In this document: positions 1 through 42,449 of the stretch, piece after piece | Layout of the letters: every line of letters begins with the position of its first letter | Numbering within the stretch: the first letter of the stretch is position 1 | From: Planctomycetota bacterium | Lineage (GTDB): Bacteria; Planctomycetota; Planctomycetia; Pirellulales; Pirellulaceae | Direction: 5' to 3' | Assembly: GCA_026692845.1 (NCBI GenBank) | Contig: JAPLNM010000095.1 | Location: 1 to 42,449, forward strand | Length of the DNA stretch: 42,449 bases | Position numbers and translations under genes: made by a program | Notes under the pieces: generated by a model | Database searches by the model: none | What the model was told of the DNA's origin: nothing | Seen by the model: the letters and a program-made list of their open reading frames with translations, nothing else

Positions 1-1
1 C

Positions 2-253
2 TCGGGTCCTTACGATCTTGCGATTTATCTTGCCGGTGCTGACCCTTATGCTGGCGACCGGCTCGGTCGGCTGACCCTGAGCAAAGAGGGGCTTCGTATG
101 CGAGACCGCTTGGTTCTGGATATCCTGATGGAACGCAGGATACCCATCGCCGTAGCGATGGCCGGAGGGTATGCTCCGAATGTTGAAGACATAGTCGATA
201 TCCACGCGATGACGGTTTTGGAGAGCGCTCGGATCGCTTCGCTGTACTGCTGA
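2..253 (+). CDS. Histone deacetylase family protein, C-terminal end (partial)
   Basis: The reading frame is open from the window edge to a TGA at 251-253, giving the last 83 residues of a protein whose start lies outside the window. The segment contains LAGADPYAGDRLGRLTLS followed by GGYAPN and a late His in DIHAMTV. These match the C-terminal part of the class II histone deacetylase / acetoin utilisation / acetylpolyamine amidohydrolase fold, where the AGxDP...GD.LG.L stretch carries a zinc-ligand Asp and the GGY loop lines the active site. Bacterial members deacetylate lysines or acetylated polyamines; the substrate here cannot be told. The next gene starts 17 nt downstream on the same strand, so the two are probably co-transcribed. 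Confidence 0.85.
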   Translation, partial: SGPYDLAIYLAGADPYAGDRLGRLTLSKEGLRMRDRLVLDILMERRIPIAVAMAGGYAPNVEDIVDIHAMTVLESARIASLYC

Positions 254-270
254 AGGCCACCAAAAAGATC

Positions 271-1077
271 ATGGAAACGCAAAACGATATTGAATTCGAG
301 GATCGGCATTGGCTAGCGATCGAGACCTCCGGCCAAGTCGAATCGGAGGAACTCTGGGAAAGCATCGACGCGCTGCGAAAACGCGGAACGGCCAGGGTTC
401 TTTCCAAGGCGCTGTCCTGGTGTCAGGACAGCGCCCCGTTTCGCCGATCCGTCGGCGTTTCGATCCTAGCGCAGTTCGGCAAGGATACCAAAGCCTATCC
501 GCAAGAGTCCCAGGCGATGATCCTCGCGATGATCGCCAACGAGCAGGATCCTGAGGTCATCACCTCCCTGATCAGTGCGGTTCACTTTCGCGAGCTTCCC
601 GACGCGGCAGCTTGGCTGATCTCCCTGGCCGAGCACCCCCTGGAGGACATTCGTTGGAGAGTCGCTTGGGCGCTGCCGATTCCCAACCTGAGCGACCTTG
701 CGATGGTTCGCTCGAGCCTGGAGACATTGCTCAAACTCATGGAGGATTCGGAGCCAGAGGTTCGCGAATGGGCCACCTTCTCGATTTCGATCACCCAAGA
801 GGATTCCCCTGCGATCCGTGAGGCGTTGCTCACACGCTTGAGCGATTCGGATTTCGGCACTCGGAGCGAGGCGGCTAAGGGACTGGCCGATCGCAAGGAA
901 CCCAGGGCCATCGAGCTTTTGGGTCAGCATCTGCGTTCGGACCGTGTTGGAGAGCTCTTTGTGGAAGCCGCCGAGCTCTATGCCGATTCGAGCCTCAGGC
1001 CAGCCTTGCTGGGCTTGAAAAAATGGTGGGATGTCAATCCCGAACTCTTGGATCGGGCCATAGCGGCTTGCTCGTAG
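271..1077 (+). CDS. HEAT-repeat protein
   Basis: This 268-residue soluble protein has no signal peptide or membrane segment. It is built of repeated helical pairs with the HEAT/PBS-lyase rhythm, for example DIRWRVAWAL, EVREWATFSI and FGTRSEAAKGLADRKEPRAI, each with the Arg/Asp-rich turn and buried Ala/Leu of the family. HEAT solenoids act as protein-binding scaffolds, and no catalytic residue is visible. ATG at 271 follows the upstream gene by 17 nt, so a shared transcript is likely. Because it sits beside a deacetylase-family gene it could be a partner or adaptor, but that is only inference from position. The precise partner is unknown. Confidence 0.8.
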   Translation: METQNDIEFEDRHWLAIETSGQVESEELWESIDALRKRGTARVLSKALSWCQDSAPFRRSVGVSILAQFGKDTKAYPQESQAMILAMIANEQDPEVITSLISAVHFRELPDAAAWLISLAEHPLEDIRWRVAWALPIPNLSDLAMVRSSLETLLKLMEDSEPEVREWATFSISITQEDSPAIREALLTRLSDSDFGTRSEAAKGLADRKEPRAIELLGQHLRSDRVGELFVEAAELYADSSLRPALLGLKKWWDVNPELLDRAIAACS

Positions 1078-1134
1078 GGGATCCCAAGTTCAACTCCAAA
1101 TGGCTTTGGTTACAACGCACCATGCAAAGAAATT

Positions 1135-1207
1135 GAAACACAGAGGCACAGAGACCACAGAGGGAACTAGAGCATTTCACTCTGTGGTCTCTGTGCCTCT
1201 GTGTTTC
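1135..1207. repeat. Long perfect palindrome (28-bp arms)
   Basis: Arms at 1135-1162 and 1180-1207 are perfect inverted complements of 28 nt separated by a 17-nt loop. The stem core is CACAGAGGCACAGAGACC. It lies in the 344-bp gap between the HEAT gene and the convergent YmdB-type gene. It could end transcription from both sides, although neither side has a clear T-run directly after the stem, or it may be a mobile palindromic repeat. No gene is visible in the gap; short frames there are low-complexity sequence. Confidence 0.85.
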
Positions 1208-1380
1208 CCTGCTTTTGGCAAGTAGCGTATAAAAAGATTCAGGGCGTCTTGAGGCCGACAGAATCGCATGGAATGCAACAATGCGAATGGAACGCACATC
1301 TACCTTCACCTCCTTCTCCCATTTCCTCCTTCTCACCTTCTCTTTTTCCCCTTTGCGCCCTTGCGCCTTTGCACCTTTGC

Positions 1381-1415
1381 GTTTTCTGTTTTCTGTTTTC
1401 TGTTTTCTGTTTTCT
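1381..1415. repeat. 7-nt tandem repeat (GTTTTCT)5
   Basis: Five perfect copies of GTTTTCT end a pyrimidine-rich run that begins near 1300. The tract ends just before the stop codon of the minus-strand YmdB-type gene at 1422. On the minus strand it is a purine tract immediately 3' of the gene. Confidence 0.9.
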
Positions 1416-1421
1416 GTGACT

Positions 1422-2252
1422 TCAGTCTCCAGCAGATTTCCACTGCAATCGACCGATGGCTTTGGCCAAACCCGTCACGGGATCGACGTCGACCCAGGTG
1501 GCAGCCAGGCGGACGTCTTCGGTCGCCACATGGAAGGTGTTGGGATCAAAGGTCAAGGTGGTTTTTAACACGGGCTGAATTTCACGTCCGAGAATACTCT
1601 TGTACGGACCCGTCATTCCGATGTCGCATTGAAAGGCCGTCCCGTTGGGCAGGATCTGCTCGTCGGCCGTGGTCACATGCGTGTGGGTCCCAAGCACGGA
1701 ACTGACTCGACCATCGAGAAAGCACCCCATGGCCTGCTTGTCACTGGTCGCTTCGGCATGCAAGTCCACGCAACGGATTCGGACCTCGGCTGGGATCATT
1801 TCGAGGACTCCTTCCACGGCCTCGAAGGGGCAATTGACCGGACGCATAAAGACGCGTCCGAGCAGACTGATCACAGCCACAGGGATTCCCGTTTGGGTGT
1901 ACACCACACAATAGGTTTTCCCAGGAGCCTTGGTCGGGAAATTGGCCGGTTTGACGATGTTCTTACGGGTCGAAAGAATCTCCTGGATCTCTCGCTTTTT
2001 GTAGATGTGGTCCCCGAGGGTGATCGCATCGACCCCTGCTGATACGAGTTGCTCGTATTGCTTGGCCGTCAGCCCGGCTCCTTCGGCTGCATTCTCCGCG
2101 TTGACGATGATCAGGTCGCAAGCTTGTTTTCGAAGCAGCTCGATCATCGAGCAGACGATGGTCATCCCCGGCTTGCCGACGACGTCTCCGACATGAACGA
2201 TGCGCACCGATTCGGGCAATTTGGAAGGGAGATTGGGGGCATGGTTCATCAT
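1422..2252 (-). CDS. YmdB-type metallophosphoesterase (TIGR00282 family)
   Basis: This 276-residue cytoplasmic protein belongs to the family of Bacillus YmdB, a cyclic-nucleotide phosphodiesterase. Visible blocks are VGDVVGKPG (Asp23), NAENAAEGAGL (Glu53/Asn54), TLGDHIYKK (Asp81/His82), VDLHAEATSDK and LGTHTHVTTAD, then GMTGPYKSILG near the C terminus. In characterised relatives the third block reads GNH; here it is GDH, so a metal-ligand Asn is replaced by Asp. The frame stays open for 74 codons further upstream, but that part is low-quality sequence running into the kinase gene. ATG at 2252 is preceded by GGAAG at a good distance and starts just before the conserved core. The gene follows the kinase by 94 bp on the same strand. 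Confidence 0.87.
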   Translation of the reverse strand: MMNHAPNLPSKLPESVRIVHVGDVVGKPGMTIVCSMIELLRKQACDLIIVNAENAAEGAGLTAKQYEQLVSAGVDAITLGDHIYKKREIQEILSTRKNIVKPANFPTKAPGKTYCVVYTQTGIPVAVISLLGRVFMRPVNCPFEAVEGVLEMIPAEVRIRCVDLHAEATSDKQAMGCFLDGRVSSVLGTHTHVTTADEQILPNGTAFQCDIGMTGPYKSILGREIQPVLKTTLTFDPNTFHVATEDVRLAATWVDVDPVTGLAKAIGRLQWKSAGD

Positions 2253-2346
2253 ACGATCTTCCGCATCCGACGCGCACAGAATCGATCCACAGGGGGATGC
2301 GATTATAAGACATCCCGCGCGATTCGAGCGGCTTAGGGCTGGCCGT

Positions 2347-4758
2347 TTACGTGGTTTTTGTCTCGATCGAATCCGGTCCGTCGCCCGAGAGGGTCCCGAA
2401 ATCGACGGTCTTGTCGAAATCCTTCGGCTCGACCATCGTTCTCCAGGTCTGCTCGTTTTCCGCAACGGGGGCACTGGATGGCTGGGCGAGCAACATTGTT
2501 TCGGAATTCGGGGATTTTGCCTGGGATTGTCCCTGGGACTTTACCTGGGACTTCGCTTGGGAACTTCCCGAGGTTGAAGCATCGCTCGGCGCAGGGAGCG
2601 GATCGATCGAAGGGTTGCTGCCCCGTTCGTAGCGGCTCCACCAAGCGTCTGCATCGTAGATGGTCCAAGCGTCGCTAGCGGCAAGCCGGTGGAGCAAATT
2701 GGAAAGATCGCGAGCAGTCTGCGGTCGTTTGGATCGATTCTTTTCCAAGCAAGACATGATCGCATGTTCGAGTTCCGAGGATATCGATTTTCCGGATCGG
2801 ACCGAGGGAGCCAATGGGACTGCATCGATATGCAATTGGCACAACTCAGCGAGCGACGAGGCTTGGAAGATCGGAGATCCAGTCAGGAGGAAGTAGCCCA
2901 CGGCACCGACGGCATACAGATCGCTCCGGGCATCGACTAAGTCGGGGGTTTGGATCGACTCAGGGGACATATACAACGGAGTCCCTGCCATCCCTTCTTG
3001 GTGCTTGGTCCGTTTGGCATCGTCGACGGCTCGAACCAAGCCAAAGTCCAAGAGTTTTACAAAATCGGGTACACCACCGCGTCGATTGAGCATGACGTTT
3101 GCGGGTTTGATATCGCGATGCACTAGGCCCATCGAGTGGGCTTCGAACAGCGAGCTGCAAAGCTGATCGAGGATTTTTGCGACCCTGCCTTCGGGCAGTG
3201 GTCCGTATTTATCGATGAGGTCTTGTAGATTGATCCCATCGAGATACTCCATCGCGTAGTAAAAGATACCCTCGGGGGTCCTGCCATAGTCGTAGATCGC
3301 GATGGTGTGGGGGTTGTTTAGATTGCAGGTGATTTGGACTTCTTGTTCAAAGCGGTTGATGGATGTCTCATTGACTCGTTCGACATTCAGAAGCTTGATC
3401 GCGCTTTGCCTGCGCAGCATCGCATGATGACCACGGTAGACGGTTCCCATCGCTCCTTCGCCGAGTTTCTCATCGAGGCGATATTGTCCAAGTTGTTTGG
3501 CTTCCACAGCCGCTTGCCTTGCTTCGTGCTGCAGTCGTCCGACGATGATGGTAAAGACCAATATCGCCATGGTCGTCAGCGCCAAGAGCCCAAACATGGT
3601 GTAAAAGGCGCGGCGCAAAATATTCAAAGGCTCAAAGGCTTCGTCGTAGTCGATCTCCGTGACCAAACCAAACGAGTAATCCTTGAGCCACGTCCAAACT
3701 CCGACGACCGGTACCCCTCGATAGTCGCGGTATCCTCCGATATCGATTCCATCTTTCTGATCCATCAATTGCGCCGCTGCCTTGGTGAAGGCCAATTCGC
3801 TTCGCCGGGACTTCGGTCGAAATCCCTTGGTCATGTCCCCACCGGGCTCGCGAAGCTGGATGTTGAGAATCGACTCGGCGTTGTCTCGGTCGGGAAGTAC
3901 CCCAAGGAGGATCAGGTCCTGGTCGAACCGACTGCCTGAGACCATCAACCCCTGAGAATCGACCGCGTAAGTCTCCCCGGAGCGACCTATGCGTCCGAGC
4001 TGGATCAGGCGGGTGAATTCGCGGTCGGGTCGAATGCGCAACGACAGCGCTGCGATGATCTGAAGGTCTTGGTTGAGGATCGGTACGCAGACAAACATCG
4101 TCGGCACACCGGTCTGCACCTTGCCCTGAGCATCAGCGATCGGAACGCTGCTAGCAAACGGTGGTGAGACGGTCGTTTTATTATCGAAAACTTTCGAAAG
4201 AAAGCTATCGTACTCTTGAAAGTCTTTCCCGATGAGCTCTCGATGGTTTGAAGCAAGCACCAGATGCTTCGGATCCGAGATCATGTAGCCTGAAAACTCG
4301 TAGTTGGCCAGCGTCGGTGCAACCTCTTGTTCGATCTGTTCGAGCAATTTCAGTGGATCGGTCCCATCGCTAGTAGCAGACGAACCGCTGCTTCGGCTGG
4401 TATTGACCAACCGCTCGACAATCTCGCGCAGATCGCTCTGATTGGCAAGCGTCCTGGCGGTGGTTTCCTGGTGAGTAAGCCACTTGAGCACCATCGATTT
4501 TTCGACTTCCAAAAGGGTCGACAGTTGCGATTGAAGGTTGGCCTCCATCGTCAATCGGATGCTGCGGGTGATCAGATAACCGATCAACGAAAGAAGTAGG
4601 ACAGCAAGGATCGGCCAGAGCCACAGTTGGCGGCGAAGCAGCAGCTTGGTGCTTTGGAACCTGTTTCCCATCGAAGTGCGTGCAAAGGTCATGTGCGCTT
4701 TGCGACCGTCGTCTTGGACTTTCGGCTCAGACCACCATTTTTTAATCGTAGACCACAT
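2347..4758 (-). CDS. Receptor-like Ser/Thr protein kinase with extracytoplasmic Cache-type sensor
   Basis: This is an 803-residue protein from ATG at 4758; a TTG 21 nt upstream is the only longer option. Order of parts: short cytoplasmic N terminus; membrane segment about 47-66; extracytoplasmic region about 67-385 with GETYAVDSQG near 261, a signature of double-Cache sensors; second membrane segment about 386-408; Ser/Thr kinase domain about 425-693. The kinase has a Gly loop GEGAMG, the Lys in AIKLL, catalytic HRDIKPAN, DFGLVR and APE-like SPES, so it looks active. The C-terminal tail of about 100 residues is Ser/Gln/Lys-rich with a 12-nt DNA repeat. The order (sensor first, kinase last) resembles histidine kinases and differs from the common PknB layout. 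The ligand is unknown. The YmdB-type gene follows on the same strand. Confidence 0.92.
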   Translation of the reverse strand: MWSTIKKWWSEPKVQDDGRKAHMTFARTSMGNRFQSTKLLLRRQLWLWPILAVLLLSLIGYLITRSIRLTMEANLQSQLSTLLEVEKSMVLKWLTHQETTARTLANQSDLREIVERLVNTSRSSGSSATSDGTDPLKLLEQIEQEVAPTLANYEFSGYMISDPKHLVLASNHRELIGKDFQEYDSFLSKVFDNKTTVSPPFASSVPIADAQGKVQTGVPTMFVCVPILNQDLQIIAALSLRIRPDREFTRLIQLGRIGRSGETYAVDSQGLMVSGSRFDQDLILLGVLPDRDNAESILNIQLREPGGDMTKGFRPKSRRSELAFTKAAAQLMDQKDGIDIGGYRDYRGVPVVGVWTWLKDYSFGLVTEIDYDEAFEPLNILRRAFYTMFGLLALTTMAILVFTIIVGRLQHEARQAAVEAKQLGQYRLDEKLGEGAMGTVYRGHHAMLRRQSAIKLLNVERVNETSINRFEQEVQITCNLNNPHTIAIYDYGRTPEGIFYYAMEYLDGINLQDLIDKYGPLPEGRVAKILDQLCSSLFEAHSMGLVHRDIKPANVMLNRRGGVPDFVKLLDFGLVRAVDDAKRTKHQEGMAGTPLYMSPESIQTPDLVDARSDLYAVGAVGYFLLTGSPIFQASSLAELCQLHIDAVPLAPSVRSGKSISSELEHAIMSCLEKNRSKRPQTARDLSNLLHRLAASDAWTIYDADAWWSRYERGSNPSIDPLPAPSDASTSGSSQAKSQVKSQGQSQAKSPNSETMLLAQPSSAPVAENEQTWRTMVEPKDFDKTVDFGTLSGDGPDSIETKTT
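2518..2565. repeat. 12-nt degenerate tandem repeat in kinase tail
   Basis: About four copies of a unit like CCTGGGACTTTA lie inside the coding sequence. On the minus strand they encode the SQAKSQVKSQGQSQAKS stretch of the kinase C-terminal tail. The unit length is a multiple of three, so copy-number change would keep the frame. Confidence 0.75.
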
Positions 4759-4850
4759 CGTTTGTAACTGCCTACACAATCGCTAAAACCGATACCATCG
4801 ATGCAAAACAAACCGAGGGAAATCGTCTCAATCCTCCCCCCAGTTTCACA

Positions 4851-4876
4851 CACTCGTGCTAGACACTCGTGCTAGA
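4851..4876. repeat. 13-nt direct repeat (2 copies)
   Basis: CACTCGTGCTAGA is present twice in direct tandem at 4851-4863 and 4864-4876. It lies in the 249-bp gap between the AsmA-like gene and the kinase, upstream of the kinase on its strand. Confidence 0.85.
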
Positions 4877-4942
4877 CAACGGTAGTTCGCAATTCCTTAC
4901 TGAGGAGCTCCAGGACCCATTTTCCGGAAAGATTCCCTAAGA

Positions 4943-5005
4943 GGTACGGTCGGTACGGTCGGTACGGTCGGTACGGTCGGTACGGTCGGTACGGTCGGTA
5001 CGGTC
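4943..5005. repeat. 9-nt tandem array (GGTACGGTC)7
   Basis: Seven perfect copies of GGTACGGTC stand head to tail and end 2 nt before the TAA of the AsmA-like gene (5008-5010). There are no spacers, so it is not a CRISPR. It would be transcribed as the 3' end of the aroF-bpt-AsmA transcript or the 5' leader of the kinase transcript. Perfect identity of all copies points to recent expansion. Confidence 0.97.
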
Positions 5006-5007
5006 GA

Positions 5008-6549
5008 TTACTTGCCCTCGGAGCTACCGCCCAGGATGTTCTTGAGTGCATCCCTCAAGGGGCGTCGAGGGGCCTCAGGTTTGGTAGGTTCCTTGCCTGA
5101 TGAATCGATCCGCTGGGCATCGATCTGCTGGGAATCGCTCTGCTGGGAATCGATCGGCTGGAGCAATCCGTCGGCTTGCTCGGAATTCGAACGGGTCTTG
5201 CGCTCGAGCCGGCGAGCCCTGAGTTCCTTGATCAAATCGACGGCCGCTCCGATCGCTTCGTCGGCCTTCCCATCGGTCAGACCACTTGCTAGGTCGATCA
5301 GAGCCGCAGTCCCCGGAGCCTCACCTCCTAGCGCGGCGCTGACGAGCGAGAGCAAATCGGCTGAGTCGCCGCGCAGAGATTTCCAGTCCACAAAGGGGGA
5401 ATCGATCGTCCCTCGCACCGGCAAGGTCACTTGAGGAACCCCGATCTGCTGGACCGACTCTCGGCGAGCGAGCATCTCCAAGGGGACTGGAATGCCCAAG
5501 CCCAGATCGATTTGTCGATCGACCAAGCCGACGGTGCCGGACGTAGAGAGTTGGAAACGCTGATCGATTTTCGGAAAGCCAACCTGCACGCCTCGATGCT
5601 CGACTCGACCATCGGCCACCTGGACTTGGATGACCGATCCATCGATAAACACTAACTCTTGCGGAATATCGGTCTTGCGAAGTTTCGCAATCATATCGAT
5701 GATGTTCACAACGATGGGTTCCGACGGTCCGCTGCGCACCTCATGGAGAGTCAGTTCGGCTCGCCCTTTGGCGTACAAAGGACGTTCCAACGGTATTTCC
5801 AGCTTGTCGAAGTTGAGCGAAACGCGACCGTCGAACCAAGCGGATTTGGCCAGCAGCGGGACGGCCCGTCCGAGCCCTAACCGCACGAGCTCCTGGGTCA
5901 CCTGAACTTGATCAAGCAATCTTGTCGGCGCAAAGATCAAGCGGGCATCGCCATCGAGAGCCAGATAATGCAGATCCAGATCGACCGGGGGAATGACCAT
6001 CAACTCCTCATCGGTATCCTGCCTGCGCACTGCAACCGAGAGACCCTCGACGACGACTTGGATATCCAATTTGGGTTTGGTCTTCGCCTGATCGGACTTG
6101 GGCGCCATGCTTGAGTTTTCGATCGACCTTGCTAGTTTTTCGATATTCGATGTGTTTTCGAGCATCTCGATGTCGAGTTTCGGTTTGCGAATCGTGAGCT
6201 TGCCGAGATCTCTTCCGTAGAGAAGGTAGCCGAGCATGGAGCGATTCGAGGCGATCGATTCGATCGAGAGCAAACTGCCCGGTCGATCCGATCGATCGCT
6301 CTGCTCGAGTTCGATCCCATGCAAAGACAGGGGTCGGAACCATGCGAATTGAGCCGACTCGATCTTGAGTCGAAAGCCTTCGATCGCCAGTTGATCGACC
6401 AGTCGCTGATACAGCCATTTGGAACCCAGGACCGACGGGACCGCACCGACCAGTGCGACGATTCCCATGAGCCCTACAAGCAGCCAGGTCGACCAGCGTC
6501 GGAGCAAGGGTTTGGCGGTTCGAACAGATTTTTCGTCGGGTTGATTCAT
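5008..6549 (-). CDS. AsmA-like membrane-anchored protein
   Basis: This 513-residue protein has a basic N terminus, one membrane segment at about 20-41, and a long periplasmic part. The part around residues 320-370 (STSGTVGLVDRQIDLGLGIPVP) resembles the C-terminal region of AsmA/TamB-type proteins, which are linked to lipid transport and outer-membrane homeostasis. The C-terminal 60 residues are low complexity (SQQSDSQQIDAQRIDSS), encoded by a 15-nt DNA repeat at 5112-5156. ATG at 6549 opens directly before the basic and hydrophobic stretch. It follows bpt by 28 bp on the same strand, so aroF, bpt and this gene probably form one transcript. Assignment rests on topology and short motifs, so the family name is tentative. 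Confidence 0.65.
   Translation of the reverse strand: MNQPDEKSVRTAKPLLRRWSTWLLVGLMGIVALVGAVPSVLGSKWLYQRLVDQLAIEGFRLKIESAQFAWFRPLSLHGIELEQSDRSDRPGSLLSIESIASNRSMLGYLLYGRDLGKLTIRKPKLDIEMLENTSNIEKLARSIENSSMAPKSDQAKTKPKLDIQVVVEGLSVAVRRQDTDEELMVIPPVDLDLHYLALDGDARLIFAPTRLLDQVQVTQELVRLGLGRAVPLLAKSAWFDGRVSLNFDKLEIPLERPLYAKGRAELTLHEVRSGPSEPIVVNIIDMIAKLRKTDIPQELVFIDGSVIQVQVADGRVEHRGVQVGFPKIDQRFQLSTSGTVGLVDRQIDLGLGIPVPLEMLARRESVQQIGVPQVTLPVRGTIDSPFVDWKSLRGDSADLLSLVSAALGGEAPGTAALIDLASGLTDGKADEAIGAAVDLIKELRARRLERKTRSNSEQADGLLQPIDSQQSDSQQIDAQRIDSSGKEPTKPEAPRRPLRDALKNILGGSSEGK
5112..5156. repeat. 15-nt tandem repeat in AsmA-like tail
   Basis: Three 15-nt units of the form GCTGGGAATCGATCT lie in the 3' part of the AsmA-like gene. 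In frame on the minus strand they give a five-residue repeat of the type (D/S)SQQ(I/S). Confidence 0.8.
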
Positions 6550-6577
6550 CGAGCGATCGGATCCGATAGGGAGTGAC

Positions 6578-7315
6578 TTAAGGGAACTCCACCCAGGTGG
6601 AGTTGATGTAGCGCTCTTGAGGTTTAAACCTTGCTTTGTAATTCAGATGAGAGTTTTCCTCGACGTAGAGTCCAAGATACACCCAGCGAAGCCCAGCATT
6701 TTGAGCCATCTGAATCTGCTTGAGCACGGAGTAGGAGCCCAGCGATAATTTGCCGTGCGCAGGATCGAAATAAGTATAGACGGCCGAGATCGAGAGGGTG
6801 CCGACATCGATCACCGAGACTGCCACCAAAGCGTCCTGGAGGTAGTACCGTAGTTCCAAGGTCGAGTGGCAGCAGGAGGTGACCAGAAATCCCTCGTATT
6901 CATAGGGCCCGTAGTCGCCATCGCCGTGCGACAAATCCCTCAGGCCTCGGTGGAGATTGAAGAGTCGGAGTCGCTCATCGGAGTACTCCGGCGGGCTGAT
7001 TTCCATCTGCAGGGTCCGATCCCCTCGGTTCAGAGTCCTCCGCCAGGAGTCGGACCATACGAATTTCGAGACGTCGATTCGCACCGCTTCGCAAGCTTGG
7101 CAGCCATTGCAAGCCGTATAGTAGGCAAAGCGGCCCGAGCGCCGCATTCCTTGGGCTAGCATAATGTCGAACTCATCGGTACTGATCAATCGCTCCGGGA
7201 CGATCAGAGGCATTTGCGCCATGCGGTCAGGCAAATACGAACAAGGGTGGGCATTATCGATGACCGCCAGGATTGGCAAGCTAATGGGCGTTCGATGCTC
7301 GGTCAGGTCCTGCAT
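6578..7315 (-). CDS. bpt: Aspartate/glutamate leucyltransferase (arginyltransferase family)
   Basis: This 245-residue cytoplasmic enzyme of the ATE/Bpt family transfers leucine from Leu-tRNA to proteins with N-terminal Asp or Glu and so marks them for ClpS/ClpAP-type degradation. N-terminal blocks are HPCSYLPDR (about 23-31) and CNGCQACEAVRIDV (Cys69, Cys72, Cys75). The C-terminal block has LGSYSVLKQIQMA and LGLYVEENSHLNYKARFKP, with the typical final tract after it. Length fits the bacterial family (about 235-250). Only 3 nt separate its ATG from the aroF stop, so translation is probably coupled to aroF. Whether it transfers Leu or Arg cannot be told for certain from sequence; bacterial short forms are usually Bpt. 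Confidence 0.9.
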   Translation of the reverse strand: MQDLTEHRTPISLPILAVIDNAHPCSYLPDRMAQMPLIVPERLISTDEFDIMLAQGMRRSGRFAYYTACNGCQACEAVRIDVSKFVWSDSWRRTLNRGDRTLQMEISPPEYSDERLRLFNLHRGLRDLSHGDGDYGPYEYEGFLVTSCCHSTLELRYYLQDALVAVSVIDVGTLSISAVYTYFDPAHGKLSLGSYSVLKQIQMAQNAGLRWVYLGLYVEENSHLNYKARFKPQERYINSTWVEFP

Positions 7316-7318
7316 GGA

Positions 7319-8335
7319 TCAACCAAAGGTTTTACCTAATGCTTTGGCGATGACGTTGCAACGGTTCATCATTTCTTGGAATTGGTTGAAATCCAAGGAC
7401 TGATAACCATCGCTCATCGCTTTTTCGGGATTCGGGTGCATTTCGACGATTAGGCCATCGGCTCCGGCCGCGACGCTAGCAGCGGCCATGTCGGTCACTA
7501 AGTACGAGTGGCCCGTGCCGTGGCTCGGATCGACGATCACGGGCAAATGGGTTTTGCGGTGCAGATAGGGGACGGTGGCCAATGGCAAGGTAAAGCGAGT
7601 ATGGGTTTCGAAGGTTCGGATTCCGCGTTCGCAGAGCATGACATCGGGGTTGCCTTCGTTGAGGATGTACTCAGCCGCCAATAGCCATTCTTCGATCGAA
7701 GCGCTTGGACCGCGTTTGAGCAACACAGCCCTTCCAGAGCGTCCGACGGCTTCGAGCAATCGGTAGTTTTGCATGTTGCGAGCGCCGATCTGCAACACAT
7801 CGGCATACTTGGCCACCAACGGCACATCCTCGGAACTCATGACTTCGGTGACCACCGCAAGACCGGTTTCTTGACGGGCCAAAGCAAGGAGCTTTAGCCC
7901 CTCTTCTTTCATTCCTTGGAAGGAATAAGGGCTGGTACGAGGCTTGAAGGCTCCCCCGCGAAGGGCCGTGCCACCGGCCGCCTTGACCGCTTTGGCGCTC
8001 TGGACGATTTGCTCTTCACTCTCGACCGAGCATGGCCCTGCGATCACGCCGATGGCACCCGCACCTGCGCGGAACCCACCGACCTGGACCTGCGTCGATT
8101 CGGGTTTGAGCTCACGAGAGGCCATTTTGTAAGGAGCCAAAATCGGCATCACTTCGGCGACCCCCGGGAAACTCTCGAACGATTCGACCTTGACCATCCG
8201 CTCGTCGCCGACTGCCGCGATCACCGTGCGCTCGGTACCCCGGATCACGTGGGCCTTGAGCCCAAGCTCCTGGACACGCTTGGTGACATTGTCAATCAGC
8301 TCGTCGGCGACGTTTTGGTCCATGACTACGATCAT
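7319..8335 (-). CDS. aroF: 3-deoxy-7-phosphoheptulonate (DAHP) synthase, type I-beta
   Basis: This 338-residue enzyme makes DAHP from phosphoenolpyruvate and erythrose-4-phosphate, the first step of the shikimate pathway. Residues 1 to about 75 form a ferredoxin-like regulatory domain as in the Thermotoga enzyme, which gives Tyr/Phe feedback there. The barrel has [24 protein letters not shown], the KRGPSAS block and VDPSHGTG. Start ATG at 8335; a second in-frame ATG four codons later is possible. The upstream leader holds a promoter-like sequence and an intrinsic terminator. bpt follows after 3 nt. Length and motifs are complete. Confidence 0.95.
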
Positions 8336-8398
8336 GCGATGGGTTCACTTTTCGGGGAACGGGTTGGATATCTTGGTGGGGGTTGGGCCGCGAACAAC

Positions 8399-8431
8399 AA
8401 AAAAACCCCAAGGGCCGTGGGCCTTGAGGTT
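8399..8431 (-). terminator. Intrinsic terminator in the aroF leader (probable attenuator)
   Basis: On the minus strand a 10-bp stem (arms 8431-8422 and 8413-8404, one G-U pair) with an 8-nt loop is followed by seven T residues. It lies about 65-95 nt upstream of the aroF ATG and reads toward aroF. No gene enters from the other side, because clpB is divergent. A terminator in this position most simply means regulated premature termination of aroF transcription. Confidence 0.7.
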
Positions 8432-8458
8432 CTCTTTGGTCGGATTCTCACGGATCAA

Positions 8459-8487
8459 AGTATCCGAAACCTAACGTGGATTTTCAA
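8459..8487 (-). promoter_or_regulatory. Candidate sigma70-type promoter for aroF
   Basis: On the minus strand TTGAAA (8487-8482) and GATACT (8464-8459) are spaced by exactly 17 nt. Transcription would begin near 8452 and meet the leader terminator about 20 nt later. The -10 box is imperfect (4 of 6 matches). The rest of the 308-bp divergent region toward clpB shows no other clear promoter and no HrcA CIRCE palindrome. Confidence 0.45.
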
Positions 8488-8643
8488 GTCCGCGAAGTCA
8501 AGTATTTCTATGATAATTGATCGATTCAGGCATGCGTCGAGTTTCGGATCGACGCAGGTCATGGAGTTTGGCCTGAGTTTTGCATCCGCTTGTCTTAGCA
8601 AGTTTTTTTGACTGCCAAAGAGTCGCTAACGGGAGAACAGAAG

Positions 8644-11277
8644 ATGCCTTTTCGCATGGATAAACTGACCATCAAAGCTCAAGAGGCGATCGTCGGGGCC
8701 CAGTCCTTAGCCACATCGCAGGGAAACCCTGAAATCGAAGGTCTCCACCTTTTGTCGGCCCTGCTCGGGGATCCCACAGGCGTCGTGGTGCCACTGCTTA
8801 AGAAAATCGGCACCCAACTCGATAAGCTTCAATCGTCGACTGCAAGCGAACTGCAAAGGCTTCCGAGGTCCAGCAGCAACCGCCAACCAGGCATCAGCGC
8901 TTCGATGCAAAAAGGGCTCGAGGCGGCCGCTTCGAGCGCTGAGGGGATGAAGGACGAGTTTGTCAGCACCGAACACCTGCTGCTGGGGCTTTGCAAATCC
9001 GACAAAAACACCTCCGAGCTTTTGCGACTTTTTGGCGTTAACGAAAAAGAGATCCTGCAGGGACTCCAGACCGTCCGCGGCAGCGCTCGGGTGACCGACC
9101 AAAGCCCTGAGGGGAAATTCCAAGCATTGGAAAAGTACGGGGTCGATCTTGTCGCGCAAGCTTCCAAGAACAAACTCGATCCGGTCATCGGCCGGGACAA
9201 TGAGATCCGACGTGTGATCCAAGTCCTCTCGCGTCGGACCAAGAACAATCCGGTTTTGATCGGTGAGCCGGGTGTTGGCAAGACCGCGATTGCCGAAGGA
9301 CTCGCGCAGCGGATCGTCCAAGGGGACGTTCCGCAATCGCTCAAGAACCGACGTGTGATCGCCTTGGACATGGGTGGTCTTGTCGCCGGTACGAAATTTC
9401 GTGGAGAGTTCGAGGAGCGACTCAAGGCGGTGATCCGCGAGGTCAAAGACGCCGAAGGAGAAGTCATCCTCTTTATCGATGAGCTCCATACCGTCATCGG
9501 TGCCGGATCGGCCGAAGGCTCAAGCGATGCGGCACAACTCCTGAAGCCCGAACTGGCTCGCGGGCAACTGCGTTGCATCGGCGCTACGACGCTCGATGAG
9601 TACCGCAAGCACATCGAAAAAGACGCGGCGCTCGAACGGCGATTTCAACCAGTCTATGTCGGTGAACCGAGCGTCGAAGACACCATCTCGATCCTGCGTG
9701 GGCTCAAGCCCCGCTATGAGACCCACCACGGGGTCAAGATCCGCGATTCGGCCTTGGTCGAAGCTGCCAAGCTATCGCACCGCTACATCGCCGAACGTTT
9801 CTTGCCCGACAAAGCGATCGACCTTGTCGACGAAGCCGCAGCGCGATTGGCTATGGAACGCGACAGCGTCCCGACCGAAATCGATTCGCTCCAACGCCGC
9901 CTGCGTCAACTCGAATTGGCCCAACGCCAACTCAAAGAAGAAACCGACGAGAGCACCGATGGGGCCCTTGAGGGTATCGAAACGGAGATGGCCAGTGTGC
10001 GTCAGCAAGTCGCCAGCCTTCGCGAGCAATGGGAGGCCGAAAAGATGGGGCTATCGGACGTCAAGTCCGTGCGCAAAGCGCTCGATCAAGCCGAATCGGA
10101 TTTCCGCAATCTCGAAAACGGGATCAAAGACAAGCAATCGTCGGGCTTGGCCGTCAACGAAACCGATTACCAAAAACTCTTTGAACTCGACCAAACCCGC
10201 CGGAAACTTCGTGAACAACTCGAAAACGAAGACGCATCGAGTCAAAGAGAAGAAGAGCATCCCAAACTTCTGCGGACGGAAGTCACTGCGGATGAAATTG
10301 CTCAGGTCGTCAGTTCCTGGACCGGGGTGCCTGTGACCCGAATGCTCGAAACCGAACGGGCCAAGCTGCTTGTCATGGAAGAACGACTCCACTTGAGGGT
10401 CGTCGGTCAAGACCAAGCCGTCGAAGCGATCAGCAATGCGGTCCGACGCAGCCGCAGCGGTCTGGGCGATGCAAATCGACCGATCGGCTCGTTTCTGTTC
10501 CTAGGACCCACCGGGGTCGGAAAAACCGAATTGTGCAAAGCGCTCGCCGAGGTCATGTTCGACGACCAAGCCGCCATGGTGCGAATCGACATGAGCGAGT
10601 TCATGGAGCGACACACCGTAAGCCGTCTTGTCGGTGCCCCTCCAGGATACGTCGGATACGAGGAAGGTGGGCAACTGACCGAAGCGGTTCGCCGACGTCC
10701 CTACAGCGTCGTATTGCTCGACGAGATCGAAAAGGCTCACAACGACGTGTTCAATCTTCTCTTGCAAGTCCTCGACGATGGTCGCTTGACCGATGGCCAA
10801 AACCGTACGGTCGATTTCACCAACACCATCGTCGTGATGACTAGCAACGTGGGCAGTCAGATGATCCAACGAGTGGCAGACGAAGGTGGCGGCGAGGAGG
10901 AAATGCAGCTCGCGGTCCAAGAGTCCCTCAAGAGCAAGTTTCTGCCCGAGTTCCTCAACAGAATCGATGAGACGATCCTATTCGAACCGCTCAAACGCGA
11001 CCAAATCCACAAAATTGTCCATCTTCAACTCAAGCGACTCGAAAAACAACTTGGCGAATCTCACTTCAAACTCACTGTGAGCGATCGAGCCGTCGATGCG
11101 ATTGCCAACGAAGGCTACGATCCGATCTACGGCGCACGGCCCTTGAAGCGAGTCATCCAACGTCGGTTGCAAAACACGATCGCCACCGAACTGCTCAAAC
11201 GCGATGCGACCCAAGGTGGAAGTATCCATGTCGACTATACCGACGGAAATTACACCATCGAAGTGCTCGATAGTTAA
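8644..11277 (+). CDS. clpB: ATP-dependent disaggregase ClpB
   Basis: This 877-residue AAA+ chaperone works with DnaK to pull proteins out of aggregates. Order: Clp-N double repeat about 1-150; first AAA module with Walker [10 protein letters not shown] (about 206) and Walker B LFIDELHT (about 275); the coiled-coil middle domain about 400-530, which separates ClpB from ClpA/ClpC; second AAA module with GPTGVGKTE (about 621) and LLDEIEKAH (about 690); C-terminal [10 protein letters not shown] block. ATG at 8644 is preceded by GGGAG at a good distance; an upstream TTG at 8608 is less likely. It is divergent from aroF. No CIRCE or clear heat-shock promoter was seen. Confidence 0.97.
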
Positions 11278-11317
11278 GGCGTAACGTGTAAGTTCGTGCA
11301 TCGCATCGGATTTCGTC

Positions 11318-11350
11318 GTACTCGTACTCAGTGAAACGGTACTCGTACTC
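11318..11350. repeat. Direct repeat GTACTCGTACTC (2 copies)
   Basis: GTACTCGTACTC occurs at 11318-11329 and 11339-11350, and its reverse core CGAGTACGAG is at 11592-11601. It lies downstream of clpB in a 405-bp gap that has no gene. Confidence 0.75.
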
Positions 11351-11437
11351 GATGGCTGTTTATACTGCGAGGATGCCGATCCTTGATCGAAGCGGTTTGC
11401 GGTAACTTGCGGACCACTGGAAAACAGAACCAAGGCA

Positions 11438-11551
11438 CGTGGGATAGGCTTCCAGCCTGTCCGGCTTTAGCAGCAAAAGGACGGTAACCATGCGCATCTC
11501 CGAACCAACGTCATGAAGAAGAAGAGGACAGGCTGGAAGCCCTATCCCACG
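11438..11551. repeat. Inverted pair of REP-like palindromes (REP doublet)
   Basis: A 25-nt copy with core GGATAGGCT-TCC-AGCCTGTCC is at 11438-11462, and its inverted partner, with one extra C, is at 11526-11551; 63 nt lie between. Each copy can form its own 9-bp hairpin and the two copies can pair with each other. The 10-nt direct repeat GACCACTGGA flanks the module at 11412-11421 and 11558-11567. The 11278-11682 gap holds no gene I can support. Confidence 0.8.
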
Positions 11552-11682
11552 GGAGCAGACCACTGGACCGGATAGCTATACTAGATCACTTCGAGTACGA
11601 GAAGAAGCACGAAACAAAGCATTGAACCGAAGTGCTCGATCGAGCGTTTTTGACTTGTGTAAAGTCTCCTCCTCGCACTCGG

Positions 11683-12294
11683 TCAATGCGAGTCGGTGGA
11701 CTTGGGATAGTTTGTTATTTTCCAAGTTCCATCTTCAAGTACAAAGTGGACTGCGAAGTCGACTGGGCTGGTATCCTCAGAATCGGCCGAAGACACCATG
11801 CCCGTTGCGGTCTGTCCGCTGACGATCACCTTCGATAACATCAAAGCAGACCGAGTAGGAAATTGGCTTTCGTGCGGCTCGGCCTCGGCCCCGATTAACT
11901 CGGTAGCCTCTTTGGCAAATGCGAATGGGTTCTTGATTTTCTGGCCCACGCCTGTGAAAACCGCATCGGCACCCGAACCACCGGGGGAATCTTCTATCTG
12001 CAGGGCTCCCATGATATCGAGCCCATCGATTCCGTGACGTTTGAGCAAGGCCAAGGCCTTTTGTTCGGATGGTGTGCGAAAAACGATAAGGCTTTCAACC
12101 TCATAGGCAAGTCCACCGAGCGAGATCAAACGATCTTCGGTAGCCAAGCACTTCAAGATCCCTACTGCATCGTGCTTAGCAGTCGCGAATTCCAGCGATT
12201 CCCAACAGGACTCTGGAGTACTAGGTGTGCAGCCTAACGGCGCGATAAGCATTGCGACAAGCAGTGCAAATGCAATGAGCGAATCGGTGCGCAT
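11683..12294 (-). CDS. Small secreted lipoprotein, function unknown
   Basis: This 203-residue protein starts at ATG 12294 with a hydrophobic signal (SLIAFALLVAMLIAPLGC) and a lipobox ending in Cys, so it is probably a lipid-anchored envelope protein. AGGAGG lies 13 nt upstream, a somewhat long distance. The frame stays open further upstream, but that part runs through REP-like palindromes and is not coding-like. The mature part has no motif I recognise; the last third (VDFAVHFVLEDGTWKITNYP) resembles the small alpha+beta folds of NTF2/DUF4878-like lipoproteins, an inference only. It is surrounded by palindromic repeats on both sides and is convergent with clpB. Confidence 0.75.
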   Translation of the reverse strand: MRTDSLIAFALLVAMLIAPLGCTPSTPESCWESLEFATAKHDAVGILKCLATEDRLISLGGLAYEVESLIVFRTPSEQKALALLKRHGIDGLDIMGALQIEDSPGGSGADAVFTGVGQKIKNPFAFAKEATELIGAEAEPHESQFPTRSALMLSKVIVSGQTATGMVSSADSEDTSPVDFAVHFVLEDGTWKITNYPKSTDSH

Positions 12295-12454
12295 GATGCT
12301 TGATGATCCTCCTGGGGCGTAGCACTTCATCCCGAAAGTCGAACTTTTTCCAAGTATACAAGTAAGTCCTCTTGTTTTGGCGATTTGGTCGAATTTCGCG
12401 CGGCAAACGACACATTCCCTGGGTTTTTGGCCAGTTACCCCACCATTCACACAC

Positions 12455-12480
12455 GTAGGACGGACTTCCAGTCCGTCCGT
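12455..12480 (+). repeat. REP-like palindrome, copy 1
   Basis: This 26-nt element contains GGACGGACT-TCC-AGTCCGTCC, a perfect 9-bp stem with a 3-nt loop. Copies 2 and 4 are identical in sequence. It lies in the 476-bp gap between the lipoprotein and the heme-binding protein gene. The gap has no gene; apparent short frames there just translate the repeat. Confidence 0.9.
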
Positions 12481-12504
12481 CCTGACATGCGAACCTCCAC
12501 AACC

Positions 12505-12530
12505 GTAGGACGGACTTCCAGTCCGTCCGT
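12505..12530 (+). repeat. REP-like palindrome, copy 2
   Basis: Identical to copy 1, in the same orientation, 50 nt downstream of it (start to start). Confidence 0.9.
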
Positions 12531-12556
12531 ATTGTAAAGCGAACATTCACTATACC

Positions 12557-12585
12557 GCAGGACAGGCTGGAAGCCTATCCCACGT
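12557..12585 (-). repeat. REP-like palindrome, variant copy 3 (inverted)
   Basis: This copy has the other stem type, read on the minus strand as GGATAGGCT-TCC-AGCCTGTCC. It is the same subtype as the doublet at 11438-11551. Loop and stem length are kept while several stem pairs differ from copies 1, 2 and 4. Confidence 0.88.
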
Positions 12586-12604
12586 GTGCAAGCACCGCAC
12601 AAGC

Positions 12605-12630
12605 GTAGGACGGACTTCCAGTCCGTCCGT
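12605..12630 (+). repeat. REP-like palindrome, copy 4
   Basis: Identical to copies 1 and 2. Order of orientation in the cluster is plus, plus, minus, plus. Confidence 0.9.
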
Positions 12631-12770
12631 ATTGCCACGCAAACAGCACTCGAAAACTTCCACTCTTAGCTCAAAAACCAAAAGACTATCGATGGTCCTC
12701 AGCCAACCTTCGTGTCCTGCGAAAAATATCTTTTGGGGAACCCTTATCATCCGTCTGATTGACCTTATCG

Positions 12771-15700
12771 CTACTGCGATTGCAGGTAGGCCATCAAGTC
12801 GGCGACCTCTTGGGGGGTTTTATCCTCAAGCAAGCCCTTGGGCATGAGCGACTCGGTCGAGAAGCCTTTCTGCTTGATCGCATCGGCATTGATCCGCAAC
12901 ACATTTCCGTCGGCGGCCTGCAACGTCACTCCATCAGAGGCTTGATAGATCACCAAACCGGTCAAGATCTCGTCATCGACCGTCAGGACATTCATCGAAC
13001 GGTATCGGTCGGAAACGTCCCGGCTAGGTTCATAGATGGACCGGAGCAAATCCACCGATGAAAACCGCTTGGATACCCCCGTCAGGGCTGGACCTAAAGC
13101 CGTCTGACCCCCATGGCACTGGCCGCACTTGGCTTGATACAAAACCTTGCCCCGCTGGCTCTCGCCTCGAAGTTCCTTAATCTCACCGGCCAGCGCATCG
13201 AGATCGACCTGGACACTCGGCAAGACCCAATTGGATCGTTCCGACTCGGCGATCTCTTTCGTAAAATAAGATTCCCAATCCTTCCACTGCTGGGAACTAG
13301 GTGGTTCGGGCTTCTGCAATTCCCTAGCAACAAGCTTGGCTCGCTCAATGACGGCCGCTTTGGGCAAAGCCACATTCGAATTGAAACTTGCAGAGACGAG
13401 CTTGGCAAGCAGCGGGTACTCGCGTGCGGATTGCACCTGCGAGATTTTTTCCAGTGCCCGCCAAGCACTTGCCCAACTCGAGCGGTCCGACGATTCGAGC
13501 GCACCGACATACAGATCGTACTCGGATTCCGAAGGATCGTTGGCAAGCAGCTCCAAACAGACCGGACGGAGTGTTTCGACTTCGCAGGCTTTGCGGAACG
13601 ACTCTCGCAGCGGTGGCTCGATCTTTCCGGTGACAGCCAGCTTGATCATGGGCACCTCCCAGCGGTCCGTCGGCAAGTTCAGTAGATCTCGCCTGACTCG
13701 CTGCTTGATCAAATCCTGGATCTCTTCGGAGAAGGCGTTGACGGTGACCAGATCCTCTCCGGTGAGGGTTTCCGGAAGTGCAGCATAGGCAGCCTGCAAG
13801 CCTTGGTCTTTTTTCGATAAGGCACCGATCAACTGCTTGATCCTCGCTGGCCATTGGTTGTCGGTATAGAGCCCGCGCCCTTTGACCTTTCGAACCAATT
13901 GCATCAAGGTCGAGGCGGTCTTTAGGGTCTGCTCTTGGCTCCTGGTCGAGGAGCATTGCGCTAGAGTGCAAAGCACATGAAGGTCCGAGGTCGGATGGCT
14001 GCTTTGGCCGATCTGCTGAAAAAGATAATCGAGAATCTTCGGTTCGCTCGGCTCGAGCATTCCGATCGTGCGAATCGCCTCGGCCTGCAGAGCGAATTGG
14101 CCTGATTTGTCGGCTTGCTGCGCAAAATACAAAGCCCAATCGGCCCAGCTATTGCGGACCGACTCACTCATGCGGGATGTGTAGAGAGCTCGCACCCCAT
14201 CGAGCGCATCGGCTGGGACGTCCGACTGCAAGGGCAAGCTACCTCGGCGGTCTCCAAGGGCCGCTTGCATCGTGTGCAAGCACTCCATCTGGTCGCGTGT
14301 GGTCATGCCCTCTCGATTGGCCGAAAGCCATCCACCGAGGATCTCCAAGGCCAGGGCATCCAAGCCATTCTTAGGTGCGCCGAAGAAAAGCTTGGCTTCG
14401 ATCAGATCCAGTTTGTTCTCTACGGTTTTGTTCGTCGGAGGTTGCAAGGTTCGGTTCAGCGCCCAAAGCCAACTGCGACGCAGCGTGTTTCCCGATAGGT
14501 CGTCTGGCACGTCGAAGCGGGACCAACTATTCATCGGCCAACGCCTCAGACCGATCGCTTCGAGCCGATGGCGAAGTTCGGTATTGCCAAAAATCGGCTC
14601 CCAGGTGCTGGCTTCTTCTACCGACTCGAGCGCTGAAGGAGTTGGAAGACTTGCCAACTCTCGAACCAGTCTCGGTTCATCCGTCGAGTTCAATGCCCCT
14701 CGCCCAATCAACCACCATGCGGCACTGCGCGATGATGGCGAATCGGACTTGGCTCCCTTCAACAACCGTTCACTCGATAGCTTGGAACCCAAACGGGTCA
14801 AAATCTGCGAGGCTCGCTGCTTGATTTGAGCGATTTGAACCGCCGAAATCGGTGGGTTCAGCGACTGGAGACTCAATTCCCCACTGACCAATCGGCCGAG
14901 CGTATCGACGACCTGGGGAGTCGCCAGCGGCTTCCATCGCGTTTCGGACCAGGTCTCCCACGGACAAGGGGCATCGAGAACTCCCGCCAGTGACTCCGCA
15001 CCCGGAATGCTTGAAAGAGATTTTTTCAACGATGGCGGATTGGCTTCAACGGCCGCTTCGATCCGGTAGATCGCACCGGTGGTGCCACGGCCACCGACGC
15101 TCACCAGCAGGCTTCCACTGAGAGTTACGCAAATGTCCGTCGGAGCAAATCCGATACTGCCCGAGGGTTGCATGAAAATTTCCGAAGGGAGTTTATTGGG
15201 GGTTTGCTGTTCGGTCGGAAGATTCCCCGAAGGGTAGACAGCAAGCACACGTCCAAAGGTCCAATCCAGGACGAAGACCGCCCCGAGGTACTTTGGAGGG
15301 AATGCATCATGCGCATAGACCGCTACGCCCGTAGGTGAACCTCTCCCTAGCCGGGCCAAAGTCGTAGGCATCGTGACTCGATAGTCATCATCTTTCCAAG
15401 CCGACCCGCACCAGCCTGCATCCGAACCGGGGCCCAAGGCCAAGACACGCGTCGGGCGATACCACGGCAAAGTCGCTTCTCGCTCGTCGTCGGAGTCGTA
15501 AGTGACGACTTGGCCGTCGGGAAGAAAATCAAAGTCGTAGCAGTTGCGAAGACCATGAGCCCAGACGCCTCGTTTCGAAAAATCAGGGCTGATACGCCAA
15601 AGCGTTCCGGCTCGTGGTCGTTGTCCCGATGCAATCGAAACCGGAGCTTGGGGATCCGACGTAAGCTTGGAAATCGACCCTGCATAGTTACCGACCATCA

Positions 15701-16169
15701 GGTACCAATGTCCATCGGGTCCTCGGCGTATGGCGTGCGCGTCGTGTTCGCCACCGGTGGGAAGCTCCAGGATCCGCGTGGGTGCCTGGTCTGCGACGCA
15801 ATCCGAATTGCTATCCTCGGACCTCCAGAGCCCCCCATCGGAGACGTAATAGAGGGTGTTCTTTTCGACCCATAAACCTTGAGCACCGGCCCGGATCGAC
15901 GAGGTCCACTCGATGGATCGATCGTAGATTCCATCGCCGTTGTCATCGATCAAGGTGCGTAAATACCCAGGTCCAGAGATCACCGGGCGACCTTGAGCAT
16001 CGAGCGTCATGCAAAAACAATCGTGAGCCAGGGCGTCACCGGCGGCTTGTGAAACGCGAAAGCCGTCGGGGAGCGAAAAGGGAAGTTCGATCGTCGGCTC
16101 GGGCTGGGCTAAAAGGTTGCTCGCCAAGAGAATTACGATCAGTAGCGATGCGGCTAGAAGCTTCTGCAT
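12771..16169 (-). CDS. Giant secreted PVC-type heme-binding (CxxCH) protein
   Basis: This 1132-residue exported protein has a signal peptide at 1-22 (LLAASLLIVILLASNLLAQ). The N-terminal 350 residues look like a beta-propeller with Ca-loop-like DDNGDGIYD and RGPDGHWYLMVGN. This is followed by a long helical HEAT-like middle and a C-terminal cytochrome c domain with CGQCH at 1015-1019 and a candidate distal Met in SLMPKGLL (about 1109). This combination matches the planctomycete-specific family with Piru_Ver N-terminal and heme-binding C-terminal domains (TIGR02604/TIGR02603). Its role is probably periplasmic electron transfer coupled to carbohydrate or other oxidation; the substrate is unknown. 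ATG at 16169 has AGGGAAG just upstream; the 64 codons before it are open but not coding-like. Confidence 0.92.
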   Translation of the reverse strand: MQKLLAASLLIVILLASNLLAQPEPTIELPFSLPDGFRVSQAAGDALAHDCFCMTLDAQGRPVISGPGYLRTLIDDNGDGIYDRSIEWTSSIRAGAQGLWVEKNTLYYVSDGGLWRSEDSNSDCVADQAPTRILELPTGGEHDAHAIRRGPDGHWYLMVGNYAGSISKLTSDPQAPVSIASGQRPRAGTLWRISPDFSKRGVWAHGLRNCYDFDFLPDGQVVTYDSDDEREATLPWYRPTRVLALGPGSDAGWCGSAWKDDDYRVTMPTTLARLGRGSPTGVAVYAHDAFPPKYLGAVFVLDWTFGRVLAVYPSGNLPTEQQTPNKLPSEIFMQPSGSIGFAPTDICVTLSGSLLVSVGGRGTTGAIYRIEAAVEANPPSLKKSLSSIPGAESLAGVLDAPCPWETWSETRWKPLATPQVVDTLGRLVSGELSLQSLNPPISAVQIAQIKQRASQILTRLGSKLSSERLLKGAKSDSPSSRSAAWWLIGRGALNSTDEPRLVRELASLPTPSALESVEEASTWEPIFGNTELRHRLEAIGLRRWPMNSWSRFDVPDDLSGNTLRRSWLWALNRTLQPPTNKTVENKLDLIEAKLFFGAPKNGLDALALEILGGWLSANREGMTTRDQMECLHTMQAALGDRRGSLPLQSDVPADALDGVRALYTSRMSESVRNSWADWALYFAQQADKSGQFALQAEAIRTIGMLEPSEPKILDYLFQQIGQSSHPTSDLHVLCTLAQCSSTRSQEQTLKTASTLMQLVRKVKGRGLYTDNQWPARIKQLIGALSKKDQGLQAAYAALPETLTGEDLVTVNAFSEEIQDLIKQRVRRDLLNLPTDRWEVPMIKLAVTGKIEPPLRESFRKACEVETLRPVCLELLANDPSESEYDLYVGALESSDRSSWASAWRALEKISQVQSAREYPLLAKLVSASFNSNVALPKAAVIERAKLVARELQKPEPPSSQQWKDWESYFTKEIAESERSNWVLPSVQVDLDALAGEIKELRGESQRGKVLYQAKCGQCHGGQTALGPALTGVSKRFSSVDLLRSIYEPSRDVSDRYRSMNVLTVDDEILTGLVIYQASDGVTLQAADGNVLRINADAIKQKGFSTESLMPKGLLEDKTPQEVADLMAYLQSQ

Positions 16170-16541
16170 CTTCCCTAGGGTTTTCCACAACCCAACAGGA
16201 TTCGACCGTTGACCAACACGAAAAAACATCGAATTGACAGCAAAATGACAGGTTTTCCACTCCCTTTTCGACAGGGTGCTCGACAGGATGCTTGATAGAA
16301 ACTTGGCGTACGAACTCATGGTGGCAGTCGACATATTTGGGGTTAGATCAGAAAGATCCAAGATCGGTTTTTTATCGTATCCGATTTCGATGGACTTGTT
16401 AGAAAGGCCGCAAGGAAACTTGATGAAAAAATCTAAAACCGTCCCCCCTCGCCAAGGGCCGTTGATACCCAGCGGTCCTGCTTGGGCTTATATTGCAATT
16501 CGATCGGTTCTCAGTTCCTCTTGCAAGCGTTTGTAAGTCCT
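16170..16541. other. 372-bp divergent intergenic region
   Basis: This is the shared upstream region of the heme-binding protein (minus) and the PmoA-like gene (plus). It contains a 12-nt tandem pair CGACAGGGTGCT / CGACAGGATGCT at 16269-16292 and an AT-rich patch near 16370. I see no convincing promoter pair, riboswitch or small gene. Confidence 0.5.
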
Positions 16542-17546
16542 ATGCAACACAAGCTTCTCCCTCTGTTTCTGCTTACCCTTTGTTTTCTCATGCAGGGGGT
16601 TGCTGACGCACAGTTTACGACCGTCCAGCAACCCGACCGGATCGATGTGATGCACGGCGGCAAGCTGGTCACGAGCTACTTGTTTCGCTCGGGGACCAAA
16701 CCGGTGCTCTGGCCGATCCACGGCCCGGATGGGCACAAGATGACCCGCTCGTATCCCATGGATGCCACGATCCCGAACGAAGCGCACGACCACCCCCACC
16801 ACCGCGGTTTGTGGATGACCTTTGGCGAAGTCGACAATGCGGATTGGTGGGCCGAGGGCAAGGACAAAGGAATCGTTGCACATGGCAAGGTAGTATCCTG
16901 CGATTCAGAGGGTAGCCAAGTCAGTTGGATCGCCGAGCACCAATGGCAAAAACCACCTGCAGGCTCTCCGGTGATCCACGAGACATGCCGCTACACCGTC
17001 GGTGGCGATGCCGATCGGACCATGATCGATTGCGAGTATCTTTGGAAAGCAGCCGATCCGACGGCAACGATCCACTTTGGAGATACCAAAGAGGGGATGT
17101 TTGCAATCCGGGTACCCGAGACGATGCGAGGGGACAAACCTGGCGGACAGATCCTCAACAGCGTTGGGGACCAGCAAGGGGATGCCTGGGGCAAGTCGGC
17201 CCGTTGGGTCGACTACTCAGGTCCCGTCGCGACCGGGGGTGAAAACCTTTACGGCATCGCGATCTTGGTGCACCCGAAAAGCTTCCACGCCGAGGGTTTA
17301 TGGCACGTTCGTACCTATGGACTGTTTGCGCACAACGCCTTTGGTATCAAGGATTTCATCGGCAGTCGGACCAAGACCAAGTCGGGGGAAATCGAAGCAC
17401 CCTATGCGGCCGGTGGATATGCATTAGCACCAGGCCAATCGTTGCACTTTATGTATCGGGTCGTATTGCATCGAAACCGCTGGGACATCCCAACGGGCGA
17501 CAAGCACTGGGAAACCTTCTCGCAAACCGAACCGAAACTACGGTAA
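16542..17546 (+). CDS. Secreted PmoA-like (DUF6807) family protein
   Basis: This 334-residue protein has a signal peptide (KLLPLFLLTLCFLMQGVADAQ) starting at ATG 16542; an in-frame ATG 20 codons upstream would place the signal too far inside. The mature part has the DUF6807 hallmarks: KPVLWPIHGPDG, the His-rich HDHPHHRGLW, GDTKEGMFAIRV and a late HNAFGIKDF block. Database names call this family PmoA, but it is not the integral methane monooxygenase subunit. In planctomycetes such proteins are secreted and often neighbour oxidoreductases of sugar metabolism, and a beta-sandwich fold acting on carbohydrates is plausible. It is divergent from the heme-binding protein gene. The stop codon lies inside a 16-nt repeat. 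Confidence 0.88.
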   Translation: MQHKLLPLFLLTLCFLMQGVADAQFTTVQQPDRIDVMHGGKLVTSYLFRSGTKPVLWPIHGPDGHKMTRSYPMDATIPNEAHDHPHHRGLWMTFGEVDNADWWAEGKDKGIVAHGKVVSCDSEGSQVSWIAEHQWQKPPAGSPVIHETCRYTVGGDADRTMIDCEYLWKAADPTATIHFGDTKEGMFAIRVPETMRGDKPGGQILNSVGDQQGDAWGKSARWVDYSGPVATGGENLYGIAILVHPKSFHAEGLWHVRTYGLFAHNAFGIKDFIGSRTKTKSGEIEAPYAAGGYALAPGQSLHFMYRVVLHRNRWDIPTGDKHWETFSQTEPKLR

Positions 17547-17575
17547 AGCGAAACTGCGGTAAAGCGAAACTACGG
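17534..17575. repeat. 16-nt tandem repeat across the PmoA-like stop codon
   Basis: GAAACTACGGTAAAGC, GAAACTGCGGTAAAGC and a partial third copy run from 17534 to 17575. The first copy supplies the TAA stop of the PmoA-like gene. The unit is not a multiple of three, so expansion lies mostly after the stop. Confidence 0.85.
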
Positions 17576-17584
17576 ACCGATGGC

Positions 17585-19918
17585 TCAGGTGGACCTGCCA
17601 TCGAGCCAGGTGATCAGGGCGGGCAAGAGGCACAAGTTCCCCACCAGTCCGCCGAGCATCGTCCAGGCAGCCAAGGTCCCGAAAGCCACCGTCGGTAAAA
17701 AATCACTTACCGCCATCGATCCAAATCCGATCACCAGGGCCATCGTCGCCATCAAGACGGCCATACCCGTTTCGCTTTGCGAACTGGCTAAGGCCTGCTC
17801 TAAACTGCGCCCAGCGGCACGCTCCTGGCGATAACGGAACAGATAATGCAGCGATGAGTCGACCCCCAAGCCCATCGATACGGCTGCAATCATCGCTGCC
17901 CCCAAGTTCATTCGGACTCCCAAGGCCCCGAGGACCCCTAAGACCACCAAACTCGGCAGCACCGCCGGCACCAACGCCATGATCGCTAACTTGACGGACC
18001 GCAGAGCGATCGTCATGGCAATTCCAATCCCAAGTGCCGCGACGAGAAACGATTTCCACTGGTCGGCCACGACATGCTCGACAAGCTTGGTCAAGAGCAC
18101 GTAATAGCCTGCAACGGCCGTATCCTCGCTGCGCAAACTGCCCAACCCCTCGCGGTGCTTTTCGACCACTTGCCGCACCCGTGCGATCAACTCTGTCTTC
18201 TGCTCCGACTCACTGCGCTCACGCGATCGGAGCATCAATCGCAACGCGCGCGGGCGATCGCCGTCAGGGGAACTGCGCTGCGGTGGACTGAGCAAAGTCC
18301 CGAAGAAACTCCCCATCGATTGCTGCATCCCCAACAAGCGAGCTTCGATCGGTAGGATCCTCAGGACCGCTGCGCTTCGGGCGACGCGATCGGTATCGGC
18401 CAAACTCAATGCGCTCGTGAGCTTCAAGGGCTCTTGGCCAGGCTCCTTGGACTCGACCTCGATCTCAAGGAGTTCCTTTTCCAGAGCCAGAACTCTATCG
18501 AAGTATTCCTCGGTCATCGGCATCGGTGAGGGGATCATCACATCCCAGACCCCTGCCCCACCCAACTCGGTCTCGACGGCACGATAAGCTCTTGCGATCG
18601 GCGAGTCGTTTTGGAAGTTCTTCAAGAAATCGGTTTCGACTTTCAAGCGACTCGAACCGACTAAACCCAAGAGCATCAGCAGTACCGCAGCTGCGATCAC
18701 AAAGAACCGTTGACGCGTCACAGCACCGAGGATTTTGCGCAAGGCCAACTCGATGGCTCCTTCGCCAGGCACAACGCCAAGTGCGTAGCCGGAAGCCTTG
18801 CCCAAGCTCGGCCCACCTAATGGCAGCAACGCCAATGTCGGCACCAATCCGAAGATCCCCAGCAGGACGATCCCGCAAGCGATCGCCATCATGCTGCCGT
18901 AGTCTTGGACCGGACCGACACGGGAGAGTGCCAGCGATGCAAACCCGATCGCATCGGTCACCACGGCCCAGAGGATCGGTTGCCATAACCTACGCAGCGA
19001 TGCCTCCAGGGCGATTCTTGCGCGAAGCGGAGGATCGCTCACATGGGCGTTGGATTCATACTCTTTTTGATAGCCGAACATCCAATGGAGCGTGGTGGCC
19101 ACGCCGACGACCATGACGATCGAGGAAAGCATCGAGGAGACCATCGTCAATTCCCAGTTCAACAGGACCAGGACCGCACGGGTCAATACCAGCGACCATT
19201 GAACCACGACCACGACGATCAATGCCCAGCGGATCGAACGAAAGCCCACGAGCATCAGCAACGTCAAACTGATGGTCGAATAGATCCCCAAGCGGTTCCC
19301 ATCTTGCTCGATCTGACGAAACCCCTCGTCGACCAACGCTACATGTCCGACGAGCAATCCGCCCGGTGCACTTTGAGACAATTCGCGTAGCGCCGGTAAG
19401 GTTGATGACGAATCACCGCTAGGACTAGAGGATGGATCAAGCTGCACGCCGATGGCGACCAAGTCGGTTTCGGACGCATGGGTCTGCCCAGTGAATAACT
19501 CTCGGTACTTCGATGCAAGGGCGTTGTTCGGATCGACTAACGGATGCTTGGGTTGCGCTGCGGTGAAGGCTCCTAAAAATCCAGCCGGACCGCGCAGCGT
19601 CGTGAGCATCTCGTCGACGCGCGAAAGATCCAGCGCGTAGGAGACCCCTGGGATTCCCTCGATTTTTTTTCGCCACTGCATGGCACGATCGATCCCCGAA
19701 CCATCTTTGGACCAAAGCTCTGGATCCCGGTACGCAAAAACCAAGAATTGAGAGACACCGAAACGCGCTTCAATCCGCTCAAAGGCGATCCGATCCGGAT
19801 CGTCTACAGGAAACATTCGCTCCAAAGAACGATCGAGCGAGAGTCGCTCGGAGATCGGCCAAACGACGGCAAGCAGCAGCGAAGCGATTGCGAACCAAAG
19901 CCATCGGTATCGAATCAT
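17585..19918 (-). CDS. RND superfamily (MMPL/SSD-type) exporter
   Basis: This 777-residue inner-membrane protein has about 12 membrane segments in two similar halves. Each half has one N-terminal helix (residues 4-22 in the first), a large periplasmic loop, then a five-helix sterol-sensing-type bundle. The second bundle carries MGLGVDSSLHYLFRYRQE and the first carries VVGVATTLHWMFGYQKEYE, the paired motifs of MmpL/HpnN-like RND proteins that move lipids or hopanoids using the proton gradient. Start ATG 19918 directly precedes the first helix; a longer open frame upstream overlaps the HAD gene in another phase and is a shadow. It is the last gene of the GT9-HtrA-HAD-RND run. The cargo is unknown. 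Confidence 0.88.
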   Translation of the reverse strand: MIRYRWLWFAIASLLLAVVWPISERLSLDRSLERMFPVDDPDRIAFERIEARFGVSQFLVFAYRDPELWSKDGSGIDRAMQWRKKIEGIPGVSYALDLSRVDEMLTTLRGPAGFLGAFTAAQPKHPLVDPNNALASKYRELFTGQTHASETDLVAIGVQLDPSSSPSGDSSSTLPALRELSQSAPGGLLVGHVALVDEGFRQIEQDGNRLGIYSTISLTLLMLVGFRSIRWALIVVVVVQWSLVLTRAVLVLLNWELTMVSSMLSSIVMVVGVATTLHWMFGYQKEYESNAHVSDPPLRARIALEASLRRLWQPILWAVVTDAIGFASLALSRVGPVQDYGSMMAIACGIVLLGIFGLVPTLALLPLGGPSLGKASGYALGVVPGEGAIELALRKILGAVTRQRFFVIAAAVLLMLLGLVGSSRLKVETDFLKNFQNDSPIARAYRAVETELGGAGVWDVMIPSPMPMTEEYFDRVLALEKELLEIEVESKEPGQEPLKLTSALSLADTDRVARSAAVLRILPIEARLLGMQQSMGSFFGTLLSPPQRSSPDGDRPRALRLMLRSRERSESEQKTELIARVRQVVEKHREGLGSLRSEDTAVAGYYVLLTKLVEHVVADQWKSFLVAALGIGIAMTIALRSVKLAIMALVPAVLPSLVVLGVLGALGVRMNLGAAMIAAVSMGLGVDSSLHYLFRYRQERAAGRSLEQALASSQSETGMAVLMATMALVIGFGSMAVSDFLPTVAFGTLAAWTMLGGLVGNLCLLPALITWLDGRST

Positions 19919-19932
19919 TGGATGGGTCGCAC

Positions 19933-19992
19933 GGGAAAAAACGAATCGGGAAAAAACGAATCGGTAAGAGACTAATCGGTAGGAAACGAATC
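19933..19992. repeat. 15-nt tandem repeat (4 copies) at HAD 3' end
   Basis: Two perfect and two degenerate copies of GGGAAAAAACGAATC occupy 19933-19992. On the minus strand, in the HAD frame, they encode DSFPT, then D-stop-SLT, DSFFP and DSFFP. The TAG stop of the HAD gene therefore lies inside the second coding unit. Confidence 0.88.
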
Positions 19993-20595
19993 CGGGGCGA
20001 TACGCTTGGATTGGAAATAGTCTCTCACATCCAGCCAATCCATCCCAGCCCGCTTGGCCGCTTCGATCCCAAGTTCGGCGTCTTCGAAGACCAAACATTT
20101 CTCCGGCAAGACCCCCAACCGCCGGGCGCTTTCCAGAAAAACATCCGGATCCGGTTTGTGCTTGACGGTGTCCTCGGCGCAAACGATCGTGTCGAACCAG
20201 TCGAGAATTCCGACATGGCGCAGTTGCTTTTCGATTCCATGGCGAGTTCCGCCACTTGCGACGGCCGTCGGTTTGCCCCCCCGGACTCTCTGAGCCACCT
20301 CGATGATGACATGGATCGGTTCGAGCAGATGCATCAGCTCGAAAAACGCTTCCTCTTTGCGTTTGGCTGTCGCGTGCGCATCGACCAATATCTGCTGCTC
20401 GTGGGCGAGCATCTCGATGATCCGATGCGTCGGAATCCCACCCATGGCATAGAATCGATCTTCGGGGAATTCGATCCCTATCTCTTTCATCGTGCGATTC
20501 CAAGCCAGGAAGTGGATCGGCATCGAATCGACCAGAGTCCCGTCGCAATCGAAAATGATCGCTTCGGCCGCTTGCACTCTCTCCCAGGGAATCAT
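19972..20595 (-). CDS. HAD-superfamily phosphatase (beta-phosphoglucomutase-like)
   Basis: This 207-residue cytoplasmic enzyme has all HAD subfamily IA motifs: DCDGTLVDS with the nucleophile Asp and acid/base Asp, a helical cap, the Ser of ASGGTRHG, the Lys of KHKPDPDVFL, and FEDAELGIEAAKRAG. It resembles fructose-1-phosphatase / beta-phosphoglucomutase proteins such as YqaB; the true substrate cannot be deduced. Its ATG overlaps the HtrA stop by 4 nt (ATGA), so the two are translationally coupled. The C terminus (DSFPTD) is cut by a TAG within a 15-nt repeat. Without it the frame would run 18 more sense codons and end in an ATGA overlap with the RND gene. Confidence 0.88.
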   Translation of the reverse strand: MIPWERVQAAEAIIFDCDGTLVDSMPIHFLAWNRTMKEIGIEFPEDRFYAMGGIPTHRIIEMLAHEQQILVDAHATAKRKEEAFFELMHLLEPIHVIIEVAQRVRGGKPTAVASGGTRHGIEKQLRHVGILDWFDTIVCAEDTVKHKPDPDVFLESARRLGVLPEKCLVFEDAELGIEAAKRAGMDWLDVRDYFQSKRIAPDSFPTD

Positions 20596-21776
20596 TCGCC
20601 AGATCCTAACGTCACGGGAATAGAAAGAGCCTTTCCGGCTCGGATGATTGTCAGCCGGACGACTTCGCCGGCTCGCTTGGTCTCAATGACACTGAGCAGA
20701 TCGTCGGCTTGCTTGACCTTCGTTTCGTCGATGGCCACGATCAAGTCGGCTTGGCTGTGGTCGACGGTCTCTTGTTCGATCATGCCGAGGACCGAGCGGG
20801 TTTTGCGTCGTTGGATGCTCGAGCCGAGCAGCCCTGATTTTTCGGCGGGTCCGCCTGGGGTCATGTTGACGACCAACAAACCATTTTCGGTTTCAAAGAC
20901 TTGGAGAATCCCGATCGTCGGTCTGGCCACGCGTCCGGTACTGATCAGTTGGGGTACCACTCGGCTCATGGTATTGACCGGTATGGAAAAGCCGATGCCG
21001 GCGTTATCGCCGCTGCGGGTTGCGATGGCGGTGTTCATCCCGATCAATTCACCGCGAGCATTGAGCAATGGTCCCCCCGAATTGCCTTGATTCAGCGCCG
21101 CGTCGATTTGGATCACCGAGCGGATCGTACGCCGAGTCCGAGAGGTAATCTGTCGGTTCAGGCTCGAAATGATGCCTGTGCTCATGGTCCTTTCGAATCC
21201 GAACGGATTGCCGATGGCGATGATGTGCTGGCCAACTCGCAGTTGACTCGACTCGCCCCATCGGATCGGAAAGAGCATCTCGGCCGCAGCGGCGATGCGC
21301 AACACGGCGATGTCGTTGTCGGGGTCTTGGCCGATAAGTTCTGCGGCGAAGGATTCGCCGTTGAACAAAGTGACGTTGATGTTCCTAGCGCCCTCGATGA
21401 CGTGAAAGTTCGTCAGGATATGGCCCTGCTGATCGATGACCGATCCACTCCCGTTGCCCTCGATTTCCGCGACGAGCAAAAAAGCTTCTGGCCGGACGCT
21501 CCGTGTCGAAATGTTCACCACCGAGCGATTGACCGCTTCGTAAACATTCACATGGATGGCTTCTTCTGGCGAACTGGCTATGAATCCATCGGCCAATAGG
21601 ACCGCATGCGGGGTCGTCAACGGCTGGGGGAATTGCGTCGGGGATGCGGGTTGAACCGCCGGATTTTGAGGACCGGCCATCGCCCAAGGCGCATCGATGC
21701 GCGCGTGAAAAAACCAGCCAAGCAACAGCCCGACGGCTAGTACGGATCCAAAAGCAAAGGCTCGACGAATCATCAT
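20592..21776 (-). CDS. HtrA/DegP-like periplasmic serine protease
   Basis: This 394-residue protein has an N-terminal signal anchor (residues 6-23), a Pro-rich linker, a trypsin-like protease domain about 75-265 and one PDZ domain to the end. The catalytic triad is visible as His125 in TNFHVIEG, Asp155 in DPDNDIAVLR and Ser233 in NQGNSGGPLL. HtrA proteases degrade or refold damaged envelope proteins. Tandem ATGs open the gene and an AGGA box lies just upstream. It starts 23 nt after the GT9 stop and overlaps the HAD gene by 4 nt. A stretch in the PDZ domain (SSIQRRKTRSVLGMIEQE) looks like an insertion relative to short PDZ domains. Confidence 0.92.
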   Translation of the reverse strand: MMIRRAFAFGSVLAVGLLLGWFFHARIDAPWAMAGPQNPAVQPASPTQFPQPLTTPHAVLLADGFIASSPEEAIHVNVYEAVNRSVVNISTRSVRPEAFLLVAEIEGNGSGSVIDQQGHILTNFHVIEGARNINVTLFNGESFAAELIGQDPDNDIAVLRIAAAAEMLFPIRWGESSQLRVGQHIIAIGNPFGFERTMSTGIISSLNRQITSRTRRTIRSVIQIDAALNQGNSGGPLLNARGELIGMNTAIATRSGDNAGIGFSIPVNTMSRVVPQLISTGRVARPTIGILQVFETENGLLVVNMTPGGPAEKSGLLGSSIQRRKTRSVLGMIEQETVDHSQADLIVAIDETKVKQADDLLSVIETKRAGEVVRLTIIRAGKALSIPVTLGSGE

Positions 21777-21799
21777 TGCGTTCCTGATAGGTAATCGAG

Positions 21800-22897
21800 T
21801 TAGCGAAGATGGACCAAGGGAGGGTAAGCTGCCATGGAGCCTCGGTAGGCGTGCTTGGCCGCATGCACGACCCTAGATGCATCGAGTTGGTTCATGCAAT
21901 TGGCGTGTCCCAAGTGGCAATCGTAAGAGCCACAGGGTTGGCATGCCAAGCCCATGGTCAGAATCGTCTCAGGGGCATTGTAGCTGCGCGTGAGCCCAGG
22001 ATCGATCGATCCGAACAACGAGACGACAGGCTTGTTCATCGCCACGGCGATATGCCTTGGCCCCGAATCGGTCGAGACGACCAACCCAGACCGAGCGATG
22101 AGCGCTTTGCTCAATCCCAAAGGCAAGTCGTCGAATCGCCCCATGCTCTTGACCCGAGGGTGATTGCACAAATCCTCAATCGCATTGGCGTTCTGACGCT
22201 CTGCCGGCCCGCAATGGATGATGACCGAAAGATCCAACTCGTCAGCTAGAATCACTGCCGCCGCAGCAGCATGCTCGATCGGCCAACGCTTCGTCAGGGC
22301 CGTGGCCGCCCCAGTATTGATCAATAGCAACGGGCGATCGCTCGAGAGCCCGATCGATTCCAAACAGCGCGTCGCAAGCGCTTCGTCGCGAGGCAAGAAG
22401 CCTAGCTGGGTACGACGATCGTCGGCTCGGCAACCGATCGCTTGTGCCAATCGCAAATAGTTGTCGATGCACGGATCCTTGAGTGCATCGGCCGTGGCGG
22501 TGCGAACCCTGACCCGATCGCTCAATAGCCAGGAGCGATAGTCGCGGGCATAACCGATGCGACGAGGAATACCAGCCATCGCACCGATCAAGGCCGTCGA
22601 GAAGCTGTTCGTCAGGTAGAGAATCGCATCGAAGCGCTCTTTGCGTAAGGCTCGGACCAAGCCTCGCCGATTCAAAACCTCGGCTCCCCCAGAGGACCCA
22701 CGCGATGGTTTTGCGCGGGGCTTATAACAAAGGGTCTTGTCGGCCCATGGAAGTCCCTCCAGGACCGCTAAGGGTCCAGGGCGAGCCACCCAGCAGATTT
22801 CCACCGGTTCAGGAAGCTCAGTGCGCAAAGCGCGAAGGGCCGGGGTTGCCATGCAGGCATCCCCTACCCAGTTTGGAAGCATCACCGCGAGTTTCAT
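21800..22897 (-). CDS. Glycosyltransferase family 9 (LPS heptosyltransferase II-like)
   Basis: This 365-residue cytoplasmic, membrane-associated enzyme starts with LPNWVGDACMATPALRAL, the family 9 N-terminal motif for heptosyltransferases. It has ITKRWP-like ALTKRWP in the second Rossmann domain and STDSGPRHIAVAMNKP with VSLFGSIDP in the nucleotide-sugar site. Enzymes of this type add heptose from ADP-heptose to lipid A core. Start ATG 22897 is chosen because it places the motif at the N terminus; the 44 open codons upstream are G/P/N repeats without homology. No clear ribosome site is seen. It heads the minus-strand run with HtrA, HAD and RND, and is divergent from the TolC-like gene. Confidence 0.9.
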   Translation of the reverse strand: MKLAVMLPNWVGDACMATPALRALRTELPEPVEICWVARPGPLAVLEGLPWADKTLCYKPRAKPSRGSSGGAEVLNRRGLVRALRKERFDAILYLTNSFSTALIGAMAGIPRRIGYARDYRSWLLSDRVRVRTATADALKDPCIDNYLRLAQAIGCRADDRRTQLGFLPRDEALATRCLESIGLSSDRPLLLINTGAATALTKRWPIEHAAAAAVILADELDLSVIIHCGPAERQNANAIEDLCNHPRVKSMGRFDDLPLGLSKALIARSGLVVSTDSGPRHIAVAMNKPVVSLFGSIDPGLTRSYNAPETILTMGLACQPCGSYDCHLGHANCMNQLDASRVVHAAKHAYRGSMAAYPPLVHLR

Positions 22898-23128
22898 AAT
22901 GCGGGCTTTGTACAAAATGCGCAATCTCCGCGTCAAGCTGGCTTGTCTCGATGCAGTAATCCCTTGCCCATTCCCCGGCCCATTCCCTGGCCCAAGCCAC
23001 CATAGCCCCGGGCCAAAAAAACTACGCATCCGGAAAATCTTACCAAATCCGAACAGTCTGCCTTCACCATACCCCTTCGGACTGTCGATTGGACCAACGA
23101 GTGTCTTCCTCGAACCGATAGGTACCCC

Positions 23129-26026
23129 ATGGACGGCTTACAACGAAACCGAAACCGGCTCAAATCCCTGATCCGAAATGCTTGCATTTCGGCCTTGATG
23201 GTCCCATGGATCCCATCAGCCATGACCGGTTGCAATCGGGCCCATTATCGGACCAAGGCCGACGAGGAGGTCCGAAATTTGATCGACGAGAAGGTCTGCG
23301 ACTCGTCGATGCCATCGATTCCGGATATCCAGGTTGACCGTGCATCGCGGATGTTCGATCCGTTCAACCCGGACCGTCCACCGATGCCTGAGGACGACGG
23401 TGTGGCGCATCAGTACATGCGTTTGGTCAATGGCAAGAAGCACTATCCTTTGTGGGACGTCAACGGACGGACCAACACGTCGGAGAATCCAGTCTGGTGG
23501 CAGTACTTGCCCCTCGACGAGCGCGGAGTTTTGGTGCTCGATGCGGATACTGCGGTGCGTGTCGCGACATTGCACAACACGAATTACCAATCCGAGATCG
23601 AGACGCTGTATCTTTCGGCGTTGGATGTGAGCTCAGAGCGGTTCTTGTTGAGCAATCAGTTGTTTGCTGGATACGGATCGATTTACACTGCCGACGGGGC
23701 TTTGCGTCGGGGAGCTGGCGGGAATTCGAGTTCGACGTTCTCGAACAGTCCGTTTTCGCGAGGACCTCGCGGGCTGGCTCTGCGTCGTCAGTTTACCACG
23801 GGAGCCGATTTGATCGTGGGCTTTGCCAACACGTTGACTTGGCAATTGTCAGGTCCGGACTCACAGTCGGCCACCTCATTGATCGATTTTAGCTTCGTCC
23901 AACCTCTTCTTCGAGGTGCGGGTCGGGACGTGGTCATGGAGCGATTGACACTTGCAGAACGCACGTTGCTCTACAATGTTCGGGCGTTTGAACGATATCG
24001 CACAGGATTTTATACCACGGTGACCGTAGGTCGACAGGCAGAGGCCGGTCCGACCCGCCGCGGGGGCTTGTTTGGCGGAGCGGGCTTGCAGGGCTTTACG
24101 GGCCTCGGAGGCGGCTTTGGAACCGTTGGAAACGTCCAGAACAACGCGGGAGCGGGCTTTGGTGGTGGGGGTGCGGTCCCGCAAGTCGGCGGCTTTTTAG
24201 GGCTTGTCCAAAACCAGTTGCAAATCCGAAACGCCGAGGAAAACGTCGCTCGACTCCGAGACAATCTGGCTCGCTTTGAAGACACCCTGCGCGAGCAATT
24301 GACGATCATCCCGCCGACCCAAGACACGATTCCCGGACAGCAGCTTCAGGTGGCCCAAGCTCGCCAAGCGTTGATTTCGGCGCAGGCGAGTTTGCTGCAG
24401 CAGAAGTTCAACTACGAGCAGACGCTCGATAATTTCAAGAGCACGCTCGGATTACCACCTTACGTTTGCATCGAGATCAAGGATCCGATTCTCGATCAAT
24501 TCAACTTGATCAGCGGTGAGCTCAAGGAACGTCGCAACAAGGTTGCGGATCTTCGAGACGAGATTGGGAACGACAACACCAAACTCCTCGAGCAAAGTCC
24601 TGTGGAAACCGATCCTTCCACAGGCAAAAAGGAGCGATCGCTGACCAAGGGAAGCGAATCGACACAAGCCATCGAGCGGATCGATCGGCAGGCTCAAACG
24701 CTCGAAGATGTCCGAAAGACGCTTCTGTCGAAAGACTTCCCGTTGGTTCGTCAAGACATCGAAAGACTCAGGCAGGTCTTGCCTCAACGCATCGAGGAGC
24801 TCAAGCGTTTGCGCACGGTCTACGAGCAAGAGCGATCGATGATCTGCAACTTGCTCCCTATCGAAACCCTCGATGCGGCCTTGATCGACCCGACCGCGTT
24901 GGAAACGCTTACTGAGAAATTGAGCAAGGATGTCGATATTCTTGAACAACGCTTTTTGAACCGCGCCAAGCGGATCGAGCAACTCCAAAACGATGCCAAG
25001 AAATCATTGGCTAGCACCGGTCCTGGGGGCAAGGAACAGTTCAAAAGCCTTCGCGATGAAGTGATTCTGCCGAGCCAGTCCCTTTTGGCCGAGTTCGCCG
25101 AAGATGTGCTTGCACTCCAGGTCCTCCAAGCCCGAGCGAGGGTCGAAAGCGTGAACTTGCCCGAAGTCGATTTGCAGCCCGAAGAAGCCGTTCAGATCGC
25201 TCGTCAGCAGCGATTGGACTGGATGAATGCTCGGGCGCAATTGGTGGACTCTTGGCGATCGATCGAAGTGGTAGCCGACAACCTCGAAAGCTCGTTGGAT
25301 GTGGTCTTCAGCGGCGACATGCAGAACATCAACGACAATCCGTTGTCGCTGCGTGGACGAACCGGTCGCTTGCGAGCCGGCTTCCAATGGGACACGGCCC
25401 TGACGCGTATGAACGAACGCAACCAGTACCGTCAGGTCCTCATCGAGTGGCAGCAAGCCAAACGCAATTACTACCGATTCGAAGACGGCATCTGGCAAAC
25501 CCTACGTTCGCAGCTGAGAAATATTCGCTACAACCAATACAATTTCGAGCTGCAGCGCTATGCGGTTCGGATCGCGGCCCAGCAGATCACGATCAATGAG
25601 GATCTGCGTCAGATCCGCGAGAGTTTGAACCAAGCCTCTGGCCCGACGGCCGCCCGGGATAGCATCTCGGCCTTGCAGGACTTGCTCAACGCCCAAAACA
25701 CGTTCTTGGGCGTATGGGTCTTCTACGAGGCCCAGCGTCGGAACCTCGACCAAGACCTCGGAACGATCCGTGTCGATGCCGAGAACATTTGGGTCGATCC
25801 AGGTCCGATCACTTCCGAGATCTATGGATTCGACGGACAGGGAGCATTTTGCCCCCCTTGCGAGCCGCAATTCGGTCAACCCGAGCAGTTCGAATCGGCG
25901 CCCTTTGCACCGGAAATGATCCAGCCGATGATCGAACAACCCGTTGAGGTCGTCACACCGGCTGGATATCAACTTCGCCCGGTCCCAAAAAAGGGTATCA
26001 CCCTTCAGGAATACGTTCAACCATGA
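23129..26026 (+). CDS. TolC-like outer-membrane efflux lipoprotein
   Basis: This 965-residue exported protein has a basic N terminus, a hydrophobic stretch and a lipobox SAMTGC with Cys35, so it is probably lipidated. The body has the alternating coiled coils and strands of the TolC/OMF family, for example the long helices around 365-415 ([21 protein letters not shown]) and the second copy around 815-865. At roughly twice the usual TolC length (about 450) it has extra coiled coil at 455-690 and a Gly-rich insertion at about 310-355 ([20 protein letters not shown]). It would form the outer-membrane duct of an export machine; a periplasmic adaptor is not encoded nearby. Its last 10 bp overlap the convergent SulP gene. 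Confidence 0.82.
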
Positions 26027-28062
26027 TTCGCTAGGGGACTTGCACTGACCTCCGATTGGCTGAATTGATCCGGCAAAAGCACTTCGATCGTCTCGACCGA
26101 AACGGTCGCATGGTACTTGGTCATCACTTCCTCCCGAAGGTACTTCAAGAGACCCTCGCTGACCTGGAACGGGACGATGGTTTCCAACCGGATGCCATTG
26201 GTTGTCTCCCAAGTACCATCGTGGACGTTGTGACGACCGACGCCTCGCGAAGGAGTGATAGTAAAGCCGCTAGCGCCGCGGGCCAAGCATTCTCGTTGCA
26301 AAAGATCCTCGCAATCCGGTTCGGCCACAATGGTGATGCGTCGCAATCGAGCCAACCCCCGCTTGCGGGCCGCCTCGGCGTGGTTGCTCAGGGCTCGATG
26401 CTGTTCGAGCCCCACAATTTCCAGTTTCAAGCCTTCGGCTGTAAACTCGGATTGAGTCTCGTGGAGTTTCTCCATCACCGTATGATCGATCAGCTTGGCG
26501 TCTGATACATCGATGATCAGGTTCTTTCGCTGGACCAATCCGATGTGCTCGATTTGGCGTTTGAAGGGGATCCAGTTGCTAAAGACCGCCGATTCGCTCG
26601 CCCGGATCTTAACGGTATCAGGCGAGACCTCCTCGATGTCCAGATACGCTTTGAAAAACGATTTGATCGGAACCCCATTGATCAAGTGGATCAGGAACTT
26701 CAAACCGATCCCTGCGGCCACTCCGATCAAAAGGTCCGTCGCGAGCGTCACGATCAGGGTCGTAACGAAGATGACAAACTGCTCGCGTCCGACCTGGTAC
26801 ATGTGGGAGAACTCGCTCGGGTGCGCAAGGCGAAATCCGGTGTAAATCAGCATCGCTGCCAACGCCGATTTTGGAATCAGGTGGAGTGTGGCCGGAAGAA
26901 TCGCGACACAAACCAGCAGGAATACTCCATGCCACATGTTGGCAAATCGCGTCCGGGCCCCGTTGTCGATATTGGCCTTGCTTCGAACAATCTCGGAAAT
27001 CATCGGCAGTCCACCGAACATCGAAGCGCATAGATTCGCACAGCCGACGGCCAACACATCGCGGTTCATATCGGTTTTGCGCTTCCATGGGTCGATCGAA
27101 TCAATCGCCTTTGCGCTCAAGATCGATTCGAGCGTGCCGATGATGAAAAACATCCCGATCCACTTCCAAGCGATCCACTGCTTGAGGACCCCGAAATCCG
27201 GAAGGGTGATTTGATCGAGGATGCCAAACATCTTCGACGGTAGCGGGACTAGATACTGGTCCCCCAATTTGTATTCATGTCCGAAGAGTTTGTACTGATG
27301 GTTCTCGAGCAAATTCAAATACAGTCCGATCAAAACCGCGACGACTAAGACGACCAATTGCGGAGGGATCACAGAGATTGCTTGGATCTTCTTCTTGATC
27401 GTTGGCCACAGAGCAAGCAGACAAAGGCTCAATAGACCGATCGATGCGATCGCAGGATTGGCCTGCGAAATCAAATGCGGAATCTCCGCAAGCAATTCCA
27501 ATGGCTCTTGCTTGTCGGTCGATACACCCAATGCATTCGGGATCTGCTTGGCGATGATGATCACACCGATGGCCGAGAGCATGCCGTGTATGGCGGACTT
27601 TGGGAAGAACTCGCTGAGAATTCCCGCTCGAAACACCCCGAACAAAATCTGTAGGACCGCAGCCGCCACTCCGACGGCTAAGCACGCGCGGTAAGCATCG
27701 AAGTCACCAGGGCCTTGGCCATCAGAAAAACCGTTCCCACCGAAGTCTTTGATGCAACCCAAGACAATCACGATCAAGCCCGCTGCGGGTCCTTTGATCG
27801 TCAATTCGGAATTGCTGATGAAGGTCGTCAGGATGCTGCCGATGACGGCAGTCATAATACCAGCCATGGCCGGATAGCCACTGGCAAGCGAAATCGCCAA
27901 GCACAGCGGCAAAGCGATAATGAAAACCATGAGACCTGAGACCAGGTCCTCTTTGAAGTAACGGACAAATCCCGCCGCGTTGCCGCGCGGCGTCTCGACA
28001 TTGCTTACAGACACTTTTGAATCCCGATTGCTTGTGAAAAAGTTAGACCTGCGATTGCCCAT
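26017..28062 (-). CDS. SulP family anion transporter with STAS and C-terminal PII/SbtB-like domain
   Basis: This 681-residue protein has an N-terminal SulP membrane domain about 35-465 with [30 protein letters not shown] and [11 protein letters not shown], typical of the sulfate/bicarbonate transporter family including BicA. A STAS domain follows at about 482-562 ([20 protein letters not shown]). After it, residues 573-664 read [25 protein letters not shown], a polar loop, then [19 protein letters not shown] and [10 protein letters not shown]. This is the beta-alpha-beta pattern, nucleotide loop and T-loop spacing of PII-like proteins such as SbtB. The fusion suggests built-in control by an adenine nucleotide. 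Start ATG 28062 has GAGGG upstream. Substrate is uncertain: bicarbonate or sulfate. Confidence 0.85.
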
Positions 28063-28098
28063 GGAGCCCTCGCAAACGCATTCGATGTAGCGGTCTAC

Positions 28099-28410
28099 TT
28101 AAGCCGGTGGAGGGCGTTGCAATTGCGGTTCAAAAAACGCATCATCGACCCCTAGCCTCGGCCGGTCCGATAGATGCAAAGTCCAAAAACAGACGGGCTG
28201 CCAAACCTGGCTGGCCTCATAGAAAACCGTTTCGCGGAACTCGTCATGCCGAAACTCCTCGGCATCCGACTCGATCTCTTCGACCACGTTGGCAGCCACC
28301 AACGACGGATCCGACGTGAAACATGGCTCAAAGACACCCGCGACGCAGGAAAGCAGCAGCATTCCAACGATCTGCAGAGCAAATCTGCCTTTTAAAAAAT
28401 AGAAAATCAT
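28099..28410 (-). CDS. Small membrane or secreted protein upstream of SulP
   Basis: This 103-residue protein has one hydrophobic segment at about 11-30 (LQIVGMLLLSCVAGVFEPC) after a basic start and then an acidic body (EEIESDAEEF). ATG 28410 has GGAAG seven bases upstream; the 29 open codons before it look non-coding. The stop lies 36 bp before the SulP start on the same strand, so both are probably on one transcript. I do not recognise the family. It may be an accessory or assembly factor for the transporter, which is inference from position alone. It ends in a Pro-rich tail (QLQRPPPA). Confidence 0.6.
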   Translation of the reverse strand: MIFYFLKGRFALQIVGMLLLSCVAGVFEPCFTSDPSLVAANVVEEIESDAEEFRHDEFRETVFYEASQVWQPVCFWTLHLSDRPRLGVDDAFFEPQLQRPPPA

Positions 28411-28594
28411 GTTCAACTTCCGAGGAGCACATCCTTGGGAACCATCGACAGGTCCAAAGCACATACATCTAGAATTGTAGACCGATTCGGGAATCAAACA
28501 GGGACGAACCGCATTTATTTGCTACTTTCCCCTTAGATAACAAACGCGTTACAACACCAAAATCCCATTTTACTACATTCAAACTGGAGTTTTC

Positions 28595-29605
28595 ATGCGA
28601 GTCGTCATCACCGGTGGAGGTGGATTTCTAGGCCATCAACTCTGCGAGGCCTTAATGGATCGCGGATCGCTCATCGGACAGGACCGGCAAGTGCAAGCCA
28701 TCGAGGAGATCGTTCTTCTAGACGCGGCTTTCCCAAGACCAAGAACTCAAAAGTCCAGCTCCGTCCGAGTCGAGCAAATCGTCGGGAGCATCGAATCGCA
28801 AGAAGCGATCGATGCGGCGGTCGGCTCGCAACCAGGTACCGCAATCTTTCATCTTGCTTCGATGGTAAGCGGCGAATGCGAAGAACGGTTCGACGAGGCG
28901 TTGCGAGTGAACTTGCACGGCTCGATGCGTTTGCTTGAAACCGCAAGGCGGCTGGGCCCGACCTGCCGATTCGTCTTTGCCAGCAGCATCGCTTGCTTCG
29001 GCGGACCCGCCCTAAAAGACCCCTGCGATGATTGGACCAAGCTCACTCCGCAGACGACGTATGGAATGACCAAAGCGATCGTAGAGATGCTCATCAGCGA
29101 TTATGCTCGCAAAGGTTTTGTCGACAGCCGCGCGGCGCGATTGCCGACGGTCATCATCCGACCAGGCAAACCCAATGCAGCAGCAAGCAGTTGGGCCAGC
29201 GGTATGTTTCGCGAACCACTCCAAGGACTCGATTGCTTGCTGCCTGTCTCTTTGGATCAACGCCATCCAATGACCAGTGCCACCACGGTAATCGATTCGC
29301 TCATCGCCATCCATAACCTGCCGACTGAATCGATCGGCACGGATCGTGCGATCGGTCTCGATGCGATGAGCATCACCCCTCGCATGGCGCAGCAAGCCCT
29401 CCTTGAAGCGACCTCAGGGCCCAATGCGATCGAACTTCCTCATCGTCTCGGCCAGATCCTTCTGGAACCCGATCCTCGCATCGAGAGGATCGTCGAGCAG
29501 TGGCCTGTGGCCATCGATGGCCAGCGCGCTGTGAGCCTCGGTCTGCCGCGCCCGGCGAGTTTGGTCGAGATCATTCGAACGTTCGTCGCGGATTTTCTCG
29601 ATTAG
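28595..29605 (+). CDS. NAD(P)-dependent SDR epimerase/dehydrogenase (DenD-like)
   Basis: This 336-residue cytoplasmic extended-type SDR has TGGGGFLG at 6-13 for the dinucleotide, FASSIACFGG with the catalytic Ser, and Tyr156/Lys160 in YGMTK. The general pattern, including ITGGGGFLGHQL, HLASMVSGECE and RLPTVIIRPGKPNAAASS, resembles D-erythronate dehydrogenase (DenD) and related sugar-acid dehydrogenases. The exact substrate is not proven. TGGAG lies just before ATG 28595. The gene is divergent from the SulP unit and convergent with flhA, from which 52 bp separate it. No operon partner is visible. Confidence 0.85.
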   Translation: MRVVITGGGGFLGHQLCEALMDRGSLIGQDRQVQAIEEIVLLDAAFPRPRTQKSSSVRVEQIVGSIESQEAIDAAVGSQPGTAIFHLASMVSGECEERFDEALRVNLHGSMRLLETARRLGPTCRFVFASSIACFGGPALKDPCDDWTKLTPQTTYGMTKAIVEMLISDYARKGFVDSRAARLPTVIIRPGKPNAAASSWASGMFREPLQGLDCLLPVSLDQRHPMTSATTVIDSLIAIHNLPTESIGTDRAIGLDAMSITPRMAQQALLEATSGPNAIELPHRLGQILLEPDPRIERIVEQWPVAIDGQRAVSLGLPRPASLVEIIRTFVADFLD

Positions 29606-29657
29606 CTTTTCTGCTAAGTGCTTTCCTGCTAGGAGGTCGCCTCGGCCGGTCGTAAGA

Positions 29658-31760
29658 TCAGCTAGCAAGCGCCACGGGCAGCTCGACTAGCCCGATCGAT
29701 TCGACATGCGTGTCGCTTGGGATCTCGCTCGTCGAGAGGACCTGAAGGTTCGGCAGGGAGTCTCGCAACGTTTTACGAACGCATTGCCGGATTTGCGGAT
29801 TGACGAGCAACACAGCAATTAGAGAAGGATCCTCGATCGATCGGAGGTAGCTTTTGAGCTGATCGATCAGCGGCCGCAGGAGACTGGGCGGAAAGGCTGC
29901 ATGAGGCACACGGCGATTCTCGGCGGCCGATGCGAACGCGTCCTCGATCCACGGATCGAGGGTAATCGCAAGTATCCGACCTCTGGAATCCCTCAGTCGC
30001 CCACAGAGCGTCCGAGCCATCCTCTGACGCACTTTCTCGGTCAATACCTCTAGATCCTTGGTCTCCGAGGCATGGTCGCCGAGCGTCTCGAGCACAAGGT
30101 TCAGCGGTCGAATCGGTACTCCTTCGTCGAGCAAGTTCCTGAGAACCTGCTGAACTTCCGAAAGCCGCATAACCGCCGGGATCAATTCGTCGACCGTCGC
30201 GGGATTGGATTTGTGCAGCTGATCGATCAGTTGCTTGGAAACCTCCCTGGAAAGCAGCTCCGAGGCATGCTTGCTGGCCACGACACAAAGATGGTTCGCC
30301 AGGACTTGGCCACACTCCCAAACGCGGAAGCCTTGTGCCTCGGCAGCCGAACGATCCGAAGGTTCAATCCAAAGGGCTTTTTTACCCGTAGACGGATCGA
30401 TGGCAGGATCCCCAGAAATCGTCGAAGCGGTAGCCCCAGAACGATTTCGAGGTGGCACCGCAAGGAGCCTTTCGGGTACCAACATTCCCGAGGCGACCGC
30501 ATTTCCGTAAAGCGAAAATTCGTATTGAAACGATGATAAGCTCAGTTTGTCCTTGATGCGGACCATCGGCATGAGGATCCCAAGTTCAGCGGCCAACTGC
30601 GTGCGAACCGCCCCGATACGTTTCATGATGTCGCTTCCAGACTTCGGATCGACCAAAGGAACCAGTTTGGCACCGAGCTCGAGCCGCAAGGGATCCTCCT
30701 GCAAGTAATCCTCGATCTTCTTGTCCGTGGGCTTGGACCGCGAAAGCATCTGCTGCTCCTCGCGACGTCGGCTGCTTTGAGACTCTTGCTTGTGCTGCTT
30801 TTGAAGGATCACCGCTAGACCAACCATTCCACCACCAAGGGCCAGGATGGGTACAGGCGGCATGGAGGTAAAGAGCAACAACCCCAGGAAAACGCCAGAG
30901 ATGATCAGCGGTGCGGGTTTGGAAAAAATCTGCCCAAATAGATCGTTCGAAAGGTCCGAACGCTGCGTCGAACGCGTGGTCAAAACGGCCGCTGCAATCG
31001 AGACGAGCAAGGCCGGCAACTGGGTCGCAAGCCCATCGCCAATCGTGAGCTTGCTGTAGGTCGCAGCCGCTTGAGAGATCGACAATCCAAAGTGCACCAC
31101 CCCCATGTAGACTCCGCCCAAGAGATTCAATGCCGTAATGACAAGTCCAGCGATTGCATCCCCTCGAACGAACTTGCTGGCCCCATCCATCGAACCGTAA
31201 AAGTCCGCCTGCTGGGTCACCTCCCGACGCCTTCGCTGGGCTTCCTCGTTGTCAATCGCATTGGCTGCTAAGTCCGCATCGATCGCTAGCTGACGGCCCG
31301 GGAGTGCATCGAGAGCAAAACGCGCTGCGACCTCACCAATCCGTGTCGCCCCTTTGGTAATCACCACAAAGTTGACCAAAAAGATAATCAGAAAAAGCAG
31401 AATCCCCACCTCGATTTTGTCCCCAGCAACAAACGCACCAAAGGATTCGACCACCCGGCCAGCGACCGCAGTGGAACTCCCTGTATCCTGAGTCAAAATC
31501 AATCGGGTCGTGGCAATGTTCAACGCCAAACGACCGAGGGTCGTCGCCAAAAGTACCGTCGGAAAAACGCTGAACTCCAACGGAGCACCGACCGATAGTG
31601 TTGTCAGAAGCACCATAAGCGAAAGCGCAATATTGGCCACCAGGAGTAAATCTACCATCGCCGATGGCATGGGGACCAACAACACGGCCAAACACGCCAA
31701 AATTCCAGCGGGCACCAAAAAACTCCGATAGCGGAGGAACGTCGTGACGAGTTTTTCCAT
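29658..31760 (-). CDS. flhA: Flagellar type III export protein FlhA
   Basis: This 700-residue protein of the FlhA/SctV family forms the export gate nonamer of the flagellar secretion apparatus. About eight N-terminal membrane segments are visible. The signature LGRLALNIATTRLILT is followed by the cytoplasmic loop ALDALPGRQLAIDADL and FYGSMDGASKFVRGDAIAG, which favour flagellar FlhA over the injectisome SctV. The C-terminal cytoplasmic domain starts near 340. ATG 31760 is chosen because the longer frame opens with TTG. No other flagellar gene is in the window; the neighbours are a dehydrogenase and a sulfotransferase. The short 92-bp gap to the sulfotransferase must hold both promoters. Confidence 0.92.
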   Translation of the reverse strand: MEKLVTTFLRYRSFLVPAGILACLAVLLVPMPSAMVDLLLVANIALSLMVLLTTLSVGAPLEFSVFPTVLLATTLGRLALNIATTRLILTQDTGSSTAVAGRVVESFGAFVAGDKIEVGILLFLIIFLVNFVVITKGATRIGEVAARFALDALPGRQLAIDADLAANAIDNEEAQRRRREVTQQADFYGSMDGASKFVRGDAIAGLVITALNLLGGVYMGVVHFGLSISQAAATYSKLTIGDGLATQLPALLVSIAAAVLTTRSTQRSDLSNDLFGQIFSKPAPLIISGVFLGLLLFTSMPPVPILALGGGMVGLAVILQKQHKQESQSSRRREEQQMLSRSKPTDKKIEDYLQEDPLRLELGAKLVPLVDPKSGSDIMKRIGAVRTQLAAELGILMPMVRIKDKLSLSSFQYEFSLYGNAVASGMLVPERLLAVPPRNRSGATASTISGDPAIDPSTGKKALWIEPSDRSAAEAQGFRVWECGQVLANHLCVVASKHASELLSREVSKQLIDQLHKSNPATVDELIPAVMRLSEVQQVLRNLLDEGVPIRPLNLVLETLGDHASETKDLEVLTEKVRQRMARTLCGRLRDSRGRILAITLDPWIEDAFASAAENRRVPHAAFPPSLLRPLIDQLKSYLRSIEDPSLIAVLLVNPQIRQCVRKTLRDSLPNLQVLSTSEIPSDTHVESIGLVELPVALAS

Positions 31761-31852
31761 AGGTGCCGATTTCCAATTCGTTCTTGCTTTCAAACCAACG
31801 GAAAACTAACCTTCCAGGCATCCTAAAGTCCAGACCGATTCAGTCCGCTACA

Positions 31853-32992
31853 ATGGTCCCTATGGTCAAAGCCGAGCCGAGCAAACCACTGAAGTACTCA
31901 ATCTTCATGCCCAGAATCTGGCACGGAATGCCACCCCATGTCTGGCTCCCAGCCTTGGTCCGCAACCGATTCCATATCTCCCCTTCCCGCTTGCACCACG
32001 CGTTGGGTGTCTCGGCCTTCGGTCCAATGACGGCCATGCTAGCATTAGCTCAGCACCTGGTATGGGGCCGAGCGATCGCCAAAACGCCAATCGAACAACC
32101 CCCGGTCTTCATCCTGGGACACTGGCGAAGTGGCACAACGCTCCTGCACGAGTACCTAGGGCTCGACCCGCAATTCGCATCGCCAACGACCTACCAATGC
32201 TTTGCCCCCTGGCACTTCCTGCTGACCGAAGGCTTGGTGACGCGCTACGGCAACTCTTTGCTGCCCGATCGGCGTCCGATGGACAACATGAAGGCCGGTT
32301 GGGCGTTGCCCCAGGAGGACGAGTTTGCGCTGATGAATCTCGGCGCACCGTCGCCCTACTTGCGTCTGATGTTTCCGAACCACCCGGTGCCATTTACCGA
32401 CACCTTGGATTCCGATCGATTTGAGCCCAAGCACCTTCAGGCCTGGCGCGACCACTTGAAGTGGTTTATCCAAGCCTTGACTTTCAAGACCCGAAAACAA
32501 TTGCTGCTCAAAAGCCCCCCCCATACCGGGCGTCTGGGCGTCTTGAGGGACATGTACCCGCAGGCCAAATACATCCATATCGTCCGCGATCCGCGCAAGC
32601 TCTATCCATCGACGATGAAACTTTGGAATTCGCTCGATGAACACCAATCGCTCCAATCGATCACCGACCAATCGCAATTGCAAACCTTTGTGCTCGAATC
32701 GCTTTGTACGATGTACCAGGCCTTTGAACGGGACCGTACCGAGGTCCCTGAAAACCAGATCGTCGATATTCGCTACGAAGATTTTATCGCCAAACCTGTA
32801 GAGATGCTCTCGGAGATTTACAGACACCTAGATCTGGGTGACGGTGAATCGATGCAGACGGTTTGGAAAAACAAATGCGATCAAGAGCAAGGCTATCAGA
32901 CCAACAAACTCGAACTCAGCAGCGACCAAGAGGCCATGATCCTCGAACATTGGGGCCAATACGCTCGCCAATACGGTTACCTGAACTCCTGA
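31853..32992 (+). CDS. PAPS-dependent sulfotransferase family protein
   Basis: This 379-residue protein has GHWRSGTTLLHEYL near residue 89, the 5'-phosphosulfate binding loop, and IVRDPRKLYPS near 241, the 3'-phosphate binding motif of the sulfotransferase family. A downstream YEDFIAKP block fits bacterial Sulfotransfer_3-type members, which sulfate glycans, lipids or tyrosines. The frame is open to 31763 but the first 30 codons are unsupported; ATG 31853 or the ATG three codons later are the likely starts, and neither has a good ribosome site. It is divergent from flhA and its last 16 bp overlap the convergent SGNH gene. The acceptor substrate is unknown. Confidence 0.85.
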   Translation: MVPMVKAEPSKPLKYSIFMPRIWHGMPPHVWLPALVRNRFHISPSRLHHALGVSAFGPMTAMLALAQHLVWGRAIAKTPIEQPPVFILGHWRSGTTLLHEYLGLDPQFASPTTYQCFAPWHFLLTEGLVTRYGNSLLPDRRPMDNMKAGWALPQEDEFALMNLGAPSPYLRLMFPNHPVPFTDTLDSDRFEPKHLQAWRDHLKWFIQALTFKTRKQLLLKSPPHTGRLGVLRDMYPQAKYIHIVRDPRKLYPSTMKLWNSLDEHQSLQSITDQSQLQTFVLESLCTMYQAFERDRTEVPENQIVDIRYEDFIAKPVEMLSEIYRHLDLGDGESMQTVWKNKCDQEQGYQTNKLELSSDQEAMILEHWGQYARQYGYLNS

Positions 32993-33822
32993 TCGGCCGT
33001 CTGCAAAGAACCCAGTAGGATCTTAGACCAGGTTCGATAACCGTTCGGATTCAAATGGAGCCTGTCGTCCTTGAACAACTCGGCTCGGGGGTTTCCATCG
33101 CGATCGAGGAAAGCATAAGCAGTCGGGATGTAGAAAACTCCAGGCGTCGATTCGGCAATCTTTCGAAGCATGCTATTGGTGAGCTGAATCCTTGGCCAAT
33201 ACTTGTACCGCAACGGTGTGGGTGTTACGGCTACCAAATGGATCGGAACCTCAGGGCGCTCGGCTCGCAACTGGGCAATCACCAACCGGGCGTATTTCGA
33301 GGTGGTTTCCGGATCGGTATCTTCCTCGGACTTGTCAGTGATTTCGTTGGCGATAAAGACAACCGCCTTGGAGAATCGCAAGCCTGCGGTAAGCTCCGGG
33401 GTGTGAATCGCAAGATCGCCGAACCGTGCGCCCCCAAATGCCCGCTTGACGACCTTCACAGGCGCAAGATCCTCTTGGATCGTGTCCCATAGACGAAACG
33501 AGGAACTCCCCAAGAACAAAACATGCTCGGACCCGCCGTCGGTCGCGTTGCTCTCAGCGAGCTTGGCGACATCCTCTTGCCACTTTTCTGATTTGGGGCG
33601 AAACGGCTTCAAAAGCGCTTCAACTGCCTCAGGATCGTGAGGATTAAATGCCACGAGCCCTTCTTCGGTGATGCTTTCTTGAATAGGTTCGGCAATCGGC
33701 TGGGCCAGGAGTGCCTCAGGGAAAAACACCAACATGCCGATGGCCATGAGAGCAAGATTTGCCAGTAACAAACGCTTCGCCACAAGAACCTTGCTCAAGC
33801 ATCGCAAGGGTGCCCGGACCAT
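32977..33822 (-). CDS. Secreted SGNH/GDSL-type hydrolase
   Basis: This 281-residue protein has an N-terminal hydrophobic signal (LLLANLALMAIGMLVFF) and a mature SGNH fold. The blocks are FLGSSSFRLW (GxS nucleophile, Ser107), FGGARFGDL (Gly of block II), FIANEITD (Asn159) and KDDRLHLNPNGY (Asp253, His256). Family members are esterases or acetylesterases on lipids or acetylated glycans. ATG 33822 is used; the longer frame opens with TTG. It starts 10 bp after the AMMECR1-domain stop, so the two are probably co-transcribed. Its stop lies within the convergent sulfotransferase gene. Substrate is unknown, but an envelope glycan deacetylase is possible. Confidence 0.83.
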   Translation of the reverse strand: MVRAPLRCLSKVLVAKRLLLANLALMAIGMLVFFPEALLAQPIAEPIQESITEEGLVAFNPHDPEAVEALLKPFRPKSEKWQEDVAKLAESNATDGGSEHVLFLGSSSFRLWDTIQEDLAPVKVVKRAFGGARFGDLAIHTPELTAGLRFSKAVVFIANEITDKSEEDTDPETTSKYARLVIAQLRAERPEVPIHLVAVTPTPLRYKYWPRIQLTNSMLRKIAESTPGVFYIPTAYAFLDRDGNPRAELFKDDRLHLNPNGYRTWSKILLGSLQTADQEFR

Positions 33823-33832
33823 GCTTGTCGAT

Positions 33833-35143
33833 TCAGGATCCAATTCCTGGTTCCTTTTGGACTCGATCGCTCGAATCGATGCGTGGAGTGTTGGCTGCTA
33901 GCAAGGAGCTTGCCGTGGAAATGCATCCGAGCGACATGACGCTCATGGCCTGCGACTCCGAGCGGACCATCGACGCAGCTTCCCCAAGCAAAACATGCAC
34001 GGACTTGCTGGGATCAAAGGCTACGGCAATCCGCTGGCCGCACAATACCACGATGGCGCGTCGGTTGGCTTGAACACCCTCCAACGAGCAATCGCTCAAG
34101 GTCTCCTTGAGTTTTTGCTCATCCCAATCGACCGGATGGATCGAGCCATGATGGGCCGCATCGTAGAGGATGCTCAGCGCCATATCGACATCCACGGCTT
34201 GATCGAATCGAGAGCGTCGCAGGGTCTGTTCGGCCAAGCGGCTGAGTCCGAAGACGGTCGACTGCAACGGCAAACCCGGTCGAAACGAGGTCTGAATCCA
34301 ATGCGCTAACGGGGCATTGGATGCTAGATCTACAGCCGAAAGGACGATGGTCTGGGCCGTTCCATCCATCGCGTCGAGCACGTAATAATTCGGAGTCGCA
34401 CCATGCGACAAATTGATCATGTTTTGAACCGTGGCCGCTTTGAGTTTCTGCAAACTCTCCAGGTCCCCGGGAGGCCCCTGGATCGGCATCGGATCGGGCA
34501 ACGCGACGACATTCAAGTCCCCTGGAATTTCCAATCCCTCAAACGTTTCGAGCAAGACCGATGGGTCTTTCCAAGCATCCGCAGGCAATTCCGCTTGGCG
34601 GCATAAGCTTGCTAAGGTGGTATCGAGATCCCAACCTTGCTCGACGGGCAACCCCGGCAAGATCAAGCCACCGCGCTGACCGTAGACGCTGGTTAAGCTG
34701 GTGGTTATTCGCAACCCATGCTTGCCCAGTTCGATCTTTTCGCTGCGCTCTGCTCCGTCGGCTTCGATGGCCAAGGGGTCCATCAGCAGGGTCAGATGGC
34801 AAGAAAGGTAGGGCAATTCGATGCTCGAAATCGCCGGTATGCGAGGATCTTCGTTGGCCGTCTTTTGCGCCGACTCGGCGATCGCATCGCTTAATCGCGT
34901 CGGTCTTCCAAGAAATCCACAGGAGCCACGTAACGTCTGGCCCCGTTTGAGCGTGGTGAAACATCCATAGACATAATGATCAGCCAATTCCCCGAGTTCG
35001 TCGAATACCCCTGCGCTCAATCGCTGCTTGAGCGCCTTGGCCACCACGATCCGAGCGGCGATCTTTTGAATCACTCCTTGCGTTTGGCTATCGATCGCTT
35101 GGAGGTCCAAAAGGGTAAGTTTACGGATGATCGGCTCGCTCAT
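33833..35143 (-). CDS. AMMECR1-domain protein with unknown C-terminal domain
   Basis: This 436-residue protein has an N-terminal AMMECR1 domain at about 20-216. LRGSCGFLG at 71-79 corresponds to the LRGCIG signature, with the Cys one position later. ELPYLSCHLTLL, GLRITTSLTSVYGQRGGLILPGL and a final LCRQAELPADAWKD block are typical of this family, known as component A of the AmmeMemoRadiSam system. Residues 217-436 form an additional domain (HGATPNYYVLDAMDG, HWIQTSFRPGLPLQSTVFGLSRLAEQTLRR) that I cannot place. The Memo (B) and radical-SAM partners are not in the window. It lies between the prenyltransferase-repeat gene and the SGNH gene on the same strand. Start ATG 35143 follows a 12-nt-repeat leader. 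Confidence 0.83.
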   Translation of the reverse strand: MSEPIIRKLTLLDLQAIDSQTQGVIQKIAARIVVAKALKQRLSAGVFDELGELADHYVYGCFTTLKRGQTLRGSCGFLGRPTRLSDAIAESAQKTANEDPRIPAISSIELPYLSCHLTLLMDPLAIEADGAERSEKIELGKHGLRITTSLTSVYGQRGGLILPGLPVEQGWDLDTTLASLCRQAELPADAWKDPSVLLETFEGLEIPGDLNVVALPDPMPIQGPPGDLESLQKLKAATVQNMINLSHGATPNYYVLDAMDGTAQTIVLSAVDLASNAPLAHWIQTSFRPGLPLQSTVFGLSRLAEQTLRRSRFDQAVDVDMALSILYDAAHHGSIHPVDWDEQKLKETLSDCSLEGVQANRRAIVVLCGQRIAVAFDPSKSVHVLLGEAASMVRSESQAMSVMSLGCISTASSLLAANTPRIDSSDRVQKEPGIGS

Positions 35144-35162
35144 CGAAATGGCTTCTATTCTA

Positions 35163-35234
35163 GCTGGTAATCCGGCTGGTATTCTGGATGAAATTCTGAA
35201 TGAAATTCAAGCTGATATTCATGCCGATATTGTG
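35163..35234. repeat. 12-nt degenerate tandem repeat (6 units) upstream of AMMECR1 gene
   Basis: Six consecutive 12-nt units such as GCTGGTATTCTG, GATGAAATTCTG and AATGAAATTCAA occupy 35163-35234. They lie in the 177-bp leader between the prenyltransferase-repeat stop and the AMMECR1 start. Both strands read through the repeat without stops: a 45-codon frame on plus (35148-35285) and a 20-residue upstream frame on minus (35160-35222). Confidence 0.75.
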
Positions 35235-35320
35235 CTTAGCATCGCGGTTCGTGTCGCGGCTATTGGATGGCGCAGTGGGCCATAAATCGCATGAATTCCA
35301 GTTGGAAATCGCCGGGCGAT

Positions 35321-37147
35321 TTACAATTGGAACGCGTCTTCCTCAGCTTGTTCGGCATACAACGGCATGTATCGGTAGTAGACTTCGAGCATCATCGTCG
35401 ACATGCATGTCCAGTACAAGCGACCTCCTTCGTTGCTCAGTCCTGCGTCGGTGTACCAACTGCCGGCCCCGTGTCCGGATTGGACTTGCGTGCTGACGAT
35501 TTGATCTCGCATGCGAACGTTCCAGGACTCCCACTCCGGCCCACCGTATTGTTTCATGACTTGGGTCGCATAGTAGTTGTAGTAGATGTCGGACTTGCTC
35601 GGTCCGGCTTCGGCGAATTTTTCTGCTGCTGCTTTGATCGATGGCTCATCTTTTTTCCAACCCGAATACATGCGGCACAAAACGCCACAAGCGGTCATCG
35701 CCGGGCGGTATTCGAGCGGACTCTTTTGTTTCGAATCCATGCTGTAATGGTAGCCAAAGCCGCCCGGGACCATCATCGTATCGAGGAAGAAGTTCGCGCG
35801 GCGGATGGTGTCGATATCGATGTCCAATCCGGACATCGCGGCGCTTTTGATGGCCATCATCTGCCAACCGACGACGGAGGTGTCCCCCGGCATTTTGTCT
35901 TGGATATAAGGGGAATAATGCCATCCGCCCGTCTGCGGGTTCTGGGCCGGGGTCATGTAGTTGATGCTCAATTGGGCCGCTTCGCGAAGCCTTGGGTCTC
36001 GCGTCATGCCGTAGGCTTCGCACATGGCAATCGAGGCGATCCCATGGCCGTACATGTCGTCGAACCCCTTGCCACCAGATCCGACCCACCAAGCCCCATA
36101 GCCACCTTGCGCTTTGAGACTTTGGATCAGGAAACTCAGGCCTTTGAAAACCGTCTCCTTGTACTCCCCTTCCATGTGCGTTTGGCCTGCGCCCAAAAAG
36201 CACATCAAGGCCATTCCTGTCGCACCGTTCATGCTCGCGGTGCGCTCTCCAGGATGATCGCACTTGCCACCGCAGACCAACGAGTGGGACCATGTCCAAG
36301 CACCGGTCTGGGGATTCTGATGCTCGGCAAGCCATTTGAGCGACATGGACACGGCACGCTCGGTCTCGGTGGTCCCACCGAACTTCTTGAGCAAGTCCCG
36401 CTTGGTCTCACTCGAACGGCTGTTCAACCCCGCACGCATCGCTGCGTTGCTCTGGGCCGCGATTCCCGAAGCAGGAGCAAGCGATTCGCTCAAACCGGAA
36501 ATCGAAACATCCGGAGCAGCGGCAATCATCGAACTCATGTCGACCTCGACCTTCGCATCGACCGCCGTCGGCTCGACGCTCGGGACATCCGAGGGACTGT
36601 CCTCGGTGGTATCCGATTGCATGTCGGCCGTCGCATTGTCCATCGAGAACTCTTCAAGCGCATCGGATTCGTTCCCCGACTGCTCTCCAATGTTCAAAAG
36701 CAAATTGATCTCTTTTTGGATCGGCTCGATGTTCCAAGCCGCCAACCCAAGAATCGCCGCGACATGGACCACAGTGCTGATAAGCCAACTGGGGGCTGCA
36801 TGCCAAAAACCGGTCTTCTTCGGCCGCGATTCCCGCAACTGCGGTTCGCTCGGGCCAGACTCCGTTGCCCCGACCAAAGCGCCGTCTGCTTGTCGCTTAT
36901 CGCCGGTCTTCAGAGAAACAGGCGTCTTCGAGGAAACAGGCGTCTTCGAGGAAACAGGCGTCTTCGGGGAAACAGGCGATTTGGCAGCAGCCGGTTTTCC
37001 TCCAGCCGACTCGACCGTAGGCTCGACAATCGGCTCGGACGCCTCGTTCTTGGCACTCGGCGCAGTCTCGAATTCCGGCAATCCAATATCCAATCGATTC
37101 AGATCCCCTTGATTGCGATCTTTACGATCCTCACCAGGATTCGACAT
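35321..37147 (-). CDS. Membrane-anchored prenyltransferase/squalene-oxidase-repeat protein
   Basis: This 608-residue protein has a cytoplasmic N terminus of about 115 residues rich in Lys/Pro/Ser with TPVSSK repeats (encoded by an 18-nt DNA repeat), one membrane segment at 120-139, an acidic linker, and a periplasmic alpha/alpha-toroid from about 255. The toroid has repeated Gly-aromatic motifs: NPQTGAWTW, GGYGAWWVGSGG, NPQTGGWHYSP, PGGFGYHYS and GGRLYWTC. These are prenyltransferase/squalene-oxidase repeats, also found in planctomycete proteins of unknown role. No DXDD cyclase motif is visible, so true terpene cyclisation is unlikely. A binding or scaffold role at the envelope is more likely. 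ATG 37147 opens the frame; AMMECR1 and SGNH genes follow on the same strand. Confidence 0.85.
   Translation of the reverse strand: MSNPGEDRKDRNQGDLNRLDIGLPEFETAPSAKNEASEPIVEPTVESAGGKPAAAKSPVSPKTPVSSKTPVSSKTPVSLKTGDKRQADGALVGATESGPSEPQLRESRPKKTGFWHAAPSWLISTVVHVAAILGLAAWNIEPIQKEINLLLNIGEQSGNESDALEEFSMDNATADMQSDTTEDSPSDVPSVEPTAVDAKVEVDMSSMIAAAPDVSISGLSESLAPASGIAAQSNAAMRAGLNSRSSETKRDLLKKFGGTTETERAVSMSLKWLAEHQNPQTGAWTWSHSLVCGGKCDHPGERTASMNGATGMALMCFLGAGQTHMEGEYKETVFKGLSFLIQSLKAQGGYGAWWVGSGGKGFDDMYGHGIASIAMCEAYGMTRDPRLREAAQLSINYMTPAQNPQTGGWHYSPYIQDKMPGDTSVVGWQMMAIKSAAMSGLDIDIDTIRRANFFLDTMMVPGGFGYHYSMDSKQKSPLEYRPAMTACGVLCRMYSGWKKDEPSIKAAAEKFAEAGPSKSDIYYNYYATQVMKQYGGPEWESWNVRMRDQIVSTQVQSGHGAGSWYTDAGLSNEGGRLYWTCMSTMMLEVYYRYMPLYAEQAEEDAFQL
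36915..36979. repeat. 18-nt tandem repeat in the prenyltransferase-repeat gene
   Basis: About 3.5 copies of GAAACAGGCGTCTTCGAG lie within the coding sequence and encode the six-residue unit TPVSSK in the N-terminal cytoplasmic linker. Copies are almost perfect, indicating recent expansion. Confidence 0.9.
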
Positions 37148-37191
37148 AAGTCACCCACACAACGAAACAAGAGAAGAACAGCAAGCCCAGC

Positions 37192-37221
37192 GGTTTGTGA
37201 CTACGATAAGCCTCACAAACC
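37192..37221. promoter_or_regulatory. Inverted repeat GGTTTGTGA-N12-TCACAAACC in divergent promoter region
   Basis: Perfect 9-bp arms lie at 37192-37200 and 37213-37221, in the 163-bp region between the divergent prenyltransferase-repeat and DUF2141 genes. The TGTGA...TCACA half-sites are like those of the CRP/FNR family, but with a 12-nt instead of a 6-nt spacer. It may be an operator for both genes or a hairpin. Confidence 0.5.
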
Positions 37222-37310
37222 CGCTACTATCTTAGCAGTTCCAAAACCGCCAGTGTACTCTTTGAATTTCATTTTACCCTACCTTCCAGTGCCAGCCCCC
37301 GAGTCCCTCC

Positions 37311-38060
37311 ATGCAAGCAAATCGACCGAACCGTCGTTCTGAACAAGCTTCAGGACGCCTCCCAGGGGCCGGATTGACCAAGCTGCTTACCGTATTTTCC
37401 CTGCTCTTTGCCTTAGGCTGCACCCCGGATTCGAACTCTGCGACCGCCGCTCGTGATCCAAAAACCCAGCGACCCAGGGCCATTCGGGATGCCCTGCCAA
37501 TCGTCCGTCAGGCTCCGGCTAACCAAGACGCTCTAGCCAGCCAAGAAGCGCCGGCCAACCAAACAGCTCCGGCCAACCAAGAAGCAACTGCCAGCCAAGA
37601 AGCAACAGCCGAGCCAGAAACGCCTGCCAGCCAAACTGTGCCTGCATCCGAAGGGAAACTTAGCCCGCAGACATTGATTGTCGAAGTCCACGGCTTCCAA
37701 AGCCCCTCAGGGCAATGCCGCTTGGCCCTCTACCGCAACGCCCAGGGATTCAACCAACCGAAACTTGCATGGGCCAAGCAAACGCTCGATGTGCCAAACC
37801 AAGGGCCCGTGCTCTGGACGATCGAACTCGACGATGCGCCGCAGGCAGGGTCCTCGACCCGCTGGGCCGTCTCGGCCCATCACGACAAGAACAACAACGA
37901 CCAACTCGACAAAAATGCCTTTGGAATCCCTACCGAACCTTACGGTTTCTCCAAGAACCCCAAGCGGGGCTTTGGGCCACCGGCGTTCGACGAGGCCTGT
38001 TTTTCGCTTGGCCCCGACGAGCTGCAATCTGCCGCACGGATCGAAATCCGAGTACAGTGA
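37311..38060 (+). CDS. DUF2141-domain lipoprotein
   Basis: This 249-residue protein has a signal peptide (TKLLTVFSLLFALGC) ending in a lipobox Cys, then a linker of A(N/S)QEA(P/T) repeats encoded by seven 18-nt units at 37518-37643. The C-terminal DUF2141 domain starts at about 120 and has the hallmark AHHDKNNNDQLDKNAFGIPTEP, with Asp/Asn residues resembling a calcium loop, then YGFSKN and GFGPPAFDEA. DUF2141 proteins are small secreted beta-sandwich proteins of unknown function. Only 3 nt separate its stop from the AMP-ligase start, so the two are probably translationally coupled. It is divergent from the prenyltransferase-repeat gene. The start has no clear ribosome site. Confidence 0.85.
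   Translation: MQANRPNRRSEQASGRLPGAGLTKLLTVFSLLFALGCTPDSNSATAARDPKTQRPRAIRDALPIVRQAPANQDALASQEAPANQTAPANQEATASQEATAEPETPASQTVPASEGKLSPQTLIVEVHGFQSPSGQCRLALYRNAQGFNQPKLAWAKQTLDVPNQGPVLWTIELDDAPQAGSSTRWAVSAHHDKNNNDQLDKNAFGIPTEPYGFSKNPKRGFGPPAFDEACFSLGPDELQSAARIEIRVQ
37518..37643. repeat. 18-nt tandem repeat (7 units) in DUF2141 gene
   Basis: Seven in-frame 18-nt units, with consensus near GCCAACCAAGAAGCAACT, encode the six-residue repeat A(N/S)QEA(P/T) in the linker between lipobox and DUF2141 domain. Copies are degenerate, so this array is older than the one at 36915-36979. Confidence 0.88.
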
Positions 38061-38063
38061 CGA

Positions 38064-39770
38064 ATGATGATGCATGATGCTTTGAATTCAAACGTCGGAT
38101 TGCGATTGACGGCCCAAGCCATCGCCAGACCGGAGCTTTTGGGGATCGCCACGCCGATCGGTTCGCATCGTCAAGGGACCAACCGCCGCTACAGCACGAT
38201 AAGCCTCAGGGATCTCGATGAACGCTCCAGTTCGATCGCTGCGGGCATGCAAGCCATGGGGATCGGCCCGAAGCATCGCATCGCGTTGCTTGTGAAATTT
38301 GGCGAGGATTTCATCGCGCTGGTCTTTGCCCTGCTGAAAACCGGGGCGACCTTGGTACTGGTCGATCCAGGGATGGGCCGCAAGAACCTCCTGAATTGCC
38401 TTGCGGAGACCCAGCCGGATGGTTTTGTCGCGATCCCCCTGGCACAAGCGATCCTCAAGGCCAAGAGGGGTCTGTTCCCGAGCGCGAAGTTCTATGTGAC
38501 CGTCGGCAACCGCTTCGGGATTCTCCCAGCACCGACGCTATCGGAACTCGAGGCCACTCCATCGAATCGCTTTCGTGCTCCCGTGACGCAGTTGCACGAC
38601 TCGGCGGCCATCATTTTCACCACCGGTAGCACTGGCCCGCCCAAAGGTGTCCTGTACAGCCACCAAACCTTTCTTGCGCAGATCGAAATGATCTCTGAGC
38701 GCTACTGCATCGAACCCGGCGGCAAAGACCTCAGTGGCTTTCCCCTCTTCGGACTCTTCAACGCCGTGATGGGTACGAGCACGATATTGCCCGACATGAA
38801 TCCGACGCGCCCCGCCGATGTCGATCCTCCTCGCTTGCTCGATGCGATCGATCAATGGCAGATCAACCAATCCTTTGGCTCCCCGGCGCTTTGGACCAAG
38901 GTGGGGCTTTATTGCCAATCGACCACTAGGCGTGTCGAGAGCTTGAAGCTTGTCTTAAGCGCCGGCGCCCCGGTCCCACCGCGTGTCCTCGAAAACCTCC
39001 GAGTCTCTATCGCTCCTGACGGCCAAGTCTTCACCCCCTACGGATCGACCGAGGCACTCCCGATCGCCTCGATCGAGTCTCGCGAGATTTTGCAAGAAAC
39101 TGCCGAGCGCACACGTCAGGGATACGGCACTTGCGTCGGCAACCGCTTCGATCGAGTCCGATGGAAGGTCATCGAGATCACCGACGAACCGATCGCTTCG
39201 ATCGATCAGGCCCGCAGTGTTGCACCCGGCCAGATCGGTGAACTCATGGTCTGCAGTCCTAGCGTGACGCATCGCTATGTCACGCGCACCGACCAAAACG
39301 CCCTGCACAAAGTCCTCTCGGAGCCTAGCAATCCTCAAACCGAAATCTGGCATCGCATGGGAGACGTCGGCTACCTCGATTCCAAGGACCGCTTCTGGTT
39401 CTGCGGTCGCAAAAGCCATCGGGTTTTAACCGCCCAAGGTCCCATCTTTACCGAGCCGATCGAAGCGGTCGTCAACACCCACCCGAGTGTGTATCGAAGC
39501 GCCCTCGTTCCCCTTGGATCGGCAGGGAATCAAAAGCCCGTCGTGATCGTCGAACCCTGGCCCGAACATCGCAAGCAGGTCAAAAGCAACCTTGCAGCGC
39601 ACCAACAAGAATGGAGAGCCTTGCTCTTGAATCGCCATCCAAACCTGGACATCGATTCCTTTGTGGTCCACCCGGGACGACTACCGACGGACATCCGACA
39701 CAACTCGAAAATATTCCGCGAACAACTTACCCAATGGCTGTCGAAGGCTCGAAGCCGAACATATGGTTAA
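38064..39770 (+). CDS. AMP-dependent acyl ligase (OleC-like)
   Basis: This 568-residue cytoplasmic ANL-family enzyme has the P-loop-like FTTGSTGPPKG near 185, the aromatic-helix region FGSPALW, the A5 block FTPYGSTEALP, MGDVGYLDSKDRFWFCGR near 430 (adenylate binding) and a C-terminal Lys in NSKIFREQ near 548. It resembles the fatty acid CoA ligase / OleC group, which makes beta-lactones from beta-hydroxy acids in olefin synthesis. Partners OleA, OleB and OleD are not in the window, so the product is uncertain. Three in-frame ATGs lie at 38064, 38067 and 38070, 3 nt after the DUF2141 stop. Its 3' end overlaps argC by 44 bp on the opposite strand. Confidence 0.88.
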   Translation: MMMHDALNSNVGLRLTAQAIARPELLGIATPIGSHRQGTNRRYSTISLRDLDERSSSIAAGMQAMGIGPKHRIALLVKFGEDFIALVFALLKTGATLVLVDPGMGRKNLLNCLAETQPDGFVAIPLAQAILKAKRGLFPSAKFYVTVGNRFGILPAPTLSELEATPSNRFRAPVTQLHDSAAIIFTTGSTGPPKGVLYSHQTFLAQIEMISERYCIEPGGKDLSGFPLFGLFNAVMGTSTILPDMNPTRPADVDPPRLLDAIDQWQINQSFGSPALWTKVGLYCQSTTRRVESLKLVLSAGAPVPPRVLENLRVSIAPDGQVFTPYGSTEALPIASIESREILQETAERTRQGYGTCVGNRFDRVRWKVIEITDEPIASIDQARSVAPGQIGELMVCSPSVTHRYVTRTDQNALHKVLSEPSNPQTEIWHRMGDVGYLDSKDRFWFCGRKSHRVLTAQGPIFTEPIEAVVNTHPSVYRSALVPLGSAGNQKPVVIVEPWPEHRKQVKSNLAAHQQEWRALLLNRHPNLDIDSFVVHPGRLPTDIRHNSKIFREQLTQWLSKARSRTYG

Positions 39771-40749
39771 GGTTCTGAATCGCAGCGCCGCTTGCGCCTT
39801 TGACCAAGTTGTCGATGGCGCTGATCAAGACGATTCGAGGTCCACTCTCCCAGACGGAAATATCGACGTAGTTGGTCCTCGCAACATACTTCGTCGCAGG
39901 CAGATGCGAGACGATCCGCACAAAACCATCGACCGAATAATAGCTCAATAAGCACTCGCGGATTTGGTTGGCCGTCACGCCGGCCGTCGGATGGACATAG
40001 ATCGTCGAAAGAATCCCTCGTTCCATCGGTGTCAAATGCGGAGTGAAAATCACCTCGGGAGTCACACCGCTAAAACGATGGACAATGTCGACGATCTCGG
40101 GTTGATGACGGTGGTTGCCGATCGAATAAGCCGAGATCGATTCGTTGACCTCGCAGTAGAGATTCCCGAGCTTGGGCGTTCGCCCCGCGCCGCTGACCCC
40201 AGACTTGCTGTCGACGATAATATCCTTTGGCAAGATCAACCCTTCTTTGAGCAGGGGTGACAGGGGCAAAATCGCCGAGGTCGGATAACACCCAGGATTG
40301 GCGACCAAGCGAGCCTCGGCCAACTCATCGGCAAAGAGCTCAGGCAGACCGTAAGGTGTTTTCCCGAGGCGACTCGGATCCGGATGGACCTCCCCATACC
40401 ACTTCTTGTACAGCTCCGGGGTGCTCAAGCGGTAGTCGGCCGAAAGGTCGATCACGCGGCATCCAGCATCGAGCAACTCCATGATGATGTGCGCAGAGGC
40501 ACCGTGAGGCAGGCATGTCAGTGCCACATCGCATCGCTCGGCAATTTGCTTGGACGTCAAGTCCTCGACCGGCAATCGGATGCGGCGGACAAGCGACGGA
40601 TGCATGTCGGCAAGCATGCTCCCGTTGGCTTGGCGACTCGTCGCTGCGGCGATCTCGACAAACGGATGATCGATCAACCTTTCGATCGCTTCGAAAGCGG
40701 TATATCCCGAAGCGCCGACAATCGCGACGCGAACTTTGCGTGAGGTCAT
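39727..40749 (-). CDS. argC: N-acetyl-gamma-glutamyl-phosphate reductase
   Basis: This 340-residue cytoplasmic enzyme of arginine biosynthesis reduces N-acetyl-glutamyl phosphate to the semialdehyde with NADPH. The N-terminal Rossmann motif is VGASGYTAFE, the catalytic Cys154 lies in ANPGCYPT, and GNHRHQPEI, the TPHLTPMERGIL block and the C-terminal NLVKGASGAA are present. The window has no other arginine genes, so argC stands alone here. Its start follows the GT2-like stop by 98 bp on the same strand, and a shared transcript is possible. Its 3' end overlaps the OleC-like gene by 44 bp. Confidence 0.96.
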   Translation of the reverse strand: MTSRKVRVAIVGASGYTAFEAIERLIDHPFVEIAAATSRQANGSMLADMHPSLVRRIRLPVEDLTSKQIAERCDVALTCLPHGASAHIIMELLDAGCRVIDLSADYRLSTPELYKKWYGEVHPDPSRLGKTPYGLPELFADELAEARLVANPGCYPTSAILPLSPLLKEGLILPKDIIVDSKSGVSGAGRTPKLGNLYCEVNESISAYSIGNHRHQPEIVDIVHRFSGVTPEVIFTPHLTPMERGILSTIYVHPTAGVTANQIRECLLSYYSVDGFVRIVSHLPATKYVARTNYVDISVWESGPRIVLISAIDNLVKGASGAAIQNLNHMFGFEPSTAIG

Positions 40750-40847
40750 GGCAGTTTTCCCAAAGTTTCCATCGACGGAGTCTCATCGGACACTGGCTTG
40801 ATCATATCGCAACCCGTGCACCTTGGCCAGATTGCAAACGATGTCGC

Positions 40848-41786
40848 CTAAGCCGCCTTGCGAGCCGAATCGCGTTGCGGGTTTGGGATGACCGATTGAG
40901 GAACGACCGCCGGGAATTGCTCCCATTTTCGGGAACGCTCGGCAAACGCTTTTTTCGCCGATTCGACCCGTTTGCCAACCGCCTGCGACCAGCTCCGATC
41001 GCGAACACCCAGCACCCAACCGAGCCGCTCTGCGGCCAGCTTGGTACTGACCAAGCCGCTTGCCAGATGCCCAAGCCTTCGGACGAGCGGTTCGATGACA
41101 ATCGCCGAATCGGAGATTTCGCTAAATGCGCAAGCCAACTGACCGATCGAACGGCCCAACTCATAATGCGATAGGACCATGGCCCGCGATTCGTCGCAGG
41201 TCACCGACGAACCTTCGACCACCCCAACCTGCATCCCAAGCGACTTGGCCATCAAGCACAATTCGAAGTCGATCAAGTCGCCAGGGATCTTGGTGTTCCA
41301 GCCCCCTAGGCATTGAATGGCGCTGCGGCGGATCATCGTGCCGCCTAGCAGTGGTCCAGCGATCTTCGCGGCCTCGCTCGTGACGCGTCGCTGGGGAATC
41401 AGGTCGGACTCGAATCCATATCGCAACGCGCTGGAACCCGAGGCCAGAACTCCCAAGGCGATCATGTCGACATCCAATTCGTCGAATGCCGCTAAAGCAT
41501 CGACACACCAATCGGGTTCTAAAACCGTACCCGGCAGGACGACTTGGAGAACATCTCCTTTGGCCGTTTGAACGGCGATGTTGAGCTGTTCGGCAAGCGA
41601 CGTCGAGGCAGGTGTCTCGACGAGCGTCGCCTCGTTGCCTTGCAACCCATAAGGATCCTGGTACTCGCCTCGATGAACGATGAGCAATTCGTCGTGGGGA
41701 GACCGATGCTCCAGAACCGACACCAACGTGTTTTCCAAAGCTTGGGAATCGCTTTGGAATGGAACGATCAGCGACAAGCGTGGCAC
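40848..41786 (-). CDS. Glycosyltransferase family 2-like protein lacking the DXD motif
   Basis: This 312-residue protein has the GT-A nucleotide-sugar fold: PRLSLIVPFQSD at the start, ELLIVHRGE, AEQLNIAVQTAKGDVLQV and LLGGTMIRRSAIQCLGGW. Where family 2 enzymes have a DXD metal-binding motif the sequence reads VLPGTVLEPDW, with no Asp pair. It may therefore be inactive, bind a different ligand or belong to a degenerate subfamily. Start GTG 41786 is chosen because TTGGAG stands 9 nt before it and the protein then begins right at the fold; a TTG 15 nt upstream is the alternative. It precedes argC by 98 bp. Confidence 0.75.
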   Translation of the reverse strand: MPRLSLIVPFQSDSQALENTLVSVLEHRSPHDELLIVHRGEYQDPYGLQGNEATLVETPASTSLAEQLNIAVQTAKGDVLQVVLPGTVLEPDWCVDALAAFDELDVDMIALGVLASGSSALRYGFESDLIPQRRVTSEAAKIAGPLLGGTMIRRSAIQCLGGWNTKIPGDLIDFELCLMAKSLGMQVGVVEGSSVTCDESRAMVLSHYELGRSIGQLACAFSEISDSAIVIEPLVRRLGHLASGLVSTKLAAERLGWVLGVRDRSWSQAVGKRVESAKKAFAERSRKWEQFPAVVPQSVIPNPQRDSARKAA

Positions 41787-41971
41787 AGGACAACGCTCCA
41801 AGAAACGAGGTAAGAGGAATCCACCTAGCCAACGGCTTGGAAGATCGACCAGCCCCTAAACCCAGTCCAGCGTTTCAAAGCTTTAACGGATAGTCAAATC
41901 AGTCAAACTTTGACGATTCTGAGGTTTCTCAGGGGGCCGGTGTCCGGCTTACCTGGGCAAGTCCACCGAAA

Positions 41972-42449
41972 CTACAGGTCCGATAGCGAGCGGTCGTAGA
42001 GCCGGTAGGTCTTCGACGGCACCAAACCGGCGCGTTCCAACGAACCTCGTGACAAATTATTGCTCTCGAGCACCCAGGAAAACTCCGCGTCGGTAATCCC
42101 GATGGCCACCACGTCTGGAAGCATCCGATTCAAAAGTACCAAGCCCAACCCCCAGCGCTGCCATTCCGGGACAACGTTGGTACTGATGATCCGCATCTTG
42201 GTGATCTTCTTGCGGTCCAAGAGCAGCCTGAGCCATCCGAACGGGAACAAACTCCCGTCAATCTTCTTGATGATCGGATTGTAGTCGGGCAAACCCAATC
42301 CCACCCCAACGGCCTCGCCGTTGACCTCGATGACGCTCGTAGCTGCCGGATTGATCAGCAACTTGAGCGACATCCCTAAGGCTTTGATCTCCCCGTCGCT
42401 CAGAGGCACAAAGCCCCAGGTCCCTTGCAACGATTCGTTGTAGATCTTC
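41972..42449 (-). CDS. GNAT-like N-acetyltransferase, YghO type (N-terminally truncated by window edge)
   Basis: The frame is open from the right edge of the window to a TAG at 41972, giving about 158 residues of the C-terminal part. The sequence KIYNESLQGTWGFVPLSDGE, with GLGLPDYNPIIKKIDG, VVPEWQRWGLGLVLLN and the ending SWVLESNNLSRGSLERAG, matches the C-terminal half of the YghO-like N-acetyltransferase family. VPEWQRWGLGL is the likely acetyl-CoA loop. The acceptor is unknown. The true start lies outside the window. About 185 bp with no gene separate it from the GT2-like gene. Confidence 0.8.
   Translation of the reverse strand, partial: KIYNESLQGTWGFVPLSDGEIKALGMSLKLLINPAATSVIEVNGEAVGVGLGLPDYNPIIKKIDGSLFPFGWLRLLLDRKKITKMRIISTNVVPEWQRWGLGLVLLNRMLPDVVAIGITDAEFSWVLESNNLSRGSLERAGLVPSKTYRLYDRSLSDL

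Follow-up and report, generated by a model that had tools for sequence, protein, structure and literature searches.

The fusion gene and its surroundings

The window, i.e., the whole stretch of 42,449 nucleotides analysed here, belongs to a planctomycete genome of the family Pirellulaceae and carries on its minus strand a gene whose product joins a SulP/SLC26 membrane domain, a STAS region and a C-terminal PII-like domain in a single chain (Table 1). When the host genome was searched with the whole protein, the fusion protein was the sole match. A PII-like domain had been placed at residues 573–664 by the sequence-only reading, and its coordinates are correct, as these residues of the minus-strand frame correspond to positions 26071–26346.

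Table 1. Features of the SulP-STAS-PII gene, with positions counted in the window.
Feature	Residues	Positions	Strand	Basis
SulP-STAS-PII fusion gene	681 aa	26017..28062 (stop included)	-	Open frame and translation
SulP/SLC26 membrane domain	36-461	26680..27957	-	Pfam PF00916, model helices, BicA (6ki1) and SLC26Dg by sequence/fold
STAS domain	473-553	26404..26646	-	Model strands/helices 473-550; Pfam STAS 479-553 below cut-off (E 0.008)
Linker with AARKRG motif	554-570	26353..26403	-	Conserved among fused relatives
PII-like domain	571-667	26062..26352	-	Pfam P-II 574-662, AlphaFold, Foldseek/VIA, dN/dS
GASGFT motif	596-601	26260..26277	-	Conservation in fused tails and SbtA-linked stand-alone proteins
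T-loop	607-622	26197..26244	-	Between strands 2 and 3, lowered model confidence; G607 and G609 conserved
Variable C-terminal end	668-681	26020..26061	-	Substitutions versus L154; residues 672-681 with pLDDT <50

The ATG at the 28062 end might be too early as a start, since two stop codons interrupt this region (28012–28062) in L155, a close relative; several other relatives also begin translation further inside than the first ATG of the frame. The GTG of residue 17 (28012–28014) is a likely start of the gene. Upstream lies a minus-strand frame of 132 aa (28099–28497) for a small protein, which has no match in a Pfam search, shows 71–72% identity in L154 and L155, and is weakly kept in other Pirellula loci.

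Membrane and STAS domains

Pfam Sulfate_transp (PF00916) covers residues 36–435 with 208.5 bits (cut-off 23.2), and in Foldseek comparisons the membrane domains of SLC26Dg and BicA match the SulP part with an rmsd of about 5. Full-length SLC26 structures (SLC26A11, SLC26Dg) align over about 520–560 columns; at their rmsd of 12–14 Å, and with the aligned ranges not given, these alignments do not support a relative placing of the domains. The STAS region had been described as complete. The alternating strands and helices at residues 473–553 of the full-length model agree with this, but the Pfam STAS match to residues 479–553 (16.3 bits, E 0.008) stays under the cut-off of 22.6.

The NCBIfam equivalog model for BicA gave 127.1 bits, far under its cut-off of 880. 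In a sequence alignment, D258, T262 and T302 of the BicA Na+ site (residues after PMC13249358, with the chain count one behind the published numbers) correspond to E312, S316 and I358 of the fusion protein, all three of which are invariant across 38 aligned rows. The site is thus partly kept, with the acid and one hydroxyl retained and one hydroxyl lost. The acidic residue is Glu, as in SLC26Dg and AtSULTR4;1.

The C-terminal PII-like domain

Pfam P-II matches residues 574–662 with 42.0 bits in the whole protein and 46.4 bits in the tail alone (curated cut-off 25), and a search of NCBIfam gave no match to the tail. AlphaFold predicts a confident β-α-β-β-α-β arrangement with a core pLDDT of about 97. 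The elements of this model are a strand (571–580), a helix (582–594), the GASGFT motif (596–601) running into a second strand (601–605), a loop of lowered confidence (607–622), a third strand (623–630, IRLETIVP), a second helix (632–646) and a final strand (652–661); residues 672–681 have a pLDDT below 50. All elements named in the sequence-only reading reappear in the model, together with helix 582–594, which it had not listed. The polar, T-loop-like loop is also present, but comprises 16 residues modelled with low confidence and not about 20.

The best structural matches of the tail (Foldseek/VIA) are TTHA0516 (2cz4), CPII and SbtB, while GlnK and GlnB rank lower, and the predicted fold is close to that of CPII, a carboxysome-associated PII-like protein (Thiomonas intermedia; PDB 5d4p, 5ds7). 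According to their PDB titles, CPII structures contain ADP, AMP and bicarbonate. A sequence search of solved structures (phmmer) found TTHA0516 with an E-value of 3.2e-13 and SbtB with 0.41. The R-loop of SbtB (CGPxGC) is absent, as the window protein has no Cys after residue 592. A profile built from nine SbtA-linked stand-alone relatives (see below) gave the tail 63.1 bits, compared to a maximum of 10.3 among 5,000 versions of the tail with shuffled letters; together with the Pfam score, this control excludes a chance resemblance to PII. Structure prediction with fold comparisons including SbtB and GlnK/GlnB, and profile searches, both of which had been proposed as checks along with the domain itself, thus agree, and on profile scores and the predicted fold the tail is confirmed as a true member of the PII superfamily.

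Relationship to other PII proteins

The host genome contains four P-II matches, three stand-alone proteins and the SulP tail. The stretches RQK(G) and GDGKI are the signature of canonical PII (GlnB/GlnK). All three stand-alone proteins possess the RQK and GDGKI stretches, which are absent from the tail. In a PII tree of 49 rows, classical PIIs are split from the fused tails and the SbtA-linked proteins with a support of 100/100, and the three stand-alone PIIs of the host genome branch apart from the tail; with 24 of its 45 inner branches left open and a bootstrap that had not converged, the tree supports this split alone. The SbtA-linked profile likewise separates the tail from the genome's own GlnB, which scored 26.0 bits. 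The Pfam family P-II covers both kinds of protein and would also accommodate a nitrogen regulator of the canonical GlnB/GlnK type attached to a transporter, but the tree split, the profile scores and the lacking signature stretches leave this reading with next to no chance, and we regard it as ruled out. Instead, sequence comparisons support a grouping of the tail with SbtA-linked stand-alone PIIs of the TTHA0516 type. The likeness to SbtB drawn in the sequence-only reading is therefore apt as far as profile and tree are concerned, and the transporter clade is tied to the DAB system (see below), but TTHA0516 and CPII are nearer among the solved structures and the R-loop is absent.

Family and phylum searches yielded 22 relatives of the tail outside SulP fusions, and 20 of these places were examined. 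An SbtA-like gene occurs in 19 of the 20 stretches, the exception (L103) being a canonical PII. Of 13 frames from the neighbourhood, 7 gave a Pfam Sbt_1 match, in 7 of 11 loci, the other frames being further neighbours or overlapping frames. Stand-alone relatives also occur in four plasmid records, and the two examined both adjoin SbtA; an Arthrobacter plasmid carries a PII-SbtA pair with the annotation bicarbonate permease. Furthermore, two Nitrospira loci (L227, L229) combine a tail-less SulP from this clade with an independent P-II gene located immediately next to DabA. The P-II protein of L227 scored 80 bits. On a profile of fused tails the Nitrospira protein reached 25.5 bits (GlnB 19.6), on the SbtA-linked profile 21.7 (GlnB 26.0), and in the PII tree it lies on the fused/SbtA-linked side with a very long branch, so that by sequence it is uncertain whether it is akin to the tail. 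Adjacent to SbtA, adjacent to DabA and as part of a SulP fusion, PII proteins occur in three settings tied to inorganic carbon.

Conservation and selection in the tail

Residue E627 is invariant in 51 of 51 aligned fused tails, followed by R625 (50) and T577 (49) and by G596 (48), T601 (45) and G599 (42) of the GASGFT motif; within the T-loop, G607 and G609 are kept in 47 and 44 of 48 tails. The glycines, T601 and E627 are common to the SbtA-linked stand-alone proteins (19 to 21 of 21; G596 in 19, G599 in 21, T601 in 20), and R625 occurs in 16 of these 21. The T-loop arginines differ. Fused tails have R610 in 41 of 50 cases, whereas the SbtA-linked proteins carry Arg at column 611 (13/21) and column 614 (15/21), neither of which is kept in the fused tails; column 614 is unconserved there, and both residues are His in the window protein.

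This loss might indicate that the domain has given up ligand sensing and serves as an assembly or docking module for other PII domains or for the DAB complex, which would also agree with the fact that many relatives have the gene next to dabA and NuoL/M-like genes, and with the repeated absence of the tail. However, the near-invariance of GA-S/T-G-F/Y-T, G607, G609, R625 and E627, mostly shared with the SbtA-linked relatives, seems to exceed what a pure scaffold would require, and we consider a docking role quite improbable.

Between the window and L154, the PII part has accumulated 34 synonymous versus 3 non-synonymous changes (dN/dS 0.019, compared to 0.028 for the membrane domain). The last 14 residues, by contrast, show 10.5 non-synonymous versus 1.5 synonymous changes and are unconstrained. 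L155 was left out of these calculations because internal stops dropped from the alignment had shifted its codons. Such purifying selection indicates that the domain is maintained. A decaying leftover of a former fusion, without function in the window organism, could account for the relatives that lack the tail, for the tails in L189, L192, L209 and L226 that are too divergent for the PII profile, and for the comparison with the more distant L156, where synonymous sites approach saturation and the dN/dS of the PII part (0.138) exceeds that of the membrane part (0.067). The contrast to the freely changing end in the L154 comparison and the high confidence of the predicted fold make decay highly improbable, and on the dN/dS against L154 it was counted out.

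Two further observations concern variation among the relatives. Cys605, directly before the T-loop, occurs in 43 and Cys655 in 35 of 51 fused tails, with both present in 31; both are Ser in the window. They could possibly form a redox site unlike the R-loop of SbtB. In addition, the Pirellula MAGs L156 and L157 differ by 25 synonymous changes in the STAS part compared to 7 in the membrane and 2 in the PII part, an excess that suggests local recombination or a chimeric assembly.

Distribution of the fusion

Searches with the tail sequence alone gave matches in 33 of 100 sampled family genomes and 36 of 392 phylum genomes, which are underestimates inherent to such single-sequence searches. An in-frame tail follows SulP in 43 of the 58 loci from the family and phylum searches, the window included. 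From a collection of named genomes, the analysis retained the 80 best of 554 confirmed relatives, so that counts by phylum are not a census; a PII tail can be recognised in 53 of these 80 but not in the other 27. Four of the 27 (L189, L192, L209, L226) possess a tail of comparable length without a match to the PII profile, i.e., strongly diverged or different domains. Two of the 80, at 95% identity, are Pirellula MAGs, which makes a Pirellula relative the most probable source of the window. The sequence-only reading had named absence from close orthologues as evidence against its proposal; within the best 80 of 554, the Pirellula MAGs L154–L157 carry the tail, as do 49 further loci. The planctomycete survey it had suggested found the same tail in Pirellula, Rhodopirellula and other planctomycetes, including R. 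baltica (L193), R. maiorica (L179), Roseiconus (L171) and Aporhodopirellula (L167), and a restriction to one genus was rejected by the family, phylum and named-genome searches alike. A Candidatus Scalindua MAG (L205) also encodes a fused member, whose tail scores weakly (E 5.6e-6). At positions 1822–5668 of this locus a fused and a tail-less SulP lie side by side and are sisters in the tree (support 89). L191 (Verrucomicrobia), L165 (Methylococcaceae) and L220 (Alphaproteobacteria) are MAGs and might be misbinned.

A tree of 84 SulP parts, calculated with a quick method, contains at least eight changes between fused and other genes on starred branches, a count that cannot tell gain from loss. 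With this number of changes, the fusion appears not to be an essential trait. A separate PII next to a tail-less SulP, as a substitute for the fused one, is confined to the two Nitrospira loci among the 27 tail-less loci of the best 80 of 554. None was present in 18 examined stretches around tail-less SulP genes, one of which (L124) is itself fused, and a genome-wide search with the tail gave no match in 16 of the 17 genomes whose clade members all counted as tail-less, the genome of L124 (G047) being a known miss among them. In a plasmid collection, 1,942 records contain SulP relatives; among the 15 matches listed, none covers 80% of the query in one place, and record L151 has a longer frame.

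Linkage to the DAB system and possible substrate

In many relatives the SulP gene is preceded, in the same orientation, by dabA, one NuoL-like gene and one NuoM-like gene. The DabA of L142 matches PF10070 with an E-value of 6.8e-179, and the names NuoL-like and NuoM-like are taken from this locus, where scores are under the equivalog cut-offs. In the family sample, DabA is encoded no more than 10 kb away from 23 of the 31 fused genes (the window's own included). The same holds for 10 of the 19 remaining clade members and for 1 of 69 distant SulP paralogues, the latter being the stronger rows without weaker rows, second fragments and unlisted matches. At the genome level, DabA occurs in all 48 genomes with a clade SulP versus 8 of 52 without (Fisher p 1.7e-20, in a test that ignores relatedness and with the clade cut, an identity of at least 44%, set after the search results were known). 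For the listed distant paralogues, the corresponding numbers are 34 of 53 genomes versus 22 of 47 (p 0.11). Among the best 80 of 554 named-genome relatives, many on short contigs, 25 of the 53 fused genes and 16 of the 27 others have DabA at a distance of no more than 6.5 kb; where at least 4 kb upstream are available, the proportions are 24 of 36 fused and 13 of 21 tail-less genes. The linkage thus characterises the SulP clade as a whole, whether or not a tail is present, and bears on the job of the transporter and not on that of the tail.

In the host genome the fusion gene is not adjacent to DabA: it is located on contig C95, while DabA, a NuoL-like gene (identified by Pfam) and a NuoM-like stretch (by tblastn) lie together on contig C92. 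In a genome of the same genus (G010), SulP-PII and DAB genes share one contig at a distance of about 62 kb, and they are likewise apart in the Pirellula genomes examined. The host genome (96% complete) has no match to Sbt_1 or to the RuBisCO large chain. Bicarbonate is also needed by non-autotrophs, for some of which MpsAB/DAB is described as a source (PMC8567241).

It is this linkage that points to bicarbonate as the substrate. SulP proteins carry many anions, and the domain could be a real PII sensor on a transporter for another one, such as sulfate or a carboxylate, with the DAB linkage reflecting charge or pH balance. Sulfate and chloride transporters and prestin are the top full-length solved relatives by fold, the BicA Na+ site contains Glu as in SLC26Dg and AtSULTR4;1, and the window copy does not adjoin DabA, all of which would agree with such a role. 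It is harder to reconcile with DabA being present in every sampled genome with a clade SulP, a tie that the distant SulP paralogues lack both by gene neighbourhood and by genome, and we therefore regard another anion as unlikely, although less so than the docking role discussed above.

Proposed mode of action

On balance we lean towards reading the fusion as a bicarbonate, or more broadly inorganic-carbon, SulP transporter gated in cis by a domain of the SbtB/CPII type. SbtB binds adenyl nucleotides (PMC10991534); its T-loop inserts into the cytoplasmic cleft of SbtA, and the nucleotide sits in the cleft between subunits (PMC8352866). In the fusion protein, the membrane domain would move an anion, most likely bicarbonate, while STAS might hold a dimer together. 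The PII domain would read adenine nucleotides in the clefts between neighbouring PII subunits, possibly along with bicarbonate, as CPII does. Its T-loop would change shape with the ligand and plug or free the cytoplasmic exit of the transporter, and would thereby do in cis the job of the separate SbtB trimer on SbtA. Where the protein is made from the same cluster as DabA and its NuoL-like and NuoM-like partners, CO2 hydration and bicarbonate transport might be supplied together.

Several points speak against this reading. SbtA and SbtB are both trimers (PMC8352866), whereas BicA is a dimer (PMC13249358), and a trimeric PII on a dimeric transporter would create a symmetry mismatch, so that the fusion should either form a higher-order complex or use a non-trimeric PII. 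Moreover, the tail is dispensable, as 27 of the best 80 of 554 loci have no recognisable one, and the T-loop arginines of the SbtA-linked proteins are not kept in the aligned tails. Tentatively, one may picture a self-gated transporter, with an SbtB/CPII-type sensor built into the DAB-cluster SulP of planctomycetes, one of them without RuBisCO, in which PII trimers bridge SulP dimers into a lattice or a D3-type assembly and T-loops gate the passage of bicarbonate, with adenylates and bicarbonate itself as signals. If this were true, signalling described in trans in carbon-fixers would run in cis in a non-fixer.

Relation to known systems

SbtB of cyanobacteria is a separate protein coupled to SbtA, whereas the tail described here is covalently fused to SulP-STAS. 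Some SbtB homologues possess the CGPxGC R-loop, which the tail lacks, in a host genome without an Sbt_1 match. The GASGFT and GxG motifs are shared, and adenyl-nucleotide binding of the SbtB type may extend to the tail. CPII and TTHA0516 of Thermus thermophilus (PDB 2cz4, titled only 'putative PII-like signaling protein') differ from the tail in being stand-alone proteins. SulP is likewise joined to an inorganic-carbon module in the SulP-carbonic anhydrase fusions (Rv3273 clade) and can2-sulP pairs, which have been read as bicarbonate transporters in a clade described without STAS (PMC6458275). There the partner is an enzyme, whereas here it is a PII-type sensor behind a STAS domain.

The control of bicarbonate transporters by PII-like proteins is under active study, and a physical contact of SbtB with the SulP transporter BicA has been reported, its mode being unexplained in that account (PMC13249358). 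Since a naturally fused protein contains sensor and SulP transporter at a fixed, known ratio in a single polypeptide, it would offer a direct system for studying, by structural methods and transport assays, how PII domains control SLC26-type proteins. The data also suggest that planctomycetes, Rhodopirellula among them, may regulate their inorganic-carbon supply through adenylates.

A search of the open-licence literature found no publication on a SulP-STAS-PII fusion or its DAB linkage. While SbtA-SbtB, CPII and the SulP-carbonic anhydrase fusions are already known, the link of the SulP-PII fusion clade to the DAB system is new here; the domain pair itself is visible to Pfam, and databases will show it. 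DAB/MpsAB consists of DabA and DabB, and DabA and NuoL-like genes share a cluster with SulP-PII in relatives; the excerpted accounts of DAB do not describe SulP or a fused PII as parts of it (PMC13144422, PMC8438413). In two gammaproteobacterial MAGs (L225, L228), a tail-less SulP of the clade occurs with DabA and genes of an Mrp-type Na+/H+ antiporter, for which Pfam identified MNHE, Oxidored_q2 and Proton_antipo_M in L228 and MrpF and MnhB in L225, forming a SulP-DabA-Mrp cluster.
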